Positions 1-64,000 of a stretch of 64,000 bases of DNA are shown here, piece after piece. The notes beneath the pieces are model-generated. The model was not told the DNA's origin and did not search any database. It worked only from the letters and a program-made list of their open reading frames with translations. The position numbers and the translations under genes are program-made. Every line of letters starts with the position of its first letter. Positions within the stretch are counted from its first letter, which is position 1. The stretch comes from Nitrosopumilus sp. (GTDB lineage: Archaea; Thermoproteota; Nitrososphaeria; Nitrososphaerales; Nitrosopumilaceae): NCBI RefSeq assembly GCF_025698945.1, contig NZ_JAILWM010000001.1, positions 248,001 through 312,000 on the forward strand. Reading direction: 5' to 3'.

Positions 1-224
1 ATGGAGATTCTCTCAAAATAACCAACAAAGACAATTCAATACATGATGTAATTTTGTTTATCAATAAACATGACGACACTGCCGTTTTTGGAATTCGTGT
101 CAATCCTGGTGAAAGTTTTGTGGAAACTGTCTATCGTTTTGGAACTTTTGAATTAATAAGCTGGGATGAAAACGAGAAAGAATATCCTTGGATGCATGGA
201 GTTGTAAGTGTCACGGAGAAATAG
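1..224 (+). CDS. C-terminal end of a cupredoxin-like secreted protein (partial)
   Basis: The frame is open from the left edge (first full codon at base 3) to TAG at 222-224, giving about 73 residues of a gene that begins outside the window. The visible part has GDSLKITNKD and ends PWMHGVVSVTEK, the pattern of the last strands of the cupredoxin-like sandwiches common in thaumarchaeal secreted proteins. There is no cysteine in the visible part, so an intact type 1 copper site is not supported. The TAG is followed by AAA and then the ATG of the next gene, the same junction seen repeatedly in this region. Confidence 0.6.
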   Translation, partial: GDSLKITNKDNSIHDVILFINKHDDTAVFGIRVNPGESFVETVYRFGTFELISWDENEKEYPWMHGVVSVTEK

Positions 225-227
225 AAA

Positions 228-1418
228 ATGAAAATTCAACTTTTAATAATTATTGGAATGATTGGACTGGGCATTATCGCGATAAATACGACATATGCTC
301 AGTGTGTCCCTGATCCTGAAAACACACGTGCTCCATGCTATGACAATCCTACCACATTAATCATTAAACCACATGAAGCTAAAATTGAAAATATCGACGG
401 ACAATTGTTTTATGCCATAGGCCCTTTTTCATTACAAAAAGAGTCTGAGGATAGAATTCGTTTGAATGACGTGACTTTTACCTATCCTTCATATCCAAAT
501 CCTCCAGTGCCTGGAGGACCTGTATCTATCACAGTAACATTTGATGATGGAACAAGATATCATATTTCTAAAGTCGGCACACCTTTACCATTTGTTGAAT
601 TTAGAGAACATCAAGACCAACAGGCAGGAGTTAGGCGTAATACAGATGGCACTTTTAATTTTCTGCTAAGTGCTGACAAACAATCCCTATCTCCACTAAA
701 ACAAATCAAATCAGGGGTTCCATTAGTTGATGTTCAATGCTCAGATGGAAAACATGCTGTTTACAAATACAATAGAATGAGAGTTGCATGCGTAACAGAA
801 GAGACACAAAGTGAATTGTGGAATAGGGGATGGGCAACAATGAGATTTTACACAGAAGAAAATACTTCGGCACATGCATTATGCAACAACTTTGAAGGAA
901 AATGGCATCCCGAAAATAGAGGATGTCGAAATATTTCTGATCATCAGTGTTCTTTGATGGGGGGAGAATTTGTTCATGATGTAAGTATTTATTCCGCTGG
1001 CATATATTCTCCCAAAATTGTTTCTATGTGTGTAACCATGGATGCTTACGATGATGAAGATTTTAGTTTTTATCGTCTTTTGATGTCAGGTGAATCTTTA
1101 GCTGTGAATGCATCAAATTCTGATTTTATAGAAATACCATACAAAATTGAAAATGGCAAATTAAAACAAATGAAACATGAAGATGTCTCTTCATTGATAC
1201 TGGATATTGATTCAGAGTATGGTGGAAATCTGACTATGGTCATTCCATTTGGAATAATTGATAGAATTCCAGAGGATGCACATCTAAGCATAATGGTTTT
1301 AGTAAATGGTGAGGAGATAGATTATCAAATATCAGAGTATAGATCTGGCGCACGTTCTATCTATATTGAATTTACTCAAGCAAATCCACAAATTGAGATC
1401 ATAGGTGCTTGGTGGTAA
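228..1418 (+). CDS. Secreted modular protein with two-Cys/RGW module
   Basis: A 396-residue protein with a signal peptide (about residues 1-24, ending TTYA). After it comes a short Cys-rich stretch (QCVPDPENTRAPCYD) that resembles the mature N-termini of the proteins at 20407 and 25754. Residues about 154-202 carry the module SPLKQ-x-KSGVP...C-x16-C-V...RGWA found in five other proteins of the window. The last 100 residues resemble the beta-rich module of the 15919-17097 and 6387-6842 proteins (GGNLTMVIP, a central VNGEEI turn, a closing IEIIGAWW strand). It starts three bases after the previous stop. The function is unknown; an extracellular role is inferred from the signal peptide. Confidence 0.8.
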   Translation: MKIQLLIIIGMIGLGIIAINTTYAQCVPDPENTRAPCYDNPTTLIIKPHEAKIENIDGQLFYAIGPFSLQKESEDRIRLNDVTFTYPSYPNPPVPGGPVSITVTFDDGTRYHISKVGTPLPFVEFREHQDQQAGVRRNTDGTFNFLLSADKQSLSPLKQIKSGVPLVDVQCSDGKHAVYKYNRMRVACVTEETQSELWNRGWATMRFYTEENTSAHALCNNFEGKWHPENRGCRNISDHQCSLMGGEFVHDVSIYSAGIYSPKIVSMCVTMDAYDDEDFSFYRLLMSGESLAVNASNSDFIEIPYKIENGKLKQMKHEDVSSLILDIDSEYGGNLTMVIPFGIIDRIPEDAHLSIMVLVNGEEIDYQISEYRSGARSIYIEFTQANPQIEIIGAWW

Positions 1419-1441
1419 TAATTCAAAAACTAAAACCAAAT

Positions 1442-1465
1442 GTTCAAACCTATTGGGATTTGAAC
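1442..1465. repeat. TTCAAA/TTTGAA stem-loop, member of a dispersed family
   Basis: GTTCAAA at 1442-1448 pairs with TTTGAAC at 1459-1465 across a 10-base loop, just after the stop of the preceding gene. Related elements lie at 2611, 3901, 5075, 20887 and 22183. A transcription-terminator or dispersed-repeat role is inferred only from position. Confidence 0.55.
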
Positions 1466-1507
1466 TCAAGCAAACATAAAATGAATCCATCACACATTAA
1501 ATGATAC

Positions 1508-2257
1508 ATGACACTTGATTTGAAAATATTATCTACGGGAATAGGTTTGAATTTTGGGAAGTTCTTTTCTTATGATGAATTCACATATGCATTAAAAAAT
1601 GAAGGATTTGACCAGAAATTTTACACTATTGGTAGAATGATTGGAACAGACCCTCAAGGAAGACGACTCAAACAAAATTTAGAAAAAAACAATCTAGAGC
1701 AATCATCTGATAAATATAATATGATTGGAAAATATTGCTTAGCTCATACCTATGGAGACATGCTGTTTGTAGGTCAAAATTTTACTCAAGACGGTGGTCT
1801 AGAAATGAAGATAATTCCAAATCTTACAAATGAAATGCTGTTTGTTATCAACACATTTTGGAATACTGTAAAGATTTCCAAAGAAAGTATTACAGAAGGA
1901 ACGTTACTGGCTGCCATAACCGTTTCAGATAATGAAAAACACTTGTTGTCAAATAGTGAAAATTCTGAATATGACTTCGAAGACATGAAAATAGAAAAAT
2001 ACAATGATGAAGTAATTCTAAATCCTGCATTTCATAGAGGATTACATCCAAAAAACATACATGAATACATACAATCCCATCCAGAGGTTACCAAAAAAAC
2101 AGAAGGTTGGGGGGAAATCAAAGTAAAATACTCTGATCAGCAATACACTATATCATTTGAATATGGAACTAACAACATTGATAAAATGATAGATATGATA
2201 AAACATCCAAATAGTTACTGTGTTGGCATAATTCAAAAATTCAAGAGCAAGTACTAA
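1508..2257 (+). CDS. Hypothetical cytoplasmic protein, 249 aa
   Basis: I do not recognise this 249-residue protein. It has no signal peptide and no membrane segment. The sequence is soluble and charged, with a central LTNEMLFVINTFWNTVKISKESI stretch split by polar residues and a C-terminal strand-rich part (WGEIKVKYSDQQYTISFEY). The start is ATG at 1508 within TACATGACACTTGAT. It stands alone between two elements of the TTCAAATC repeat family (1442 and about 2259), so it may be an independent unit inserted between secreted-protein genes. Possible function cannot be judged from the sequence. Confidence 0.7.
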   Translation: MTLDLKILSTGIGLNFGKFFSYDEFTYALKNEGFDQKFYTIGRMIGTDPQGRRLKQNLEKNNLEQSSDKYNMIGKYCLAHTYGDMLFVGQNFTQDGGLEMKIIPNLTNEMLFVINTFWNTVKISKESITEGTLLAAITVSDNEKHLLSNSENSEYDFEDMKIEKYNDEVILNPAFHRGLHPKNIHEYIQSHPEVTKKTEGWGEIKVKYSDQQYTISFEYGTNNIDKMIDMIKHPNSYCVGIIQKFKSKY

Positions 2258-2340
2258 ATTTATTGGTATTTGAACCATAAGATCATTCAATCTCAATTCA
2301 ATAAATAATATTTAAAAAAGTGGTTTTGTCAAAACATAAT

Positions 2341-2538
2341 ATGGAATGGTATGATGTTTTTGTTGCAATATTATTTGTGATTGGAGTTACTGCATATCCT
2401 GGCTGGAATCTTGTACTACGCTTAGAATTGAATTTTGAAAATCGGATTAAAATTAAATCAAAACCATCTAAACAAAGTAAAATTAAATCAAAACCATCTA
2501 ACCAAGTTAGCGAATTAGAAAAGATATTTGGAGTTTAA
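2341..2538 (+). CDS. Small single-span membrane protein
   Basis: The ATG at 2341 is preferred to the in-frame GTG at 2320, because a TATA-like TTTAAAAAAG lies directly before the GTG and would place transcription start near 2341. The 65-residue product has one membrane segment (about residues 6-25) followed by a basic tail. The tail contains an exact-looking duplication, KIKSKPSKQS then KIKSKPSNQ, encoded by a 27-base direct repeat around 2450-2503. It ends SELEKIFGV, similar to the end of the small membrane protein at 10711-10929 (FQEIFGL). Function unknown. Confidence 0.55.
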   Translation: MEWYDVFVAILFVIGVTAYPGWNLVLRLELNFENRIKIKSKPSKQSKIKSKPSNQVSELEKIFGV

Positions 2539-2610
2539 TCCTGCATGTCTTTAGAATTCATATGTTAAAATAATGACAGGAATCAAACACTCAACAATTT
2601 CCTAAATACA

Positions 2611-2634
2611 GTTCAAATCTGTATGGGTTGGTAC
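2611..2634. repeat. GTTCAAATC element (dispersed family)
   Basis: GTTCAAATCTGTATGGGTT resembles GTTCAAATCCATATGGATT at 22183. The flanks ATACAG and CTGTAT (2608-2624) can pair around TTCAAAT, like a tRNA T-arm, but no other tRNA part is present. It lies after the stop of the preceding gene. Confidence 0.4.
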
Positions 2635-2679
2635 ATGTGATAGAATATTTTATGAATAACCTGATATGCAAAATAGAAT

Positions 2680-3426
2680 ATGAAAACTAAACTATTGATA
2701 GTTATTGGCATTGCAGTACTAAGTGTAATTGTCTTGGGTGCTAATTTCATGTCTGATAATACACAACAACGCGAACAAAAACTAGATCAAAGTCATCTTG
2801 CAACAGATAGCAAAGGACATTGTGGAGAAAAGTATATTGAAGTTGGAAATGGTGACTGTGTCCTAAATCCTGAATTCATTAAACCAAACACGATCATAAT
2901 TTATGATGTATATGAAAAGAATGGTTCAAGATTATCTCTTGCCCCTCATGATATGGTGATTGATTTGAGAGATGGCAACACTATAACATTTGTCAATGAC
3001 GGACTCAACACTGTTAATATTTTTGATAACTCTCAAGGACTATGGAGTTTTGAGAACGTAGAACCTTCATCTGAGAGGGAATTGGTCATAAATGGTACTG
3101 GATTTTATAAAATCCTGGTCCAAAATTCCAGAGAGGGAGAGAGCGGTAGAATAGTTGCATTGTCTGATAAGACAAACTATCTTCCAGTTGAGACAAAGGC
3201 TAAAATGGCACAAACAATTGTTGGCAGTGATTTTAGAAAAAATGTTGGTTTGCTTGGTGTTGGAAGCGGTGGTGCAGAGCCTGGAATTACAATTGGCATT
3301 CATGAAAAATTCCAAGATGAACCTAATGCAGAACAATTCTATTATGAAAAATACAAGAACATGATTCCATTTGACGTTCCCATTTGGATTAAATTTCATG
3401 CTCCAATAGTAGCGCAAACTGGATGA
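2680..3426 (+). CDS. Secreted/anchored degenerate cupredoxin-like protein
   Basis: The 248-residue protein starts MKTKLLIVIG, the common start cassette of this region, with a hydrophobic segment at residues 4-23. After a Cys pair (HCGEKYIEVGNGDC) comes a cupredoxin-like sandwich of about residues 80-165, visible as LRDGNTITFVNDGLNTVNIF and a closing GFYKILVQ...GRIVAL. The usual copper ligands are not evident: Asn takes the first His position and there is no Cys in the final loop. It is therefore likely a structural or binding domain, not an electron carrier. The gene leads directly to the two small genes that follow. Confidence 0.7.
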   Translation: MKTKLLIVIGIAVLSVIVLGANFMSDNTQQREQKLDQSHLATDSKGHCGEKYIEVGNGDCVLNPEFIKPNTIIIYDVYEKNGSRLSLAPHDMVIDLRDGNTITFVNDGLNTVNIFDNSQGLWSFENVEPSSERELVINGTGFYKILVQNSREGESGRIVALSDKTNYLPVETKAKMAQTIVGSDFRKNVGLLGVGSGGAEPGITIGIHEKFQDEPNAEQFYYEKYKNMIPFDVPIWIKFHAPIVAQTG

Positions 3427-3433
3427 TTAGAAA

Positions 3434-3619
3434 ATGAGAACTAGATACAAAATTTTGTTAATAATTCTGGTTATCTTGTCCTCTTGGTATGTTTTAACAT
3501 CTCCTATATATCCACAAGAAAGACCTTGTGATGTGGGCTTTGAGGATACAATAGTGGGATATTGTGTACCGCGTATTTTCATGATCAATTATCCTTCAGA
3601 CATAATAGAATGGTTATGA
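3434..3619 (+). CDS. Small secreted or anchored protein, 61 aa
   Basis: A 61-residue product starting MRTRYKILLIILVILSSWY, which is a signal peptide or anchor. A short exposed part follows with two cysteines (RPCDVGFEDTIVGYC) that could form a disulphide. The start has the cassette form TTAGAAAATGAGAACTAG, eight bases after the preceding stop region. The TGA at 3617-3619 is immediately followed by the ATG of the next gene. Function unknown; too short to be an enzyme. Confidence 0.6.
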   Translation: MRTRYKILLIILVILSSWYVLTSPIYPQERPCDVGFEDTIVGYCVPRIFMINYPSDIIEWL

Positions 3620-3820
3620 ATGAAAACTAGACTTTTTGTTTTTTGTATTGTTACAGTGTTGATCTCTATTGCGACTTTGTTTTTTGTGACAAATGATCTT
3701 GGTGGCTATTCTTACATTCCAATTGATTGTAAAATTAAAGACATGTTTGGATATTTCTCAGATTCTCCTGAATCTTTGGTAGGTTGTTTTAGGGTAAGCC
3801 ACCCTGCACAATTCCAATAG
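3620..3820 (+). CDS. Small secreted or anchored protein, 66 aa
   Basis: A 66-residue protein starting MKTRLFVFCIVTVLISIATLF, an N-terminal hydrophobic segment. The exported part carries two cysteines (IDCKIKDMFGYF...LVGCFRV), much like the 61-residue protein directly upstream, so the pair may be related small disulphide proteins. It begins at the base after the preceding TGA and uses the same ATGAAAACTAGACTTTTT start sequence as many genes here. It ends this short plus-strand array. Function unknown. Confidence 0.6.
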   Translation: MKTRLFVFCIVTVLISIATLFFVTNDLGGYSYIPIDCKIKDMFGYFSDSPESLVGCFRVSHPAQFQ

Positions 3821-3900
3821 TTTACAAATATTGGTTTCTGATTGGAGGCTGAAATAACTAATATTGGAAAGTGCCATTTTAATTCCAAATAAATTATTTA

Positions 3901-3919
3901 TTCAAATCTTGACAGACCC
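3901..3919. repeat. Left copy of a direct repeat flanking the 3944-5038 gene
   Basis: TTCAAATCTTGACAGACCC matches TTCAAACCTTGACAGATTT at 5075 in the same orientation. The two copies flank the next gene on both sides and belong to the TTCAAATC repeat family. Confidence 0.5.
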
Positions 3920-3943
3920 ATGCATTGACTTGTGATGTGTTTT

Positions 3944-5038
3944 CTAATTATTCCCTTTGTTTAATTGAACCGTAGTTTTCCAAGGACCTGAAATTATTAG
4001 AAATGAAGGAAACTTGTCTATCTTTGCATATTCAAATTTAGTTCCCCTCATAGGTTTACGTGACATCGCAAAGTTTGGATCCTCTCTTGGAAATCGTTCT
4101 TGAATGAGAATCTCATTCAGTGTTATGGTCAGATGTTTAGAATCAGAAGGTAACTGTTTACTGCTAAACTCATACTTGTATTCAAATCCCTCCTGAGAAC
4201 TAGAGCCTCCACCACCATGACTTGACAGTTCGAATAAAGTCCCAACATCATCTTCCAGCGTGACCACTACTGATGTAGAACCATTGTGAATGGACTGATG
4301 CTGCTTGAAATTGCTTTTAATGTATATGAAAAATCGAATCCCCGTATCAAAGATTTCAAGTGACGGTATAGTGACATCAACATTATTCAAAGTTTCTTGA
4401 TATACAATAGGAATCACGCTTTGTAGTTTTTCAAGTTTAGGGCTGGCAAAGTAAGAACTGAGTACATCTGGATTTATCTCTACAAACGCTATTGCGGTAT
4501 CTTTGGTGATTTGAGAATAATCTTCTGGTTCAACACAGGTAATCATGTACCCAAAGTTCTTTTCTGGTTTAGAATCCATAAACCGTAATCTGTCGTTTTT
4601 ACATACAATAAGATTCTCAAGATTGTTTTTTTCAAAACATTCATTGTTAGACCCAGAATTAAGCGACATTAAACAAACTTTGGTTGCATGACGAGTACCT
4701 TCACATACCTTTTCTACACGGACTGGAATTAAACCTGAACTAAAACGATTGATGTTTTGTGCAACAAACATTCCTACCCTTATTGGCGGCAATATTGTTG
4801 GATTATCAGACAGATATGTTACATCCGAATCATTTGGTAGTTTAAAATCATCCTCCATTGCATAGCACACTGCACCTGAGCTTTTCGTTCCAGTTATTTT
4901 GACTGTATCGCCCTCACATATTCCCATCTTTTCCATTTCACTTTTTTCAATGCGCACTATGGTTGTATCAAAATCATCCACAGTAGGAGGCAACATTCTA
5001 AAAAGATTCATGTGATGTGATACTCTATTGACTTTCAT
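3944..5038 (-). CDS. Stand-alone Cdc48 N-domain-like protein with unknown C-terminal domain
   Basis: In this 364-residue protein, residues about 18-110 resemble the double-psi beta-barrel N domain of Cdc48/VAT: TTIVRIEKSEMEKMGICEGD, then VKITGTKSSGAVCYA, then PPIRVGMFVAQNINRF and GLIPVRVEKV. No AAA ATPase module follows. The remainder (about 120-364) is a predicted beta-rich region with a Gly/Ser linker (SSHGGGGSSSQEG) that I do not recognise. A substrate- or adaptor-binding role is inferred from the N domain alone. Direct repeats at 3901 and 5075 flank the gene, which suggests it moved as a unit. Confidence 0.6.
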   Translation of the reverse strand: MKVNRVSHHMNLFRMLPPTVDDFDTTIVRIEKSEMEKMGICEGDTVKITGTKSSGAVCYAMEDDFKLPNDSDVTYLSDNPTILPPIRVGMFVAQNINRFSSGLIPVRVEKVCEGTRHATKVCLMSLNSGSNNECFEKNNLENLIVCKNDRLRFMDSKPEKNFGYMITCVEPEDYSQITKDTAIAFVEINPDVLSSYFASPKLEKLQSVIPIVYQETLNNVDVTIPSLEIFDTGIRFFIYIKSNFKQHQSIHNGSTSVVVTLEDDVGTLFELSSHGGGGSSSQEGFEYKYEFSSKQLPSDSKHLTITLNEILIQERFPREDPNFAMSRKPMRGTKFEYAKIDKFPSFLIISGPWKTTVQLNKGNN

Positions 5039-5074
5039 AAATTCTTATTATTTACTATTGAAAAAGTAATTAAA

Positions 5075-5096
5075 TTCAAACCTTGACAGATTTGAA
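5075..5096. repeat. TTCAAA/TTTGAA stem-loop; right copy of the flanking direct repeat
   Basis: TTCAAA (5075-5080) pairs with TTTGAA (5091-5096) around CCTTGACAGA. It shares the TTGACAGA core with the element at 3901. Confidence 0.55.
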
Positions 5097-5195
5097 CTGA
5101 AGTCATTGTACGGTACCACAATTTATTGTGTATTTCATTTTTGGGTGCTGTAAAATCTATGGGGCATAATCTTTCTGTAAACTCTCGGGACATGG

Positions 5196-5342
5196 TTATT
5201 TTTTCATATTTTTTGACAGAACTTCATTTATAATTTCTGAGAATGAAACACTCTTTGCTTCTTTTGCGATTCTGTCTGCCTGAATCTTTCTTAATTTCTT
5301 AACAATCTCATCGTCAAGCATTACTGTTATTCTTTGTGCCAT
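5196..5342 (-). CDS. Ribbon-helix-helix protein, 48 aa
   Basis: A 48-residue protein of the MetJ/Arc/CopG type. An N-terminal strand (QRITVMLDDEIV) is followed by two helices (KKLRKIQADRIAK and SFSEIINEVLSKN). This is the full length of a minimal RHH DNA-binding fold. Its ATG overlaps the stop of the zinc-binding gene just upstream on the same strand (TAATG), so the two are almost certainly cotranscribed. It is likely a small transcription regulator or an antitoxin; no toxin is adjacent. Confidence 0.75.
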   Translation of the reverse strand: MAQRITVMLDDEIVKKLRKIQADRIAKEAKSVSFSEIINEVLSKNMKK

Positions 5343-5500
5343 TAGAAACCCCTACTTATTTTTCTCGTATGGCTTGAGTCATTTTTAACTGCTTCTTCAA
5401 TTCGCTTCTCAATATCCAAAATATGCTCATCCCTACATTTGTCGTGACAGAACTTTTCATCCCCATTAAACGATTTTCCACAACGATGACACTTTCCCAA
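5342..5500 (-). CDS. DUF2116-like micro zinc-binding protein, about 52 aa
   Basis: The frame encodes KCHRCGKSFNGDEKFCHDKC followed by a charged helix (EHILDIEKRIEEAVKN). The C-x2-C...C-x3-C arrangement with FC before the third ligand is that of the small DUF2116-type zinc ribbons of archaea. There is no ATG; I chose TTG at 5500, but an ATT or GTT slightly upstream is possible. The stop overlaps the start of the RHH gene by one base. Its role is probably in nucleic-acid or protein binding with its RHH partner, which is an inference from context. Confidence 0.6.
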   Translation of the reverse strand: MGKCHRCGKSFNGDEKFCHDKCRDEHILDIEKRIEEAVKNDSSHTRKISRGF

Positions 5501-5637
5501 ATATTTTCCCTCAATTATAACTCAGTAAACATCATTTAAAAAAACATGAGTGTTATTGTTACACAAAACTGTCAACATCAAGAAAATTCCAATATTGGTA
5601 AGAGGTCATATAATATAATCAATAACCATAAGGTTAT

Positions 5638-5671
5638 CTTATACCCTAATCTAACTTATACCCTAATCTAA
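5638..5671. repeat. 17-bp tandem repeat, two copies
   Basis: CTTATACCCTAATCTAA occurs twice in tandem (5638-5654 and 5655-5671), followed by a partial CTTAT. The second copy covers the stop codon of the nuclease-like gene at 5668. Confidence 0.8.
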
Positions 5672-6288
5672 CTTATCCATCTGTTACTTTTAGAACTAAA
5701 CCTAGTGTTTGTTTTGCCATAACTTGGATACCTGTGTGTTTTTTTCTGGTACGTGTTTTTCTGATATGTCTTTGTATGATAACTGGTCTTTGATGAATAC
5801 TGGATGTGAAGCGAGTCGGCAATCTCTTTTCCTGACTTTATCTTCCAGTCCATCTCTATGTGGTGAGGTTTCTCAAAGATATCCTCAATTACAAATACTG
5901 CAATTGGCAGTGCAATCTTGTACATTGTATTGTGCTGGTTTTTTGAGAATATTCCAAGTCCTGTCTTGACTTCTGACCAGCAAAACTCACTTGGCCGTTG
6001 CACTCCACTAGTTGCATCTCCTACCTTGCATGCCAAATAGTCAAATACAAAACTAGGATTCTCTACTGAGCCATTTGATGGCGTAGATATTGCCCTTACT
6101 TCAGACTTTATCGAATCAGGAATCTTTACGCGAATACGAGAAAATCCCTTCTTAAATGAGACAACATCCAATGTTGAGTTGTGCAAGTTTTCTAGTGAGC
6201 AGTACGCCCACCCTCTCTGATCACAGAGTTCTTTGTAGTATACCTCCCCAAGTGCCCCTTTGAGAGCATTGGTAATTCTAGGTCGCAT
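5668..6288 (-). CDS. Predicted PD-(D/E)XK nuclease-like protein
   Basis: The 206-residue protein has a restriction-endonuclease-like core. An N-terminal helix carries a Glu (GALGEVYYKEL), an acidic position lies in FDYLACKV, and the E-x-K motif appears in FCWSEVKTGLGIFSKNQ, ending with a Gln as in VRR-NUC and resolvase-like families. The C-terminal 45 residues are a low-complexity basic Tyr/Thr/Lys/Ser tail (YHTKTYQKNTYQKKTHRYP), likely for nucleic-acid contact. The start ATG CGA CCT AGA is well placed. The family assignment rests on motif spacing only; nuclease activity is inferred. Confidence 0.55.
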   Translation of the reverse strand: MRPRITNALKGALGEVYYKELCDQRGWAYCSLENLHNSTLDVVSFKKGFSRIRVKIPDSIKSEVRAISTPSNGSVENPSFVFDYLACKVGDATSGVQRPSEFCWSEVKTGLGIFSKNQHNTMYKIALPIAVFVIEDIFEKPHHIEMDWKIKSGKEIADSLHIQYSSKTSYHTKTYQKNTYQKKTHRYPSYGKTNTRFSSKSNRWIS

Positions 6289-6386
6289 AAAATGGTGTAA
6301 TTTTTTATCTATCTAAGAGATAGTTTGTTCTTTTTGAACAGCACAATTTAGGATTTTAATTCATATAGTTTTAATTTTCAAATCTT

Positions 6387-6842
6387 TCAAAATCCAACAA
6401 TTTCGATACGAGTATTGTTGTTTACATCTATTCGTAGTACATTGTTTTCTATTTCATATGGAATCTCTATACCATCGATAAGAATTACCAAGGAATCTAA
6501 TTTTATCTCAAATCTTTTTTCCAAATTAGGCAATGGATCACACATTATGACATAGCCATGCAAAGTCGGCACAGGTTTTAGTATTAATGAATGAGCTACA
6601 TCATCAACTCTAAATTCGCCAATTGGAACTGTATAAAAAATTGAAAATTCTTCCTCGATAGAATAATGCGGTTTGCCGTCATTGGGTCCTGAAACTGCCC
6701 TTCTTCTATCTACAAAATTGACATCCTGTGGAATGTCGCATTGCTTTGATAGCCTGTTCTCTGGTATAGTTGCAGGTGAAATAGAAAAATATGCCACTAT
6801 GACAATGACTGAGATAATTATAGGGATAAGATATGTTCTCAT
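6387..6842 (-). CDS. Membrane-anchored small beta-module protein
   Basis: A 151-residue protein with an N-terminal anchor or signal (IPIIISVIVIVAYFSIS). Its C-terminal half (LDSLVILIDGIEIPYEI...RIEIVGF) matches the beta module at the end of the 228-1418 protein and in the middle of the 15919-17097 protein. It starts MRTY from the TAGAAAATGAGAAC cassette, directly after the stop of the upstream 6846-8306 gene, and is the last gene of this minus-strand array. Extracellular location is inferred; function unknown. Confidence 0.65.
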   Translation of the reverse strand: MRTYLIPIIISVIVIVAYFSISPATIPENRLSKQCDIPQDVNFVDRRRAVSGPNDGKPHYSIEEEFSIFYTVPIGEFRVDDVAHSLILKPVPTLHGYVIMCDPLPNLEKRFEIKLDSLVILIDGIEIPYEIENNVLRIDVNNNTRIEIVGF

Positions 6843-6845
6843 TTT

Positions 6846-8306
6846 CTACATGCCTCTTGAAACAGGAACAGCCCAATGTCTGCCAATTAGCTTCTTTGCA
6901 GTATCTCCAGTAACACAAACAGGCTTTCGTGTTTCAGGTTTAAGCAGTAATGTAAATTCTTCAGTACATTGAATATTGTGTTTGTCTATTCCTGATTTTG
7001 TCTGCTCGTAGGGAGTTGAAAGCTTTTTCACCTTGCTAATTGGTTGAGATATCCCATCAGACTTTACATAGATATTTTCAAACAATCCTTTGGTTTCAGA
7101 TGTTTGATCATCATAACCTATGGTATAACCCCACACAGGATAGCAAACCCCTTGTTGGTCATATGTCAAAACAAGCACTCTCAAAAGAAATATTCCATAA
7201 TGAAACTCTGAATACGTACGGGGATTTCCTGGCTCATCAGGGGTCTTAAAGTGCTCAAATGTTGCAGATGGGTAACTTTGAAGGAATTGTTGTACCACTG
7301 GATCTTTGTACAACATAGCTTTTACTGCAATTTCATCATTTACATCACACCATGTTGGAGAATTATGATCAGATACTATGTTCAAGTAAACATTTCCCAC
7401 CTGCTTGTACAACATAGTCTTGTAGACATCTAATGTAAATAATGAATTGCGTTTGTCATTTATTCCAACAGTAATAACTGAGTTTTTCGGATTAATAGAC
7501 AGAGATGAAATTGGGATGCCAAACTCATCATCATTCATTATTTTGTTTAAGATATTAAATGTCTTGTCTGCTTCTCGGAACTGGTCGGACATGACATGAA
7601 CAGTACCAATCAGATCCTGAGTTCTGTGTTCTGCCAGAAATAATTGAAATTCCCCAGGTTGGTAAAACAAAAATGAAGAGATTCTTTCAGGAATGATTAT
7701 ACTGTGAAATCTATCAGTAGAACTCCATCCAATACCATCCTTGTGTTCCACATAATTTCCAGTTGAAACACTACGTTTGTCAGGAGTCGTATTGTGCCAT
7801 TCCACAACAGTTCCAACATCAATGGTTACCACTGAAGGGTCTGTACAGGCTACAATACAGTCACCAGAAGAATCAGAGTATATCAGGACTGTCTTTTTTG
7901 GATAGGTTTTGTTTTCCTCTAGTGCTGGAAATGTAACTATATCTAAAAATGGTTGCTTGTCATAAAAAATTCCTAAAACATAGTTCCCTTCGGTGGGTGG
8001 GACGAATTGATATGAAACAGTTGTAGTTTCGCCATATTTGAGAAGGATGTGTTGTTTTTGATGATCCAATATTTTGTCATTTACGGTACGTGTAGTGAAT
8101 GCTATTTCAAAACTTTCAATATCTTCTTCATTGTTTGTAATAACAGTTTCAAAGATTATTGGTTGTCCGACAATTCCAGCAGATACAACAGTATCGTTTG
8201 CATTTCTTGCAATTAATGGCTCAAATTCCAATGCATTTGCTGGAGAAATTACAGTCAATCCAAGTAATGAAACAAATCCAATGAGAATCAAATGTCTAGT
8301 TTTCAT
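6846..8306 (-). CDS. Secreted multi-domain cupredoxin-like protein
   Basis: A 486-residue protein with a signal peptide ending SPANA (about residue 25). The order is an Ig-like domain (IIFETVITNNEEDIESFEIAF), a cupredoxin-like domain (CTDPSVVTIDVGTVVEWHN...FQLFLAEH...IGTVHV), and a domain with the pattern YKDPVVQQFLQSYPSATF...LRVLVLTY...CYPVWGY, shared with the 22255-23178 protein. It ends with the two-Cys module (IQCTEEF...VCVTGDTAKKLIGRHWA). The copper ligands look incomplete. One base separates the upstream TAA from its ATG. Function unknown; probably a cell-surface or pseudoperiplasmic protein. Confidence 0.75.
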   Translation of the reverse strand: MKTRHLILIGFVSLLGLTVISPANALEFEPLIARNANDTVVSAGIVGQPIIFETVITNNEEDIESFEIAFTTRTVNDKILDHQKQHILLKYGETTTVSYQFVPPTEGNYVLGIFYDKQPFLDIVTFPALEENKTYPKKTVLIYSDSSGDCIVACTDPSVVTIDVGTVVEWHNTTPDKRSVSTGNYVEHKDGIGWSSTDRFHSIIIPERISSFLFYQPGEFQLFLAEHRTQDLIGTVHVMSDQFREADKTFNILNKIMNDDEFGIPISSLSINPKNSVITVGINDKRNSLFTLDVYKTMLYKQVGNVYLNIVSDHNSPTWCDVNDEIAVKAMLYKDPVVQQFLQSYPSATFEHFKTPDEPGNPRTYSEFHYGIFLLRVLVLTYDQQGVCYPVWGYTIGYDDQTSETKGLFENIYVKSDGISQPISKVKKLSTPYEQTKSGIDKHNIQCTEEFTLLLKPETRKPVCVTGDTAKKLIGRHWAVPVSRGM

Positions 8307-8307
8307 T

Positions 8308-8625
8308 TTAGTTCCTAACCATTAAAATTAAAAACAGTATTCCGACAAAACTAAAAAAGATTCCAATTCCAGATAAGACCGTAAAAATTATTTTCAGTTT
8401 GTGATCTTTTGTTTTCATCCAAGTCAGTATTGGAACAATACCTATAATCACAAACGTTACAATAAACGCAGGAACTGCATAAACATCCATATTTGTTCGA
8501 CATAGTTCTGTGGGATGATCACTTGGAGTATCAGTATGACACATAAGATAATTTAGAGTACCCCAAACAAATACGAGAATGCAAGTAGCTAAAACAACAA
8601 GCAAAAACAAGAATCTACCATTCAT
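8308..8625 (-). CDS. Small polytopic membrane protein, 105 aa
   Basis: The 105-residue protein has three hydrophobic segments: residues about 4-26, 51-68 and 78-101. A two-Cys extracellular loop (CHTDTPSDHPTELC) sits between the first two. The start ATG overlaps the end of the upstream gene by 11 bases, because the final codons of that gene (NEW-stop) are read in another frame as ATGAATGGTAG. Such nesting implies translational coupling. Function unknown. Confidence 0.65.
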   Translation of the reverse strand: MNGRFLFLLVVLATCILVFVWGTLNYLMCHTDTPSDHPTELCRTNMDVYAVPAFIVTFVIIGIVPILTWMKTKDHKLKIIFTVLSGIGIFFSFVGILFLILMVRN

Positions 8626-9235
8626 TTCTTTTTCTCCAAAGAAAAAATACGGTTATTCCTACAATGGGAAAAGCAATTCCAAGTGGCAAGAAGATATTGC
8701 GTACAAGTTTTCCAAATTCACATTCTTCTACACTGTGCAGCCCTGGACCTCTACAATCATGTGATTGTGAAAAATTGATCTCTCGTGCATCAATAAAAAC
8801 ATGAGTGGAACCCATAGTTTCAAGAACTTTAACATCATCATTTCTGCCATCCAAAAACCATGAACCATCGCATGTGGTAGTTTGCAAATTGTTTCCATCT
8901 ATTTTGCCATAAATCAGGTATTCTTTATCTTGGATAAAATTTACCCCACAAGCTGTGCTAACTTTTGCAGTAGATACTATAACAAAACCGTTTTTAATTA
9001 AAGGAAAAACATCGCCACCTTTCCAAACTCTATGAACATCAAAACCTGTTGCAATAGAGTCATCTGAAAAACTCCATGGGCTGTCTTTTGCTGTTCCTGA
9101 AAAGACAACATCTGCTCGATTAATTCTTTGTTCAACAGTCAATTCATCACAAAGGCAAGCAGACACATCAGATATCGAAAATATGATTGACATTGCTGAG
9201 AACACAAATGTAAATATCAAAAGTCTAGTTTTCAT
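8615..9235 (-). CDS. Secreted TIMP/netrin (NTR)-like protein with C-terminal anchor
   Basis: The 206-residue protein has a signal peptide ending DVSA and then starts CLCDEL, the C-x-C N-terminus typical of TIMP/NTR-like domains. Further family-like features follow: NRADVVFSGTAKD, FDVHRVWKGGDV, VSTACGVNF, EYLIYGKIDGNNL and a late Cys (TTTCDG). A membrane segment and a basic tail (PIVGITVFFLWRKRNEW) anchor the C-terminus. Metalloproteinase inhibition is known for animal TIMPs, but prokaryotic members are uncharacterised as far as I know. It begins with the MKTRLLIF cassette and heads this minus-strand array. Confidence 0.65.
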   Translation of the reverse strand: MKTRLLIFTFVFSAMSIIFSISDVSACLCDELTVEQRINRADVVFSGTAKDSPWSFSDDSIATGFDVHRVWKGGDVFPLIKNGFVIVSTAKVSTACGVNFIQDKEYLIYGKIDGNNLQTTTCDGSWFLDGRNDDVKVLETMGSTHVFIDAREINFSQSHDCRGPGLHSVEECEFGKLVRNIFLPLGIAFPIVGITVFFLWRKRNEW

Positions 9236-9259
9236 TTTCTCTACGTAACACTATGCATT

Positions 9260-9448
9260 TTAAGAATTAACTTGTTCTTTTTCAAGCATTTGTTCTACTT
9301 CATTTCTGTGGACAGCACAATACAGTCCAGATTCCTTACATTTGGGACATTTTAGATACTTGTAATAGTTAATCATGGAGTAAAATACAAAATCATCAAT
9401 AAAAGGAATTTCTATTGATTCATACCAGCAAAAGTATGAGTTTCTCAT
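9260..9448 (-). CDS. Small zinc-binding protein (CPKC...C...H)
   Basis: The frame encodes up to 62 residues. The recognisable part is KCPKCKESGLYCAVHRNEVE, with Cys at a C-x2-C pair, then Cys and His, followed by a charged helix. An internal ATG at 9376 would give a 38-residue protein that keeps all ligands, so the start is uncertain. It is divergent from tbp. It may be another member of the micro zinc-protein set of this window. Function unknown. Confidence 0.45.
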   Translation of the reverse strand: MRNSYFCWYESIEIPFIDDFVFYSMINYYKYLKCPKCKESGLYCAVHRNEVEQMLEKEQVNS

Positions 9449-9472
9449 TCTAGGAAATTAGATTTGTACCAA

Positions 9473-9482
9473 ATTATAAATA
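9473..9482 (+). promoter_or_regulatory. TATA box of tbp
   Basis: The AT-rich ATTATAAATA centred near 9477 is about 30 bases before the preferred tbp ATG at 9510, as expected for an archaeal promoter with a very short leader. Confidence 0.5.
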
Positions 9483-9509
9483 ATTCAAAACAACCAAATG
9501 CGTATCTTC

Positions 9510-10073
9510 ATGCCACAGACAAAGCCCATTGTAAGTATTGAAAATGTTGTGGCCTCAGCTACAATTGATCAGGACTTAGATCTTGATGTTATTCAGAAAA
9601 AATTTCCTAAAGTAGAGTACAATCCTGAACAATTCCCTGGCGCCGTTTTTCGACTTACAAAGCCCAAGACTGCAACATTACTATTTAGGACTGGGAAGAT
9701 GGTTTGTACTGGCTCAAAATCAGAAGACATGGCAAGAAAAGCAGTCAAAACAGTAGTAGAGCAGCTCAGAGAAGGAAAAATCAAAATAAAAAAAGAAGCA
9801 ATAGTCACCATTCAAAATATTGTAGCATCAATTAATCTTGGAGGAAAGATTCACCTTGAAAAAGCAGCAAGAACAGTGCCGCGAAGCATGTATGAGCCTG
9901 AGCAGTTTCCAGGATTAATCCACAGGATGCTTGATCCAAAAGTAGTGATCCTGATTTTTGCATCAGGTAAACTAGTTTGCACTGGCGGAAAGACTGCACA
10001 AGAAGTATACCGTGCAGTAAACTCTTTGCATGTTTTGCTTGAGGAGAAAGGACTGATGCTGTATGACAGTTAA
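9510..10073 (+). CDS. tbp: TATA-binding protein
   Basis: This is a TBP of about 187 residues made of two direct repeats of about 90 residues. Each repeat has an IENVVAS/IQNIVAS strand, a YNPEQFPG/YEPEQFPG stirrup motif, and KMVCTGSKS/KLVCTGGKT. These features define the DNA-binding saddle that recruits TFB and RNA polymerase to archaeal promoters. I prefer ATG 9510 (MPQTKP) to the in-frame ATG 9498, because a TATA box sits near 9477. The C-terminus ends LMLYDS without the acidic tail seen in some euryarchaeal TBPs. The partner TFB is at 51339. Confidence 0.95.
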   Translation: MPQTKPIVSIENVVASATIDQDLDLDVIQKKFPKVEYNPEQFPGAVFRLTKPKTATLLFRTGKMVCTGSKSEDMARKAVKTVVEQLREGKIKIKKEAIVTIQNIVASINLGGKIHLEKAARTVPRSMYEPEQFPGLIHRMLDPKVVILIFASGKLVCTGGKTAQEVYRAVNSLHVLLEEKGLMLYDS

Positions 10074-10115
10074 TTTGGTTCAAATGCAAGAAAAGTCAAT
10101 TAAATCATGAGCGTT

Positions 10116-10144
10116 CCTATTATCAAAAATCTAGTTTTCGTTTT
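10116..10144 (-). repeat. Orphan gene-start cassette with ATG changed to ACG
   Basis: On the minus strand this reads AAAACGAAAACTAGATTTTT then GATAATAGG. It matches the start sequence AAAATGAAAACTAGAC shared by many genes here, except that the start codon is ACG. No gene follows it. In the frame of the upstream gene the same change removes a TGA. Confidence 0.7.
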
Positions 10145-10701
10145 ATGATCTCCCCAAATACAGGAGTATCAAAATCACCAGGAGTTCTCATCCAATGTGT
10201 TTTTCCAAACATACCATGAAACTCACAAAATTTTTCTTCTCGTGTGTTAAACTTGCCAGAAAATATACAATTATCAATACATTCAGATTCAGTTGTTACT
10301 CCTTGTGAAGAGGAACCACGAAAATCACCATCATCATTATAGTTTCCAGATTTTGTAGTACATCCACCTTGTTCTAGTTGTGGAATGACATACCCACTTG
10401 GCAGCAAAATTACAAGAATTACGATCACAGAGATTACAAGCAAGACAAGTTTTTTGTATTTTTCTTGTTTTGGAACAAGTGATGGTTTAACATAGACTAG
10501 GGCAAAATACAAAAACAATACCATAATTCCAATTCTCATACTGTTAAAGAAAAAATATGACGACAAAGGATCAGGCAATGAAGAAGGAACTAACATATGA
10601 TAAAAAATTCCCAAGGGTATAATTCCAAAATAAGATGTAATGATTCCTAAAATTACAAGAATTATTCTTTTTCTTAAATTCTCTAATAGTCTAGTTGCCA
10701 T
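10123..10701 (-). CDS. Polytopic membrane protein with Cys-rich C-terminal domain
   Basis: The 192-residue protein has three membrane segments (about residues 12-32, 46-66 and 83-104). A soluble C-terminal domain with several Cys follows (GGCTTKSGNYND, ESECIDNCIFSGKF, KFCEFHGMF). It starts MATRLL, from a variant of the common start cassette (ATGGCAACTAGACTA). The last residues (RKLDF) are read from a mutated start cassette: an ancestral AAATGA would have stopped translation at IIK. Function unknown. Confidence 0.65.
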   Translation of the reverse strand: MATRLLENLRKRIILVILGIITSYFGIIPLGIFYHMLVPSSLPDPLSSYFFFNSMRIGIMVLFLYFALVYVKPSLVPKQEKYKKLVLLVISVIVILVILLPSGYVIPQLEQGGCTTKSGNYNDDGDFRGSSSQGVTTESECIDNCIFSGKFNTREEKFCEFHGMFGKTHWMRTPGDFDTPVFGEIIKRKLDF

Positions 10702-10710
10702 GTTGATTCA

Positions 10711-10929
10711 TCACAATCCAAAAATTTCCTGAAATGTATCCTTTGGTTTTTTGAATATTTTTTTGGATTGTCTGCTTTTAATGAAAATCAGAGTTGAAAA
10801 TCCGACAATAATAGGTGAAAACCCCAAGAATAAGAACAACATTGCAACATATTCTGTTACAAGAGACATAATCAAACAAACAATACGATGGTCATAAAGT
10901 GTTCTAATCTTTTGTAGACAATTAACCAA
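10711..10929 (-). CDS. Small membrane protein
   Basis: The frame opens with TTG at 10929, right after the stop of the zinc-finger gene, and gives 72 residues. An internal ATG at 10870 (MSLVTEYVAMLF) gives a 52-residue version. The product has a hydrophobic region (VAMLFLFLGFSPIIVGFSTLIFI) and a basic tail ending FQEIFGL. It lies directly upstream of the 10123-10701 gene and is probably cotranscribed with it. Function unknown. Confidence 0.5.
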   Translation of the reverse strand: MVNCLQKIRTLYDHRIVCLIMSLVTEYVAMLFLFLGFSPIIVGFSTLIFIKSRQSKKIFKKPKDTFQEIFGL

Positions 10930-11082
10930 TCAGCCCTTAAGAGGATTTGAGTTATCCCAATACCATTTTTGAGTATAATTGTCTGGTTTTTCAGGATGAG
11001 CTTTATTATAATGTCGAACTAATCGGATCTCTTCAGTAAATGTCATTTGACATTTATTGCATTTGAATGGTTTATCTTTCAT
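10930..11082 (-). CDS. C2H2 zinc-finger microprotein, 50 aa
   Basis: The 50-residue product contains one classical C2H2 finger, FKCNKCQMTFTEEIRLVRHY followed by NKAH. It has C-x2-C, a conserved Phe and a Leu-x2-His arrangement. A short tail (YTQKWYWDNSNPLKG) follows. It starts at ATG 11082 and ends at 10930, one base before the next gene. Single C2H2 fingers of this kind recur in the window (27315, 27447, 48590, 48790). Nucleic-acid or protein binding is inferred. Confidence 0.7.
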   Translation of the reverse strand: MKDKPFKCNKCQMTFTEEIRLVRHYNKAHPEKPDNYTQKWYWDNSNPLKG

Positions 11083-11098
11083 TTTTTCTTACACAGTT

Positions 11099-11986
11099 TC
11101 AATGGGAAATTCTAAATAATTTTTGTAGTGTAATTGCATACAATCCGTACACAAATTTTGTACTCTTTAGCATGTATCGCATTACAAATACATGATTCAT
11201 CACCATATTTTCTTTAATTTTCTTGTATTCTAGGGATTTCATCAGATGTTCTGAATCAATTTTTGATTTACCAAAAATAGCCAAAATCTGGTCCACCTCT
11301 TGTTTTGTAGTGGATAGTGGTTTATCCAGTGCAAATAATACATCATCGCATGCCCAGAAATTTGCCTTTACAGCATGAGAGAACGCAGACTTTGGACTAA
11401 AAGGAAATATCACAAAACTCATCATTAAAAGCAACATTGCATTAAATGATGCCTTTACCTTCTCAAGTGCAGGAACAGTTTTTGGAATTTCCTTTCTGAT
11501 GTCTTTTCCATACAAAATAACTCCAGTATTTTTAATTCGCTGCAAGAACAAACCAAGGGACGCAATAGTTCGTGTTCCAAGTTCTACTTTGAGATTTTTT
11601 CTTATCTTAAATCCTTTCAAATCAAGTTGATCTTCTGCTACCACATAAAATGGCTGTCCAAACATCATTTTATTTTCAGTTTTGAATATCAAGTTCAATG
11701 CAAAATTGTCGGTCTTTTTGTATGATGTACATGTCTCAGATAATTTTAGATCATACTTTGCATCAAGTTCAAGTAAAAGTTTGTTTAGATACTCTGTTAT
11801 TGAGCTACAAAGTGTTTTATTTTTGATAATAACAATACAATCAATATCAGATTTCCCACGTATCCATTCTCCAGTTGTTGCAGAACCAAACAATACAAAC
11901 GAAACTAATTCATCAGGAAATTGCGTAGTCAATTCTGCAACTAGTTCTTCCATGAATTGTTTTAGTTTTTGATTGCGAATGGACAA
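11099..11986 (-). CDS. Nucleotidyltransferase-fold protein
   Basis: The 295-residue protein has the polymerase-beta-like nucleotidyltransferase signature near its N-terminus: VLFGSATTGEWIRGKSDIDC, which is GS followed by D-x-D with suitable spacing (about residues 32-50). A third acidic strand (LKLSETCTSY) follows. The remainder is helical and resembles the C-terminal region of stand-alone archaeal NTases. The substrate cannot be told from the sequence; MNT toxins/antitoxins and antibiotic adenylyltransferases share the fold. No HEPN partner is adjacent. It heads the minus-strand group leading to the zinc finger and membrane genes. Confidence 0.75.
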   Translation of the reverse strand: MSIRNQKLKQFMEELVAELTTQFPDELVSFVLFGSATTGEWIRGKSDIDCIVIIKNKTLCSSITEYLNKLLLELDAKYDLKLSETCTSYKKTDNFALNLIFKTENKMMFGQPFYVVAEDQLDLKGFKIRKNLKVELGTRTIASLGLFLQRIKNTGVILYGKDIRKEIPKTVPALEKVKASFNAMLLLMMSFVIFPFSPKSAFSHAVKANFWACDDVLFALDKPLSTTKQEVDQILAIFGKSKIDSEHLMKSLEYKKIKENMVMNHVFVMRYMLKSTKFVYGLYAITLQKLFRISH

Positions 11987-12043
11987 AAGAAATCAAAAAC
12001 TCATTACTTGTTCATACTCATAAATCATTGCAGAAGTATATCA

Positions 12044-13945
12044 TCAGCATCCAAATTCCTGAGCCCAAGATTCATCAGAGAATTCACTTGTAGAACAGTA
12101 TTGTATCAGTATCTCTGCATGTTCAGAATAGAGTAGTTCTGCGTTAAGTATTTTGTTTTGACACGTTACTTTGCCAAGCAATCTATTATAGACATCATAT
12201 GGTTGCTTGTCGTCTTGATCCACTGTTACAGTACTTGCAACAGGACACATCTCTGCAGTAAACTTGCTGGCATCATGGAACCCTATCTGGTGTCTTTCAG
12301 GAGTGTTTACAAGAGACAGTCTTACCTCATATCCACCGCTAAGATATATTGTATCTCCATCTACAATTCGCAGAATTGTTTCTGTTAGACATAATTGAGT
12401 GCCTCTACACAGAGGTTCATCATCAGGGGGTAACTGGATTGTCTTTTCGTCTGATACTGTAAAATAAATCTGAATTGGAGGAGATAAAGCAGTTGGATTA
12501 TCTACACTTTCCCAAACAAACATTGTTGCCACATATTGACCTGCTTTTTGTGGAATCCAGGATGCAGATGGACTAAAAGAAGATTCAGGATTTAAGATAC
12601 CATCAATCCATGCCAAAGATACAGCAGCATCAGTATCATCCTGAATCATTACAAGATATGCAAATTTCTGTTCTCGGTCCTGACCATTTGCAATATCAGA
12701 TGTTATCTGCATTTGTTCTCCAACTACAGGAGAATCAATTGAATTTCCAAATACATCTAAAATTCTGGGAGATGATGCAGGAGCCCTTTCAAGAGGAGGG
12801 CCAGTAGAACCCAGTAAGGTGGTTGCAGCCATAAAAATTCCTTTAGAGTCAAAAGATGATACAGGATCATATAATGCAGTCATGGTGTCTCCTTGTCTTC
12901 CATACAGAATGTTTGGTGCAGAGCGTTTATCGCTAAATGCAAATGTGCGCTCAAAAACCCCAGAATCTTTGTTTGTTTCATAAAGATCAATAGTAATTCC
13001 TTCTATGGAACTATCAGAAATGATTTTGACTTTAACAGTATCAATGCTATTTGGGAATTTATTTTGTTGAAAATCAGTTACAATAACTTTGGCAGAGCTT
13101 GTACCATTTTTTGTTTTGTAATTTGCTTGACTCCATTCTATCTTTTTGTTATCTAGTTTTGCAAGTGGGAATGGTGGCAATTCCACCAAGATTTCCAAAT
13201 TATCATCGACCCCATATGGTTTTGGAAGGGTGTAATCATCGTATTGCACATAAATTGTATCATTAGGCAGTGCAAACAAACGATTCCCATTAGAATCACG
13301 TTGGGTGGAAATTGAAAAACCAGCTACAAAGGTTCCGGGATCATCAGTAATCTCTCTTGCATCAATTACCAGTCCGGCTTTATCAGAATCAGAAAATACT
13401 TGTATAGGAACCTTGTCTCGGGATTCAGGATTAAGATTCATATCAACATCATGTACTTTGATGTAGATATACTCCCTAGAGTCAATAAACAACCTATCAA
13501 AATCAACAGTGCCAATATTCCAATTGATTTTTGCAGTTTTCTTAACCTCATCACCATCTGCAAATTTTATGGAAAGTGTAAAATCATCATCTCTTCCACT
13601 CTCAAGAAACCCATTGTTAGGACCACTGCCAACAGTCTTAGGATCAGTGTCGGATTCCCCATCTCCGGTGACATCATGAGAAAAACCAGTAAGAGTTATC
13701 TCTCCAGTGAATAATCCGTTTCCAGCCTTTGCCAGTTTGTAGTTTTTGAGTTCGTGATTTGAAGTGTGTATTTTTACTAGGGTATTTTCAGAATCCACAC
13801 CATGTTCTGTGACTCTGATGTTAATTTTATCAGTCCAAGTGTATGCATCTTTATCAAAATAGATAGAAGCATGCACGTCATATACAAAAAGACTTGAAGT
13901 GGCAAAAATTCCAAGTACAGTGATTATCAAAAAATTAACTTTCAT
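12044..13945 (-). CDS. Surface protein with C-terminal staphylococcal-nuclease domain
   Basis: A 633-residue protein with a signal peptide ending DVHA (about residue 26). Several Ig-like/calcium-type domains follow, with recurring VHDVDMNLNPES and ETNKDSGVFERTF motifs also seen in the 17421-19733 protein. Residues 519-633 form an SNase-like domain: RIVDGDTIYL, VRLSLVNTPER and YDVYNRLLGKVTC. The Asp-Gly-Asp, Arg, Glu and later Arg of the SNase active site are present, while one Asp is Asn (NTPE for DTPE). Four or more Cys in this domain suggest disulphides outside the cell. Its start overlaps the upstream stop by 11 bases. Confidence 0.75.
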   Translation of the reverse strand: MKVNFLIITVLGIFATSSLFVYDVHASIYFDKDAYTWTDKINIRVTEHGVDSENTLVKIHTSNHELKNYKLAKAGNGLFTGEITLTGFSHDVTGDGESDTDPKTVGSGPNNGFLESGRDDDFTLSIKFADGDEVKKTAKINWNIGTVDFDRLFIDSREYIYIKVHDVDMNLNPESRDKVPIQVFSDSDKAGLVIDAREITDDPGTFVAGFSISTQRDSNGNRLFALPNDTIYVQYDDYTLPKPYGVDDNLEILVELPPFPLAKLDNKKIEWSQANYKTKNGTSSAKVIVTDFQQNKFPNSIDTVKVKIISDSSIEGITIDLYETNKDSGVFERTFAFSDKRSAPNILYGRQGDTMTALYDPVSSFDSKGIFMAATTLLGSTGPPLERAPASSPRILDVFGNSIDSPVVGEQMQITSDIANGQDREQKFAYLVMIQDDTDAAVSLAWIDGILNPESSFSPSASWIPQKAGQYVATMFVWESVDNPTALSPPIQIYFTVSDEKTIQLPPDDEPLCRGTQLCLTETILRIVDGDTIYLSGGYEVRLSLVNTPERHQIGFHDASKFTAEMCPVASTVTVDQDDKQPYDVYNRLLGKVTCQNKILNAELLYSEHAEILIQYCSTSEFSDESWAQEFGC

Positions 13946-14894
13946 TTTCTTCCTCTACATAACCATCAAAAGAAACAGGACCACACCCATGCATAAGAAA
14001 ATCACACTGAGTCATAGTCTGAGTGCCATTCTCAAAAACCCCAAAGCAAAGAGAATGAAAAGTACAAGCATTAATCATATGTATTCGCTCAAAATCATAA
14101 TCATCAGATGAAGGTAAATTTGATTCATTATAGTTTTCAGGCAGTACAACTACAGTACCAGATATCCAAGGACCAGGAGTTCCATGATAACTAAAGATTC
14201 CAGTATTGTTAAAGGTCACAGATGCTGATTTGTCAGGTTCCATAACTCCAGTCCACCACATGTTATTTTCATAATCACTAGATAATCCATGTGCCACATC
14301 ATCTCGGTTAACCCATGTCACAGTATTGTTTTTCCCCAATACAACAGTAATTACCTCAGGATCTAGACTTTTATTTCCTTCAATAACTGCACCTCGTAGA
14401 ATCATTACAGTTGGATCAGATTTACCATATTGAGCAGTCCAACTAAACTCTTGTTCCCACATACACTTGTCTGTGTTGTAGATGTGGGTGTAATTTCTTA
14501 TCTCTTTAACATCTGTCCACATGTTTTGACCAGGAATACAGTATTCGTCAGAGTTTGGGAATTTGGTTAACTTTTGCCATTTGCAAAGATTATTGTTAAT
14601 GTAATGTGTGTCATTGAAATATTCAAAACCAATTGCGTTTTTCATTTCAGAAGCATCATTACAATAATCTAAAACCATTTGAAGTTGTTCGGGACCTGGT
14701 TTGTATGGTTTATTATTTTGTAAAACATCTCCAGAATCAAAATACACACACTTGACGACTCTGTCAAAACCCTCATCATTTATCTCACAAAATTTCTCAT
14801 CATCCAAAGTAAAAGAGTGACTTGAAAAATACCACATAGGGATTATTGAAACCAGTAAGATAGATGAAATTATGATTGTTTTGTTGGTTTTCAT
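13935..14894 (-). CDS. Secreted protein with N-x-T-H/C-x-W repeats and degenerate cupredoxin domain
   Basis: The 319-residue protein starts MKTNKTIIIS and has an N-terminal anchor. Residues about 65-140 hold two copies of a motif: NDTHYINNNLCKW and NYTHIYNTDKCMWE, separated by FPNSDEYCIPGQ. A cupredoxin-like domain follows (VTWVNRDDVAHGLSSD...GIFSYHGTPGPWISG). In this loop the usual Cys, second His and Met of copper proteins are Gly, Gly and Ile, so copper binding is probably lost. The C-terminal tail has paired Cys. Its start follows TAG-AAA after the UspA gene. Confidence 0.75.
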   Translation of the reverse strand: MKTNKTIIISSILLVSIIPMWYFSSHSFTLDDEKFCEINDEGFDRVVKCVYFDSGDVLQNNKPYKPGPEQLQMVLDYCNDASEMKNAIGFEYFNDTHYINNNLCKWQKLTKFPNSDEYCIPGQNMWTDVKEIRNYTHIYNTDKCMWEQEFSWTAQYGKSDPTVMILRGAVIEGNKSLDPEVITVVLGKNNTVTWVNRDDVAHGLSSDYENNMWWTGVMEPDKSASVTFNNTGIFSYHGTPGPWISGTVVVLPENYNESNLPSSDDYDFERIHMINACTFHSLCFGVFENGTQTMTQCDFLMHGCGPVSFDGYVEEENES

Positions 14895-14897
14895 TTT

Positions 14898-15332
14898 CTA
14901 TTCCACCAAGATCACATTGCATGAAGGATTCAAATCCATTATCTCATCTGAAATATCCGAACCAAGATGTTTTGTCCATCCTTTTTTTGTTATGCTTCCC
15001 ACAACCATAAGTTCAACATCATGGCTTGATGCAAATTTCACAAAAGCCTTGGCAGGTGACAGACGCATGTCAAGTACGTGAACATCCAGTTTGACTTTGG
15101 CAGAACTTGCTTCTTTCTGTAGTTTTGGCAGTATCTCGTCAAATTGGTGCATGTCATATTCACGAGATACCAAGTCAACCATTAGTAATTCATCCATTCC
15201 AATACCGGCAGGATAACTTATCACCTTGACTAGCGAAAGCAGGGAATTGTTTTGTTTTGCAATGTTTAGTGCATTTTGAAATGCTCGATAAAACACATCA
15301 TCTGGCCTATATGGAATCATGACATGTTTCAT
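14898..15332 (-). CDS. Universal stress protein (UspA family)
   Basis: The 144-residue protein is a single UspA domain. It has the opening strand KHVMIPYRPDD, a helix (FYRAFQNALNIAKQNNS), a DLVSREYDMHQF region, and the C-terminal nucleotide-binding loop VVGSITKKGWTKHLGSDISD, ending in the strand NVILVE. It is the only clearly cytoplasmic protein inside this minus-strand array. Its ATG overlaps the upstream stop as ATGA, so it uses the same junction style as the secreted-protein genes. UspA proteins bind ATP or AMP in stress responses; the specific role here is unknown. Confidence 0.88.
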   Translation of the reverse strand: MKHVMIPYRPDDVFYRAFQNALNIAKQNNSLLSLVKVISYPAGIGMDELLMVDLVSREYDMHQFDEILPKLQKEASSAKVKLDVHVLDMRLSPAKAFVKFASSHDVELMVVGSITKKGWTKHLGSDISDEIMDLNPSCNVILVE

Positions 15333-15658
15333 TTTCTATGCCTATCCCTTTGATACATCATCAGTATTGCAAATATTGGAAGTATCATGTGCCAGAAGAT
15401 AAAACCACTATTATCTTTTAGATCATCATATACTGTAGGTTGATAAATTTCTCCAGTCCCAGACCAAGCGCCAATGCCATCACCTGAATCCCAGTTATGA
15501 TTTGAAATATGGATACTAGTATCCGGAAGCCAGAACATAAAACAATTTGGCCCATCATTGTACAAAGTCATACAAGGGTTAGTTATTCCACCATGAAACA
15601 AAATGTAGAGAATAGTACTTGTTGCAATGATTAGTGATGTTTTGTATCTAGTTTTCAT
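15329..15658 (-). CDS. Small secreted or anchored protein with C-terminal hydrophobic segment
   Basis: The 109-residue protein starts MKTRYKTSLIIATSTILYIL. Its exported part has two Cys (CMTLYNDGPNC) and Trp/Gly-rich turns (NHNWDSGDGIGAWSGTGE). A second hydrophobic segment (FIFWHMILPIFAILMMY) and a basic tail (QRDRHRK) close it. Both ends overlap neighbours as ATGA. Function unknown. Confidence 0.65.
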   Translation of the reverse strand: MKTRYKTSLIIATSTILYILFHGGITNPCMTLYNDGPNCFMFWLPDTSIHISNHNWDSGDGIGAWSGTGEIYQPTVYDDLKDNSGFIFWHMILPIFAILMMYQRDRHRK

Positions 15659-15897
15659 TTTTTAGTTTCCTTTTTTGTTATTTTAATAATAATCGAAATG
15701 CATATCCCTACCAATAATGACATAAGAAATGGAAAGGGTGTTTTGGGTGAATAACATTGGCCAAAGAATCTAGATTCAAAAGCAGGACTGCAATTTTCAG
15801 ATCCTTCATAAATTGGCAAGCTTGGCACTATCCACATTCCCAGAAATATCCCTGCACCGATTAGAACATACCCATAAACTTCCAATTTACTCACCAA
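15655..15897 (-). CDS. Small two-span membrane protein, possibly frameshifted start
   Basis: The product has about 80 residues, from TTG at 15897 or GTG at 15894. Two membrane segments (YGYVLIGAGIFLGMWIV and FPFLMSLLVGICISIIIKI) flank a two-Cys loop (NCSPAFESRFFGQC), and a basic tail (KKETKK) follows. The usual MKTRLLII start cassette lies just upstream (15922) but in another frame, ending MKTRLLIIIGE-stop at 15887. Either the start has moved after a frameshift, or the 11-codon frame couples translation of this gene. Function unknown. Confidence 0.6.
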   Translation of the reverse strand: MVSKLEVYGYVLIGAGIFLGMWIVPSLPIYEGSENCSPAFESRFFGQCYSPKTPFPFLMSLLVGICISIIIKITKKETKK

Positions 15898-15922
15898 TTA
15901 TTATCAAAAGTCTAGTTTTCAT
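15887..15922 (-). repeat. Frameshifted gene-start cassette (11-codon frame)
   Basis: ATG at 15922 opens MKTRLLIIIGE and stops with TAA at 15887-15889. The ATG overlaps the TGA of the preceding gene (ATGA), exactly as in intact cassettes. The downstream membrane protein is in a different frame. Confidence 0.65.
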
Positions 15923-17097
15923 TTTCTAATCTCCCATTCGCAATACTGTCTATCAAGATGGTGCGTCCCGTTATCAAAGTAATCAGGACCAAAATACCAG
16001 TTCTGTTCTGCAGGCTTTGCCTCAAAGCAATGATAAGTTAGTAATTCAAGCGAATCGGCCCACTTGCAGGTATTGCTATCAATGTAATTTGTTCCATTAT
16101 GATAAGCTCGAAGTTCAGCAGATATAGCATTGTAACTTCCATCAGGATTCTGTGCCGGAATTTCACCGGACCTTAGTTTTTGTGCATAATCACATTTTTC
16201 AAAAATTCCTTGAACCTGTATCATGGAATCAATATCCAAAACTTGTTCTCCTGTATCAGGATGATTTCTATAGATGGGGTTTTGGATACCTGTATGATTG
16301 GACATATGTATCCATCCAACACCCGGAAACAGTTTGTATCCGAGAGCAAGCATGCTGTTTCTTTCCTCATTTGAAATGTCAAGGCTGTCAGAAACACTGT
16401 TGATTCCACCAATCTCAATGTGTTGCGTGTTTTTTTCAAACGGAATTCTCAAAAGAATTGGAGAAAGTTTCTCAAATTTTGTGGGCTTGCCATCAACTGT
16501 TACAGAGTAAACAAATGGTGCATCTGAAGGAAGATACAACAATCCACTAGGCATGACAATTTGAAGATAACCTCCCTCAGATTCACCCAGCAAAAGAGTC
16601 AAGGAATTTGATTGTTCATCATACAGAACATCATTAACTGTACCACCGGAAACTTGATACTGGCTTCCATGAGTAGCACCAGCCGTGGTTTTTATTTTGT
16701 AATCAGATGAAGGGACAGAATCAAAAATATCTGAATCCCCACTTGCCGTGATCCAATTTCTCTCAATCAGTTTTTGTTTTGTTTTTTCAGACACACATGC
16801 AACAGAGCCATCATGTTTCTGTATCAAAAACAAGTTTTCTTTACATTGAATCTCATCAATTGGAACTCCTGACTTGAATTGATTTAGTGGAGATAAGGTA
16901 ACATGGATTCGATTTTTTTCTAGTTCCATACATTTTTCTCCATAATAAGGCATGCACCATTCCATAAACTCGTCAAATGTTTTTTCTTTGATTTCTAGAG
17001 GAAGAATAATTGAGTGTTCAAGAGATTGATTTGGATCATGTTCTGCAAATGCAATGCCAATAAATCCAACTAAAACAAGTAATACAATATACTTCAT
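15919..17097 (-). CDS. Secreted modular protein combining three shared modules
   Basis: The 392-residue protein has a signal peptide ending AFA. Residues about 70-118 hold the two-Cys/RGW-type module (SPLNQFKSGVPIDEIQC...ACVSEKTKQKLIERNW). A beta module follows (SNSLTLLLGE...GGYLQIVMPSG...VTVDGKPT...IEIGGI). The C-terminal part has two N-G-T-x-x-(I/L)-D...C-x-W repeats (NGTNYIDSNTCKW and NGTHHLDRQYCEW). It shares all three modules with other genes of the window, which makes it the best single example of modular assembly here. Its start codon lies inside a palindrome (17093-17107) and its upstream 50 bp recur at 22206. Confidence 0.78.
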   Translation of the reverse strand: MKYIVLLVLVGFIGIAFAEHDPNQSLEHSIILPLEIKEKTFDEFMEWCMPYYGEKCMELEKNRIHVTLSPLNQFKSGVPIDEIQCKENLFLIQKHDGSVACVSEKTKQKLIERNWITASGDSDIFDSVPSSDYKIKTTAGATHGSQYQVSGGTVNDVLYDEQSNSLTLLLGESEGGYLQIVMPSGLLYLPSDAPFVYSVTVDGKPTKFEKLSPILLRIPFEKNTQHIEIGGINSVSDSLDISNEERNSMLALGYKLFPGVGWIHMSNHTGIQNPIYRNHPDTGEQVLDIDSMIQVQGIFEKCDYAQKLRSGEIPAQNPDGSYNAISAELRAYHNGTNYIDSNTCKWADSLELLTYHCFEAKPAEQNWYFGPDYFDNGTHHLDRQYCEWEIRK

Positions 17098-17146
17098 ACA
17101 GTATGAAATCCTAGTCTGTCATTGAAAAGTGCTTCTGAGGTTTTGT
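17091..17146 (-). promoter_or_regulatory. 56-bp conserved upstream region with start-codon palindrome
   Basis: This block and 22206-22261 on the other strand agree at 50 of 56 positions by my count. TTCATACAGTATGAA (17093-17107) is a 7+1+7 palindrome that includes the ATG of the 15919-17097 gene. A repressor operator or a translation-start hairpin is possible. Confidence 0.6.
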
Positions 17147-17420
17147 ATCCAACTCATGAATATTTTTTATAAAATATTTGCAATGAAGAAAACACTGTTG
17201 TAGAGATTTTTTGTGAAATTGTTAGTTGTTTATATATCAAAACATCATTACCTAAAATATGAATCAAGAAATAAAACTTGGGCATTGGTAAGCAGTATCC
17301 AAAAAGATAAAAAATCAATTGATCTCAAAATGATTACTCCACAAATATCATCACTTGTAGATGAATGGTAATCATAGATGAAAAATAGGCATACAAAAGA
17401 ACAGTAAAACTTATGAATTT
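17147..17420. other. Spacer between divergent secreted-protein genes
   Basis: No convincing gene is present. TTTATATA near 17230 looks like a plus-strand TATA box. An open frame after it (reading KTWALVSSIQ...SSLVDEW up to TAA near 17370) has no good start codon and is not called. Confidence 0.4.
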
Positions 17421-19733
17421 ATGAAAATTGTTCATTTTGTGTTGGGATTTTTTGCTTTATTCATAGTTGCAATTATGATCGGTTCAGTTTCAAACGCCTA
17501 TGCAATCACTGATTTTACACCCCTTCAAAATATCAGTAACAATTCTCATGATTCTATTGCACCTTTTGTGGTAACTGACGGAAAAAATATCTTCATTACG
17601 TGGTCTGAATTCACATCTGCACATAAAAGTTCAGATATCCTTATTTCAAAAAGTACTGACGGCGGGGTTACATTCAGCACCCCAAAAAATATCAGTAACA
17701 ATTCTGGTGCCTCTACTACTCCCTTTGCCATAGTGGATGGAGCAAATATTTTCATCGCCTGGACATACAGATATCAAGATGACAGTCATTCTGAAATCTA
17801 CTTTTCAAAAAGTACAGATGGGGGCAATACGTTTAGCACTCCACAAAAAATAAGTAATGACTCATCTTTTTCATCTTTGCCTTTTTTGACTATTGATGGA
17901 AAAAATATTTTTGTCACGTGGTTTGATATTACATATTCTAACAACAGATCATACAAAAACATGGAAGTATCATTTTCAAAAAGTATTGACGGAGGAGATA
18001 CATTCAGTGAGCCAAAAAATATTAGCAATAATGAGGGATTTTCCTCATTCCCCTCAATTGCAAGTGATGGCACAAATCTCTTTGTTGCATGGCAAGATAA
18101 TACGTCCCTGAGCAACACAGACATACTTGTCTCAAAAAGCACTGATGGCGGTGCAACATTTAGCACTCCATTAAACATCAGCAACAGCGATGATGGCTCA
18201 GTTGGAGCTCATGTTGCTACTGATGGCACAAACATTTTTGTCACGTGGTTTGAATTTCACAATGGAAGTGGTGATGTGTTTTTTGCAAAAAGCACTGATG
18301 GCGGTGCAACATTTAGCACTCCCCAAAACATTAGCAATAACAAAGAAAACTCTGTTACACCATTTATGATTACGAACGGTACAACCATCTATATTACTTG
18401 GACTGATTCAACATCAAAAGACAGCTGGATAGTCTTGTCTAACAGCACTGATGGCGGTGCAACATTTAGCACTACACAAAAAATAAGTAATGATAATGGA
18501 TTTTCAGATGGACAATCATTTACTACTGATGGCACAAATCTCTTTGTCACATGGGAGTATCGTCAGTTGTTAACATCCCCCTTGGATGTTTTTTTCTCAA
18601 AATCAAACCAGAATCAAATAGAGACACATGAAGAATCACCAGAAAATCCACTCCTTGATGAATTCTCGCAAATTTCTGATGCAGAACAAATCCCAGACTC
18701 GTATACAGAGATTCCAAACTACACAATAGGCACAGTAGAATGGGTTGACTCCACACCTCGTCTTGGAGGCTATGGTGTTGTAAAGATAACAGATCCTGAC
18801 ATGAACATCAATCCAGACAGAGTCGACATATTCACAGCAAAGGCATGGTCAAAAACAGATCTCACTGGAATCAATTTAGACATGATTGAAAGTGGACAAA
18901 ATACTGGTGTTTTCTATATTGATATTGAATTCACCTCTGAAAAATCTGGCATACAAATGCTCAAAACCATTCCAGGAGATGTGGTGACAGTATCCTATCT
19001 TGATTCAACAACACCTGGAGGCAAAGAAATTGAATTGATTGATAGCATGGATATCACTTTAGATTATGTTTCACCACATAAACAGCTAAAATTAGGAATT
19101 TCTATTGATGAAATGCAATGCAAAGAAAATCTTGTTCTAATTCAGAGACATGATGGTTCTCCTGCATGTGTCACTGAATCAACCAAACAGAAACTAATTG
19201 AGAGAGGATGGACTGGCTTAACTCTGACAACAAAAGAATCTTTATTGAAACGTTACAGTAACCTGCCAGAAGTAATGGCATTTTATGAAACATATTCAGA
19301 CGCAGAAGCTTCAGTAAAGAATGATCATGTATCTTATTTTGCAGGAAACGAAGATGATTTTCGCATTAGGATGGATTTGGAATTTAACAAAAACTTTAAG
19401 GTAGAAAATATGGAGCTTCATTGCTATGTGAAAAGAGTCCATCAAAATGATGTACCTCAATCATTCATTCTAAAATATTTGAAAGACTATACGTGTGATG
19501 AGAATGGTTCACAGAGAACTGGAAATATTCAGATTAGAGGAGACATGGCTGATCAAATCTGTTCTGTTATCGATTATGAATGTCCTTCATATTTCATTGG
19601 AAACATGCAAGAAGATGGCTCTATAATTGCGTTAATCACCTCTTGGGATGCAGATACAGAAACAGAAAAACAATTTGTGTTTATTATTAAAAATGACACT
19701 CTGAGTTACGATGTAACGACAAATGAAAACTAG
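17421..19733 (+). CDS. Large secreted beta-propeller (BNR/Asp-box) protein
   Basis: A 770-residue protein with a signal peptide ending NAYA. Residues about 30-390 contain six Asp boxes of the form STDGGATF, spaced 50-60 residues apart, each followed by STPxNISN. With the split first strand this predicts a seven-bladed propeller of the sialidase/BNR type. Catalytic sialidase residues are not evident. A domain with DPDMNINPD and ESGQNTGVFYIDI follows, as in the 12044-13945 protein, then the two-Cys/RGW module at about 550-598 and a C-terminal domain with several Cys. The final codons overlap the next start by 11 bases. Confidence 0.8.
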   Translation: MKIVHFVLGFFALFIVAIMIGSVSNAYAITDFTPLQNISNNSHDSIAPFVVTDGKNIFITWSEFTSAHKSSDILISKSTDGGVTFSTPKNISNNSGASTTPFAIVDGANIFIAWTYRYQDDSHSEIYFSKSTDGGNTFSTPQKISNDSSFSSLPFLTIDGKNIFVTWFDITYSNNRSYKNMEVSFSKSIDGGDTFSEPKNISNNEGFSSFPSIASDGTNLFVAWQDNTSLSNTDILVSKSTDGGATFSTPLNISNSDDGSVGAHVATDGTNIFVTWFEFHNGSGDVFFAKSTDGGATFSTPQNISNNKENSVTPFMITNGTTIYITWTDSTSKDSWIVLSNSTDGGATFSTTQKISNDNGFSDGQSFTTDGTNLFVTWEYRQLLTSPLDVFFSKSNQNQIETHEESPENPLLDEFSQISDAEQIPDSYTEIPNYTIGTVEWVDSTPRLGGYGVVKITDPDMNINPDRVDIFTAKAWSKTDLTGINLDMIESGQNTGVFYIDIEFTSEKSGIQMLKTIPGDVVTVSYLDSTTPGGKEIELIDSMDITLDYVSPHKQLKLGISIDEMQCKENLVLIQRHDGSPACVTESTKQKLIERGWTGLTLTTKESLLKRYSNLPEVMAFYETYSDAEASVKNDHVSYFAGNEDDFRIRMDLEFNKNFKVENMELHCYVKRVHQNDVPQSFILKYLKDYTCDENGSQRTGNIQIRGDMADQICSVIDYECPSYFIGNMQEDGSIIALITSWDADTETEKQFVFIIKNDTLSYDVTTNEN
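18138..18473 (+). repeat. Three blades with an identical 30-base core
   Basis: The same 30-base sequence encoding STDGGATFST occurs at 18138-18167, 18291-18320 and 18444-18473. The exact 153-base spacing indicates recent tandem duplication or homogenisation of propeller blades. Confidence 0.8.
19119..19171 (+). repeat. 53-bp block identical to 23068-23120
   Basis: The block encodes the heart of the two-Cys module (CKENLVLIQRHDGSPACV) and is base-for-base identical in the 17421 and 22255 genes, while the flanks differ. Confidence 0.85.
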
Positions 19734-20403
19734 CAATATTTTACTTGTAATTTCTGTTTTTGTAGTTGGTTTTATTCTAATATCCATAAACTATTCTGCA
19801 ATATCTGACTTTTACACATATTCTGTTCCACTAAACAAAGCCAAAATAGTTCCAAACTTTCCTATACAACCAAATGAGTTCCAAGAGACACATGATGAAA
19901 AAGATTCCACATGTTATACCACTCCGTCAATGAACCAGTATTGCTACAAAAAACCAAAGATACATGACCCACAAAACAGAGACCACCTGAGTTCATTTAT
20001 CACTGGAAATAACGGGATTAACGGCGAGCTTCACTTTGATAGAGTAGGTCTTGAAGGAGGAATATTTACAATAAAGAACATGAAACTCATTGATGAAAAT
20101 ACCGCACTGTTTACGTTTGCAGACAAGGACTATCGCATAGGAAACAAGGACAGAACAACATATGAGATTACTAAAGACTTTGAATTTGATACAATTGTTG
20201 AAAAATACGATTCATTTATCACGCATTGCGGAAACTTTGATGGCACTGGTGCAACCATAGTGCAATATCTTGGAACTACGACAATTGATGATGTGGATTA
20301 CTTTTTGACCTGGCATGCTGTAATAGAGCCAGAAGACAGATTCCAGTGTGAGTATCCGGAGATCATTCGGTACAGCTTGAATCATGATTTTGGAGAGTTA
20401 TAG
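19723..20403 (+). CDS. Secreted or anchored protein, 226 aa
   Basis: The start sequence ATGAAAACTAG contains the stop of the upstream gene (NEN-stop), giving an 11-base overlap. The 226-residue protein has an N-terminal hydrophobic segment (NILLVISVFVVGFILISI). A soluble beta-rich part follows with Cys pairs (STCYTTPSMNQYCYKKP near residue 65; a later HCGNF and FQCEYPE). I do not recognise the domain. It is probably exported and disulphide-bonded. Confidence 0.65.
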   Translation: MKTSNILLVISVFVVGFILISINYSAISDFYTYSVPLNKAKIVPNFPIQPNEFQETHDEKDSTCYTTPSMNQYCYKKPKIHDPQNRDHLSSFITGNNGINGELHFDRVGLEGGIFTIKNMKLIDENTALFTFADKDYRIGNKDRTTYEITKDFEFDTIVEKYDSFITHCGNFDGTGATIVQYLGTTTIDDVDYFLTWHAVIEPEDRFQCEYPEIIRYSLNHDFGEL

Positions 20404-20406
20404 AAA

Positions 20407-20877
20407 ATGAAAACTAAATACGTGATCACAATTATTGGAATAATATTTGCGGGTGTATTTACAATCATTACTCCTATCGTTTATGCTCAATGTATCTACA
20501 ATGATGACTGGCCTGATGCTCCGTGTTTTGATACGGGCCCTGTAAGTCATTTGGACTTCAATAAAGCATGGGCTCCGTATTATGATCACAAAGGTTCGGA
20601 ATGGATGGAAACAAAAAGAATTGAACTCCATCAAGTCTTAGAACAAGGAACTATCGAAGAATGGGTTGAGAAATTAGAAAATCACAATGTTTACCAATAT
20701 TATTTATCCAGAAATGAAATTCAAAGCAGTCTTCCATATGATAGTTTTTTTGTAAAATATGATCCTACTTTCATTCCTCCTGAATATATCTCAAATGAAA
20801 CTCTGATCATTTTATTTACACTAATTCTAACTTTAATTACAATTGTAAGTTTCATTATGTGGAGAAAAAGAAAATGA
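20407..20877 (+). CDS. Secreted protein with YKG-EWME-KR module and C-terminal anchor
   Basis: The 156-residue protein has a signal peptide ending IVYA and then QCIYNDDWPDAPCFD. Its module reads YYDHKGSEWMETKRIELHQV followed by EEWVEKLENHNVYQYYLS. The same module occurs in the 25754 and 25107 proteins on the other strand. A C-terminal membrane segment ends in WRKRK, and the stop TGA lies inside AAAATGA, which also opens an orphan start frame. It starts three bases after the previous TAG. Function unknown. Confidence 0.7.
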   Translation: MKTKYVITIIGIIFAGVFTIITPIVYAQCIYNDDWPDAPCFDTGPVSHLDFNKAWAPYYDHKGSEWMETKRIELHQVLEQGTIEEWVEKLENHNVYQYYLSRNEIQSSLPYDSFFVKYDPTFIPPEYISNETLIILFTLILTLITIVSFIMWRKRK

Positions 20878-20918
20878 AAAGTAGAGTTCAAATCTGTCGT
20901 GATTTGAATCATGAATAG
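20874..20918 (+). repeat. Orphan gene-start cassette at array end; contains a stem-loop
   Basis: ATGAAAAGTAGAGTT opens a 14-codon frame (MKSRVQICRDLNHE) that overlaps the previous stop as ATGA but leads to no gene. TTCAAATC (20887-20894) and GATTTGAA (20901-20908) inside it form an 8-bp stem of the dispersed repeat family. Confidence 0.6.
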
Positions 20919-20919
20919 T

Positions 20920-21732
20920 CTATCTTCGTCGTTTGCGTTTTAAATAATCAGATATTATCTTGCTTGCCAATTCATCAGGCAGGATATCTTTCTTGTTTGA
21001 CTCACTTGCCAATTTTTTGGCATTTGTTTTGGATAACTTGAATGATATGTTTTGTTTTACGCGCATAGATTTTGCACACTTTAACAGTTTAGGGTGTGAT
21101 GATTTTGGGGCTTGTGATAGTGCTACAAGATACTTTTTTCGTAGCGATGAATCTAAAGTAGATATTCTTTGCACTATATTTTCTGCCTTTGATACATTCG
21201 GCACAATGAAATACAGTCTTGTCATTTCATCTCTGGAAATAAGTGATGGGACTAACAATTTCAGTCTGTCTGGAACTCCTGCAAATCCGAGATACTTGTT
21301 CAATGTTGATGGTGACATGCCCATTGATTTGGCAGCTGCTGATTTTCCAATCTGTTCAGTTAGAAATTTGCAGGCATCGGCAATCTCTTTGTGATTCATG
21401 TCGTTTCGGTGTATGTTTTCAACCACTGATGCTGCCTTTGCATTTTCCAGATCATACTCTGTTTTTTTAGTAAGCAGGTGAACTGGGATCTTTTTTGCGC
21501 CCAGCCTTTTCATGGCAGCTAATCTTCTCTGACCTGACATTAGCAGGTATGTGTTCTTGCCTTGCTTTTGTACTAATGGTGGATTTAACAGTCCTTCAGT
21601 TCTAATTGATTTGGCAAGCTCTGAAATTCCTTCCCTATCTAATTTTCTTGCCTGTGCTTCTTTCCATACTTTAATTTGTTTAACCGGTATTTCTTTTAGT
21701 CTGTATGAAATGGTTGGTTTGTATCTTGCCAC
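20920..21732 (-). CDS. ParB/Spo0J-like protein
   Basis: The 270-residue protein starts at GTG 21732. It has the ParB N-terminal domain: IPVKQIKVWKEAQARKLDRE, ISELAKSIRTEGLLNPPLV, the nucleotide-binding LLMSGQRRLAAMKRLG, and VVENIHRNDMNHKEIADAC. A central helix-turn-helix region follows (GKSAAAKSMGMSPSTLNKYLG). The C-terminal part is basic (LKRKRRR). In bacteria such proteins bind parS and CTP; the GQRR and ENIHRND motifs for CTP contact are present. No ParA is adjacent in the window, so a role in segregation is unproven. Confidence 0.85.
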   Translation of the reverse strand: MARYKPTISYRLKEIPVKQIKVWKEAQARKLDREGISELAKSIRTEGLLNPPLVQKQGKNTYLLMSGQRRLAAMKRLGAKKIPVHLLTKKTEYDLENAKAASVVENIHRNDMNHKEIADACKFLTEQIGKSAAAKSMGMSPSTLNKYLGFAGVPDRLKLLVPSLISRDEMTRLYFIVPNVSKAENIVQRISTLDSSLRKKYLVALSQAPKSSHPKLLKCAKSMRVKQNISFKLSKTNAKKLASESNKKDILPDELASKIISDYLKRKRRR

Positions 21733-21937
21733 CGTATACTCATACTGATATCTTTCTTAAGTAAGATTGGGTTTATTCTAAATTATTTTGATGTTAATTA
21801 TTTAAACTAAATATGATTCTGAACTTGTTTCTTTGATTCTAAACATTATACTCTAAAATATCTAAATTTATTATGCAAAACATAGATCTTATTGTATGAG
21901 TTTAATTCATTAATGATTATTTTTTTAAATTCACCGT

Positions 21938-22159
21938 ATGGCATGTAGAGGATTGTGTATACGATACAAATCAAAATCAAATTCCGGAAATAGTCATTAT
22001 GCATTGGGTCATAAACGATGCTCTATATGTGATATTTTTGTTAGTTGGGATGGAACCCATTGCCCATGTTGCAATATGGGTCTTCGAACCAGACCAAAAA
22101 ATGCCAATGCACGAAATCAATTATTGCTGATAAAGCAATATAGAAAAAACAATGCTTGA
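21938..22159 (+). CDS. Thaumarchaeal Cys-rich zinc-finger protein, 73 aa
   Basis: The small protein carries CRGLCIRYK near its N-terminus, then GHKRCSICDIFVSWDGTHCP and CCNMGLRTRP. Two C-x2-C pairs in the second part predict a zinc ribbon, and the first Cys pair may bind a second metal. It is basic throughout, which suits nucleic-acid binding. I recall similar proteins in ammonia-oxidising archaea but no established function. A GTTCAAATC repeat element follows the gene at about 22183. Confidence 0.75.
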   Translation: MACRGLCIRYKSKSNSGNSHYALGHKRCSICDIFVSWDGTHCPCCNMGLRTRPKNANARNQLLLIKQYRKNNA

Positions 22160-22205
22160 AATGTAATTTTGAGTTAGAACGAGTTCAAATCCATATGGAT
22201 TAGAC

Positions 22206-22261
22206 ACAAAACATCAGAAGCACTTTTCAATGATAGAATAAAATTTCATACAGTATGAAGT
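22206..22261 (+). promoter_or_regulatory. 56-bp conserved upstream region with start-codon palindrome
   Basis: This is the plus-strand partner of 17091-17146 (50/56 identical by my count). TTCATACAGTATGAA lies at 22245-22259 and includes the ATG at 22255. The shared block reaches about 49 bp upstream of the start and stops soon after it. Confidence 0.6.
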
Positions 22262-23178
22262 GTTTAGCTATTTTTTTTGGTCTTGTTGGTGTGATGGTAT
22301 TTTCACCCGTATTTGGATCATCTGAGACTCCGGAAGAATTTATCTATGTTCTACAAGGAGCACAAAATGAAAGCTGCAAGTTCAATGATACATGCTTTAA
22401 CCCCTCAACACTTGTAGTTTCGCCCAACACCAAAGTTACATGGGTTGCTCAGGAATCCGGACATAAGATATCTAGTGGCATTCGTACACAAACTGATGTT
22501 GGAATAAATACTGATTTTGATGGAGAATTTCAAAGTAATTATCTTAATGCAAATGATACGTTTTCACATGTTTTTACAAAATCTGGAAAATATTCTTTTC
22601 ATAGCTGGATATTTGGCCATGCAAGTGGGCAAGTTATAGTTACAAAATCAAATGACTCTCCAGTTTATTCTGCTGAAAAATGTGATTTGCTTCACGACTT
22701 GAAAATTTATGAAAATCTTTTACATAATGACGTTGTTGTAAGGACGTTTCTTTCCAAATATCCAAACGCGGTATCTTTTGTAAATGGAATTGATGAATCC
22801 AGTCCACTAAAAGCACCTATTGTTTACGAAGATGGAACAGGTGACAAAAAAGTATTTCTTGTCGTATATGTCCGAGAAGAAGGTGTCCTGTCAACTGACT
22901 GCTTTTCGCCTGTAATTTACACATACAAGTATTACAAAGACAACAAACCTGCGAGTCTACAATACTATTACAATGAAAAACAACTCATGGTTGATTTTCT
23001 AAATAATCACATCATACACAGTCCATTAAAACAGCATACATTCGGAATCCCATTTGATGAAATACAGTGCAAAGAAAATCTTGTTCTAATTCAGAGACAT
23101 GATGGTTCTCCTGCATGTGTAAAACCAGAGTCAATTAACATTCTTGTTCATAGAGGATGGGCTGATGGGTATTTCTAA
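22255..23178 (+). CDS. Secreted cupredoxin-like protein with unusual His-rich site
   Basis: The 307-residue protein has a signal peptide ending PVFGS. Residues about 38-128 form a cupredoxin-like domain. It has KVTWVAQESGHKISSG for the first His, and KYSFHSWIFGHASGQVIV, where His replaces the usual Cys and a second His lies six residues on. The next domain (NDVVVRTFLSKYPNAVSF...CFSPVIYTY) is shared with the 6846-8306 protein. It ends with the two-Cys/RGW module, whose core DNA is identical to that in the 17421 gene. Copper or other metal binding is possible but unproven. Confidence 0.78.
   Translation: MKCLAIFFGLVGVMVFSPVFGSSETPEEFIYVLQGAQNESCKFNDTCFNPSTLVVSPNTKVTWVAQESGHKISSGIRTQTDVGINTDFDGEFQSNYLNANDTFSHVFTKSGKYSFHSWIFGHASGQVIVTKSNDSPVYSAEKCDLLHDLKIYENLLHNDVVVRTFLSKYPNAVSFVNGIDESSPLKAPIVYEDGTGDKKVFLVVYVREEGVLSTDCFSPVIYTYKYYKDNKPASLQYYYNEKQLMVDFLNNHIIHSPLKQHTFGIPFDEIQCKENLVLIQRHDGSPACVKPESINILVHRGWADGYF
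23068..23120 (+). repeat. 53-bp block identical to 19119-19171
   Basis: This is the second copy of the identical two-Cys module core, near the 3' end of the 22255 gene. Confidence 0.85.
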
Positions 23179-23222
23179 AGATTTAGACTTACAAGCATTG
23201 TAATTTTATACCTAGTTTTCAT
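23175..23222 (-). repeat. Orphan gene-start cassette at array end
   Basis: On the minus strand TAATGAAAACTAGGTATAAA opens MKTRYKITMLVSLNL and stops at 23175-23177. Its ATG overlaps the TAA of the preceding gene. No gene follows; the convergent 22255 gene ends at the same place. Confidence 0.65.
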
Positions 23223-24010
23223 TATCTGTCCCATTCATCATACATTACTATGTCTTCAAAATATTCTATTACAGTAAAATCCTTTTTCAAAAATGTATGA
23301 CCAATTTCTATCTGAAATGTATAGTTGCCAAGAGTAGAAATTACCACGGGATTAATTTCATTAGATATTGTATATTGGAATAGTTTCGGTGTTGTAGGTT
23401 CTGTAACAACACATCCTGAGTGATATGTCTTCTTCCATATTGTGGAATTGTCTTTAAAATCAACTATTCGTGCATCCCATGAATCACACATATGATAACC
23501 CATCTTCTCAATCGTTATGAACATTGGTTCGTCAACTACCATACGTGAGTGCAGTCCTCTAATTTTGAATGTTGGTGCAATGTTTTCCCAAATCCAATCT
23601 TCATAGGATGATAGATGTGCCCACTCTGGAATTGAGAACGCACAACTCATACTTCGCCATTTAGCGAACTGTATTGAAGTTGGTATTATTTGGTCTTCTG
23701 ATAATGGCTTTGATTTTGCATCAGTTGAATCGTTGTACTTTTCTTGCTCTTTTACAAACTCATTCATGGAATTGTCGAAAGTCCATGCACAGTGTTCCTC
23801 ATCAGATAGTAAACTAATGTCTGTAGTTTGTACTGTTTGGTTACGGATTTTATTTTCTTTTATGTCAGATAGTATGGATTCTCGGATATCTCTCCATTCT
23901 TTAAGCTGTTTTAAATCCTGATTATACTCATACTGATTAATGCCATACACAATGCCAAAGATTCCTGCAACAGATAATCCAATAACAATTATCAATAGTC
24001 TAGTTTTCAT
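23222..24010 (-). CDS. Secreted or anchored protein, 262 aa
   Basis: I chose ATG 24010 (MKTRLLIIVIG), whose ATGA overlaps the upstream stop, over the longer frame from 24025. After the N-terminal hydrophobic segment there is a charged helical part, then a beta-rich C-terminal half (MVVDEPMFITIEKMGYHMC...TLGNYTFQIEIGHTFLKKDFTVIEY) with the look of an Ig-like domain. The opening strand of that domain (SRMVVDEPMFITIEKMGY) is typical of archaeal surface proteins. Cys residues are spread as in an exported protein. Function unknown. Confidence 0.65.
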   Translation of the reverse strand: MKTRLLIIVIGLSVAGIFGIVYGINQYEYNQDLKQLKEWRDIRESILSDIKENKIRNQTVQTTDISLLSDEEHCAWTFDNSMNEFVKEQEKYNDSTDAKSKPLSEDQIIPTSIQFAKWRSMSCAFSIPEWAHLSSYEDWIWENIAPTFKIRGLHSRMVVDEPMFITIEKMGYHMCDSWDARIVDFKDNSTIWKKTYHSGCVVTEPTTPKLFQYTISNEINPVVISTLGNYTFQIEIGHTFLKKDFTVIEYFEDIVMYDEWDR

Positions 24011-24723
24011 TTTCTTTTCCACCAATAGATAATTCCAAGAATGAAGGACACACTAATACCACCAACAAGTAATGTCAAAATTATTACTTCTAAATTATTT
24101 CCAGACATTGTAACATATGGATCATGTGCTACAGGAGGTTGGCAAAGTGCTTGACCATTTCTACACCTTTCATCTAATTGATTAGTGGAGAGTGAGGATT
24201 CGCGTGGTGGCATTATTACCCAAGTATTTTCAGGTAATGGAATTATTTCAGGAGTATATTTCATGTATATCCTTAAAGATTCATCAAATATTTTGATTTC
24301 AGATCCATCAATCCAATCAAAAGAAATCTGGACTTTCATAATCGGAGGCAAAGAATCACTCATACTAATTGATGGGTGAATTTGCAAGGTATTTGGAATT
24401 GCATGATCTTGATAAAAACCCCAATCATCTACAAATTCTTTTGCAGATTCCATTGCATAGTTTTCCCAATCTAGGTGAATTCCTAACTTTCTAACATCAT
24501 TTTCATTTAAATCCAAATCATAAACCGCCCTGCAAAAAATATTGCCTAGGGTTGCACTTCCATCATACCTTGGACTCCATAGAGTGTGACAGATTTCTAG
24601 CAGTTCATCAGGAGTGCATGATTCATCAGCATGTCCTACTTGTTTATCACAACTAGCATCTACATTAAGGAAAACAAATGGAACTAATGCAAGTGCAATA
24701 ATTATCAATAGTCTAGTTTTCAT
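24007..24723 (-). CDS. Secreted protein with C-terminal anchor
   Basis: The start is ATG 24723 (MKTRLLIIIALALVPFVFLNVDA), four codons inside a TTG-started frame and directly after the upstream TGA. The mature part begins SCDKQVGHADESCTPDELLEIC, and CRNGQALCQPPV comes later. A membrane segment (VIILTLLVGGISVSFILGII) and YWWKRK end the protein, the same anchor style as the 20407 and 25754 proteins. The last codons AAAAGAAAATGA also supply the start of the next gene. Function unknown. Confidence 0.68.
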   Translation of the reverse strand: MKTRLLIIIALALVPFVFLNVDASCDKQVGHADESCTPDELLEICHTLWSPRYDGSATLGNIFCRAVYDLDLNENDVRKLGIHLDWENYAMESAKEFVDDWGFYQDHAIPNTLQIHPSISMSDSLPPIMKVQISFDWIDGSEIKIFDESLRIYMKYTPEIIPLPENTWVIMPPRESSLSTNQLDERCRNGQALCQPPVAHDPYVTMSGNNLEVIILTLLVGGISVSFILGIIYWWKRK

Positions 24724-24724
24724 A

Positions 24725-25105
24725 TCAATCAAAATACTTCCTGTACAATGCTCTAACAGACGGTGGTTTTACAATTAACAGTATTCCAATTATTGTAAAT
24801 GAAAACCCAACTATTGGGACATATATTATTGAAAAAATCACATCCATAGTTTGCACGGTTGGGATTGTTGTAAACATAAACAACAACATCAATCCCTGAA
24901 ATGCGCTTGGAACTCCAAAGTATAGAAGATATCCTGCAACAATTAGCACAAGATAGGGCTTGCTAGGTCTTTTCTTTCGTTTAAGAATCAAATGTGCAAT
25001 TAACAAAGATATGCCAACTATTCCAAGCATCATTGGAACAAACATGAAAATTGAATTCCATTCAAAAATTGACTGCCAATAGCTTTGGTATTGCGGTTGA
25101 TCCAT
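24725..25105 (-). CDS. Polytopic membrane protein, 126 aa
   Basis: The 126-residue protein has four likely membrane segments, including FMFVPMMLGIVGISLLIAHL, YLVLIVAGYLLYFGVPSAF and a long final one. There are no Cys and no known motif. It begins one base after the upstream TAA (GAGAAAAATAAGATGG) and ends just before the next cassette start. It lacks the MKTR start of its neighbours. Function unknown. Confidence 0.65.
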   Translation of the reverse strand: MDQPQYQSYWQSIFEWNSIFMFVPMMLGIVGISLLIAHLILKRKKRPSKPYLVLIVAGYLLYFGVPSAFQGLMLLFMFTTIPTVQTMDVIFSIIYVPIVGFSFTIIGILLIVKPPSVRALYRKYFD

Positions 25106-25106
25106 C

Positions 25107-25757
25107 TTATTTTTCTCCGCAATATCCAGTACAGGTTTCTAGTATTTCCCACATGCAAGTATCGTTGTTAAAAATATGAGTACCGTTTCTAATTCTATGT
25201 TCGTTGTTTTCTACGTGTTGCCAAGGTATGCAAAGACTGTCAGAATTTGGATAGTTTTCTAATAGTTGCCACTCACATGTGTTATTGTCAATGAAATGTG
25301 TCTGATTTGTATAAGAGAGATAAATATCAAGCACGCCAAGACCGATTGAATCGTTAAAACAATAATTATAGATTTTTTGAAGTTTTGAAGGTATAGTAGA
25401 ATAACTACCCGAATCAATTCCTTTTAAATCAAGAATTTGTTTTGACAGATCTTCGGTATAGGAATAATATTGATACACATTCCAATGCGAGTGATCATCT
25501 TTAGTTTGATCAATCCACGCATGAAAGGTATTATTCAACATGGATTCAATCATTTCCTGTTTTTTTGTCTCCATCCACTCTTCTCCCTTGTATTCATAGA
25601 ACTGAATTGATGTCTCAGGTCTGCATGGGACATGACGATTTTGTTCTTTGTCAAAACAAGGTGCAACGTCTGCAAATTGGATTTGAAGTAGAATAAGAAA
25701 TAAACCAATAGAAATAATTGTAATGATTCCAATTATTGCTAAAATACTAGTCTTCAT
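25107..25757 (-). CDS. Secreted protein combining YKG-EWME module and N-x-T-H/C-x-W repeats
   Basis: The start is ATG 25757 (MKTSILAIIG), which overlaps the upstream TGA as ATGA; a longer frame from 25772 lies inside the upstream WRKRR codons. The protein has an N-terminal membrane segment. A CFDKEQNRHVPC start and the module FYEYKGEEWMETKKQEM...HWNVYQYYSY follow. Then come two repeats: NQTHFIDNNTCEW and NGTHIFNNDTCMWE, separated by YPNSDSLCIPWQ. The second part is clearly homologous to residues 65-140 of the 13935-14894 protein. The last residues CTGYCGEK add two Cys. Function unknown. Confidence 0.7.
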   Translation of the reverse strand: MKTSILAIIGIITIISIGLFLILLQIQFADVAPCFDKEQNRHVPCRPETSIQFYEYKGEEWMETKKQEMIESMLNNTFHAWIDQTKDDHSHWNVYQYYSYTEDLSKQILDLKGIDSGSYSTIPSKLQKIYNYCFNDSIGLGVLDIYLSYTNQTHFIDNNTCEWQLLENYPNSDSLCIPWQHVENNEHRIRNGTHIFNNDTCMWEILETCTGYCGEK

Positions 25758-26296
25758 CTTCTTTTTCTCCAAAACAAAAGTAATCCAACCGTCAATCCGG
25801 ATCCAACTAAAATTCCTACAAGTATTACAATCATGTTAAATTCAGGATCAACTTCCCATCCTCCTGTGGGGATTTTCTTTAAAGCTAATTGATATCGCTC
25901 GTCATCGATGTAGGGATCATGAATGGTGGAACTTTCATTTATCATGAACTCGTCAAATTGCCATCTATATTCACCTGTATTTGGAGCTCGTCCAGAAAAA
26001 AAGTAATATTCATACACATTTCTATTCTGAATCGACTCATCTACCCATTCTTGTAGAGTGTTTTCATTGATTGCGTTGTTTAGTTCTGTACGCTTTTGTT
26101 CCATGAATTCAGTCCCTTTGTAAGAATAGTATTGACTCCATTTGTTTATCTCTTCTTGATCATATCTTCCATTTCCTATAGAATCAAGACATGGTGCATC
26201 AAGCCAATCTTCGTTTTCAAAACAAGATGCAAATGAATTTGAAATTGGGGTTAACAATCCTGCAAACATGAGGATTATCAATAGTCTAGTTCTCAT
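25754..26296 (-). CDS. Secreted protein with YKG-EWME-like module and C-terminal anchor
   Basis: The 180-residue protein has a signal peptide ending SNSFA and then SCFENEDWLDAPCLD, closely matching the N-terminus of the mature 20407 protein. The module reads YYSYKGTEFMEQKRTELNNA then QEWVDESIQNRNVYEYYF. A C-terminal membrane segment ends in WRKRR, whose codons overlap the next start. It starts from TAGAAAATGAGAACTAGAC after the 26300 gene. It is the minus-strand sister of the 20407 gene. Function unknown. Confidence 0.7.
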   Translation of the reverse strand: MRTRLLIILMFAGLLTPISNSFASCFENEDWLDAPCLDSIGNGRYDQEEINKWSQYYSYKGTEFMEQKRTELNNAINENTLQEWVDESIQNRNVYEYYFFSGRAPNTGEYRWQFDEFMINESSTIHDPYIDDERYQLALKKIPTGGWEVDPEFNMIVILVGILVGSGLTVGLLLFWRKRR

Positions 26297-26299
26297 TTT

Positions 26300-27226
26300 C
26301 TATCGAACTATTTTCCCGTCAGCAACTTGAAATTCCAAATAGACTGTATAGTGTGGAATGTCATTCTGTTTTGCTGTAAATGTGTAAATGCCATCCTGAC
26401 TCCATGAAGAATCTACAACAACACTAGTTCGAAACTCTCCCTCAACAGGGGCAAATGCTGTCCATGTGGATACATCATTGCCATCAGTAGTTATAACAAA
26501 AGTAATTTCTGAATCTACCCTGTCAGTCTTTCCTACAAACTCCAAGGAATAATCATCAAGATGGTTCATTGTGTAAAGCTCAATTCCGGAAATCTTTATC
26601 ATCTCTGCATTCTCATCAATGGAAAATCGCTTTCCATCAAGAGTTCTGCATTCTAGTATTGGCCAGTTTGAGACATCGGTGAAATGGGAAGCCTCTTGGC
26701 ACTCATAAAATGACTGGACATTTGGAGCAATACAATCTACAAAGACATTGGCGTTTCCAAATCTTGCAGAACCAAGATCCCCCTCAATTGGGTTATACAG
26801 GGAGACTGAGACGCCAGAATACCCGTCTACTGTAACTCTTTCAATGTGTTCCAAGTCTAAATCAAATCCGCGAGTGGGATAGTAGCCGCCATTAACCAGA
26901 ATATGGGTTTTTTCAGAACATGTCTCTTTTATGGTACCAGATGTATGGCCATCAATTTTCCAAGATCCATGATTGGCATGAGGAAACGCCCATCCACGAG
27001 ATACCAGTTCGCGTAAAGTATCAGGGGATACACATGCAGTCTTTGAGTTGTCTACTTTGTATGCTGTAAACATTCCAAAATTACAATCTCTTGCCAATGA
27101 GACATTTTCTACAATTACGTAATCATCAAGATTTGCAACGATTCCTCCATGTGAAGAGGATTCTTGAGCAAATGCAGTACCTGCAAAAATAGGAATCAAC
27201 AATAATGCATACAGTAAACGGTTCAT
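26300..27226 (-). CDS. Secreted protein with N-terminal two-Cys/RGW module
   Basis: The 308-residue protein has a signal peptide ending TAFA. Residues about 37-86 hold the shared module, ENVSLARDCNFGMF...KTACVSPDTLRELVSRGWAF, at the N-terminus instead of the C-terminus. Two beta domains follow: one with several Cys (VFVDCIAPNVQSFYECQEAS...LECRTLDGKRF), then an Ig-like C-terminal domain (FRTSVVVDSSWSQDGIYTFT...VYLEFQVADGKIVR). Its own start (MNRLLYALLLIP) differs from the cassette, consistent with it being first in the array. Function unknown. Confidence 0.72.
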   Translation of the reverse strand: MNRLLYALLLIPIFAGTAFAQESSSHGGIVANLDDYVIVENVSLARDCNFGMFTAYKVDNSKTACVSPDTLRELVSRGWAFPHANHGSWKIDGHTSGTIKETCSEKTHILVNGGYYPTRGFDLDLEHIERVTVDGYSGVSVSLYNPIEGDLGSARFGNANVFVDCIAPNVQSFYECQEASHFTDVSNWPILECRTLDGKRFSIDENAEMIKISGIELYTMNHLDDYSLEFVGKTDRVDSEITFVITTDGNDVSTWTAFAPVEGEFRTSVVVDSSWSQDGIYTFTAKQNDIPHYTVYLEFQVADGKIVR

Positions 27227-27314
27227 CTTTTGATTAATGAATTTCTGCAGAGTTGATAAGTAATTCTAATGAATTACAATGTAGAGTTTAACGATACCTT
27301 TACCGTGTAAGTCT

Positions 27315-27443
27315 TTAATTTTCAATTTTTTCATTCTTATGAATTGTCTTGTAATGTCTTTGCAAAAACCCTTCTCCCTGCAACATCTTGCCACAAATCT
27401 CACATTTTACCCTGTTTCGCATGTTCATACTATCATAATTCAT
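27315..27443 (-). CDS. C2H2 zinc-finger microprotein, 42 aa
   Basis: The 42-residue product carries one finger, VKCEICGKMLQGEGFLQRHY followed by KTIH. This is C-x2-C-x12-H-x4-H with hydrophobic core residues in place. It begins three bases after the stop of the neighbouring zinc-finger gene, so the two are likely cotranscribed. Confidence 0.7.
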   Translation of the reverse strand: MNYDSMNMRNRVKCEICGKMLQGEGFLQRHYKTIHKNEKIEN

Positions 27444-27446
27444 AAT

Positions 27447-27578
27447 TTAATTGTGGTTTAGTGCAATGTGTGCTCGCAGTCTTGTGATGAGAATCTTTTG
27501 GCTGCATTCTGGACAGTTTACTGAAAACATGCCGAACTCTTCTTCTGAAATTAGGTATTGATTAACATTACTATTCAT
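27447..27578 (-). CDS. C2H2-like zinc-finger microprotein, 43 aa
   Basis: The 43-residue product has NCPECSQKILITRLRAHIAL followed by NHN, a shortened C-x2-C...H-x4-H finger. It is the first gene of the two-gene micro zinc-finger unit and starts at ATG 27578. The N-terminal YLISEEEFGMF segment is acidic. Confidence 0.65.
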   Translation of the reverse strand: MNSNVNQYLISEEEFGMFSVNCPECSQKILITRLRAHIALNHN

Positions 27579-27688
27579 TACTATAGATTACTATACATCA
27601 CTCTCTTTTATGTATTACTTTAGATCATTTTTGATTACTTCCAAATTTGGGAGGCTAACGATAAAACAAATGGAGAAAAAGTGAAAAA

Positions 27689-27826
27689 ATGAAAGAAAAA
27701 TTTAGTGTCTCAATCGATGAGGACTTGTTGAAATGGGTGGATTCTCAGATTAAATCAAAAGTATTTGCAAGCAGATCTCATGGAATAGAATATGCTCTAA
27801 ATGAGTTAAAGAAGAAAAAAGACTAA
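27689..27826 (+). CDS. Ribbon-helix-helix protein, 45 aa
   Basis: The 45-residue product has an N-terminal strand (KEKFSVSIDEDLLKWVDSQI) and a second helix (SRSHGIEYALNELKKKK), the minimal RHH fold. It ends tail-to-tail with the HEPN gene, sharing its last four bases. RHH proteins are common antitoxins, but convergent orientation with the HEPN gene is not a usual toxin-antitoxin layout. Confidence 0.7.
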   Translation: MKEKFSVSIDEDLLKWVDSQIKSKVFASRSHGIEYALNELKKKKD

Positions 27827-28710
27827 TGGCAAATTCCCTTGATTTTATTACAAATTATTGTTATGGATTGGATTAATTGTAGCAATTTATCTTTGTTTTC
27901 CTCGTAAAGTATTTCCGAATTTGTATTCTCAATAATTGTGGGATATCGTCCAATTTCTTGATGTGGAAAAGTCAATAAACCATATTCATACCATTCAAAT
28001 GCCGTATCAATCATTTTCATTTTTATCATGAAATCTGTTGCATCCTTCGATAACGAATTTGGTCCAGTTCCATAAAAATAAGGCTTAACTTCAAGCATAA
28101 ATTTTTCTAAGATTAATTTTGCATTTTTTTGATCATTATTTTTTATTGCATTGAGATAATCTATTATAAATAATGGAAGTTTTGATTTTAATTTTACAGG
28201 TATTTTCTTTTTTAACAAATTAGCAAGAAATTCAGGTGAACCCAAATAATTATGTAAAACTGAAAGATATTTTTTTGTACTTGTATTATTTTTAATTCTA
28301 ATTCCATTTAAAATATTTTGTTCATTTTTATTCAATTTTATTCCTAGTGAACTTTTCCAAAAAAGAATTTTATAATCATGGGATTGTTCTACTTTTTTAA
28401 AAGTTGTTTGCAAAGTAGTAAAATGTTCAATTGTTGATTCTAATACTCTTATTATGTTTTCATCCTTTTCATCATTTTTTTGATTTTCCAATATTGTGAT
28501 GGCCTCTTTTAGAATTTCAAAATATTGTAAATGCCCTAATTTGTGTACTTCAGTTACAAGATTAAATTTCAAAAGATATGCTTTGAGGTATTTTTCTAAT
28601 GCTTGTTGGATTGAATACGCTGCAAATCCATAATCTTCTATTTTGAATAAATACATAGAACGGTCTAAATCATATTCTGCCTTTTGCATAAAATCCCGAA
28701 AATCAATCAT
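27823..28710 (-). CDS. HEPN-domain protein
   Basis: The 295-residue protein starts with a HEPN domain. It has FMQKAEYDLDRSMYLFKIED, then GFAAYSIQQALEKYLKAYLL and a Thr-Glu-Val-His-Lys turn. The rest is helical with two repeated YxK-type segments (LKNKIPVK-like and LILEKFMLEVKPYFYG) and is not recognised. The R-x4-6-H RNase motif of HEPN toxins is not clearly present, so a non-catalytic or nucleotide-binding form is as likely. It follows a small zinc-ribbon membrane protein with TAATATG spacing, so the two form an operon. Confidence 0.7.
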   Translation of the reverse strand: MIDFRDFMQKAEYDLDRSMYLFKIEDYGFAAYSIQQALEKYLKAYLLKFNLVTEVHKLGHLQYFEILKEAITILENQKNDEKDENIIRVLESTIEHFTTLQTTFKKVEQSHDYKILFWKSSLGIKLNKNEQNILNGIRIKNNTSTKKYLSVLHNYLGSPEFLANLLKKKIPVKLKSKLPLFIIDYLNAIKNNDQKNAKLILEKFMLEVKPYFYGTGPNSLSKDATDFMIKMKMIDTAFEWYEYGLLTFPHQEIGRYPTIIENTNSEILYEENKDKLLQLIQSITIICNKIKGICH

Positions 28711-28711
28711 A

Positions 28712-28858
28712 TTAATCTCCTATGTTGGAATGACAATTGGCACATCTCCTAGCATTTTTTTTAACAAATGCTCCACAATACGGACATCTACGTCGATCCT
28801 GTGAAATGGCATATAGGCCAGCTGCTCCAAGAATTAATGCTAATGCTGCCCATGACAT
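28712..28858 (-). CDS. Micro zinc-ribbon membrane protein, 48 aa
   Basis: The 48-residue product has one N-terminal membrane segment (MSWAALALILGAAGLYAIS) followed by a zinc ribbon (RCPYCGAFVKKNARRCANCH). The ligands are C-x2-C...C-x2-C. Its stop lies one base before the HEPN gene start, so it is probably translated together with it. Confidence 0.7.
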   Translation of the reverse strand: MSWAALALILGAAGLYAISQDRRRCPYCGAFVKKNARRCANCHSNIGD

Positions 28859-28953
28859 ATTGAATGATCATTTGAGTTTGTAATAGCAATTACGGGAAAA
28901 TAATAAATGAAATTTATGCATTTGAAAATGTAAATTTTTCAAAAATATTCTAA

Positions 28954-29208
28954 TTATTTTAATTTATTTAGAAAATGATCAGTCAGACCCTCAAAATCTA
29001 GAGTTTCTTTTTCATTATCAAGGAAATTTCGAATTGAAGACCAAGTTTCTTCTGAAAATTCATCAGTAGCTATAATTCCTGATAGCAGAACAGTATTGAT
29101 TACTGTAGTAAAATTAACGTCTTCCCCTCGTCCAGCAATGAGCCCACCTTGAATTTTTCTTAATTGTTGTTCGATCTCCTTATTCAATGTAACTGTGATT
29201 CTATTCAT
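28954..29208 (-). CDS. Ribbon-helix-helix protein with C-terminal extension
   Basis: The 84-residue protein has an RHH N-terminal part: strand NRITVTLNKEIEQQLRKIQG and second helix VNFTTVINTVLLSGI. An acidic C-terminal helix pair follows (SEETWSSIRNFLDNEKETLD). This is typical of small archaeal transcription regulators or antitoxins of accessory regions. No toxin gene is directly adjacent. Confidence 0.72.
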   Translation of the reverse strand: MNRITVTLNKEIEQQLRKIQGGLIAGRGEDVNFTTVINTVLLSGIIATDEFSEETWSSIRNFLDNEKETLDFEGLTDHFLNKLK

Positions 29209-29281
29209 CTTAAATTCAAAGAATCTTAGAATCTTTTCTATATAAGCATTCTTAAAAATGTAAATCTATCATTTTGCATTA

Positions 29282-29935
29282 TTGACACTACTAATTCATT
29301 CGTTAATTACGGGAATAATCGTAATGATTTTGGTATTAGGAATTTCAATTTTTACTTTAAACACATCTTTTCAAAATGATAGTATAACTTGGATAACCTT
29401 AGTTCTTTCCTTAGGTTCAGGAATTATAATTACATTAATTGTAAATGATAAAGCAAAACTAGCACATCAAGAAGTTATTACATCCCAACAAACAATTACT
29501 GATTTATTAGAAAAATTGGAAGAGACTGATAAGAAACATCAAAAAGTTTTGAAATTGCTTCAAGATAGTACAGAAAGCAATGAACAAAGAGCTAAAGATG
29601 CAATTCTGATCAATTTAATATACATTAAAAATATGTTAGAAAAAATTTTCAAACATATTGATAAGAATAATATACAAAAAAAAGATTTTAAATTGATCAC
29701 AGATGTCTTAAAACATCTGGAATCCTCAATTGATTTGACAATGCAATCACTTAATGTGGTTGGAGTACAAATTAATGAAAATAAGAAAAGTCAAATTAAC
29801 TCATCGTTAGAAACTTTAAGAAAAATCATTATTGCATCATTAGTAATCACTGATGAAAATTGGAAAAAAACTGGAGAGTTATTGCATAAAAGTTTTAAAA
29901 ACTTTGAACATATAGTAGATGATATGAATAATTAA
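29282..29935 (+). CDS. Two-span membrane protein with long coiled coil
   Basis: The 217-residue protein starts at TTG 29282. Two membrane segments (SLITGIIVMILVLGISIFTL and WITLVLSLGSGIIITLIV) are followed by about 150 residues of charged helix, with heptad-like stretches (QTITDLLEKLEETDKKHQKV, LLQDSTESNEQRAKDAIL). It ends four bases into the convergent ASCH gene. A membrane-anchored coiled coil next to the QueC-like operon could be an effector, but nothing shows this directly. Confidence 0.6.
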   Translation: MTLLIHSLITGIIVMILVLGISIFTLNTSFQNDSITWITLVLSLGSGIIITLIVNDKAKLAHQEVITSQQTITDLLEKLEETDKKHQKVLKLLQDSTESNEQRAKDAILINLIYIKNMLEKIFKHIDKNNIQKKDFKLITDVLKHLESSIDLTMQSLNVVGVQINENKKSQINSSLETLRKIIIASLVITDENWKKTGELLHKSFKNFEHIVDDMNN

Positions 29936-30318
29936 ATATAATATGTAATTTTATTTTTCATGTAATCTTCAACTAATTTGACATCCTTCACCCAAACTCT
30001 TGCGCCCATTGGATGAACATATTTTTTTGGTTTTTCAAAAACTTCTGCTACCTCTATTTCCCATGCATAAGAAGAAAAATCTGGAGATAAAAAAGAAACA
30101 TCAGATTTATGCAAATCTTTTGTTTTCTTGAGTTCTTTGATTGATAAAGGCCCTTTTGAATTTTCAATAATTATTTTACCAAGTAAGTGTCCTTTAGATA
30201 ATAACCCAATCTCTGTACCAATTTTTTCGGAGGGAGGTTTTCTTGAACGTAACTCCCATTTTTTTTGATTGTTTATTATCATATTTGCATATGGTTCATT
30301 AATAATTAATCCGTCCAT
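29932..30318 (-). CDS. ASCH-domain protein
   Basis: I chose ATG 30318, whose TAATG overlaps the stop of the QueC-like gene; a GTG at 30330 is an alternative. The product of about 128 residues opens with DGLIINEPYANMIINNQKKW and ELRSRKPP, the ASCH signature in which a Lys/Trp/Glu/Arg segment lines the ligand cleft. LLSKGHLLGKIII and the closing WVKDVKLVEDY follow. ASCH domains bind RNA or modified nucleosides. As last gene of the four-gene operon it may recognise a modified base or nucleotide; this is inference. Confidence 0.75.
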   Translation of the reverse strand: MDGLIINEPYANMIINNQKKWELRSRKPPSEKIGTEIGLLSKGHLLGKIIIENSKGPLSIKELKKTKDLHKSDVSFLSPDFSSYAWEIEVAEVFEKPKKYVHPMGARVWVKDVKLVEDYMKNKITYYI

Positions 30319-31571
30319 TAAGTTATCCACCCATATTTTTTTCTCAATCTTTGAAGAGCTTTTTGTCGCATTTCTAATATCTTATTGTCAATGATATTTA
30401 GATATTCCATGCTTGTTTTACCAAGAATTTCTGAATCATTATTATTCTTTAGATAATTTTGAATTCCTACATACATATCAAGAGAAAATTTTTCAAGTAT
30501 GGGGTATTTTTTAGCTAAATTTTCAAATCTCTCTTTCTCAATATTGTTTTTAATTTCATCATGTTGAATGATGTTTTTCCAAAATTCTAAACAATTAATC
30601 AAAATTCTAAAAGTTGTCATTCTACTTTCTTTTAATGTTGATGAGCTTATTTTAAATGGATTGTATAAATATCGAGAGTTTATATTTTCATCTAAATCTA
30701 TTGCATAAAGAGATAGTATTCTAACAAAACATGCCATACATATTCCACACATTTTTGAAATACCTTGAGATGTGGAACAAGACCAAGTATGTTCGATCAA
30801 TGTTTTTGTTTTTGACATCAATATAACTTCAGATTTTGTTTTGTTAATGAAAGGTGTTTGAACTTTGATCTTAGCATTTGTTATTTTTTTAAAAATCTCT
30901 GTCCATTTCTGAATCATATCTGGATTGGCTGTTCTAGTTGGAGAAACAGTTGATGCAACAGGATAATTAATCATTAAAGGTCCATTTTCAGGTATTATAA
31001 CTTTAGTAATTCCATGTTCTGCTGCAATGCAAAGTAAATTTGTTAGAAAAGTTACACCGCGTATATGTAAAAGAGGAATATCTGCAGTACTTTCTAAATC
31101 AAGATTACTGAAAGAAATTTTATGATTTTTAGGAATACATTTTTGATATACTTCTCGGGCTACGTGATACATACGATGACTTGTATGTGTATGGTGTAAT
31201 AATCCTCTAGAGTTTCTAAATTCATCAATTAATGGTAATGAGCCACTATCTAATCCACCAGAAAATAAACTTACAAAATCAAAATTAAAATCACCAAATA
31301 TCATTGGTCTTTTATGTTTCGAAATTTCTGAAAATTCAAATTGTATTTGTCTGTCTGTTAACCATTCAAAAAATTCCTCAAAGATTTGTTTATTCTCATT
31401 AAATTTTTTAAAATTTTCAACCGGAACCAAAATCTTTGTAGGTTTGGTTTTTTGTTTAGATTCACCTTTATGTGCACCCACAATAATTCTTTGCATATCC
31501 GAAAAATCTTCATAAATGGGAAAATTACGTCCCTCTAAACCATATGTGTTTTTAGGTCTACTGATAGTCAA
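30318..31571 (-). CDS. QueC-like PP-loop ATPase (Qat/Cap9-like)
   Basis: The 417-residue protein starts at TTG 31571, overlapping the upstream stop as TTGA. Residues 104-109 are the PP-loop SGGLDS in FDFVSLFSGGLDSGSLPL. Cys 265, 275, 278 and 281 (CSTSQG...MCGICMAC) match the zinc site of 7-cyano-7-deazaguanine synthase QueC. It is much longer than QueC (about 230 residues), with added N- and C-terminal parts. No other queuosine or archaeosine gene is adjacent. Long QueC-like proteins in defence operons (QatC, type IV CBASS Cap9) attach a deazaguanine base to the N-terminal Gly of a partner, and the first gene of this operon starts Met-Gly. Confidence 0.75.
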   Translation of the reverse strand: MTISRPKNTYGLEGRNFPIYEDFSDMQRIIVGAHKGESKQKTKPTKILVPVENFKKFNENKQIFEEFFEWLTDRQIQFEFSEISKHKRPMIFGDFNFDFVSLFSGGLDSGSLPLIDEFRNSRGLLHHTHTSHRMYHVAREVYQKCIPKNHKISFSNLDLESTADIPLLHIRGVTFLTNLLCIAAEHGITKVIIPENGPLMINYPVASTVSPTRTANPDMIQKWTEIFKKITNAKIKVQTPFINKTKSEVILMSKTKTLIEHTWSCSTSQGISKMCGICMACFVRILSLYAIDLDENINSRYLYNPFKISSSTLKESRMTTFRILINCLEFWKNIIQHDEIKNNIEKERFENLAKKYPILEKFSLDMYVGIQNYLKNNNDSEILGKTSMEYLNIIDNKILEMRQKALQRLRKKYGWIT

Positions 31572-31879
31572 TTTTTCTTTAATTCTTTTTCAATTTCTTC
31601 AAGTAAATCCTTTCCAAACTCCTCTCCACTATTATTTTCTTCATCTCCAAGAAATTCAGCAGATAGTTCTGAAAAAGACTTGTTTTTAATTTTGTTAACA
31701 GCTTTGCGTGCTAATTTTTCTGCTCTTTTTTCAGCTTCAAGTAATAAGTTATCTCTGATTTCTCTAACCTCTGGTTTTTCTATTTTTTTATAAAGTTCTT
31801 CAATTGTTATTTTATCATCATGATAAAATGCATTTTTATAAAGTTCAAAAAAATAGTCTTGTAATTCTTTAGATAACAA
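31568..31879 (-). CDS. Small helical protein of the QueC-like operon
   Basis: The 103-residue product starts at TTG 31879. A good ribosome-binding sequence (AAAGGAGA) lies about ten bases upstream, unusual among the mostly leaderless genes here. It is almost wholly charged helix (EAEKRAEKLARKAVNKIKNK, acidic C-terminal GKDLLEEIEKELKKN). It lies between the Met-Gly-Thr protein and the QueC-like enzyme with overlaps on both sides. Together with the upstream protein it has about the length of QatB, so it could be its detached C-terminal part. This is speculative. Confidence 0.6.
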   Translation of the reverse strand: MLSKELQDYFFELYKNAFYHDDKITIEELYKKIEKPEVREIRDNLLLEAEKRAEKLARKAVNKIKNKSFSELSAEFLGDEENNSGEEFGKDLLEEIEKELKKN

Positions 31880-31880
31880 A

Positions 31881-32231
31881 TTATTTTCTCCTTTTAGATA
31901 ATGTTTCTGAAAGAGCAGAACGGATTGAGTCTCTACCAGCTAACGTGATCTGTTTACTGATATTTTTGGGAAGTTTTGAAATTGCTTCTCCTGAAATTCT
32001 AGTCCCTGATGCAGTGGGAGTTTTTTTAGATTCTTTGTATGCTATAATTCCAGCAACAAGAACTCCTGCAAGATAACTAGAACCACCACTTTTTCTTACA
32101 GCTTTTGTAATGTGTCCAGAGGCTTTTTTATAATCATCTTTATCAATTTCTTTTTTTACATTATTTCGTAATTTCCAAGAACGTATGTTACTTCCACGTT
32201 TAGCTAATTTTCTATTTGGTTGAGTTCCCAC
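31881..32231 (-). CDS. Met-Gly-Thr protein, candidate QatB-like conjugation target
   Basis: The 116-residue basic protein starts at GTG 32231 and reads MGTQPNRKLAKRGSN. A later segment, KKASGHITKAVRKSGGSSYL, is followed by a hydrophobic helix (AGVLVAGIIAYKES). From memory, QatB proteins start MGTS and contain a GYVR-x-x-GG segment; the resemblance here is short but in the same order. It is the first gene of the operon with the QueC-like enzyme, and a free Gly2 after Met removal would suit deazaguanine conjugation. A plain DNA-binding or membrane-associated role remains possible. Confidence 0.5.
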   Translation of the reverse strand: MGTQPNRKLAKRGSNIRSWKLRNNVKKEIDKDDYKKASGHITKAVRKSGGSSYLAGVLVAGIIAYKESKKTPTASGTRISGEAISKLPKNISKQITLAGRDSIRSALSETLSKRRK

Positions 32232-32487
32232 AAAATTACAAATTACAATAATTTAAAAAGTGTATCGTAAACTCATAAAATATGATATGATCGCATTTCT
32301 TAACTGATTTTAATCTATCTCAGAAAAATACACTTTCAATTGAAAATTGGTGCAAAAATTTAAGATGATGACTTGAACTTAGAGTTTGTTATGTGTTAGA
32401 TATTTTAATCGCATATCATGTTACGCGATTTGTTGTTAACTCCAATTAGAAATAATTCAATAAGGTCCTAATTATTCGTAGTGATAT

Positions 32488-33126
32488 ATGTCATTATTGA
32501 TCATAAGAGAAGTATTACAAAAATCAAATATGGCATTTGAGAAAATCTCACAAAATCCTAACTATTTCAGATTATCTATTATTTTGTTTATTGTTGCATG
32601 TTTTTCATCATTTTTTGCAGAAATATCTGAATTATTCTTTCAAACATCTCATGGTTTTAGAGGTACACCAAATCTAGCTTTCCATGTGGTGAATTTTGGT
32701 GGAATTGTATTGAATAATTTTCTGATAATTCTATTTGTTTTTTTCATTGGGCGAAAATTAGGTGGTAGTACTAGTTTTAGGCAAATATTCACAAGTATGT
32801 CGTTTTGTTTGATTCCTGTTATTATAGGGACAATGATCTTGGCATTAAGCACTTTTTTCTACTTTTTTAGCATTCCATCATATGACACATTATCTCCATC
32901 ATATGCATCAACTTTCATGTTATCCCCACCAATGTTAAGTAATTTTATCATCATTCCGTTTTTTGTCTGGTCATTGATATTGTATTTCAAATCCATAAAA
33001 ATTACAAATAATTTCACAAATTTCAAGACAATTCTTACTTTGGGTTTGGCGTTTCTTTTAATGTATTTGGAATCAATGTTTTATGATTTGACCACAAGTA
33101 TTCCATTACAATTTCTGTATCATTAG
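32488..33126 (+). CDS. YIP1-like polytopic membrane protein
   Basis: The 212-residue protein has five membrane segments (LSIILFIVACFSSFFAEIS; a pair around 65-95; LIPVIIGTMILALSTFFYFF; FIIIPFFVWSLILYF; a final one). A conserved-looking loop, GRKLGGSTSFRQIFTSMSF, precedes the third segment, as in YIP1-family proteins. It starts at ATG 32488 with a clear hydrophilic N-terminal helix. The role in archaea is unknown. It separates the QueC-like operon from the integrase. Confidence 0.65.
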   Translation: MSLLIIREVLQKSNMAFEKISQNPNYFRLSIILFIVACFSSFFAEISELFFQTSHGFRGTPNLAFHVVNFGGIVLNNFLIILFVFFIGRKLGGSTSFRQIFTSMSFCLIPVIIGTMILALSTFFYFFSIPSYDTLSPSYASTFMLSPPMLSNFIIIPFFVWSLILYFKSIKITNNFTNFKTILTLGLAFLLMYLESMFYDLTTSIPLQFLYH

Positions 33127-33309
33127 ATTTGATTTTCATTTCAAAACATACTCTGACACTACAAAATTGATAATTTTTTTACATTTTCTTTGAAATTAAA
33201 TTATTTTCAATGTTTTTCAAATTTTTATAATCTCACAATTTTTTTCCATTTGAATTGATTTTTCATATCCATCTCAAAAAATCAAACAAAATCACAATTC
33301 ATGCCTGAG

Positions 33310-33354
33310 ACAATTGGACAAAAGTCCACAAAAGTTTGATTTTTGTCCAATTGT
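33310..33354. repeat. 14-bp perfect inverted repeat
   Basis: ACAATTGGACAAAA (33310-33323) is repeated inverted at 33341-33354, with 17 bases between. It could be an integrase arm site, a terminator for the YIP1-like gene, or an RNA hairpin. Confidence 0.75.
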
Positions 33355-33507
33355 TTGTCTATTTTTGTGGATTTTCACGCCTGAAAAAAACCACAAAATG
33401 GACAAATCCACAATTTCCCTATATTATGGGTGGTTGTGTCTGTTTGTTTGTGATTATTTTTGTGAAATTATTGTTTTATAGATTAAATTAGTTTAATGTA
33501 ATTGATA

Positions 33508-33524
33508 ACGCGCGCGTCTAGACG
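33508..33524. repeat. Overlapping GC-rich palindromes
   Basis: ACGCGCGCGT (33508-33517) and CGTCTAGACG (33515-33524) are overlapping 10-bp palindromes in otherwise very AT-rich DNA, about 47 bases beyond the integrase stop. Confidence 0.6.
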
Positions 33525-33570
33525 AAATTGTGTATCTTCTTTGTAGTTTATTGTAATGTAGTAATTATTG

Positions 33571-34791
33571 TTATAATTTTTCTTTTTCTTGTAATTGCTT
33601 GATGTAGTTAGGATCTGAGAACTTTTTTGCTTGTTCCTCAAATAGTTTGACAACTGAACTCTCCCAATCCTTATCTCTGGTTTTCAGGTTATTTTGCAGT
33701 GTTTGTATTGTATTTTCAAGCTCTTCAATTTTTTGTGTGTTCTCTTCTAGTTCTGAGATTTTCTTGTTTTGCTTGTCTATCTTTATCTGGTTTCTAAAGT
33801 CCTCTCCAATTGTTATCTTTGGTTCAAGCTCAATGTATTTCTCTAATCTGTCCTCATTGCTTAGTCGATAATATTGCTCCATGTATCCGCTGTGTCCGAT
33901 TAATGCATGTGCATATTCGAGTCCATGTGTGTTTGATGCTTGCGTCTCAAAAAATGCCCTAAAGGAGTGCAAAGTTATCTTGTGTACTGTAGAATTGTCA
34001 TATTTTGCATCAAGTTCTGTTTTTTTCCTCAAATTCCAGAAATTCAGGATTTCATTGTCAACTGACTTTCTAATGTCCTTGTTTGCACTAAATACAAGCT
34101 CATCTTGATTCATTTTTTTAATGATTGGTAATAGGTAATGCTCTGCCTCCTTTGAAATGTATGTCTGGCGTTCTGTATTCTTTTTGGTGAGTTTTGCAGG
34201 GATGGTAATGCATATTCTTTCTTGAGAAAAATCAAAATCGCGCTTTTTTAACCCCATTGTCTCACCAATTCGCATTCCAGAACTAATCAGTACAGTATAC
34301 AGTGCCTTTCTCTTTGGTTTTGAATTGTCAATTAATTTTCTGATTTCTGTCAGAGTAAGAGCATGTCTCATGTTTTTTGGATCCTCTGGTAGTGTAATGT
34401 CTCGTCTTAGATTGTAATGATTAATTCGTAACTGGTGATATGCAAAGTATTCTACTGCTGTCTGGTAGTATGCAACTGAAGTGCTTGCCTTTGAATCCTC
34501 GTGTTTCCAGTGAAGATACTTTTGAAACAAGTCAACCATTATTGATTCGTGTCTTGCCTCTGGCAGTTTCTTAATGTCCTCAATTACTTGCTCTGTAGAG
34601 TCCTTGCCAAACTTTGCAAATGCAAACTTGTCAAAGCTGAGCAGTGCTCCCTTGCAAAAATCAACTGTACTTGTAGACTTTGACTTGTTGAACTTGTTTG
34701 TGAGAAACTTGTCTCTGGATCTCAACACATCAAGATATCCCAACTCGTCAATCTTTTCTTGCTCAATCATTTGATGATATGGGGCGATCAA
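33571..34791 (-). CDS. Tyrosine recombinase/integrase
   Basis: The 406-residue protein has an N-terminal SAM-like core-binding part (VDFCKGALLSFDKFAFAKFG) and the catalytic domain. The active-site set is visible: Arg in ISSGMRIGETMGL, the H-x-x-R box in HKITLHSFRAFFETQ, His in HALIGHSG and Tyr in MEQYYRLS. A C-terminal coiled coil of about 70 residues (KISELEENTQKIEELENTIQ) is added. Its length and completeness suggest it is functional. It lies at the border between the accessory island on its left and core genes on its right. No tRNA is adjacent. Confidence 0.9.
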   Translation of the reverse strand: MIAPYHQMIEQEKIDELGYLDVLRSRDKFLTNKFNKSKSTSTVDFCKGALLSFDKFAFAKFGKDSTEQVIEDIKKLPEARHESIMVDLFQKYLHWKHEDSKASTSVAYYQTAVEYFAYHQLRINHYNLRRDITLPEDPKNMRHALTLTEIRKLIDNSKPKRKALYTVLISSGMRIGETMGLKKRDFDFSQERICITIPAKLTKKNTERQTYISKEAEHYLLPIIKKMNQDELVFSANKDIRKSVDNEILNFWNLRKKTELDAKYDNSTVHKITLHSFRAFFETQASNTHGLEYAHALIGHSGYMEQYYRLSNEDRLEKYIELEPKITIGEDFRNQIKIDKQNKKISELEENTQKIEELENTIQTLQNNLKTRDKDWESSVVKLFEEQAKKFSDPNYIKQLQEKEKL

Positions 34792-34830
34792 GGTATAAAA
34801 GAAATACTAACCCTTTAGAAAATTACTTGC

Positions 34831-35649
34831 TTATCTTTCTAACTCTTTGATTTTAGAAGCTGCAATCTCAGCTGCTCTTTTTCCAGAGTATAACATTGAA
34901 CCAAATGTTGGTCCCATTCTTGCAAGACCATGTGTTTCTGTTACTGACATTCCTGCTGCAATTAATCCTGGGTATACCTCTCCTGTTTTGTGCACTACGT
35001 GTTCTTCTCCGTCATTTACAAACATTGGCTCCATTCCTTTCCATTTGGCCAATCCTCTATCCACTAATCTTTTTACTGCAACAGAATCATGACCTGAAGC
35101 ATCAATGATAATTTTTGCTTCAAATGCAACTGGATCAACACATGTGATGTTTCGTGGCAATGCTGAAACTGGCATCCAATTAACAACAATCCCTGCTACT
35201 CTGCCATTTTTTAAAACTAAATCATCAAATTTTGTTAGTTGTAAAAATTTTACACCTGCATCACATGCTGCTGCAATTAATTTTGAAACTGCGTGTGGTC
35301 CTGGTGTCAAGTATAATCCATCTGCTACTTTTTTGTAAGGAACTCCCAACTCATCCCAAATTTTTTGAGCTGGTTCTCTAACTGTGACTGGATTCATCAT
35401 ATATCCTCCTAACCAATAACCTCCGCCAAGATAGTTGTTTTGCTCAATAACTAAAACTTTGTAACCCATGTTTGAAAGCTCTCTGCTTGCTGTCAAACCT
35501 GCTGGCCCTGCACCAATAATGATAACATCTGATTCTGCTCTATCAATTAACACATCATGAAATTCATTTGCAATTGCTCTTGTGATTTCAACTTCACGAA
35601 CATCAGTAAATATTTTAGATGATTGTTCAGCAACTGTTGCTTCTTGCAT
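34831..35649 (-). CDS. thi4: Thi4-type thiazole synthase
   Basis: The 272-residue protein makes the thiazole part of thiamine from NAD and glycine. It has the dinucleotide-binding DVIIIGAGPAGLTASRELS, GGGYWLGGYMMNP, GPHAVSKLIAAA and the C-terminal MGPTFGSMLYSGKRAAE. Cys170 in NITCVDPVAF aligns with the sulphur-donating Cys205 of yeast Thi4 (SCMDPN), so this looks like the cysteine-consuming, single-turnover type and not the sulphide-using His type of methanogens. It is preceded by its own AT-rich promoter region and starts the core-genome part of the window. Confidence 0.93.
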   Translation of the reverse strand: MQEATVAEQSSKIFTDVREVEITRAIANEFHDVLIDRAESDVIIIGAGPAGLTASRELSNMGYKVLVIEQNNYLGGGYWLGGYMMNPVTVREPAQKIWDELGVPYKKVADGLYLTPGPHAVSKLIAAACDAGVKFLQLTKFDDLVLKNGRVAGIVVNWMPVSALPRNITCVDPVAFEAKIIIDASGHDSVAVKRLVDRGLAKWKGMEPMFVNDGEEHVVHKTGEVYPGLIAAGMSVTETHGLARMGPTFGSMLYSGKRAAEIAASKIKELER

Positions 35650-35796
35650 GTCGATATTGTTTTTCTGAATAATTAATACTTTCCCACAAATTTTTCAAAA
35701 ATTAGGTGATACTAATAATTTGATTGAGAATTCTTACTAACAATAGGAAAATTTAGTTCATTCCTGAAATTATTTCTCCTAAAACATCCCAATATC

Positions 35797-35809
35797 ATAA
35801 ATTTATAAC
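35797..35809 (+). promoter_or_regulatory. TATA-like box of the siroheme reductase gene
   Basis: ATAAATTTATAAC lies about 35 bases before the GTG start at 35840, consistent with an archaeal promoter and a short leader. Confidence 0.4.
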
Positions 35810-35839
35810 CAAACAAAACCAATTTCAAATGTATTAACC

Positions 35840-37642
35840 GTGTCTGAATTAAAACAATCATCTCCTGAATCTGTAAAACCTAAAATTAATTGGGCAAGAA
35901 TAGAAGAGGCAGATAACTTTGCTAAAACAGTAAAACTCTTCCGTCAAGGCAAATATGACGAAGATAGCTTTAGGCGTTTTAGACTCCAAAATGGGGCATA
36001 TGGAACCAGAATGACTGGTGACTATGCTATGGTTAGAATAAAACTCCCAGCTGGTGAAATTTATCCTCAACAACTTGAAAAGATATCTCAATTAAGTGAA
36101 CAGTATTCTATTGGCAGTGCTCATTTCTCAACTAGAGAAAATATCCAACTTCATTGGGTTATTCTTGAAGATGTTTCAGAAATTATGCGTGGTCTAGCTG
36201 ACGTTGGATTGACATCCCGTGAAGCATGTGGTAATTCTGTTCGAAATGTAATGTGTAGTCCATTATCTGGTGTTTGCCAAGATGAAGAATTTGATGCAAC
36301 CCCCTATGCACTAGCTACTGCAAAATTCTTTTTAAGAAATCCAATGGCCCAAAATCTCCCAAGAAAATTCAAATTCAATTTTACATGTTGTGAAAAACAT
36401 GGAATGGTAAGAATGGTTGATGTTGGGTTAATTCCACAAACAAGACAACTTGATGGCTCTACTCAAAGAGGATTCAAAGTATTTCTTGGTGGTGGATTGG
36501 GAAACAGATCTTTTGTTGGTCATCAATTAGAAGAATTTACTCCAGAAGAAGACTTGCTCTATACTTCAATTGCTGTGATGAGAATATTTGATAGATTAGG
36601 GGATAGGAAGAATCTTGCCAGAAATAGAATGCGTTATCTAGTAAATGATATGGGATGGGAGAAATTCCAGAACCTTGTTCTTAAAGAACGTGCAATTGTT
36701 CGTGCAACACAGTCTATTGTAACACAACTAGATCTTGATCAAACCAAAGATGAAATTAAACGACCAATCCGAATCACTGATGAAAGTGGAAGTTCATTAC
36801 CTGATGGTTATGCACGATGGCTAAAAACAACTACCGTGAAGCAAAAACAATCAGATTATCGTACAGTGTTTATCACTTTAGAAGCTGGTGATATTACATC
36901 AAATCAACTTCATGTGTTGGCAGATATTGTCAAGAACTTTTCCTCAGAAGGAAAAGCACGCGCAGGCTTTGTTCAAAATCTAGCATTACGCTATGTTCAT
37001 GAAGATGATTTGCCAAGTTTGTACTCTAAACTTCTAGAGGTGGGATTGGCAAAGTCAGGATCATTAACAATGACTGCCCCTATTGGCTGTTCTGGAACCA
37101 CCTCTTGTAACCTTGCATTGACAAACTCACATAGACTAGCCAAAGAAATCCAACGAAAATTCCTTGAACTAAAACTAGATGAAGATGAAGATTTGACAGA
37201 TTCTTCAATTAAGATTAGTGGATGTCCAAATTCCTGTGGGCAACATGGAATTGCTACAATAGGATTCTTTGGTGGCGGGGCTCGTGTCGGAAAAGACATG
37301 TATCCAAATTATCAAATGTCTTTGGGTGGACGTTCTGATGGTGAAACAATGTTGGGTCTAACATGTTTGAGAGTTCCTGCAAAAAGAGTGATTCCTGTAA
37401 TTCTAAAAATAATAGAAATATTCAAACAAAATAAAAAATCTGGTGATACTCTAAAATCCTGGGTTCACCGTGTTGTAAATAATAGTGAAGATTCAGAGAT
37501 TAAATCCATCAATGATATCAAAAAAGTTTTGGAAACTATGGTCGTTCCTCCAACAAAAGAAGAAGATCCAGATTTTTATCTTGATTATGGCAGCGATACA
37601 AGTTATCATACCAAAACTGGTAAGGGTGAATGTGCTGCTTGA
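35840..37642 (+). CDS. Siroheme/4Fe-4S nitrite or sulfite reductase
   Basis: The 600-residue protein starts at GTG 35840. It has the two ferredoxin-like and two siroheme half-domains of the NirA/SiR family. The first half shows YSIGSAHFSTRENIQLHWV and SREACGNSVRNVMC. The cluster ligands appear as C-x5-C in APIGCSGTTSCNLAL (about residues 416 and 422) and C-x3-C in KISGCPNSCGQHG (about 461 and 465). It reduces nitrite to ammonia or sulfite to sulfide for assimilation; sequence alone does not decide which. The rhodanese directly downstream, overlapping by 13 bases, favours sulphur chemistry. Confidence 0.88.
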   Translation: MSELKQSSPESVKPKINWARIEEADNFAKTVKLFRQGKYDEDSFRRFRLQNGAYGTRMTGDYAMVRIKLPAGEIYPQQLEKISQLSEQYSIGSAHFSTRENIQLHWVILEDVSEIMRGLADVGLTSREACGNSVRNVMCSPLSGVCQDEEFDATPYALATAKFFLRNPMAQNLPRKFKFNFTCCEKHGMVRMVDVGLIPQTRQLDGSTQRGFKVFLGGGLGNRSFVGHQLEEFTPEEDLLYTSIAVMRIFDRLGDRKNLARNRMRYLVNDMGWEKFQNLVLKERAIVRATQSIVTQLDLDQTKDEIKRPIRITDESGSSLPDGYARWLKTTTVKQKQSDYRTVFITLEAGDITSNQLHVLADIVKNFSSEGKARAGFVQNLALRYVHEDDLPSLYSKLLEVGLAKSGSLTMTAPIGCSGTTSCNLALTNSHRLAKEIQRKFLELKLDEDEDLTDSSIKISGCPNSCGQHGIATIGFFGGGARVGKDMYPNYQMSLGGRSDGETMLGLTCLRVPAKRVIPVILKIIEIFKQNKKSGDTLKSWVHRVVNNSEDSEIKSINDIKKVLETMVVPPTKEEDPDFYLDYGSDTSYHTKTGKGECAA

Positions 37643-38436
37643 CAAAATCTGGTAAAATAACAACTGATGTAGAAACTCTACGATCAGAAGTTCGAGACAA
37701 AAGTGTTAGAGTGATTGATGTTCGAAGAGAAGATGATTACAAACAAGATCATATTCCAACTGCAGTTAACTTGCCCTTGGCAACTTTGTTATCTGATGAT
37801 AGTCCAGAAAAAGTTTTGAAGCTTGTAAATTCCATGGGAATTGATAATGAAACCCCTGTTGTAGTTTATGATGATACTTTTGGTGCTCTTGCATCAAGAG
37901 TTGCTTGGACACTAGAATACATTGGACATTCGGATGTTACTTTACTTGAAACTACTTATGGTAATTGGAAATCCATGGGGTTAGAATCTGATTCTCAAAT
38001 CCCTGAAATTCAAAATAAAGAACACTCTCTAAATTTGCAACCTGAAATCTTGGCCACCTCTGATTACTTGGAGAGTGCAAAATCAAGAGATGATGTGATA
38101 CTAATTGACAATAGAGAAAGATTGAACTATCTCGAGCAACATATCCCTGGAGCAATCAGCCTTCCATATAGAACTCTGGCCTCAAATGATAAAATTTTAC
38201 GCTCAAAAGAGGACATGAAACGCCTACTAGATAATAGGGGCATTACTGGAAATTCTGAAATAATTACCTACTGTGGAAGCGTGGGCACCCTCTCTGGATT
38301 GGCATACTATGCACTAAAATCTGCTGATTTGCCAAATGCAAAATTATATGTACGCTCCTTTAAGGAATGGAAAAACCTCAACAAGCCTACTGAAAAACAG
38401 GCTGATGCAAACTATTGGGATTTATCTGCAGAATAA
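37630..38436 (+). CDS. Two-domain rhodanese (thiosulfate/3-mercaptopyruvate sulfurtransferase type)
   Basis: The 268-residue protein has two rhodanese domains. The N-terminal one (VIDVRREDDYKQDHIPTAVN...VVVYDDTFGALASRVAWTLE) lacks the active Cys. The C-terminal one (LIDNRERLNYLEQHIPGAIS) carries the loop TYCGSVGTLSGLA, with the catalytic Cys near residue 214. The longer start is ATG 37630 within the reductase gene; TTG 37639 is an alternative. It is coupled to the reductase gene, which suggests delivery of sulphur or handling of its products. Confidence 0.88.
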   Translation: MCCLTKSGKITTDVETLRSEVRDKSVRVIDVRREDDYKQDHIPTAVNLPLATLLSDDSPEKVLKLVNSMGIDNETPVVVYDDTFGALASRVAWTLEYIGHSDVTLLETTYGNWKSMGLESDSQIPEIQNKEHSLNLQPEILATSDYLESAKSRDDVILIDNRERLNYLEQHIPGAISLPYRTLASNDKILRSKEDMKRLLDNRGITGNSEIITYCGSVGTLSGLAYYALKSADLPNAKLYVRSFKEWKNLNKPTEKQADANYWDLSAE

Positions 38437-39573
38437 TTAAGAGATCTCGTTTCTGAGTTTCTTTGTAATTGTAACTTCGACATTATCAAACAATACCAAC
38501 ATCTTATCTTTATTTTCAATAAGATAGTCTTGACCTCTGTCCTTTAATCTAATCTTCCATAATCTAATCTCTCTGTGTTCATCAAAGAAATTCTCAATCA
38601 TTTGTTCTCCTGATTTACTTGGATCAATAAATTCATCAAAAATCTCAATTGTTTTATCTACATCTTCTTCTTCTATTGCTTCTCTAACTGATTGAATTGC
38701 TTGACTCAATTCTTTCAAATTCTTTACTGGTTTAGGTAATCTCTTCTTTGTAATTCCGAATAATCCTTTCTTTTCTTTTCCCATTTTTTCTGCAATGTTG
38801 GGTGCAAGATCATAAATTGGTATTTTACTTAGGCCATCACGTTTTTCATTTTGTATGATCAAACCTTTTTCTAATAATTTTCTTAATGCGCTTTCTGCAT
38901 CTGCTTTATCAAGAAATGTTGTCCAGACAATTGCACCTAATGTATGGTATCCTTGTCTTATTGATTCCAAAACTACGACTTCTTGAATTCTCTTAAAGCC
39001 TTCTTCGATTCTGACATTTGCAAAGTCTTTATCTCTAATTGATTTTCTTGCATTTTTTACATCGATTTCTATCGAACGCTTTAATGCCTCAAGTGATTCT
39101 GGTACTTGATTAAGTAAAGAAAGAAAACATGCTTTGTTATACCATGCCATTCCGTAAGTTGGATCTGACTCTATAGCTTTTTCAACTGAATCAAGTGCTT
39201 TTGAATAATTTTTTTGTTCATAATGTACTAATCCTTTGAGATTCCAAGCTTCTGGATTTGTGACATCTATATCTAAAATTCTGTCATAAATTTTTAGAGC
39301 CTCTCCATGATCATCTATATGGAATCTGGCATATCCTAATTTCATCAAAGTTTCAACATTATTTGGATCAATTCTTAGTGCTTGTTCAAAAACTACAATT
39401 GCATCTTCTAATTTTTCATCTGCCATCAAATTGATGCCTTTTTTGAATAATTTTTTACGATTATAATCCGAATCAACTATGCTTGTTTCTTCAAATTCTT
39501 CTTTTTTTGAGATTGATTCTTCGGGATCCTTTGATTTTTTACTGAAAGGCTTTTTCACTAGCTCAAAATGCAA
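38437..39573 (-). CDS. TPR-repeat protein
   Basis: In this 378-residue protein, residues about 40-180 form four tetratricopeptide repeats: KLEDAIVVFEQALRIDPNNV, EALKIYDRILDIDVTNPEAW, KALDSVEKAIESDPTYGMAW and a last one at SLEALKRSIEIDV. A winged-helix-like part follows (LGAIVWTTFLDKADAESALRKLLEKGLI, split by charged turns), then a charged C-terminal domain. The N-terminal 35 residues are basic and disordered. It meets the rhodanese gene tail-to-tail with no spacer. Likely a protein-protein scaffold, with possible DNA contact through the winged-helix-like part. Confidence 0.8.
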   Translation of the reverse strand: MHFELVKKPFSKKSKDPEESISKKEEFEETSIVDSDYNRKKLFKKGINLMADEKLEDAIVVFEQALRIDPNNVETLMKLGYARFHIDDHGEALKIYDRILDIDVTNPEAWNLKGLVHYEQKNYSKALDSVEKAIESDPTYGMAWYNKACFLSLLNQVPESLEALKRSIEIDVKNARKSIRDKDFANVRIEEGFKRIQEVVVLESIRQGYHTLGAIVWTTFLDKADAESALRKLLEKGLIIQNEKRDGLSKIPIYDLAPNIAEKMGKEKKGLFGITKKRLPKPVKNLKELSQAIQSVREAIEEEDVDKTIEIFDEFIDPSKSGEQMIENFFDEHREIRLWKIRLKDRGQDYLIENKDKMLVLFDNVEVTITKKLRNEIS

Positions 39574-39684
39574 TTTTATCTAGATAAATACTATCCCCAA
39601 CGAGCCTACTGGTTCCCTTGCGTAAATCAATGATAGTCTTCAGCGATCTAAATACAGAAATACTTGGAATATACACAAACGTTT

Positions 39685-41319
39685 GTGTCATCTCAGTCAC
39701 GATTAGAAATTCAAGGACAGGCACCATTTAAGCAATCAGGTGTTTATGAAGTTCAAATTGCAATTACAGATAGTAAACCATCTGATGAATCTGTAAGAAC
39801 TAAACAATTTCAATCATTATGGAGAGGAAATTTTCATCTTAGAGTAAAGGATGGGATTTTTACTGAAACAATTGGCTCTCCTGAAAACCCTCTTCCCTCA
39901 TCAATTGAATCATTAGATAAAATTTGGATTGTTGTAACTGATCTTTTCTCTTCATTACATTCTGTTTTCGATGTCTCTTTAGGAAAACCAAAAAGAACAC
40001 CAAAACCTGAAACTGATTCAGAAACTGATTCTGAATCTATTACTGAAACTCCAACAAAACGTTCAACTAAATCTCGTTCTAGTTATGATGATTATCAAGG
40101 TTCATCTGGATTGCAAGGAAACAAAGGACCTGATGGTCCACGTGGTCCTCCCGGTGACAAAGGACCTATGGGTCCACCCGGCCCTCAAGGTCCTCCAGGT
40201 GGTAAAGGACCTGATGGTCCTCAAGGACCAACTGGTGACAAAGGACCAACTGGTGACAAAGGACCAACTGGTGACAAAGGACTTTCAGGAGAAAAAGGAA
40301 TTACAGGAGAAAAAGGAATTACTGGTGATAAAGGAGATAAAGGTGACAAAGGACCAACTGGTCCTCCAGGAGATAAAGGTGACAAAGGTTCTACTGGTCC
40401 AATTGGTGACAAAGGACCCACAGGATTAAAGGGTCCAATAGGTCCACCCGGAGAAAAAGGACCAACTGGAAGTTCGGGTGACAAAGGTTCAACTGGACTT
40501 AGAGGTCCTCCGGGAGAAAAAGGAGATAAAGGTGCACAAGGACCAACTGGCGATAAAGGATTAACCGGACCAACTGGTCCACCCGGAGAAAAAGGCCCAA
40601 CAGGACTTAGTGGTGTTCAAGGAGAAAAAGGAATTCAAGGTCCTCCTGGTCCCGTTGGCGAAAAAGGTCCAGTAGGTCCACCCGGAGAAAAAGGTCCAAT
40701 AGGTCCACCTGGTCCACATGGCGATAAAGGATTAACCGGTCCAACTGGTCCTTTGGGTGACAAAGGTCCAATAGGTCCACCTGGTCCAATTGGAGAAAAA
40801 GGAAGTAAAGGTCCTGAAGGTCCTGTTGGCGAAAAAGGCCCACAAGGCCCACAAGGTCCAGCTGGGTCTAAGGGATTAACAGGAGTTCCAGGTCCACAAG
40901 GAGAAAAAGGAGAAAAAGGTCCAACCGGTCCAATTGGCGAAAAAGGTCAAACTGGTTCTACAGGTCCTCCCGGTGACAAAGGTCCACAAGGCCCACAAGG
41001 CCCACAAGGTGAACGTGGTACAACTGGTCCTGCAGGAGAAAAAGGCCCACAAGGCCCACAAGGAATTCAAGGCCCACAAGGAGAAAGAGGTCCTACCGGT
41101 CCAATTGGATCTGTTGGAGAACAAGGTCCACCCGGAGGACAAGGTCCAGTAGGTCCACCCGGTCCTAGAGGTCCACCCGGTCCACCCGGAGAAAAAGGTC
41201 CATCTGGAGGAATGTCTTCAGAACAAAAAGCAATCTTCAAAGATTTGTTAGAAATTTTAACTAACAAAAATATCATATCTACTGAAGAACAAATAAAATT
41301 GATGAGCTATCTTTACTAA
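39685..41319 (+). CDS. Collagen-like Gly-X-Y repeat protein
   Basis: I prefer the GTG at 39685 (starting [10 protein letters not shown] after Met); a TTG at 39664 gives seven more residues. The order is an N-terminal globular domain of about 110 residues ([14 protein letters not shown]...[15 protein letters not shown]), an acidic Ser/Thr linker, then about 370 residues of unbroken collagen-type triplets rich in G-E-K-G-P and G-P-P-G. A 38-residue C-terminal segment ([19 protein letters not shown]) could be a trimerisation helix. No signal peptide is visible, so export is uncertain. Lys-Gly-Glu/Asp triplets can stabilise the triple helix without hydroxyproline. Confidence 0.85.
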
Positions 41320-41431
41320 TTTTTTCTAATTTAAAATTTTAAAAAATATTTTCTAGTTTTCACTAGTTGCATATTTGAAAAAGAGAAAACAATTCGCCGT
41401 CTAGATGACGATTGTTAATTTGTTGACGATC

Positions 41432-41686
41432 TTATCGTCTTTTCTTTGCTGCAGTTTTTCTCTTAGGAGCGGCTTTGCGTTTTGCTGCCTTTCTCTTAGG
41501 AGCTGCTTTCTTTGCTGCAGTTTTTCTCTTAGGAGCTGCTTTGCGTTTTGCTGCCTTTCTCTTAGGAGCTGCTTTCTTTGCTGCAGTTTTTCTCTTAGGA
41601 GCGGCTTTGCGTTTTGCTGCCTTTCTCTTAGGAGCTGCTTTCTTTGCTGATTTTCGTTTAGTTGCAGCTTTTCTTTTTGTAGCCAT
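41432..41686 (-). CDS. Histone H1-like Lys/Ala/Pro-rich protein
   Basis: The 84-residue protein is made of K-R-K-A-A and K-A-A-P-K-R-K units with no acidic residue. Three perfect 22-residue repeats (KKAAPKRKAAKRKAAPKRKT plus AA) occupy residues 15-80, between a 14-residue head and a KKRR tail. Composition and repeat style match the H1-like C-terminal tails that compact DNA in eukaryotes and some bacteria. It is convergent to the collagen-like gene. A nucleoid or nucleic-acid-binding role is inferred from charge alone. Confidence 0.75.
   Translation of the reverse strand: MATKRKAATKRKSAKKAAPKRKAAKRKAAPKRKTAAKKAAPKRKAAKRKAAPKRKTAAKKAAPKRKAAKRKAAPKRKTAAKKRR
41447..41644 (-). repeat. Three tandem 66-bp repeats
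   Basis: The H1-like gene contains three in-frame 66-bp units that are nearly identical at the DNA level (for example GCGGCTTTGCG versus GCTGCTTTGCG). Copy number is likely to vary between strains. Confidence 0.85.
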
Positions 41687-41803
41687 TACTCCAACGACAT
41701 TTTCATAGTTTTTCAGTGGTTAGACTAAAGAAAATTACACAAATTGATAACAATTAATGAAGTAAATTATTTCGCAAAATATTTTTCTGATCGATTATTT
41801 TTT

Positions 41804-41980
41804 TTAATAAACACTTTCTGCAGAAGGTCTTTTGCCCTGCAACCAACTTGATTTGCCACAAATAGTACATCTGTACTTTCGTCTACGCTTGTATGTTGCC
41901 ATGTTTGGTAGAAAAATTAGTTCTTGTTTTGTTTTTGTAATGCAAAACTTACACCATCGTTGCTCCGTTTCATGTTCCAT
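41804..41980 (-). CDS. Micro zinc-ribbon protein, 58 aa
   Basis: The 58-residue product has two C-x2-C pairs, RWCKFCITKT and YRCTICGKSS, with a basic segment (YKRRRKY) between them. It starts at ATG 41980, twelve bases after the DRG GTPase stop and on the same strand, so it is probably cotranscribed. An internal ATG (41902) would remove the first Cys pair and is less likely. Nucleic-acid binding is plausible. Confidence 0.65.
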   Translation of the reverse strand: MEHETEQRWCKFCITKTKQELIFLPNMATYKRRRKYRCTICGKSSWLQGKRPSAESVY

Positions 41981-41992
41981 GATTTTCTTTTT

Positions 41993-43102
41993 TTAGACTC
42001 CGCGTCTCTTTATTATTGTCAAAACATCCTCATCAAGTAAAACATGATTCAATCCTACTCTCTGACCGCCAAATTTTACGCTTTTACCCCAAACCAAACC
42101 ATATCGAAACTCTCTTTTCATTCTACGATGTAGTTTATTGCAAATATCTTCAACAGTATCTCCTTCTCTTGCAATTAATGGTTCTTTGAAATCCGTTTCT
42201 CCTCCTTTTGGTCTCATGTAAATTCTAATGAATTTTAATTTCTCATAGATCTTTTCTTTTAGTAATTCTATATTGATATCTGAATTTGCTGAAACCTCAA
42301 CTACGTCTGATTTTATTTTTTTCTTTAGTTCTTTTAGGAATTTTTCATCAACTAAATCAATTTTGTTTAAAACTGTAAGTGCTTTTGAATAACTGATATT
42401 TCCTGCAATGTGATCTGCAAGTTGTTCTGATGTGACATCTTCTCTAATTACAACTCTGGCACTAACCAATCCATACAGATGTAAAATATCTTTAAGATGC
42501 TTTTCAGTAATTTTCGTTAATTTTACTTGTTGTGCAACTGCAATTCCTCCCATTGATGCTTTCTCTATTGTAATGTTTGGTGGTAATTGGTTTAATCTGA
42601 TTCCTATGTTTCCTAATTCATTTACTAGCACATCTTCATGATATGGCTGAAATACATCTAAAATCAAAAGAACAAGATCTGCCGTTCTTGCAACTGACAA
42701 AATCCTTTTTCCTAGACCTTTTCCAGTTGATGCTCCTTTGATAATTCCAGGCAAATCTAAGACTTGAATTTTGGCTCCTCTGTATTCCATCATTCCTGGA
42801 ACTACGGTTAATGTGGTAAATTGAAAAGCTCCAACAGCAGAATTTGCTCCTGTCATTTTGTTTAGAAGAGTGGATTTTCCTACACTTGGTAATCCGATAA
42901 AAACAACTGTTGCATCCCCACTTCTTCTAACATCAAATCCGTCTTGTTTGGCACCTGATTTTTTAGCAATCTCTGATTCTTGCTCTCTTTTTAATTTTGC
43001 AATCTTTGCTTTTAGTAACCCTATATGATGCTCTGTAGCTTTATTGATTTGCGTTTTTGCCATTTCATCTTGAATGGCCTTGATTTTTTCAGGAATTCCC
43101 AC
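41993..43102 (-). CDS. DRG-family GTPase with TGS domain
   Basis: The 369-residue protein is a developmentally-regulated-GTP-binding type (Obg/DRG) GTPase. An N-terminal coiled region (HIGLLKAKIAKLKREQESE) precedes the G1 loop GLPSVGKSTLL (about residues 70-80), G3 DLPGII and G4 NKIDLV. The G domain carries the S5D2L-type insert, and a C-terminal TGS domain follows (FIRIYMRPKGG...REGDTVEDICNKLHRRM). DRG proteins act with the translation machinery. A zinc-ribbon microprotein follows immediately on the same strand. Confidence 0.92.
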   Translation of the reverse strand: MGIPEKIKAIQDEMAKTQINKATEHHIGLLKAKIAKLKREQESEIAKKSGAKQDGFDVRRSGDATVVFIGLPSVGKSTLLNKMTGANSAVGAFQFTTLTVVPGMMEYRGAKIQVLDLPGIIKGASTGKGLGKRILSVARTADLVLLILDVFQPYHEDVLVNELGNIGIRLNQLPPNITIEKASMGGIAVAQQVKLTKITEKHLKDILHLYGLVSARVVIREDVTSEQLADHIAGNISYSKALTVLNKIDLVDEKFLKELKKKIKSDVVEVSANSDINIELLKEKIYEKLKFIRIYMRPKGGETDFKEPLIAREGDTVEDICNKLHRRMKREFRYGLVWGKSVKFGGQRVGLNHVLLDEDVLTIIKRRGV

Positions 43103-43237
43103 TAGACTTCAACTCTTGATGTATTTCTTTCAAATAAAATCGTACTATTTCTCTTTATTCTGTTGTTTGGTATGGGTAAAAATAATGAACTCATGATTTT
43201 CTTATCGTTTTTTAACAGTATCTTGTAGATAATTCAT

Positions 43238-43819
43238 GTGAAAAAATTATTTATTTTGCCTGTTATTGGATTTGCTATCATTGTTTATTTTTTAATGACC
43301 GTTGTTGTATTGCCTGATCTTTTTCTATCAAATGAGATGCTAGTTCCTCAACCTTTCTTTGAGGCAAAATTATCTGATTCTGAAATTAGTTTGAGTGATT
43401 CTTTTCGTTTAGAGGTTGAATCTGAAAATAGGGGTGAATACGGAGACATTCACATTGTATCTGTTGCATTTCCTGATCTTAAAGAAATTGGAGATGTTGT
43501 CGATATTGTACGATATGATTTCACTCAATCTCCAAATTATATTGTAGTTGATGAAGAAATTGGTGCAAATTATAGTGGTGGATTGGAATCTACTACTGCA
43601 AAATATCCTTCAATTGAGGCAATGAGTAGACCCATTCATCCAGGAGATCTATACTTTATTGACATTGAAGTTACTCCCAAACACTCTGGGATTTTTAGAA
43701 TTTATGTAAAATCCGTAGATATTCCACACACTAGTGATTTATCTCATTATCCCAAATCTGGATTCTTGGATCATCAAAATGAATATGTTCGGGTATATGC
43801 GGTAAATGTTAATCCTTGA
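43238..43819 (+). CDS. Membrane-anchored extracellular beta-domain protein
   Basis: The 193-residue protein starts at GTG 43238. An N-terminal anchor (LFILPVIGFAIIVYFLMTVVVL) is followed by one Ig-like domain, recognisable from EISLSDSFRLEVESENRGEY, IHPGDLYFIDIEVTPKHSGI and FRIYVKSVDI. The domain has no Cys and no catalytic motif. A polytopic membrane protein follows 10-25 bases downstream and is probably in the same operon. Function unknown. Confidence 0.72.
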   Translation: MKKLFILPVIGFAIIVYFLMTVVVLPDLFLSNEMLVPQPFFEAKLSDSEISLSDSFRLEVESENRGEYGDIHIVSVAFPDLKEIGDVVDIVRYDFTQSPNYIVVDEEIGANYSGGLESTTAKYPSIEAMSRPIHPGDLYFIDIEVTPKHSGIFRIYVKSVDIPHTSDLSHYPKSGFLDHQNEYVRVYAVNVNP

Positions 43820-43844
43820 TATTTTGTGAGTGATAATTGAAATA

Positions 43845-44930
43845 ATGACTACTTCCCAATCTGAACCCTCAAAGAAATTTGTTAAGATTCAATCTGAAAA
43901 AATTTTTCTGATTGGGAGTATTTTGACCAGTTTTGGAATTCTACTTGTTACTGTTGGTGGAAGTTGGGATATTACTAATCATTTGCTTAGCAAACCTGAG
44001 ACATTTTTCTCTCCGCCTCATGCACTCATGTATTGTGGTGTGGCAATTTCCCTAATTGGTACTGTGGTATCCTTTATTGGATGGAAAAACTTACAAAAAT
44101 TCTCTGATTCTTACTTTTTTCCATTAAAGATAAAGTTAATTGGAATTTCTTTATTGGTCGGAGCTGGCCCTTTTGATTTTATTTGGCACTCTAATTTTGG
44201 ATTGGATGGGTTGCTTAGTCCTCCACACCTTACTTTGATCATGGGAATGTTTCTTTGTAGCATTGGTGGGATGATTGGAATTGCACGCCATTTGAAAATC
44301 AATAATTACAAAAATTCTTTGAGCTTGTTTCTAATTGTTCTTGGAGTTATTCCCGTATGGCTTTCATGCTCTGGAATTATTTCATCTCTCTCTTTGCCTT
44401 TCTCAAACACTGATTACTTTCAACTAAACCCTGAGCCCCACGTTGCATTTGTTGTGGCAACTCTGGCATATCCAATGTTAATTTCAATGTCTATGTTTCT
44501 AGTATATCGACTATCACATGAGAAATTTGGAATGATGAGTATTCTTGGAGGATTGTTTTTACTAATTTATAGCACTACTGCAATAGTTCCAAATTTTGCA
44601 ATCTTTGATTCAATCCAATTCTATTCACTTAATCTAATCCCATTTGTAATATCTGATGTGATTTTATTATTTTACAAATCTAGAAAATCAATGATTTTTG
44701 TAGGAGGACTACTGGGGTCTGTATTTTACATGGTTTACTATCCTTACGTGATGTATACATTCAATGAAGTATTACTTGGAAGACTAGTATCTCCAAGTTT
44801 GATCTATTTTGTTTATTTTGAATTAATTGATGATGTGATGATGATTACTCTGATCCCTTCAGTAATTATGGGCATTTTGGCTGTTTTTCTATCTAAGAAA
44901 TTCTCTAGAGGCATTTTGATGAATGATTAA
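43845..44930 (+). CDS. Polytopic membrane protein, about 361 aa
   Basis: I chose ATG 43845 (MTTSQSEPSKKF); an in-frame GTG lies at 43830. The protein has about nine or ten membrane segments and conserved-looking loops with His, Asp and Pro (SWDITNHLLSKPETFFSPPH, FDFIWHSNFGLDGLLSPPHL, NPEPHVAF). The two S-P-P-H motifs close to membrane segments could bind a metal or cofactor. I do not recognise a named family. It follows the membrane-anchored beta-domain gene. Confidence 0.72.
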   Translation: MTTSQSEPSKKFVKIQSEKIFLIGSILTSFGILLVTVGGSWDITNHLLSKPETFFSPPHALMYCGVAISLIGTVVSFIGWKNLQKFSDSYFFPLKIKLIGISLLVGAGPFDFIWHSNFGLDGLLSPPHLTLIMGMFLCSIGGMIGIARHLKINNYKNSLSLFLIVLGVIPVWLSCSGIISSLSLPFSNTDYFQLNPEPHVAFVVATLAYPMLISMSMFLVYRLSHEKFGMMSILGGLFLLIYSTTAIVPNFAIFDSIQFYSLNLIPFVISDVILLFYKSRKSMIFVGGLLGSVFYMVYYPYVMYTFNEVLLGRLVSPSLIYFVYFELIDDVMMITLIPSVIMGILAVFLSKKFSRGILMND

Positions 44931-44982
44931 TTTGATTGAATTTTTTCGTAGCAAATATTATCCTGAATAAAAAACAAAAATC

Positions 44983-45678
44983 ATGAAAAAGAAAACTTTT
45001 GCAGTAGATATTGATGGAACAATAACTGAAAATGGTGGTGGTAGAATTCATCTTGAGGCTTTGGAGGCTTTAAGGAGACTAACTAACATGGGCCATAATG
45101 TTATCTTTGTAACAGGCCGTTCATCCGTTGAAGGTTTCTTACTTTCTGTATTTGGAGGAACTACAAAAATGGCAGTTGGTGAAAACGGTGGATGTATTAC
45201 ACTTGATTCAAATGAACATATTTTGTTAGGGGATATCAAGGAATGTCAAAACGCTCTCAAAATTATTCAAAACAATATTTCTAATGTAAAAGAAAAAGCT
45301 GTTTTTCCTAGAATGACTGAGGTTGTATTACAGAGAACCTTTGATTTGGATCTTGCAAGAAAAATTCTTACTGAAAACAATATTGATGTAGAACTATCTG
45401 ATAGCCAATATGCTTATCATATCAATTCATCAGGCATTGACAAGGGAAGAGGATTTTCTGAAATTATGAAAAAACTTTCAATTTTACGAGATGATGTGAT
45501 TGCAATAGGTGATAGTGCTACCGATGTTCCCTTGTTTAAGGTGGCCAAAACTAGTATTGCATTGGGTAATGCATCTGATCTAGTAAAATCTGAGGCTACA
45601 ATGGTTACTGATGCAAAAGCAGGCGATGGAGTTCTTGAAGCACTAGATAAATTAGCACCCAGATTCTCTGAGATGTAA
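44983..45678 (+). CDS. HAD-type phosphoglycolate phosphatase-like protein
   Basis: The 231-residue HAD phosphatase has motif I FAVDIDGTITENGG at the N-terminus, motif II FVTGRS, a Lys in the DKGRGF segment, and motif IV AIGDSATDVPLF. The cap is of the C2 type. Size and motifs fit the archaeal phosphoglycolate phosphatase (TA0175-like) group, though sugar phosphatases look alike. It ends one base before the ArgS start and is likely cotranscribed with it. Confidence 0.85.
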   Translation: MKKKTFAVDIDGTITENGGGRIHLEALEALRRLTNMGHNVIFVTGRSSVEGFLLSVFGGTTKMAVGENGGCITLDSNEHILLGDIKECQNALKIIQNNISNVKEKAVFPRMTEVVLQRTFDLDLARKILTENNIDVELSDSQYAYHINSSGIDKGRGFSEIMKKLSILRDDVIAIGDSATDVPLFKVAKTSIALGNASDLVKSEATMVTDAKAGDGVLEALDKLAPRFSEM

Positions 45679-45679
45679 G

Positions 45680-47563
45680 ATGACATTCAAATCTATTATT
45701 GATGAAATTGAAAATAATCTCAAGAAGATTCTCTTAGAACTTGATATTTCTGATGTTAAATTTACAGTCGAACCTGCAAAACCTGGATTTGGTGATGTCA
45801 GCTCAAATGTATCCTTTCTCTTATCAAAACAACTCAAAAAAAGCCCAAAAGATATTGCTCAAATGCTATCTGAAAAATACCAAAAATGCATTTCAACTCT
45901 TGTTTTAAAATCTGAATCTCATCCATCTGGCTATCTTAATTTTTCAGCTGATTGGGACAAGCTCAATCAACTAATTCTATCTGAATCAAACCTTCCTGAA
46001 TTTGGTGATGTTGATATTGGAAAAAATTCTACTATTGTAGTAGAGCATACTAGTGTTAATCCTAACAAAGCACTTCACATAGGGCACATTAGAAATATCA
46101 TAATTGGAGATGTTTTGTCTCGAATTTTAGAAAAGGCAAACTACAAAGTCAATATCTTAAACTATATTGATGACTCGGGTTTGCAAGTAGCTGATATCAT
46201 TGTCGGGTTTAATCATTTTGGGTTTTCCCAAGATCCTCCTAATGGTAAGAAGTTTGATCATTATTGCGGTGATGATGTCTATGTTAAGACTACAGAAAAA
46301 TATGAGCAAGATCCTAGTCTTGAAGAGATTCGAAAAAATGTTCTAAAGGAGCTTGAAGATGGAACGTCTGATACTGCAAAATTTGCTGATAAAATTACCC
46401 GAAGAGTTTTAGCAGGACAGCTTGAAACCTGTTGGAACTTGTCTGTATTCTATGATTGTCTAAATTTTGAATCTCAAATAATTCGCTCTGGATTGTGGAG
46501 TAAAATATTTGAAAAACTCAAAGAGATGAATCTAATAGAATTTGAAAAAGATGGAAAAAATGCTGGTTGCTGGGTAATAAGAGGTGAGGATAAAGAAGAA
46601 GATAAGGTAATAGTCAGGAGTAATGGCACTGCCACATACATTGCAAAAGATATTCCATATGCTGCATGGAAATTAGGCCTCTTAGATGATCCATTCAACT
46701 ATGAAAAATATGACAAAGTTCAGCCCTCACGGGAATTATGGCAAACTACACTAAATCACAATAATCCTATTTCTAAAAATTTTACTGGTGAGAAGGTAGT
46801 TACTGTAATTGATTCACGTCAGGAGAGATTACAAAAAATCATCACTAATCTAATGGGTAAATTCAAATCCGTTTCTGATGCATATATTCATCTTGGGTAT
46901 GAATCAGTTACACTGAGTTCTGAAACTGCCAAAATCCTTGGATTAGATACAGATGGAAAACAGGCACAAATGTCTGGCAGAAAAGGACTCTATGTCAATG
47001 CTGATTCTGTTTATGATATCTTGAAGCAAAAAACAATCGATGAGACAAAAAAGAGGCATCCTGAAATGAGTGACTCAGAAATTGAAGAAATTGCCCACAA
47101 TGTTTCAGTTGGTACACTTCGTTATGAGATGATAAAGCAAGACCTTGATAAAATCATAACATTTGATTTGACAAAATCTCTTAGTTTGGAGGGTGATACT
47201 GCACCATACATTCAGTATACTCATGCAAGGGCTTCAAGAATAATTGAAAGGTCAGGGCGTATTCCATCAATCGATGTTGATTTTTCATTACTAAAAGATG
47301 ATTCTGAACTAGAATTAATCAAAACAATTGGGCTTTTTGATATTCAAGTCAGAGATGCTGCAAATAATTTTTCCCCCAAAGTTATTGCAAGATACTGCCA
47401 TGATCTAGCTGTTGCATTTAATTCATTTTATGAGAAAGTCAAAGTATTGGAATTGGGTGATGAAAATCTGGAAAATTCCAGACTCTACCTTGTTTCATCA
47501 TTTAAGATTACTGTTGAGAAAGCATTGGGTCTATTGGGTATCGTTGCACCAAATAGAATGTAG
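45680..47563 (+). CDS. argS: Arginyl-tRNA synthetase
   Basis: The 627-residue class I synthetase charges tRNA-Arg. The N-terminal Add1 domain (FTVEPAKPGFGDVSSNVSFL) precedes the catalytic core with the HIGH motif in VNPNKALHIGHIRN (about residue 132). A KMSKS-like MSGRKGLYVN lies at about 430, and the anticodon-binding helical domain has IQYTHARASRI. Length is usual for the family. It follows the HAD gene with one base of spacing and ends before a convergent gene. Confidence 0.95.
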   Translation: MTFKSIIDEIENNLKKILLELDISDVKFTVEPAKPGFGDVSSNVSFLLSKQLKKSPKDIAQMLSEKYQKCISTLVLKSESHPSGYLNFSADWDKLNQLILSESNLPEFGDVDIGKNSTIVVEHTSVNPNKALHIGHIRNIIIGDVLSRILEKANYKVNILNYIDDSGLQVADIIVGFNHFGFSQDPPNGKKFDHYCGDDVYVKTTEKYEQDPSLEEIRKNVLKELEDGTSDTAKFADKITRRVLAGQLETCWNLSVFYDCLNFESQIIRSGLWSKIFEKLKEMNLIEFEKDGKNAGCWVIRGEDKEEDKVIVRSNGTATYIAKDIPYAAWKLGLLDDPFNYEKYDKVQPSRELWQTTLNHNNPISKNFTGEKVVTVIDSRQERLQKIITNLMGKFKSVSDAYIHLGYESVTLSSETAKILGLDTDGKQAQMSGRKGLYVNADSVYDILKQKTIDETKKRHPEMSDSEIEEIAHNVSVGTLRYEMIKQDLDKIITFDLTKSLSLEGDTAPYIQYTHARASRIIERSGRIPSIDVDFSLLKDDSELELIKTIGLFDIQVRDAANNFSPKVIARYCHDLAVAFNSFYEKVKVLELGDENLENSRLYLVSSFKITVEKALGLLGIVAPNRM

Positions 47564-47596
47564 GTTATTTTAAAAAATGATAAAAAAGAAAAAATA

Positions 47597-47622
47597 ATTC
47601 ACACTAGAATTTCTGTGTGAAT
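47597..47622. terminator. Hairpin between convergent genes
   Basis: ATTCACAC (47597-47604) pairs with GTGTGAAT (47615-47622), with A/T-rich runs to its left. It lies between the argS stop and the end of the phasin-like gene and may terminate both. Confidence 0.45.
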
Positions 47623-48017
47623 GAGGTTGTCCATAATTGGACTATATTTTTATTCAATTCAGCAAAGGCATCAATGTTGGTACTTAATGCTTTGATGTTT
47701 TGTACAGTAGTATCAATTGCTGTTTTTGCTAGCTGATTGTTAACAGTGCTTGCTTGAACAATTTGCTTGTTAATGTCTATGATTGCAGTTCTTGCAGCTT
47801 CTGGGATATCAGATGTGATACCTGCTTTTTTTGCAAATTCTTGCTGCACAGAGACTGAAGCATTGATTGTTTTCTCAACTGTCTTCATACATTCATCTTG
47901 CAATTGCGTAACTGCTTGGAAATACTGTGGAGTGATTTTTGAAATATTCTCAAAGTATTTTTGCACATTTTGCTTGTACATTGAATATACGTTGTTTGTT
48001 TGAGTTTGTGTGCTCAT
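47604..48017 (-). CDS. Phasin-like helical protein
   Basis: The 137-residue protein is nearly all amphipathic helix without Cys. It has YKQNVQKYFENISKITPQYF, LQDECMKTVEKTINASVSVQ with one Cys, QEFAKKAG, and long Ala/Asn/Gln-rich helices near the end. Spacing and composition resemble phasins, which coat polyhydroxyalkanoate granules. Some thaumarchaea have PHA synthase genes, but none is in this window. A strong TATA box and an adjacent palindrome suggest it is highly or specially regulated. The assignment is tentative. Confidence 0.55.
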   Translation of the reverse strand: MSTQTQTNNVYSMYKQNVQKYFENISKITPQYFQAVTQLQDECMKTVEKTINASVSVQQEFAKKAGITSDIPEAARTAIIDINKQIVQASTVNNQLAKTAIDTTVQNIKALSTNIDAFAELNKNIVQLWTTSFTQKF

Positions 48018-48035
48018 AACCTCATATTACAACCC

Positions 48036-48067
48036 CGCTATATATACTATTGGTAATAATTACCAAT
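48036..48067 (-). promoter_or_regulatory. Promoter of the phasin-like gene with upstream palindrome
   Basis: On the minus strand AGTATATATAG (48038-48048) is a strong TATA box, 20-30 bases before ATG 48017. Directly upstream of it, ATTGGTAA-TAA-TTACCAAT (48049-48067) is a perfect 8-bp palindrome at the BRE position, a likely regulator-binding site. Confidence 0.6.
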
Positions 48068-48131
48068 CAAAACCTATGAATGCCAATATTTGACATAACT
48101 ATAAATGCCTGATTAAAATTGCAACTTCGTA

Positions 48132-48266
48132 ATGAATATCGATAAATCAGCACATTGGAAAACTGAAAAATCTCAGAAGAAACTAGAAAAAATTGGTCTG
48201 GCACTTGGGATTACATTATTTGTTGCAAGCTGCTGTTCGTACTTTATTATTGATGCATTTGACTAA
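48132..48266 (+). CDS. Small single-span membrane protein, 44 aa
   Basis: The 44-residue product starts at ATG 48132 (MNIDKSAHWKTEKSQKKLEK). A basic cytoplasmic helix is followed by one membrane segment (IGLALGITLFVASCCSYFII) with two adjacent Cys. It is divergent from the phasin-like gene and could share its regulatory region. Function unknown. Confidence 0.5.
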   Translation: MNIDKSAHWKTEKSQKKLEKIGLALGITLFVASCCSYFIIDAFD

Positions 48267-48310
48267 AAATAGAAAAAACCCGAAAATAGCCTCTATTTTA
48301 GAGAGAAATA

Positions 48311-48348
48311 GTTAGCCGAATATCTGCCAAAGCCTACCTCCGGCTAAC
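48311..48348. ncRNA. Candidate structured RNA region (hairpins)
   Basis: GTTAGCCG (48311-48318) and CGGCTAAC (48341-48348) form a perfect 8-bp stem that is GC-rich for this genome. A second possible stem (CTGGTG...CACCGG) lies near 48412-48445. The 200-base gap 48267-48472 has no gene, so a small RNA or a 5' leader of the zinc-finger operon is possible. Confidence 0.35.
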
Positions 48349-48472
48349 ATATGTTGGCGTGCAAACCAATTACTGATAAAAGAATAGTTTTAAGCCAATA
48401 AACCTTGCTTCTGGTGAGTAGATAATATCTGTCTAATACACCGGTATATATCACAGAGAAACAATATAGAGT

Positions 48473-48589
48473 ATGTTAAAACAAATAATTGAAAAACTGA
48501 AATTTGGTGCTTGTAAAACCAAAAACGCTAGTAAGGAAACTTCACATGTTGAATCTGAGAAAAAGAAATCAGAGGATATAGAAAAATAA
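48473..48589 (+). CDS. Micro protein opening the zinc-finger cluster, 38 aa
   Basis: The 38-residue product starts MLKQIIEKLKFGACKTKNAS and ends in a charged stretch (EKKKSEDIEK). It has only one Cys, so it is not itself a zinc finger. Its TAA is directly followed by the ATG of the first zinc-finger gene. A leader peptide function is possible. Confidence 0.45.
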   Translation: MLKQIIEKLKFGACKTKNASKETSHVESEKKKSEDIEK

Positions 48590-48697
48590 ATGACATATCA
48601 TTGTAAACACTGCAATTTTACTTGGGATTCATCTCAAGGAGATATTCAAAAATTACTTCTCCATGAAAAAACTCATCAAAAGAAGGCCTCTGATTAA
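48590..48697 (+). CDS. C2H2 zinc-finger microprotein, 35 aa
   Basis: The 35-residue product is little more than one finger: YHCKHCNFTWDSSQGDIQKL, then LLHEKTH and a basic tail. Ligands are C-x2-C and H-x3-H. It begins at the base after the preceding stop, and its stop is directly followed by the next ATG. Confidence 0.65.
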   Translation: MTYHCKHCNFTWDSSQGDIQKLLLHEKTHQKKASD

Positions 48698-48793
48698 ATG
48701 TTAACTTGTAACAAGTGCTATAACGGACATCATGATCAATGTATGGGAAAAGCTGGGATGTATGATTGCGGCTGTGAATGTTTTAAAAAATGA
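48698..48793 (+). CDS. Cys/His-rich microprotein, 31 aa
   Basis: The 31-residue product has seven Cys or adjacent metal-type residues: CNKCYNGHHDQC and DCGCECF. This could bind one or two metal ions. Its last four bases overlap the next start as ATGA, which shows translational coupling. Confidence 0.6.
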   Translation: MLTCNKCYNGHHDQCMGKAGMYDCGCECFKK

Positions 48794-48915
48794 AATATCA
48801 ATGTGCTAAATGTGATTTCCATTGGATTGGAACTTCATATACTTTTGATGAGGTACGTAAACATGAAGCAACACATAAGAAAAAAAATGTGCAAAAACGC
48901 ACTTCTAAAAAATGA
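48790..48915 (+). CDS. C2H2 zinc-finger microprotein, 41 aa
   Basis: The 41-residue product carries YQCAKCDFHWIGTSYTFDEV, then RKHEATH and a basic tail (KKKNVQKRTSKK). It is clearly related to the 48590 protein (C-x2-C-x-F-x-W...H-x3-H), with a stop one codon after the tail. Confidence 0.65.
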   Translation: MKYQCAKCDFHWIGTSYTFDEVRKHEATHKKKNVQKRTSKK

Positions 48916-48937
48916 TTAATTGAGATGGATTCTTTTT

Positions 48938-49054
48938 ATGAATAAGACAAAATGTGATAGATGTGGTTCTCTTTTAGGGACTGAAAGTAGGAAAACCAAG
49001 CAGCGCTTTTGCGGTAATTGTAAAAAGAAATTTCAATTATATCGAGATAAATAG
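48938..49054 (+). CDS. Zinc-ribbon microprotein, 38 aa
   Basis: The 38-residue product has KCDRCGSLLGTES and RFCGNCKKKFQLYRDK, two C-x2-C pairs that predict a zinc ribbon. It is the last of the run and starts 22 bases after the previous stop. Confidence 0.65.
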   Translation: MNKTKCDRCGSLLGTESRKTKQRFCGNCKKKFQLYRDK

Positions 49055-49130
49055 ATAATTTTTTGCTGTCTCTAATTACTTCACTCATAATTTATTTTTA
49101 GATAAATAGTAGTTTGCCCTAATATCGTGT

Positions 49131-49529
49131 ATGGAAAAATTTGAACAATTATTGAATATGTTGATGGATTTTAATTCTGATATTAGATTTGCTGCTATTT
49201 GTGATAAGAATGGTGAAATTTTATGGAATAGTAAACGTAATAATGTTAAACCACTAGTTCCGATGGCTGATACTAAAAAAACACTTCAAAGAGCTATCAA
49301 TGCATGGGAGGAACGTTCCAAAATTAAAAACATGGTTGGTGAAGGGCTGTATGTGATAGCAGCTTATGAAAAGATTAAGCGAATCACTATTCCTCTTGAT
49401 AATAGACATATTTTGTTTTTAAGTGTAGATAATTCTCCTGACAAATCTTCTAACAAAAAGAGTTATGGTCATTTGGTAGAAATGGGAAAAATCATGTCTA
49501 TTGTTGATTTTGTAAAATCCCAACAATAA
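49131..49529 (+). CDS. DUF6659-like thaumarchaeal protein
   Basis: The 132-residue protein starts MEKFEQLLNMLMDFNSDIRF followed by AAICDKNGEILWNSKR. These features, and a final LVEMGKIMSIVDFVKSQ helix, fit a roadblock/longin-like fold and resemble the DUF6659-type proteins that I recall as numerous in ammonia-oxidising archaea. The family name is from memory and unverified. A TATA-like stretch (TTTATTTTTAGATAAAT) lies about 30 bases before the start. Function unknown. Confidence 0.65.
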   Translation: MEKFEQLLNMLMDFNSDIRFAAICDKNGEILWNSKRNNVKPLVPMADTKKTLQRAINAWEERSKIKNMVGEGLYVIAAYEKIKRITIPLDNRHILFLSVDNSPDKSSNKKSYGHLVEMGKIMSIVDFVKSQQ

Positions 49530-49541
49530 TTTTAGAACATG

Positions 49542-50054
49542 TTAGCCATACATGGATTTGTCTGTAGTTTCAGCACCTAAATTATTGGCTGATGCAAATC
49601 CACTAAAATTTGAACGTAATATTTTTTGAACATGACTTGATACACGTGAAACATCATCCCATGTATTATGAAATGTTACTCTATCTAGAACCTGCTCATC
49701 TACATGTGAGAAAATTGCTAAACCGACAACATTATCATTTTCTTTTATCCATTGATGTCCAACCCCTGCAATTGTACATATCTCACTAATCTCCATTACA
49801 GCTTTTGAAAATGACGGGTTCTTAATTACAAGTAACTTTGAATCATTTGGTGGGAATCTCATGTTTACATTCAGATGAATTCTGTCTTGTCTGTTGACAT
49901 TTTTGCTTACGATAACATTTGTCCCTAAATGAAATTGCCATTCGATTAAATTACTTTTTTCTCTTACCTTATCTGTTTGATCTTCATATTTGACATTTGT
50001 AATTTTTATAAATTCTTCAACTAGTTTTTTCATTTCTTCTGATGTTTTTGCCAT
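49542..50054 (-). CDS. DUF2299-like protein
   Basis: The 170-residue soluble protein has an N-terminal helix (EEMKKLVEEFIKITNVKY) and beta strands around IEWQFHLGTNVIVSKNVNRQ and RIHLNVNMRF. A C-terminal helical part (VLDRVTFHNTWDDVSRVSSH) follows. The layout resembles DUF2299-type proteins, which have a type III-secretion-chaperone-like fold, but this is a tentative recall. It has no Cys pair or catalytic motif. Confidence 0.55.
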   Translation of the reverse strand: MAKTSEEMKKLVEEFIKITNVKYEDQTDKVREKSNLIEWQFHLGTNVIVSKNVNRQDRIHLNVNMRFPPNDSKLLVIKNPSFSKAVMEISEICTIAGVGHQWIKENDNVVGLAIFSHVDEQVLDRVTFHNTWDDVSRVSSHVQKILRSNFSGFASANNLGAETTDKSMYG

Positions 50055-50103
50055 GAGTGAAATAATTACATGTTCAATATATGCCTGTTAGTAAAAAAAG
50101 AAA

Positions 50104-50241
50104 TTAATGGCTGTGTCCACAACCGCAGGAATCATGACCGCCATGTCCTTCTGATTCCTTTCCTGCACATCTGGAACATTTGTCTGAACCCATTGGGGAA
50201 AAGAAACTAATTCCACATGACACACATTTCATATTTGACAT
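50104..50241 (-). CDS. Micro zinc-ribbon protein with Gly/His/Cys tail, 45 aa
   Basis: The 45-residue product has a zinc ribbon (MKCVSCGISFFSPMGSDKCS then RC) followed by GHGGHDSCGCGHSH, a His/Cys-rich tail that could bind another metal such as nickel or copper. It starts at ATG 50241 and ends at 50104. Confidence 0.65.
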   Translation of the reverse strand: MSNMKCVSCGISFFSPMGSDKCSRCAGKESEGHGGHDSCGCGHSH

Positions 50242-50295
50242 GCTCTATCTGAAAAATAGTTATATTTATTGAATACGCATTTAGGCTCTACAAAA

Positions 50296-50646
50296 TTATT
50301 CTGATGGTCTTGCTTTTCCAATATCGCCTGCTTCGTCGTTTTTCTTAAAGACACGATATTCTCCTATTGTGGCGTTGCATTTTTCACAAGTATACTGTCC
50401 TCTCTCAATTAGGATCAAATTATCTGCAACTTCTTCATTTGTATTTTCTTCCAAATGGATTTTTGGTGGGTTGTCAAATTCAGTTTCACACATGTTACAG
50501 TAATGCTTGAACATCTTCTTAGTCTCTAATTTTCCAATTGGTGCCAAGAATAATTTTCCCACTCCAAGATCTGCTTTCTTTGCCTGCTCTTCAGTCAAAT
50601 CAGCTATTACGTATCCTCCAGATCCTTGCAGTTTGAATTCTGTCAT
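50296..50646 (-). CDS. Zinc-binding protein, 116 aa
   Basis: I chose ATG 50646 (MTEFKLQ); a GTG at 50652 is possible. The N-terminal part (GSGGYVIADLTEEQAKKADL) is followed by a zinc-binding unit with two Cys pairs, HYCNMCETEF and YTCEKCNATI, about 40 residues apart. The acidic loop between the pairs (EENTNEEVADN) is unusual. It is likely a thaumarchaeal zinc ribbon with nucleic-acid-related function, unproven. Confidence 0.7.
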   Translation of the reverse strand: MTEFKLQGSGGYVIADLTEEQAKKADLGVGKLFLAPIGKLETKKMFKHYCNMCETEFDNPPKIHLEENTNEEVADNLILIERGQYTCEKCNATIGEYRVFKKNDEAGDIGKARPSE

Positions 50647-50770
50647 TTTCACTATGATGTGATTTTTGGGATTAAAATACTATCTGGACACAAATTGTAT
50701 GTTCTGATTTTTGTAATGAATATGTAGCCTGTTCTCCTTGATTCTTATGTAGGCAAATATCGTATCATGC

Positions 50771-50908
50771 ATGTCAGAAGATAGAAAAATGTATCCTATG
50801 AAGTGCTCCGATTGTGGTGCAGCATCAGAGGTGCCTTTTGAACCAAAACCAGACAGACCAGTATACTGCAAAGAATGTCTACCAAAACATAGAACCAGAA
50901 GCTTTTAG
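50771..50908 (+). CDS. Zinc-ribbon protein of the VPF-x-P-x-x-RPVYC type, 45 aa
   Basis: The 45-residue product reads MKCSDCGAASEVPFEPKPDR then PVYCKECLPKHR. The C-x2-C-G...VPF-x-P...RPVYC-x2-C pattern is a known small zinc-ribbon family of archaea and bacteria. It starts at ATG 50771 and is not part of a clear operon. Confidence 0.75.
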   Translation: MSEDRKMYPMKCSDCGAASEVPFEPKPDRPVYCKECLPKHRTRSF

Positions 50909-51013
50909 GCTAGTTTTGTTTAATTAATTTTGAACTCAATTATCTCTCAGGTATTCTAAAAACCTCTTTTCTTTTTCATTTTCCTAAATTCTACGACTAC
51001 GCTGGGTTACTCA

Positions 51014-51024
51014 GTTTAAATTAT
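51014..51024 (+). promoter_or_regulatory. TATA-like box of alba
   Basis: TTTAAATTATA lies about 25 bases before ATG 51044, consistent with a leaderless alba transcript. Confidence 0.45.
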
Positions 51025-51043
51025 ACGTAATACCTAATGCAAT

Positions 51044-51328
51044 ATGTTAAACAATACAAGAGATACAATTTTCATTGGTAAGAAACCACTAATGACTTAT
51101 GTCACTTCTGCTATTATTCAATTAGCAACACTTCCATTAGTTACAGTCAAAGCTAGGGGATTGATCATCGCACATGCTGTTGATGTGGTACAGATAGTTC
51201 TCCAAAAAACCAACCCTGCATTTGTTGTAGGTGATGTAAAAATTGGTTCAGAATCATTAGAGTCACAAGATGGCAGAACTAGAAATGTCTCCACGATAGA
51301 AATCTCTATTAAAAGGAAGACTGCATGA
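51044..51328 (+). CDS. alba: Alba chromatin protein
   Basis: The 94-residue protein has the Alba pattern. DTIFIGKKPLMTYVTSAIIQ includes the basic G-K-K-P loop that contacts DNA or RNA, followed by VTVKARGLIIAHAVDVVQIV and the C-terminal STIEISIKRK. Alba dimers coat DNA and RNA in archaea. Length and motifs are complete. The TFB gene follows 10 bases downstream, so the two may be cotranscribed. Confidence 0.95.
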   Translation: MLNNTRDTIFIGKKPLMTYVTSAIIQLATLPLVTVKARGLIIAHAVDVVQIVLQKTNPAFVVGDVKIGSESLESQDGRTRNVSTIEISIKRKTA

Positions 51329-51338
51329 GGGCAATTAT

Positions 51339-52256
51339 ATGGTAACTGTTAATGCAAAATCCAGTTGTCTGCGTTGTGGAAAAAATTCATTATTAACTGA
51401 TGAAGTAACCGGTGAGCAATTTTGCTCAAAATGCGGTTATGTGATTAATGAAAAATCTCAAGAATCTGGACCTGAATGGAGATCATTTCAAAAAGATGGT
51501 GGTTCAGATCCTGCAAGAACTGGAGCTCCATCATCACTTACAATTCATGACATGGGATTATCTACTGTTATCAATCCATTAAACAAAGATGCCTCTGGAA
51601 AACCACTTTCCACTTCAATGAAAAGTACTATTGAAAGATTACGAACATGGGATAGCAGAAGTCAAGTTCATGAACCAATCGATAGAAATCTCAGACAAGC
51701 TCTAAGTGAATTAAACAGACTTAAAGATAAAATTGCAATATCTGCAAATGTTTTAGAGAAAGCAGCTTACATTTACAGAAAAGCTTTAGAGAAAAAATTA
51801 GTTAGAGGAAGATCAATTTCTGCAATGATAGCTGCATCCCTTTATGCTGCATGTCGCGATACTGAAACACCTAGAACACTAAAAGATGTTGCAGATGCAG
51901 CAAATGTAAAGAGAAAAGATATCGCACGATGTTATCGATTGCTTCACCATGAATTGGAACTAAAGATGCCTGTTGTAGATTCAATTCAATGTATAGCAAG
52001 AATTTCAAGCAAACTGGAAATTACTGAAAAAACAAAACGTTATGCAGTAAAAGTTCTCAAAGAGGCTCAAGAGCGTAAAGAATCTGCTGGAAAAGATCCA
52101 ATGGGGCTTGCAGCTTCTGCATTGTATTTGTCATGTGTTCATAATGGGGTATCTGTAACTCAAAGAGATATTGCAGAAGCAGCTGGTGTAACTGAAGTTA
52201 CAATCAGAAATCGATACAAGGGACTAAAGGCAGAGCATTCTCCAAAAGATGAATAA
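51339..52256 (+). CDS. tfb: Transcription initiation factor TFB
   Basis: The 305-residue protein is a TFIIB homologue. The N-terminal zinc ribbon has Cys 10, 13, 29 and 32 (CLRCGKNS and CSKCGYVINE). The B-finger/linker follows (GPEWRSFQKDGGSDPARTGA), then two cyclin folds. The helix-turn-helix near the C-terminus (VTQRDIAEAAGVTEVTIRNR) binds the BRE beside the TATA box. It works with the TBP at 9510. Some thaumarchaea carry several TFBs; this one looks complete and canonical. Confidence 0.96.
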   Translation: MVTVNAKSSCLRCGKNSLLTDEVTGEQFCSKCGYVINEKSQESGPEWRSFQKDGGSDPARTGAPSSLTIHDMGLSTVINPLNKDASGKPLSTSMKSTIERLRTWDSRSQVHEPIDRNLRQALSELNRLKDKIAISANVLEKAAYIYRKALEKKLVRGRSISAMIAASLYAACRDTETPRTLKDVADAANVKRKDIARCYRLLHHELELKMPVVDSIQCIARISSKLEITEKTKRYAVKVLKEAQERKESAGKDPMGLAASALYLSCVHNGVSVTQRDIAEAAGVTEVTIRNRYKGLKAEHSPKDE

Positions 52257-52295
52257 GAACAGTAGATTCTTATCTTAAAATTTTTGGTACAAATT

Positions 52296-53159
52296 ATGGA
52301 TAAAATTAAACAGAATTCTCCAGTGTTATTTTACTTTAACAGTTCTAAAAAATGGCTAGTAAAAATCTCAAAAAAAGAGTCCCTTCATACACACATTGGT
52401 GTTCTCAAACATGCTGATGCTATTGGAAAAGAATATGGTTCTAGACTAACAACAAACAAGGACAAGTATGTCTATCTTCTAAAACCAACCACATATGATT
52501 ATGTTATGAAAATTCAACATGGCACCCAGATTGTTTACCCTAAAGATCTTGGTTACATTGTCGCAAGAGCTGGAATTGAAAGCGGTCAAAAGATTTTAGA
52601 GATTGGAACAGGAAGTGGCTCTTTAACTTCTTTTATTGCCAGTATTGTAAAACCTAGAGGACATGTCTACACATTTGATGTTGATGAAAATTTTATGAAA
52701 ATTGCTGAAAAAAATATCAAAAAGGCAGGTGTTTCAAAGTATGTAACCCAGACAAATCTGGATATTAAAACAGCCAAAAAAATGCCTTTGGAGGATATGG
52801 ATGCTGCCTTGATTGATCTAGGTGATCCTTGGACTGTAATTCCACAAGTTCGTAAAATGCTCAAAGGAAGTGGTGCTGTTTTTGCAATTTGCCCAACTAT
52901 GAATCAATTGGAAAAATTAACAATGTCTCTAGTTGAAAATGAGTTTACTGACATAGAATCCACTGAACACATTATACGTACTATTGATGCTAGGGAAGGA
53001 AAAACCAGACATTCTTTTCAAGGAATTGGACACACCACTTACTTGTGTTATGCTAGAAAGGCATTTTTTGAAAGAGGATCAAAGACCTCAAAAACACTAG
53101 AATCAAAAAAATCTACGGCTAGCAAAACCAAGAAAAAAACTGTCAAAAAATCATCTTAA
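52296..53159 (+). CDS. trmI: tRNA (adenine-N1)-methyltransferase TrmI-like
   Basis: The start at ATG 52296 (MDKIKQNSPVLFYF) is preferred over a TTG at 52284. The product of about 287 residues has an N-terminal beta domain, then the AdoMet-binding ILEIGTGSGSLTSFIA and the acidic strand end VYTFDVDENF. DAALIDLGDPWTVIPQ lies near the active site. These match the archaeal TrmI family that makes m1A57/58 in tRNA. The C-terminal 35 residues are a basic Lys/Ser/Thr tail (SKTKKKTVKKSS), likely for RNA binding. Confidence 0.88.
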   Translation: MDKIKQNSPVLFYFNSSKKWLVKISKKESLHTHIGVLKHADAIGKEYGSRLTTNKDKYVYLLKPTTYDYVMKIQHGTQIVYPKDLGYIVARAGIESGQKILEIGTGSGSLTSFIASIVKPRGHVYTFDVDENFMKIAEKNIKKAGVSKYVTQTNLDIKTAKKMPLEDMDAALIDLGDPWTVIPQVRKMLKGSGAVFAICPTMNQLEKLTMSLVENEFTDIESTEHIIRTIDAREGKTRHSFQGIGHTTYLCYARKAFFERGSKTSKTLESKKSTASKTKKKTVKKSS

Positions 53160-53214
53160 TTAGTCTGGAAAACATCAAAACAAGATTTATTCCTGTATTT
53201 TTTAGGGTATATTG

Positions 53215-54075
53215 ATGAGGAAAAATCTTACCGTTCCCATTGTTCGAAAGTTCATCCCCTCAAGAAAACTAAAATCCAGAAAAGGCGATAATGGGATTGT
53301 TCTGGTTGTTGGCGGAAGCTACATCTATCATGGTGCTCCGATTCTATCTTCAATTGCGGCATTAAGATCTGGAAGTGATTTGGTTTATACTTGTGTTCCA
53401 AAGATTAACGTAACTCCTACACGAGCCATCTCTCCAAATCTTATTGTAATCCCACTAGTTGATCAAAAATTAACAAAGGGTGCAGTAAACAAACTACTTG
53501 GTGCTATTCCTCATAATTTACATTCTGCTACAATTGGAATGGGCCTTGCAGTACAAGAAAAAAATTCATTGCTACTTCTTGTCAAATCCCTTTTAGACCG
53601 TGATGTTAGATTGTCCCTTGATGCCAGTGCTTTAATTCCTGAAGTCTTACCATTGCTCGCAAACAAAAATGTGGTAGTTACTCCACATGCTGGTGAATTT
53701 AAGAGATTATTTGGTCAACCACCATCAAACTCAAAAAATGAACGAATCAAAATAGTAGAAAAATTTGCAAAAGAATTTGGAATCACTGTTTTACTAAAAG
53801 GACCTACTGATGTAATCTCAAATGGCTCTATGACTTATCTTTATGAAAAGAAGATACCTGCAATGACTGTAGGAGGTACTGGTGATGTCTTATCTGGATT
53901 GGTTGCCGGAATTCTTTCACGAAATAGAAATCCATTGGAATCTGCAGCAGCAGCTACTTTCATTAATGGATTGGCTGGAAAAGCAGTTCAAAAGAAAATT
54001 GGCCTTCATATGACATCCATGGATTTATTGGATTTTATTCCAACTGTAATGAAGCCTTTTGATAAACTTGTGTGA
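53215..54075 (+). CDS. nnrD: ADP-dependent NAD(P)H-hydrate dehydratase
   Basis: The ATG at 53215 is preferred to the TTG directly before it. The product of about 286 residues is a YjeF C-terminal-type kinase fold: KGDNGIVLVVGGSYIYHGAP, VVVTPHAGEFKRLFG and VGGTGDVLSGLVAG, with the catalytic Asp. It repairs hydrated NAD(P)H. The epimerase domain (YjeF N-terminal) is not fused here and must be elsewhere if present. The stop overlaps the GTG of the M20 peptidase frame. Confidence 0.9.
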   Translation: MRKNLTVPIVRKFIPSRKLKSRKGDNGIVLVVGGSYIYHGAPILSSIAALRSGSDLVYTCVPKINVTPTRAISPNLIVIPLVDQKLTKGAVNKLLGAIPHNLHSATIGMGLAVQEKNSLLLLVKSLLDRDVRLSLDASALIPEVLPLLANKNVVVTPHAGEFKRLFGQPPSNSKNERIKIVEKFAKEFGITVLLKGPTDVISNGSMTYLYEKKIPAMTVGGTGDVLSGLVAGILSRNRNPLESAAAATFINGLAGKAVQKKIGLHMTSMDLLDFIPTVMKPFDKLV

Positions 54076-55433
54076 ATAAAATGAATGCACTAAAGCACGT
54101 CGATTCTCATATGGATAATTTAATATCTGATCTTCAGACTCTGATAAGACAACCAAGCGTTTCAGCAAAAAATGAAGGAATTGAGGAATGTGCATCTCTA
54201 GTACAAAAAATTCTAAAAAAATCTGGAATTCCATCTGAAATTCTACGACTAAAAAAAGGAATTGCACCAATAGTTTATGGTGAAATCAAATCAAAAAGTA
54301 ATCCCAAAAAAACTCTAATGTTTTACAATCACTATGATGTTCAGCCTGCTGAACCCTTTGAATTATGGAATGATCCTCCATTCAGTGGAGTAAAGAAAGG
54401 AAACAAGATCTTTGGACGTGGTGCAACTGATGATAAAGGTGAATTAATTACAAGAATCAAAGCAGTTGAGGCTTGTCTTAAAACAACTGGGGATGTTCCT
54501 TGCAATATTAAATTTGTAATCGAGGGAGAAGAAGAAACTGGCAGTGCCCACATTGAAGATTATTTGAAAAAATACAAAAAGAAATTTTCATGTGATGGTG
54601 TTATCTGGGAATTTGGTTATGTTGATTCAAAAAATCGACCAATCATTGGATTGGGAATGAAAGGATTACTATTTGTGGAATTATCTGTCAAAGAGTCAAA
54701 AATTGATGCACATTCAAGTTTAGCTGTGTTGATTAAAAATCCTGCTTGGAGATTAATTGAAGCAGTAAAGTCTTTGCGTGATTCAAATGGAAAAATTCTC
54801 ATTAAAGATTGGTATGAAGAAGTCACGCCGTTTTCAAAAAAAGATTTAGAGATTATAAACAAAGAACCATTTGATGAATCTGTTTTTAAAAAAGAATTTG
54901 GAATTACATCATTTGTTGGAGGCAAGAAAGGACTTGATGCCAAAAAAGCACTAGTTGGTGGTGCAACTTGTAATATTGCGGGATTTGTTTCTGGTTATAC
55001 TGGTGATGGGGCCAAAACTGTTCTACCTGGCAGTGCTTTAGTTAAGATTGATTTTAGATTGGTTCCTAAAATGGAGCCAAAAAAACAGATAATGCGATTA
55101 AAAAAACATCTCAAGGAAAATGGATTTGATGATGTTACTATCAAAATATTTCACGGTGAGGCAGCTGCAAGAACTGATTCGTCAGAACCATTTGTTAATC
55201 AAGTAAAAATGGCAGCCGACAAGACTTTTGGTAAATCCATAATTAATGTCTCTAATGCTGGAACTGGTCCTATGTATCCATTTGTTGATCTTCTAAAAGC
55301 TCCATGCATATCAATTGGAAGTACCTACATGTTTTCAAGAATTCATTCACCAAATGAGTTTGCTAGAGTTGATTTGTTAAAAAAGACTACAAAATGTATT
55401 TGCTTGATTATGGAAAACTTTGGAAAATCCTAA
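54072..55433 (+). CDS. M20-family metallopeptidase (dipeptidase/carboxypeptidase type)
   Basis: The 453-residue frame opens with GTG at 54072 and also has ATG 54081. The two-metal site of M20 enzymes is visible: FYNHYDVQPAEP, FGRGATDDKGE, VIEGEEETGSAH, a later Glu/Asp in IWEFGYVDS, and RIHSPNEFARV near the C-terminus. A dimerisation domain is inserted in the middle. It cleaves dipeptides or N-acyl amino acids; the substrate is unknown. It overlaps the upstream dehydratase gene and meets DoxX tail-to-tail. Confidence 0.88.
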   Translation: MNKMNALKHVDSHMDNLISDLQTLIRQPSVSAKNEGIEECASLVQKILKKSGIPSEILRLKKGIAPIVYGEIKSKSNPKKTLMFYNHYDVQPAEPFELWNDPPFSGVKKGNKIFGRGATDDKGELITRIKAVEACLKTTGDVPCNIKFVIEGEEETGSAHIEDYLKKYKKKFSCDGVIWEFGYVDSKNRPIIGLGMKGLLFVELSVKESKIDAHSSLAVLIKNPAWRLIEAVKSLRDSNGKILIKDWYEEVTPFSKKDLEIINKEPFDESVFKKEFGITSFVGGKKGLDAKKALVGGATCNIAGFVSGYTGDGAKTVLPGSALVKIDFRLVPKMEPKKQIMRLKKHLKENGFDDVTIKIFHGEAAARTDSSEPFVNQVKMAADKTFGKSIINVSNAGTGPMYPFVDLLKAPCISIGSTYMFSRIHSPNEFARVDLLKKTTKCICLIMENFGKS

Positions 55434-55885
55434 TGAAGACATCTAGGCATTTTTTTGATGATTTGTGCAAGTGATATTCTTCCTGGACCTACTATCATAA
55501 TTACAAGAACTGATGCAAGTAGAATCAAATCAATTTCAAACCCTTTATCTCCTGTGAGACTCTGAGCGCCTTTGACATGAAATATTGCACCTAGCATAAT
55601 GATGGATAGTAATGCTGCTGATAACCTACTAAGCACTCCTGCAATTAATAAAATTCCGGGAACTAGTTCTGCTAATGCTATGGGTATTTGCATTTCTGCT
55701 GGAATTCCTAGACTTCCCAAAAAGTTTGCAAATCCGGGATTAAATTTTCCAATTCCGTGAACAATAAAGATTACACCGATAGCAGATCTTAAACCCATAA
55801 AGACAACATCATTTAGGATCTTTGGTTTAATTTCTGCCAGTGTCATAGGCTTACATCTACTTTTCCGTATAACTATTTTGCTCAT
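55430..55885 (-). CDS. DoxX-family membrane protein
   Basis: The 151-residue frame (in-frame ATG also at 55846, MTLAEIKP) encodes four membrane segments. The DoxX pattern is clear: GLRSAIGVIFIVHGIGKFNP, FANFLGSLGIP, IALAELVPGILLIAGVL, RLSAALLSIIMLGAIF and a final segment. DoxX proteins take part in thiosulfate or redox functions in some archaea, but the role here is unknown. It is divergent from the proteasome gene, with only 55 bases between. Confidence 0.85.
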   Translation of the reverse strand: MSKIVIRKSRCKPMTLAEIKPKILNDVVFMGLRSAIGVIFIVHGIGKFNPGFANFLGSLGIPAEMQIPIALAELVPGILLIAGVLSRLSAALLSIIMLGAIFHVKGAQSLTGDKGFEIDLILLASVLVIMIVGPGRISLAQIIKKMPRCLH

Positions 55886-55940
55886 TAATTACGCGTGAAA
55901 TGTAGAAAGCCCTTTATTATGCTGCAAAATTATTTGAGTT

Positions 55941-56537
55941 ATGTCAATGTACATGCCAGGAGCAACTGCTGTTGGAATTACTTTTGATGGTGGTGTAGTT
56001 TTTGCCAGCGAGAAGAGGATCGCATTTGGAAACTTTCTTGTAAGCAAGTCCACAAAGAAAACATTTCCAATCACTCCTAAGGTTGGAGCAACGTGTGCTG
56101 GTCTTGTAGCTGACATGCAGATTCTTACATTGCAAATAGCAGCCCTTGCAAAAATTAGAAAAATGGAATTAAAGCGAGACGTTCCTCCAAACACTGTTGC
56201 TAAAATGATGTCAAATATGATGTATGAAAGAAGATATTTTCCATTGTTGACTCAGGTAATAGTTGGTGGAGTTGTTGATAAACCAATAATGTACACTCTG
56301 GATCCTTTGGGTTCTGTTCTTCCCGATGAATATGCTGCAGTAGGTACTGGTGCTGAAATGGCATTAGGTGTTTTAGATCCACAATTCAAACCAGACATGA
56401 CTAAAGACGAAGCAGTTGATTTGGCAAAACGTGCAGTTCGTTCTGCAGCACTAAGAGACTCTGCAAGTGGTGATGGTTTAGACATTCTTGTTATCACCAA
56501 CGAAGGAACTGAAGAGTTTACAGAAGAAATCAAATAA
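55941..56537 (+). CDS. psmB: Proteasome beta subunit, probably lacking catalytic Thr1
   Basis: The 198-residue protein has the proteasome beta fold: VGITFDGGVVFASEKRIAFG, VGATCAGLVADMQ, VIVGGVVDKP and AALRDSASGDGLDI. Aligned on V-G-I with Thermoplasma beta, E24 takes the place of Glu17 and K40 that of Lys33, and the late Asp/Ser pair is kept. The Thr1 position is then Ala8 (PGATAVGI), with Thr only at position 2. If this register is right the subunit is not self-processed and is structural. It would need a second, active beta subunit elsewhere in the genome. Confidence 0.88.
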   Translation: MSMYMPGATAVGITFDGGVVFASEKRIAFGNFLVSKSTKKTFPITPKVGATCAGLVADMQILTLQIAALAKIRKMELKRDVPPNTVAKMMSNMMYERRYFPLLTQVIVGGVVDKPIMYTLDPLGSVLPDEYAAVGTGAEMALGVLDPQFKPDMTKDEAVDLAKRAVRSAALRDSASGDGLDILVITNEGTEEFTEEIK

Positions 56538-56550
56538 TTAAAAATTATCT

Positions 56551-57027
56551 CTAATCGTAGATTGTTTTACCTGTTTCCCAAAATTTATCGGAAATATAAT
56601 GTAAATTTTTAATCACTTCACCTTTTTCCATGGATTCCAACTCTGTGCTAGAAACTAGAGCTTTTCCAACTGCTAAAAATTTATGTTGTGACTCTTCTAC
56701 TATGCATACTAATTTGTCCTTTTCAAAGTCTGTGAATGTTTTAATTCCCGGTCTCATAACATTTGCACCTTTACACATGAATTTAACAGCACCCATATCC
56801 ACTGTAACATTTGGAAATCTTTCTAGCATTTTTGTCTCTGATAGAAATGGAAGATAGTCATCATTTACTTTTAGTATCTTCATTCCATTTCCAGTAATTA
56901 TTTGGGCTTCATCTGAAATCTGATGAACTTTGAGATTTTTTATTTTTGGGAATTCCATTCCCCATCTCTCAGAAATTGTTTTTAAGAGTGAAGATGTTTC
57001 GCTCTTTGAAATTAAATTAGATTTCAA
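56551..57027 (-). CDS. PUA-domain RNA-binding protein (Tma20/MCT-1-like)
   Basis: The 158-residue protein has an N-terminal DUF1947-like part (SNLISKSETSSLLKTISERW) and a C-terminal PUA domain (VDMGAVKFMCKGANVMRPGI, CIVEESQHKFLAVGKAL). This arrangement is that of archaeal homologues of Tma20/MCT-1, linked to ribosome or tRNA handling. Its start overlaps the homoserine dehydrogenase stop by four bases. Confidence 0.85.
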   Translation of the reverse strand: MKSNLISKSETSSLLKTISERWGMEFPKIKNLKVHQISDEAQIITGNGMKILKVNDDYLPFLSETKMLERFPNVTVDMGAVKFMCKGANVMRPGIKTFTDFEKDKLVCIVEESQHKFLAVGKALVSSTELESMEKGEVIKNLHYISDKFWETGKTIYD

Positions 57028-58034
57028 GTTCGTGCAATCTCTTGTCTTATTTCAAGCAAATCCCTTAGAATGGAGCTAGCAGTTTCCATGCCACCTGCAC
57101 CCTTTCCGATAATGGTTTGTGTTCCTGAATGCTCTGATGTAAATGCAATTGCATTAAGTGTGCCATTCACACAAAGTGGATCATCTCTTGAAACTTCCTT
57201 GGGGGCTACAATTAGATCCTTATCACATGATGCAATTAATTTCACTGCACAATTGTTCTTTTCAGCCTTTTTGATATCTTCTTTTGTAATCTTTCTAATT
57301 CCTGTGCAATTAATATCTGGCATAGTTACTTTCATTCCCATAATCCAATTTGCAAGAATTACAAGTTTTGCTGCTGCATCTAATCCGTCTAAATCCAATG
57401 ACTCGTCAGCTTCGACATACCCTTTATTTTTTGCATCTTTTAGGGCTTCATCAAACGACATTCCTGTTGCCATATTTGATAAAATGTAATTTGTAGTGCC
57501 ATTGAGAATTCCTGCAAATGATGTTATTCTTTCACCCCTGAGACTTTTTTTAGCATAGTCTAGGATTGGGGTTCCTCCACCCACGGTTCCGCTAAACTTG
57601 AACATGACCTGATTGTATGTGGCAAGCTCCAATAGCGAAGGAAATGCTAGTGCTAGAGGTCCTTTGTTGACAGAAATTACATGCATTCCTTTCTTCATTG
57701 CTGTAGTGATGTGTGTCATTCCTGGCTCTGCATCTTTGTAGTTGCTGGCTGTAGTTTCAATTAAGACATCAGCTTCTACATTTTTTAGCATATCAATTCC
57801 TGACATGTTATTTTTTGAATTTGCGTAATTTTTTACAGTTCCATATTTTTTCTTCACTTCTACTAGTTTGTTAAATTCTAATCCTGATTGATCTACTGCA
57901 CTGCCTTTACTATCAAATACTCCTACAACTCTTGGCTTTAGTCCGTACTTTGCATACAAATCCTCTGCCCTGGAATCAAATAATTTCACTAAACTTTGGC
58001 CTACTACACCAAATCCGCATAATATTATTCTCAA
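57024..58034 (-). CDS. hom: Homoserine dehydrogenase
   Basis: The 336-residue protein reduces aspartate semialdehyde to homoserine for Thr and Met synthesis. It has the N-terminal nucleotide-binding fold (RIILCGFGVVGQSLVKLF), VLIETTASNYKD, HVISVNKGPLALAF, and the conserved central FAGILNGTTNYILSNMATG and NKGYVEADESLDLDGLDA with the catalytic Lys/Asp region. No ACT domain is fused, so feedback regulation by that route is not expected. The PUA gene follows with a four-base overlap. Confidence 0.94.
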   Translation of the reverse strand: MRIILCGFGVVGQSLVKLFDSRAEDLYAKYGLKPRVVGVFDSKGSAVDQSGLEFNKLVEVKKKYGTVKNYANSKNNMSGIDMLKNVEADVLIETTASNYKDAEPGMTHITTAMKKGMHVISVNKGPLALAFPSLLELATYNQVMFKFSGTVGGGTPILDYAKKSLRGERITSFAGILNGTTNYILSNMATGMSFDEALKDAKNKGYVEADESLDLDGLDAAAKLVILANWIMGMKVTMPDINCTGIRKITKEDIKKAEKNNCAVKLIASCDKDLIVAPKEVSRDDPLCVNGTLNAIAFTSEHSGTQTIIGKGAGGMETASSILRDLLEIRQEIART

Positions 58035-58170
58035 ATCTTTTCAATCCTTTCTGGTGTGTTGTTTTGATTCATTTTAATTCTCTTTTGATTTTCTTATCAT
58101 TAATTGTGTTTTATTAATAATTTTTGAATCATCTTTAACAAAATACAATCCTTGAATTTTGTGACTATGG

Positions 58171-58575
58171 TCATTCATCAGTATCTTTTTCATGTTTTAA
58201 CGAAAGTGAATTAATACAATATCTCTGATTTGTGGGCTTTGGTCCATCATCAAATACATGTCCTAGATGTGCTCCACATTTGTTACAATTGACTTCTGTT
58301 CTGACCATACCGTATGATGTATCTGAAATGTACTCTATCTTTTCATCTGATATTGGTTTCCAAAAACTTGGCCAACCCGAGCCTGAATCAAATTTTGCAT
58401 CCGATGAGAACAATTCTTCTCCGCAACAAACGCATTTGAAAGCACCTTCAAGCTTTGTGTTGTTGTATTTTCCTGAAAATGGTGGTTCTGTTCCATGATT
58501 AATACAAATCTCATATTGCTCTGGAGAAAGCTTTTCCTTCCATTCTTCTGGTGATTTTTTTATTTTTTCTGTCAT
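58171..58575 (-). CDS. msrB: Peptide-methionine (R)-S-oxide reductase MsrB
   Basis: The 134-residue protein repairs oxidised methionine. It has the zinc-binding pairs CVCCGEEL and [12 protein letters not shown], the substrate segment [14 protein letters not shown], and the catalytic Cys in RYCINSLSL near residue 119. Length is that of a single-domain MsrB. It is transcribed separately from homoserine dehydrogenase, with about 130 bases between them. Confidence 0.95.
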
Positions 58576-58611
58576 GGTATACTTTGTATCTTTTGATATT
58601 AGAATATTATT

Positions 58612-60252
58612 CTATTTTTTCATCTTTTTTCTTTTCTCTTCTGTTCTTTTTTCAGATTCAAATCTTTCTAAATCATATTCTTTCATATCGACAAATTTCA
58701 TAATTTTACTCAATACAGGATGAACTTTGTTAATTTGATTAAACATTTGTTGTGCAACACGTCTATAATCTACATGTCCTTGAGGAACTGTTCTTAACTC
58801 AATTAAATGACATGCCTCTCTTAGATTAAACTTCATAAAATATGGATAGTTGTATGCAAAATTTACTACATATTGTGATTGTTCTGGAAATTTTATTCTT
58901 ATTTTTTCAAATGTATTTTTTGTTTTATTCATACATTCTTTGAAATCTTTGTCAATTCCTAAAACCCTGATTTCATTTGGAATATTATAACCATGATCAG
59001 TAGTGAGTAACTGTCTTTCCAGTGTTAATGCTCTATGTCTGTGAAAGTCTCTAAACATTCCAAAATTATTGCATAAATCAAATGTGTAATAGATATTCTC
59101 AAAAGCCCTTGATGGCCTATGCCGTCTATTTGTTCTAAGTTTTGCAAATTCATTAATGATGTTGATTTTTTCCTGTCTTGGTATTTTTTTTACTTGTTTG
59201 AAAATATCTTGGTATGATGTACTGGGGGATTGTTCATAAATTATACTAGTAATAATTTTATCAATTGCAGATTTTTCTGATTCATAATCGACTAGTTTTG
59301 TAAATGTTCCTTTTGTTGGATTTGTCTTGATGTGCTTTGATGCAATAACTTTTGATTTCTTTTTAACATCTTTTAGATATTTTTGAAATGCTTTTCCATA
59401 TTTGTCATCTGCCCTTCTAACAAAAGACTTGATGGTTGTATCTAGCTCTTTTTTGATTTTTGAGGCTAAATCTTGCTCTTCTTTTAGCTCTGATGAGCCT
59501 AATACTGTTAGCAGATACTCAAACGCTCTACCATTTCCAGTTATCCCTACATTAGTTAATGTTGAAGCTGGAAGTAATCCTCTTAAGATGTCTAGTGCTT
59601 TAGCTTTAGTCGAACCTCTGTAAATCATATTTGCAGATTTTATGTCTGCATCAAGTTTTAATTTTGAAAATGATTTTTCTTTTCCGTCTGATGAGTCTTT
59701 AAAACTATATTTTTCAATTGGATATTTTTCCCTTACATAATTTATCATTGGTTCTATGTTTTCTGAATACACATCAAATGAAAAATTACAAGTCTCTTCA
59801 TACATGTCAGCAAATCGTGATTTAGAAATTTCTGGGTCTCGATAAAATCTGTATTTTCCATTCTCTTTTTTATTCCATGCAACATAACGCGATGATTTTT
59901 CTAAATAAGACAATCCAATTCTTCTGTCTTCTATTTTTTTTACAGCGATATTTGATAGTCCTTCAATTGCTATTTGTGCTTCTCCTAACTCTGCAACAGA
60001 ATCATCTCCGTACTCTAAGAGAACTCTGTTGTAAAATTCCTCTCCTCTATTTTTGTTTTTTAAAAATTCATCAAGAAATACCCGTCTCATGCTTTTGTCG
60101 GTTCTACTGTATCTTGACATGAGTGCACCGCGATCAACTTGTCGTGGGGTGATGATTGCAAATACATTATCATCTGTGTTTGAAAAATGATCTGATAGGA
60201 TCTTTTTTTCTTTAATTGAAAACTCTGACAATACCAGTTTGATGGTTCTCAA
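58612..60252 (-). CDS. Tandem ThyX-like protein with degenerate signatures
   Basis: The 546-residue protein is about twice the length of flavin-dependent thymidylate synthase ThyX and contains two ThyX-like halves. In the first, [17 protein letters not shown] stands where RHR-x2-S-x-N-x2-S-x-R-Y is expected, so His and two other residues differ. In the second, [14 protein letters not shown] keeps RHR but loses the Ser/Arg-Tyr end. The protein may therefore be a functional split-site ThyX, or a paralogue with another role. A helical basic C-terminus ([13 protein letters not shown]) closes it. Confidence 0.75.
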
Positions 60253-60263
60253 TTATTAATAGT

Positions 60264-60551
60264 CTATTTCTTTTTTCCAATTTGAATTAGATCGGGACCG
60301 TTGTCTTTGTTTTTTCCTTTGGCTTGCCATCTTAGCAATACCTCTTTGAATGCAATTGCATCTGCCTCATTTTCTGTATACATCAACGATGTAACCCAAA
60401 ATCCTTTTTTTGCAGTTCTACCGCCAACAGAATTCATCCAAAAGTCATCTGGCAAATTCTCCATTAATTTACTGTCTGGCTCTTTTGTCACCTCAATCCA
60501 GCGATTTCCAACAAAATTCAAAATTTGTTCAAGCTCTTCTCTTTGTATCAT
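60264..60551 (-). CDS. Conserved hypothetical protein, 95 aa
   Basis: The 95-residue soluble protein starts MIQREELEQILNFVGNRWIE. Its central part is WMNSVGGRTAKKGFWVTSLM and its end is a basic GKNKDNGPDLIQIGKKK. I recognise no family. It begins 40 bases upstream of a stretch leading to the divergent cdvA and ends 11 bases before the ThyX-like gene, on the same strand, so it is probably cotranscribed with it. Confidence 0.7.
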   Translation of the reverse strand: MIQREELEQILNFVGNRWIEVTKEPDSKLMENLPDDFWMNSVGGRTAKKGFWVTSLMYTENEADAIAFKEVLLRWQAKGKNKDNGPDLIQIGKKK

Positions 60552-60651
60552 GTGCCTAGTATTATGCCTCTAAATTTTAAAATTACTAAAAATCCACTCC
60601 TGAAAACTTTGTGAATTTAATCTTACTAAAACTAAAAACATTACTTACACT

Positions 60652-61563
60652 TTGTCGGTTATACAAATCCCTGAATTAGCACACATGACAAAAGACGATA
60701 TCGAAATTATCGGTAAAAACGTCAAAGACATGTACGGAACATTCATGGGAAAGGTCATTGGAACAATAACAGACATCGACGGAAGTATACAATCTGTCGG
60801 AATTGATTGCGGTTCTCAGGGATTACAGCAAATCCAATATGAGCAACTTGTAGTTCAAGGTGATGTTGTTATTTTTATTCCAAAATGGAGACTAGACTCT
60901 CAAAGACTCATTAGAGAAAAACAACTAACTCTTCGTCGTCTAAAGGCATTGATTGACATTGTTTCAGAAAATGATGACATGAAAGCAGATGCAGAAATCA
61001 TTCATGAAAAATACAAGTCTAAACTTGTATCATTAGATGAAACAGAAAAACAAATCAAAGCCAAACTTGAGGCAAGATTGACAGAGCTAGATGAACAAAT
61101 GAAGTCTGCAAAAATGTTATTGTTTGATGCAAAAGTACAATTCAAGAGCAATGAAATCTCTGAGTCAACATTTGAGACTGTCAAGGCATGCACAACTGAG
61201 GTAATTGAGCATGTTACACACGAGACATCTGAAATCTCAAATGTAAAGAGTAGAATCGCTGACCTTGCGTTGGAAGTGCAAAACATAACTACTCCTTCAC
61301 AGCCAAACATCCAAGAATCTGCCGTTTCATATCTGGAGACTTCTGAACAACAACAAGTAGTTCAGACAATACTTCCAGAAGCACCAACAGAACCTGTAGT
61401 TACATCTTCAGAATCAACTGAATCTGAGGCAAAACCTGCCCAACAGACTCCAACTGAAGCTGAAGTATCAATTGCATTCCCAGAACCACCCCAACAGGTG
61501 ACAGCACAGACTTCAAATGATGATAACGACAATGATTGGTTAGCTAGAATGGAAGCACAATAA
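60652..61563 (+). CDS. cdvA: Cell division protein CdvA
   Basis: The 303-residue protein starts at TTG 60652. Its N-terminal PRC-barrel-like part is residues 1-75 (YGTFMGKVIGTITDIDGSIQ). A long coiled coil follows (RRLKALIDIVSENDDMKADA through QIKAKLEARLTELDEQM), then a Pro/Thr/Glu-rich linker. The C-terminal NDNDWLARMEAQ fits the ESCRT-III-binding peptide that recruits CdvB. CdvA is the DNA- and membrane-associated starter of the Cdv division ring in thaumarchaea and Sulfolobales. Confidence 0.92.
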   Translation: MSVIQIPELAHMTKDDIEIIGKNVKDMYGTFMGKVIGTITDIDGSIQSVGIDCGSQGLQQIQYEQLVVQGDVVIFIPKWRLDSQRLIREKQLTLRRLKALIDIVSENDDMKADAEIIHEKYKSKLVSLDETEKQIKAKLEARLTELDEQMKSAKMLLFDAKVQFKSNEISESTFETVKACTTEVIEHVTHETSEISNVKSRIADLALEVQNITTPSQPNIQESAVSYLETSEQQQVVQTILPEAPTEPVVTSSESTESEAKPAQQTPTEAEVSIAFPEPPQQVTAQTSNDDNDNDWLARMEAQ

Positions 61564-61599
61564 TTTTTTTAATTTATTTTTTAATCTTTGACAAGAATT

Positions 61600-61615
61600 G
61601 ATACTGTTCAGTATC
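61600..61615. terminator. Short hairpin after cdvA
   Basis: GATACTG (61600-61606) pairs with CAGTATC (61609-61615) around TT. TTCAGTATCTT recurs at 61643-61653. Long T runs precede it directly after the cdvA stop. It may end transcription of cdvA and of the convergent protease gene. Confidence 0.4.
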
Positions 61616-61669
61616 TTAATCTCAGACTTTTAGAGTATTATGTTCAGTATCTTCAAGAATGTCTATGTC

Positions 61670-63070
61670 TTAAGTCTTACAGATAACTTGATTGTTTTGA
61701 CTACCATCATACAATGAAATAATAGCATCGATGTTGCAGCCTGAAATGTAGGGATAATCTGTTCCTATGACTGGATGCATCAAATCATCAGGATCAGTAG
61801 AGTGTGCCAAACCCAAAGCGTGCCCCATCTCGTGTCTAATTATTGTGGCCAGATCTGAATCAGATAGTCTGTCAATACTATACACTGTAATGCTTGCCTT
61901 TAGTAATTGATTATTTGATTCATCTGCTATTGCTGTAGTGTACGCTGTATATCCGTCTGCATTTGCATCATTTGTCAGATGTATCAACACATCTCCAGAT
62001 TTACTGTTAGTAGTACCAAACACAATGTCTGAAGGAATTGGGTATTTTGCATCTATCTGGATACTTTGAAGAGCTCCAGACCATCCCATATAGTATGTTG
62101 ATGTTTTACCTTTTGGACCTTTATGCATTAACGCATCATCAATTTCCAATGTTTTTTGTGACATTAACGTGTCCTGAACTATCTTCAGTCGTTCTGGAGT
62201 GATCTCGGGGCTGTTTACAAGATTTATGTTCAGATTTCTGTCATTAATCTTCCATGCGATCCAAGTATCAATGGTATCTCCCCTAAGATTTTGTATTACA
62301 AACGATGATTTAATGTCAGATATCTCTACATTAGACTCTTCAAAATTAACATATCCAAACATGACTGAAACTGCTATGGCAGAAATGATTAGTGGATAAA
62401 CTATCTTCTTATTATTACGTATATGTGGAAGTAATTTTTTATGTTTGTTTTTTACCATCAAAATGTTTTCTGATTGTTGTTTTTGGCTTATATTGATCAA
62501 TTTAGATGTGGTTTCATTGAATGTTTGAGTTATAATTTTAGTAAATTTTTTTATTTCTTGTTCGCAAGTATCTGATTGGTTTTTGATTTTTAATTGATCA
62601 TTTTTATCCCATGCTTCTTCTTTTAGAATTTCGTGTGTGTTGAATTTTCTGAGTCTTGTTGTGTTTTTTCCATTACTTTCGTAATTCTCTAATTCTTTTG
62701 ATTGTTTTGCCATCATCCTTTTTCTAACTTTGGCGTGTTGTTCCTGTAGCATATCTAAGAATGATTCTTTTGTTTTTTCAAGGGTTTCAATTAGTATATC
62801 AGATACACATTCCATCTCCTTTTCTAGATCTTTTTGCTTTTGTATCATTTCCTCCAAATCGATATTGTCTGTTTTATGATTGTCTTTCAGCTCCGCCAAA
62901 TTATTGTATTTGGTTTTATCAATATCTTTTTTTGTTTGGTGCAACTGGCCTGTTTCTTTGATGTGGTTGTTTTGTTTTTCAGGTGGTTCGTGAATGTGCT
63001 TTAGATTCAAAAAAAAATCATGGATATTCATGATGTGTACATACACTTCATAGTATTTACAATGGATCAT
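61670..63070 (-). CDS. Membrane-anchored matrixin-type metalloprotease
   Basis: The 466-residue frame opens with ATG at 63070; an in-frame ATG at 63031 (MNIHDFF) is an alternative. The N-terminal about 215 residues are charged and helical without a signal peptide. A single membrane segment (YPLIISAIAVSVMFGYV) follows, then a catalytic domain with the zinc motif IIRHEMGHALGLAHS and a DLMHP Met-turn. The family is M10-like. The topology predicts a cytoplasmic helical domain and an external protease. Its substrate is unknown; surface-protein processing is an inference. Confidence 0.82.
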   Translation of the reverse strand: MIHCKYYEVYVHIMNIHDFFLNLKHIHEPPEKQNNHIKETGQLHQTKKDIDKTKYNNLAELKDNHKTDNIDLEEMIQKQKDLEKEMECVSDILIETLEKTKESFLDMLQEQHAKVRKRMMAKQSKELENYESNGKNTTRLRKFNTHEILKEEAWDKNDQLKIKNQSDTCEQEIKKFTKIITQTFNETTSKLINISQKQQSENILMVKNKHKKLLPHIRNNKKIVYPLIISAIAVSVMFGYVNFEESNVEISDIKSSFVIQNLRGDTIDTWIAWKINDRNLNINLVNSPEITPERLKIVQDTLMSQKTLEIDDALMHKGPKGKTSTYYMGWSGALQSIQIDAKYPIPSDIVFGTTNSKSGDVLIHLTNDANADGYTAYTTAIADESNNQLLKASITVYSIDRLSDSDLATIIRHEMGHALGLAHSTDPDDLMHPVIGTDYPYISGCNIDAIISLYDGSQNNQVICKT

Positions 63071-63256
63071 TTCCCAAAATTGGGATTTACTATCTAGGTT
63101 TTGTCATATAGTGAGTCTAGTTTAGAATTAGTTGCAATAGTCGTTTCTTTTTAACTTAGTAAGAACATGGTAAAGTATGGACATTACCATATCAAATTCT
63201 AATATCATATTATTATATGATAATATGTCATTTGTTAATCTGTCCCTAGAGGTATT

Positions 63257-63385
63257 GTGACTTCTAGCAACACGGATAAGAAAAGCAAATATGCCTATTA
63301 TTCTGTAAAACAGAAACGTATTGAAACTGCTACTCTTTTAGAACAAGATAGAATTGAAACTAAAGGATGTGTTTTGGGATTATAA
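63257..63385 (+). CDS. Possible small ORF, 42 aa
   Basis: GTG at 63257 opens a 42-residue frame (MTSSNTDKKSKYAYYSVKQK...) that overlaps the start of the sensor gene by 19 bases. The product is basic and helical. An AT-rich palindrome-like stretch (63205-63228) lies upstream. It may be a real small gene coupled to the sensor or just its leader. Confidence 0.35.
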   Translation: MTSSNTDKKSKYAYYSVKQKRIETATLLEQDRIETKGCVLGL

Positions 63386-64000
63386 AAATACGATTATTTC
63401 CAATTTTGATAGGTCTAGTAACATGCAGCATATTTGTTTTGTTTGCATATTATACAATACTGATAAATGTCAGTGAAGTAGATAAAGACAAAACAAGAAT
63501 AACAGATCTTATAAAAACCGAGATTTCAATTCAGAATAGAGATCGGCATGTATTTGCAGATATGACTAATGCGTTTTACGCTGCTTCAGAACACATAACA
63601 GAAAAAGAATTTGAAACATTTGTTTCTTATATCATATCAGATATTACGGAATTAAGAAACATTGCGGTGATGCAAGACGAGCAGATAATTAACTCTTACC
63701 CAATAAAGAATATTTTATTGAATACTACAGATAATAGTTTTGATATGGTAATGGTTGATCAAAGACCTACAATTTTGATAAAACATACAGAAAGTGCAGA
63801 TGATGTTACAGTTTTGTTGTTTATTGATCCTGATAGATTTATCTCATTTCCCGATATTTTGCATGATCCTTACAAGGTAGAGATACTTTTTAATGACAAT
63901 ACAATTTATTATCACACGTCATCAAATGATGACTTGTATTTTACTGATAATGAGTTTGAAAATACACTCACTATATATGAAAACATTAGTACATCAGAAT
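63367..64000 (+). CDS. N-terminal part of a CHASE-like membrane sensor (partial)
   Basis: The frame opens at ATG 63367 after AAAGG and runs off the window without a stop (211 residues visible). A membrane segment (LFPILIGLVTCSIFVLFAYY) is followed by an extracellular part, RHVFADMTNAFYAASEHITE then ITELRNIAVMQDEQIINSYP. The latter has the -x-V-x(n)-YP pattern of CHASE-type sensor domains. A second membrane segment and a kinase or output domain are expected beyond the edge. The ligand is unknown. Confidence 0.6.
   Translation, partial: MCFGIIKIRLFPILIGLVTCSIFVLFAYYTILINVSEVDKDKTRITDLIKTEISIQNRDRHVFADMTNAFYAASEHITEKEFETFVSYIISDITELRNIAVMQDEQIINSYPIKNILLNTTDNSFDMVMVDQRPTILIKHTESADDVTVLLFIDPDRFISFPDILHDPYKVEILFNDNTIYYHTSSNDDLYFTDNEFENTLTIYENISTSE

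Follow-up and report, generated by a model that had tools for sequence, protein, structure and literature searches.

A 64,000 nt stretch of a Nitrosopumilus sp. contig (the window) carries at 39685-41319 an archaeal collagen-like ORF, the parts of which are given in Table 1 along with a motif upstream of it and the divergently oriented neighbouring gene. The ORF is confirmed as real, with a repeat far beyond chance: PF01391 (Collagen) matches the protein at E = 9.1e-60 (198.7 bits against a curated 27.2) and was the sole family found in a Pfam scan. The initial annotation had put the unbroken Gly-X-Y region at about 370 residues, and the count agrees with this. Proline fills 49% of the X and 14% of the Y positions (78 Pro among the 372 residues), there are 16 GPP triplets, and the net charge of the repeat is +4. 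It had also been suggested that Lys-Glu/Asp pairs stabilize the helix, which holds in part: as many as 33 of the 124 triplets are of the charge-paired G-(E/D)-(K/R) type, but the K/R-G-E/D order between triplets, a strongly stabilizing axial pair in collagen, occurs just five times.

Table 1. Features of the collagen-like gene and its upstream flank, in window coordinates.
Feature	Position	Strand	Description
Collagen-like gene	39685..41319	+	544 aa, GTG start, TAA ends at 41319
N-domain	39685..39984	+	100 residues; predicted six-strand beta sandwich; no named family
Linker	39985..40098	+	38 residues, charged, variable
Gly-X-Y region	40099..41214	+	124 uninterrupted triplets (372 residues)
C-tail	41215..41316	+	34 residues; predicted helical hairpin
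Promoter-like motif AAATACAGAAATACTTG	39650..39666	+	18 bases upstream of start codon
TPR protein gene (divergent neighbor)	38437..39573	-	Pfam TPR

Orthologous ORFs numbered 151, of which 112 were distinct, and the removal of 28 that were truncated or contained undetermined bases (L043 and L052 among them) left 84 gap-free sequences. A single unbroken run of 69–185 triplets is present in 82 of these 84, so the repeat region, whose breakage in relatives would have spoken against the initial annotation, is intact in nearly all of them. Together, the 83 run-bearing ORFs contain 9,776 triplets (median 123, quartiles 109.5 and 124), and 40 ORFs have 122–126. Twenty loci, some of them identical to one another, have exactly 124 triplets; in these, the X and Y residues differ from those of the window at 22–77% of positions (mean 32%) while glycine is retained throughout at every third residue. 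The order of triplets is conserved too: of 30 loci aligned triplet by triplet to the window protein, 29 scored well above eight controls with shuffled triplets, and the sole exception was the frame-changed locus (L157). Disruptions take several forms: in G006 the run ends after 18 triplets through a frame change, with the C-tail present further on; in G090 the N-domain is spread over different frames and there is no triplet run; and L043, one of the ORFs removed before the count, has runs of 10 and 22 triplets and another kind of C-terminus. Linkers vary from 20 to 135 residues in relatives. In the largest orthologue found (L040:5326-8193, 185 triplets), a long Ala-Pro-Gln repeat replaces the charged linker seen in most others. 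Indels are present and the rod length differs among genera, and the span of 69–185 triplets weakens the idea of a strict ruler. An apparent 20-triplet length step (84/104/124/143/163) was dropped because a fuller histogram fills the gaps (107–120, 139–142).

The ORF tool proposed an earlier TTG start (39664), which overlaps the conserved promoter-like motif AAATACAGAAATACTTG. The first 16 bases of this motif recur with at most two mismatches in 56/61 orthologous loci, and the spacing between the motif and the N-domain is near-constant across loci; the five weaker cases include L043, L052, L053 and L056, with 4–7 mismatches. In its own genome there is one exact copy, and 34 copies with up to two mismatches against 11 for a reversed control pattern. 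We infer that the motif acts as a promoter. Stops at most 18 residues ahead of the GxxPF motif of the N-domain are present in 28 of the 83 distinct ORFs, so translation must start near this domain and a signal peptide has no room. The absence of a signal peptide noted in the initial annotation was borne out by inspection and hydropathy, which revealed no hydrophobic N-terminal stretch in the orthologous ORFs and no transmembrane stretch or anchor in the collagen-like protein. The eight highest hydropathy peaks (15-residue) among the 83 distinct ORFs all fall within the N-domain, and none of the 83 has an LPXTG motif. The same genome encodes a second collagen-like ORF (L059:2739-6290, minus strand; 1,183 aa) with short triplet runs, DUF11, a MopE-type metal-binding motif and a lamin-tail domain. 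It has a signal-peptide-like start, which indicates that the cell exports one collagen-like protein by the usual way, and judging by its sequence the product is likely to be a conventional surface protein.

AF2 predicts a six-strand beta sandwich plus two short helices for the N-domain (pLDDT 90.8) and, from a single chain, a helical hairpin for the C-tail (pLDDT 92.4), in line with the folded N-terminal domain and helical C-terminus described earlier. The N-domain was aligned in sets of 28 and 29 sequences, and a 24-sequence alignment of the C-tail has eight invariant columns. When 29 members of the N-domain were compared with Pfam, five families were matched by one member each, at chance level (best E = 0.03), and the best match to PDB sequences had E = 0.4; the C-tail matched nothing in Pfam, and its best E-value against PDB sequences was 2.2. 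A Foldseek search with the N-domain gave nothing at E ≤ 0.001 in the PDB or among viral models. Two indications of a fold relationship to SgrA were not trusted. One is the best Foldseek PDB match (5fce, E = 0.12), and the other a VIA-align match to the ligand-binding region of this enterococcal protein (Z 7.2, rmsd 3.2, 87 aligned), to which unrelated beta sandwiches came nearly equal; this Z value may reflect just a common arrangement. The N-domain may resemble a beta domain that is common in bacteria.

A search with the N-domain gave matches in 167/200 Nitrosopumilaceae genomes, covering all 22 genera, and in 111/119 genomes of good quality (completeness ≥ 90%, contamination ≤ 5%). Two of the 167 genomes have two matches and the remainder have one. 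A phylum-wide draw of 398 genomes placed the domain in 60/63 genomes of the family and in 0/335 others. A separate scan, which reaches close relatives only, detected 59 loci, mostly in Nitrosopumilus and Nitrosarchaeum, along with one in Nitrososphaeraceae and one in Phycisphaerae that may be mislabelled or contaminants. The C-tail profile has one match per genome in 49/61 family genomes, 39/44 good ones and 21/22 genera, and a recognizable C-tail was found in none of three genomes of genus g5; in the genome of the window the gene itself is matched at 5.4e-26 and the next match is at 0.36.

Ten of the 33 family genomes without an N-domain match were inspected via the TPR neighbour. In six (G056, G106, G029, G195, G108 and G189) the contig stops inside the TPR gene or, on the collagen side, within about 250 bases of it (at the contig edge of G106 the beginning of the N-domain is visible), and in three (G146, G164 and G045) the TPR orthologue is also missing. 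G087 has 1.1 kb on the collagen side of the TPR gene, with another ORF in place, and seems to be a true absence of the gene and a candidate natural loss, so the collagen-like gene is not strictly essential. The ORF beside the TPR gene at the expected collagen site of G087 (L161:404-1054) encodes 216 aa and is methyltransferase-like by reading.

Gene order was compared over 40 loci: 15 kb cut from the window, and 39 others measuring 7.9–13 kb. The order sulfite/nitrite reductase, rhodanese, TPR, collagen gene, GTPase, HAD and ArgRS recurs across genera, where the names of neighbours other than TPR come from reading the proteins; the TPR and GTPase genes are on the strand opposite to the collagen gene. 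The TPR gene is present in 39/40 loci (absent from L041 and 3.4 kb distant in L039), the GTPase gene in 37/40 (not seen in L050, L055 and L056), and there are local rearrangements, e.g., in L048. The collagen-like gene is a near-universal, mostly single-copy and syntenic core gene of one archaeal family. The non-TPR half of the TPR protein matches 39/250 genomes, 36 in the family and three from two other families of the order, and the protein occurs in all three sister-family genomes drawn, which makes the TPR gene older than the collagen gene; no ORF with at least six triplets was found near the three sister-family TPR loci.

Two other kinds of ORF were seen in the window. A Lys/Ala-rich, histone-H1-like ORF of 84 aa with KRKAA repeats (41432-41686, minus strand) consists of 3.2 tandem copies of a 66-base unit (98% matches), the number of which may differ between strains, and in several relatives ORFs resembling it separate the collagen gene from the GTPase gene. 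A short Cys motif of the type C...HDGSPACV...RGW is common to four ORFs (738-833, 19119-19211 and 23068-23160 on the plus strand, 26990-27085 on the minus strand), and represents a domain, not known to have a name, that is repeated in exported-looking proteins.

How such a protein might work is suggested by its layout. The C-terminal helical hairpins, modelled as single chains, would bring three chains into register and nucleate a trimer, from which the Gly-X-Y part would wind into a stiff homotrimeric rod. At the collagen rise of 0.286 nm per residue this rod would be ~106 nm long in the window protein, and ~59–159 nm in relatives. Three N-terminal beta-sandwich heads, ~106 nm from the tail, would then be positioned to bind a partner. 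A triple helix is likely. The rival view, that the repeat is a disordered, low-complexity spacer between two domains and never triple-helical, is improbable. Proline at 14% of Y, where hydroxylation is not expected, and the scarcity of K/R-G-E/D pairs are consistent with it, but glycine has been kept at every third place over 9,776 triplets despite change at X and Y, and bacterial collagens that lack hydroxyproline still form triple helices (PMC4565658).

With no visible export signal, cytoplasmic assembly and action is the simplest reading: the trimer would form in the cytoplasm and, either within it or on the inner membrane face, most likely serve as a strut or tether. We give roughly even chances to the overall picture of a family-specific core structural protein, that is, a trimeric rod registered by its C-tails and serving as a cytoplasmic strut or tether with partner-binding heads, in which the role of strut is itself something we infer. 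More tentatively, and on balance rather unlikely to hold, it could be an intracellular collagen acquired by the ancestor of the family and since retained in nearly all members, a cytoskeletal or membrane-tethering strut of the rod-shaped Nitrosopumilaceae that folds with the assistance of a parvulin. The genome of the window encodes a parvulin prolyl isomerase (L221, G000:C1:566807-567034; PF00639, E = 3.6e-24), a relative of the NmPin type. Proline isomerization is the limiting step in collagen folding, which makes a parvulin plausible as a folding helper, and L221 could plausibly aid the folding of this rod. Cells of the Nitrososphaeraceae, by contrast, are cocci (PMC13037477).

The alternative of non-classical export, by which the trimer would serve as an envelope strut or an adhesin, located either in the gap separating membrane from S-layer or on the outside of the cell, is possible if somewhat doubtful. 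It has a precedent in NmPin of N. maritimus, for which neither a lipid anchor nor a transmembrane helix was detected and which was nonetheless placed on the outer membrane surface; its authors suggested Sec or Tat as a possible carrier and proposed S-layer proteins as substrates (PMC4922055). A protein reported to be outside without an anchor makes the cytoplasmic location of the collagen-like protein less certain. In the same direction, 'LPXTG-anchored collagen-like adhesin' proteins of 'Ca. Nitrosotenuis chungbukensis' are candidate orthologues, for which a role at the S-layer has been proposed (PMC13037477). Against export, a signal, anchor and transmembrane stretch are all not visible here, whereas signal-peptide-like starts are found in L059:2739-6290 and in most of the sister-family collagen-like ORFs that were read. 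An ordinary surface adhesin of the streptococcal or Legionella type, its signal lost or hidden, is highly improbable: the NCBIfam models for Scl2, Scl1 and Lcl do match the repeat (best 231.7 bits), but in the window protein and ten orthologues all scores fall under the curated cut-offs (best 284.5 against 325), LPXTG is missing from all 83 distinct ORFs, and head and tail differ. We regard a domesticated virus or phage fibre protein as equally hard to credit. Collagen-like fibres of phages do form in the cytoplasm from proteins that lack signal peptides, and there are weak viral fold matches to the N-domain (best E = 0.007; the BppU N-terminal row at E = 0.28). However, in scans that best reach close relatives, viral contigs gave 13 pattern stretches for the N-domain and 163 for the C-tail with zero relatives of either among them, and the N-domain was not matched in phages, plasmids or PHROGs; the neighbours in the 40 loci are not virion genes.

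No description of this collagen-like gene was found among the papers listed in searches of an open-access library. Collagen is regarded as extracellular material, and the Nitrosopumilaceae include abundant marine ammonia oxidizers. Should the protein act intracellularly, it would represent a new type of archaeal structural element, in a domain of life where shape control is poorly understood; if exported, it would indicate an undescribed export route. The rod is also a concrete candidate substrate for NmPin, the prolyl isomerase of N. maritimus.

Like Scl1, Scl2 and Lcl (NF038330, NF038329 and NF046116), the window protein is prokaryotic with a long Gly-X-Y repeat, and these models match that repeat. 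It differs from them in that all 11 proteins scanned score below the cut-offs (for the Scl2/SclB model NF038329, the window protein has the 231.7 bits, the ten orthologues reach at most 284.5, and the curated cut-off is 325), in having neither LPXTG nor a visible signal peptide, and in its unrelated head and tail. A pipeline blind to the cut-off could name it an 'LPXTG-anchored collagen-like adhesin', and labels of this type can reflect repeat composition alone. Secreted collagen-like proteins with Gly-X-Y repeats also occur in the same archaeal order (L059:2739-6290, and the sister-family L179, L180, L181, L183 and L185), but these have signal-peptide-like starts, lie at other loci, and carry DUF11/LTD (L059) or no named domains. 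Collagen-like proteins were found in 3/11 sister-family genomes, and one of them (L184), as read, is without a signal-peptide-like start. Two nearby ORFs of the sister-family genome G497 (L190:259-849 and 2264-3109) have Gly-Asn-Gly and Gly-Gly-Asp repeats and signal-peptide-like starts; they are Gly-rich, but their repeat pattern is not that of collagen.

In 'Ca. Nitrosotenuis chungbukensis' MY2, 'LPXTG-anchored collagen-like adhesin' proteins were up at low salinity, and one was present in the proteome (PMC13037477). These are collagen-like and of the same archaeal family, but the LPXTG label would not fit an orthologue of the window protein, and they are only candidates for orthology. The spore protein BclA of Bacillus and the collagen-like fibres of phages are likewise triple helices made without a classical signal peptide, although no sequence relation between phage proteins and the window protein was found in viral contigs, phages or PHROGs. 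We take the known cytoplasmically assembled collagens to be these spore and phage proteins. Prokaryotic collagens as such are already known; what distinguishes this one is the combination, across a whole family, of two unnamed end domains with no visible export signal.

Follow-up and report, generated by a model that had tools for sequence, protein, structure and literature searches.

In Haloferax volcanii the C(P)XCG μ-proteins, such as HVO_0758 and HVO_2753, are single-domain proteins of less than 70 aa with two ligand pairs, and many of these haloarchaeal μ-proteins are zinc binders whose deletion causes a phenotype (PMC6562870, PMC11241148, PMC10716476). Brz of Halobacterium salinarum is a small zinc-finger regulator of transcription (PMC2253796), and with Ros/MucR there is a prokaryotic C2H2 finger acting in transcription (PMC6562870). 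The initial annotation of the locus presented here had held a polycistron of single-finger proteins to be undescribed. This still stands, since we found neither such a polycistron nor an operon of this type in ammonia-oxidising archaea in the open-access literature.

The locus lies in a stretch of 64,000 nucleotides from Nitrosopumilus sp., which is called the window in the following. It comprises these features:

48444 to 48450, plus strand: TATA box GTATATA, 29 nt before the ATG of ORF1, with ACACCG in front of the box
48473 to 48589, plus strand: ORF1, 38 aa, ATG start, basic amphipathic N-terminus (F/L)KKIIEKLKFG and a DVNAFxESEKKK-like tail
48590 to 48697, plus strand: ORF2, 35 aa, ATG start, single C2H2 finger Y-x-C-x2-C-x3-W-x9-L-x2-H-x3-H
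48698 to 48793, plus strand: ORF3, 31 aa, ATG start, Cys/His protein of the CNKC family, C-x2-C-x4-H-x2-C-x8-C-x-C
48790 to 48915, plus strand: ORF4, 41 aa, ATG start, second C2H2 finger with a basic tail
48938 to 49054, plus strand: ORF5, 38 aa, ATG start, C4 zinc ribbon, strongly basic with a charge of about +8.5
49059 to 49064, plus strand: T6 tract just after ORF5, by sequence inspection a candidate transcription terminator

The annotation had described five consecutive genes of 31–41 codons which abut or overlap. All five lie where it had placed them, and the ATGA coupling it claimed is present as a 4-nt overlap at ORF3/ORF4, but this is the only overlapping pair: at ORF1/ORF2 and ORF2/ORF3 the genes abut (TAA/ATG, 0 nt) and a 22-nt gap separates ORF4 from ORF5.

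As the ORFs are very short and without an annotated family (no match above cut-off in Pfam, NCBIfam, PHROG or PADLOC for any of the families), one might regard them as spurious or take the region for a structured RNA. This is hardly credible in view of selection at the codon level. The frames are open in all distinct homologues that were compared (39 for ORF1, 59 for C2H2, 75 for CNKC and 11 for the ribbon) and the other frames are closed by stops in most of them; the pooled pN/pS amounts to 0.40 for ORF1, 0.32 for C2H2 (ORF2), 0.20 for CNKC (ORF3) and 0.14 for the ribbon (ORF5), and third codon positions are in excess, making up 43–64% of the differences across the four families. A structured RNA was also rejected with Rfam, where the best match (E 0.22) was below threshold. 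In the window there are 10 ATG-started ORFs of 28–65 aa with two zinc-ligand pairs, compared with 0.9 in Markov-shuffled sequence, and four of these two-ligand-pair ORFs fall within 465 bp, with a mean of 0.0 tandem pairs per shuffle (40 shuffles). Judged by their sequences, the five ORFs are real genes, with all four families under purifying selection.

Not all of the encoded proteins appear to be zinc fingers. ORF1, listed with one Cys, had been counted as part of the zinc-finger run, and this assignment had to be given up: among 39 distinct homologues Cys14 is retained in only 69% of copies, and because its single Cys is not conserved ORF1 is predicted to be no zinc finger. In most copies a C2H2 gene follows ORF1 directly. 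For the other families conservation of the Cys and His residues in relatives, on which the annotation had made its proposal depend, is evident, as C2H2, CNKC and ribbon proteins keep their ligands to 97–100%.

In the C2H2 family the ligands C5, C8, H25 and H29 are found in 98%, 97%, 100% and 98% of 59 distinct homologues, and W12 in 100%. AlphaFold2 folds ORF2, in a model without metal, into beta-beta-alpha (strands 2–4 and 11–13, helix 19–33; pLDDT 82, pTM 0.44), and a Foldseek search with this model returned weak matches, C2H2 fingers among them, every one with E >4. Since AlphaFold2 models of fingers are said to be independent of the ligands (PMC11241148), the model is no proof of zinc binding. 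Compared with the classical C2H2 finger (PF00096 and relatives), which has two Cys on a hairpin and two His on a helix, the ligand order and the hydrophobic positions are alike and the predicted beta-beta-alpha fold may be shared; however, in ORF2 there are nine residues from the aromatic residue to the Leu instead of five. Neither ORF2 nor ORF4 matches Pfam zf-C2H2 PF00096, and their best match to a C2H2-type Pfam family, zf-C2H2_ZNF462_11, reaches E 0.084 and 13.1 bits against a cut-off of 27. ORF2 and ORF4 had been called clear paralogues. They do belong to one family (for ORF4 by profile, E 1.7e-18), but the two are only 34% identical, and as ORF4 is closer to C2H2' (66%), which this genome encodes in a second operon, it is not a simple tandem copy of ORF2. 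By protein profile the family occurs in 63 of 200 Nitrosopumilaceae genomes and 7 of 22 genera with up to 7 copies per genome; it is not generally essential, since more than half of the Nitrosopumilaceae genomes do without it. A decaying paralogue is seen in N. salaria BD31 (L082, 3283–3387), where Cys8 and His29 are missing from the copy of ORF2 and ORF3 and ORF4 are intact.

The CNKC family is distributed more widely by the same kind of search (105 of 200 Nitrosopumilaceae genomes, 13 of 22 genera). Its ligands are conserved in 75 distinct homologues to 97% (C4), 99% (C7), 99% (H12), 100% (C15), 97% (C24) and 100% (C26). The AlphaFold2 model of ORF3 is poor (pLDDT 63). Membership in the PHD or rubredoxin families was rejected, the matches being weak and partial: the full C4HC3 cross-brace set of PHD/RING is absent from ORF3, likeness to PHD is confined to the first half, and the best PHD/RING-like scores are E 0.0016 per member and E 0.23 against the PDB. 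In ORF5 all four Cys are invariant in 11 distinct homologues. It follows ORF4 only in the lineage of the window, L077 and L079 and occupies loci of its own in other species; by this distribution ORF5 is a lineage-specific addition to the run.

The high Cys/His content of ORF2–ORF5 could also be explained if the proteins were zinc-storage or zinc-responsive peptides for metal buffering and not regulators. We consider this very improbable: the fold-type spacing and the conserved hydrophobic residues Y3, F10, W12 and L/V22 go beyond what storage needs, non-ligand residues are conserved as well (e.g., HDQCMGKAGMF in ORF3) and the genes showed no linkage to those of metal transport.

With a DNA search the region was found in 24 of 61 genomes, all 24 of one genus, and among GTDB contigs 69 loci were detected, in relatives mostly named Nitrosopumilus. 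In a class-wide sample of 300 genomes the C2H2 and CNKC matches were, among those listed, all within the Nitrosopumilaceae. The unit ORF1-C2H2-CNKC (48473–48793 in the window) is widespread in this family; the full five-gene order occurs also in two other species (L077, L079) and a four-gene order in L002. Behind ORF1-C2H2 the next gene is CNKC at 23 loci, an RCxVC ribbon at 5 and rarely others. In the second operon of the same genome (G000:C1 near 340,850, minus strand) the genes for ORF1', C2H2' and a zinc ribbon of another kind overlap one another at ATGA and TAATG. As the third gene varies, a second operon exists and ORF5 is elsewhere found at separate loci, the run is best described, from gene order and sequence, as a conserved core of ORF1-C2H2-CNKC with a lineage-specific second C2H2 gene and zinc ribbon. 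Another tandem pair of single-finger microproteins, of C2H2 and C2HC type and 3 bp apart, is encoded in the window at 27315–27443 and 27447–27578 (minus strand). A few hundred bases past the five-gene run, L077 (4568–4717) and L079 (2293–2442) encode Lys/Ala-rich, histone-H1-like proteins of 49 aa.

The position of the promoter is conserved. A TATA-like box is located at −29 to −31 in 33 of 35 distinct ORF1 copies (exactly at −29 in 25, at −30/−31 in 8) and at such a position in 3% of shuffled upstream sequences. In archaeal promoters the distance from the TATA box to the transcription start is about 25 nt. With the box fixed 29–31 nt before the ATG, the predicted transcription start coincides with the ORF1 start codon or lies right beside it, which would yield a leaderless or nearly leaderless mRNA. 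Use of the promoter motif as a genome-wide regulon was rejected, because WDCRYCRGTATATA has a single exact match in the genome, so that the pattern marks the ORF1–ORF5 operon; the second operon has a variant. About 50 nt upstream of many ORF1 copies (e.g., L085, L106, L123) there is a TTAGGCrtgAAA-like element, which is absent from the copy in the window. Archaeal terminators are commonly T-rich, as is the T6 tract behind ORF5.

Most junctions in relatives measure −4 to +2 nt: CNKC follows C2H2 with a spacing of −1 nt at 23 loci and of 0 nt at 5, and the −4 nt overlap from CNKC to C2H2 is kept in L077, L079 and L002. Two reports describe such spacings as giving translational coupling in archaea (PMC6728339, PMC10666635). 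The coupled gene run which had been claimed is therefore borne out as a compact operon which is probably translationally coupled. The downstream cistrons would be translated by termination–reinitiation and the partners made together. According to one of these reports, closely spaced archaeal junctions often link subunits of heteromeric complexes (PMC10666635), so that the co-translated fingers and ORF1 might form a complex, that is, one multi-finger transcription factor with its fingers in separate genes. The conserved order with junctions of 0 to −4 nt, the position of ORF1 ahead of C2H2 in the majority of copies and the two C2H2 genes of the window operon fit this idea, but CNKC and C2H2 genes occur also solitarily and hence without a fixed stoichiometry, and we regard such a complex as improbable.

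What may point to a function is the neighborhood of the genes. In the window two genes are relevant:

51044 to 51328, plus strand: Alba gene (Pfam Alba, E 3.4e-10), 2 kb downstream of the run and immediately before TFB
51339 to 52256, plus strand: TFB (TFIIB-like) gene (Pfam TFIIB, E 1.1e-38)

In the orthologous neighborhood of L146 and L147 CNKC and C2H2 genes are found inside or beside this Alba/TFB gene run. Clustering of the flanking genes in 70 contigs gave TFB in 19, TBP in 17 and Alba in 9. One of the three lies at most 4 kb away in 25 of the 70 contigs (about 5 expected) and at most 350 bp away in 18 (about 0.4 expected), the expectations being derived from gene numbers per 1.7 Mb of about 9 (TFB), 3 (TBP) and 4 (Alba); these counts ignore the kinship of the contigs, and binomial values overstate the significance because contigs are related and ten divergent TBP-CNKC pairs are probably one inherited locus. 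For 22 whole genomes, among the TFB matches listed, at least 9 of 59 microprotein loci have such a gene no more than 3 kb away, with at least 2.2 expected, and so do at least 7 of the 13 loci with both C2H2 and CNKC; most stand-alone C2H2 copies in these genomes are not close to TBP, TFB and Alba. The following layouts were found:

Alba-C2H2-CNKC-x-TFB in one direction: L078, L084, L086, L093, L146 (Alba adjoins C2H2 in the first four)
CNKC-x-TFB-C2H2: L147
unit convergent with TBP-TFB: L085, L116
five-gene run, then TBP and TFB: L077
CNKC divergent from TBP, 48–67 bp apart: ten loci
TFB then CNKC, with TFB 25 bp upstream: L100
Alba-TFB-Lsm-like gene, then C2H2-CNKC: L096, L098

The variety of these layouts argues that the association with TBP, TFB and Alba arose or was retained more than once. 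Several further small genes are found in these neighborhoods. Between CNKC and TFB a protein of 78 aa, MTKRIEEELAEMNRLKRLELEFLFFKTKMD..., without a Pfam match is encoded in L146 (2221–2457, minus strand) and also in L078, L084, L086 and L093. Just before Alba and TFB the window encodes a 45-aa treble-clef protein (50771–50908, plus strand; Pfam zf_Tbcl_2, E 4.8e-17), an order repeated in L146. A single C2H2 protein of 50 aa (MKDKPFKCNKCQMTF...; 10930–11082, minus strand) with a near-threshold zf-C2H2 score is encoded in the window about 0.9 kb from a TBP gene at 9531–10043.

Because the genes are repeatedly linked to TBP, TFB and Alba, and this in several layouts, including Alba-C2H2-CNKC-x-TFB in one direction, we infer that ORF1–ORF5 could encode small accessory factors which are translated together and assist basal transcription or chromatin, a reading to which we give an even chance. 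Each finger would bind one zinc, the single fingers would serve as small trans-acting factors binding nucleic acid and/or basal factors, and in this way they would tune transcription or chromatin as set by TBP, TFB and Alba. The main alternative, which we judge rather unlikely, is that the microproteins are individually dispensable, have unrelated roles (in stress, at the surface or in binding RNA or proteins) and have gathered in hotspots of TFB and TBP paralogues, the linkage being positional only. TFB, TBP and microprotein genes could have a common integration hotspot, and the patchy distribution, the up to 7 copies per genome, the decayed copy in L082, the many stand-alone copies and the interchangeable third zinc genes behind ORF1-C2H2 are as expected from such gathering; however, the abutting co-directional Alba-C2H2-CNKC-x-TFB runs and the distinct layouts exceed a shared neighborhood, and purifying selection is strong. 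An extension of the accessory-factor reading is that the separately encoded co-translated fingers assemble with ORF1 into a "split" multi-finger factor on promoters that carry TBP, TFB and Alba. This is speculative and seems to us quite unlikely, and the same applies to the view that the split factor is a basal-transcription module specific to the Nitrosopumilaceae and, built from microproteins, would correspond in archaea to the polyfinger C2H2 regulators.

A role in defence was rejected as there was no PADLOC match, and the best PHROG match of the five ORFs to phage families had E 0.028. No viral relative of ORF3 was found, so that no transfer can be claimed and a viral origin was rejected. 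Five uncultivated viral contigs from IMG/VR (L071–L075, near 4001) encode proteins of 81–92 aa which open with a related C2H2 finger; behind the finger there is a second Cys/His module, and other microproteins are encoded around them.

The recurrent adjacency of the microprotein unit to TBP, TFB and Alba is new and had been overlooked in the first reading of the locus. The proteins of these short, conserved Nitrosopumilaceae operons, 31–41 residues long and mostly single zinc fingers, are probably easily overlooked helpers of transcription. If so, one of the most abundant marine archaeal groups would have a layer of microprotein regulators absent from the family libraries and attached to many TFB and TBP paralogues of the Nitrosopumilaceae, C2H2-type fingers would be used singly and outside the eukaryotes, and there would be testable candidates for transcription control in small genomes with few classical regulators.

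Ros-type proteins are larger and have a different finger spacing. Compared by description, Ros/MucR thus has the C2H2 finger in common with ORF2 and ORF4 and differs from them in size and spacing. Brz, likewise set apart by description, is a single gene beside its target bop, unlike the operon presented here. With regard to the haloarchaeal μ-proteins, which are defined by a pair of C(P)XCG motifs and a length of less than 70 aa, no such motifs are present in ORF2, ORF3 and ORF4; ORF5 with CDRCG and CGNCK has a single CxxCG motif and scores 16.1 bits (E 0.008) against the HVO_0758 family NF041912 with its cut-off of 70 bits. The Nitrosopumilaceae microproteins, as far as their sequences tell, are a separate set: like the μ-proteins of H. 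volcanii they are small and single-domain with two ligand pairs, but the latter are C4 proteins of the C(P)XCG type, whereas here C2H2 and C3H-like fingers are encoded in a coupled operon, often beside TBP, TFB or Alba.
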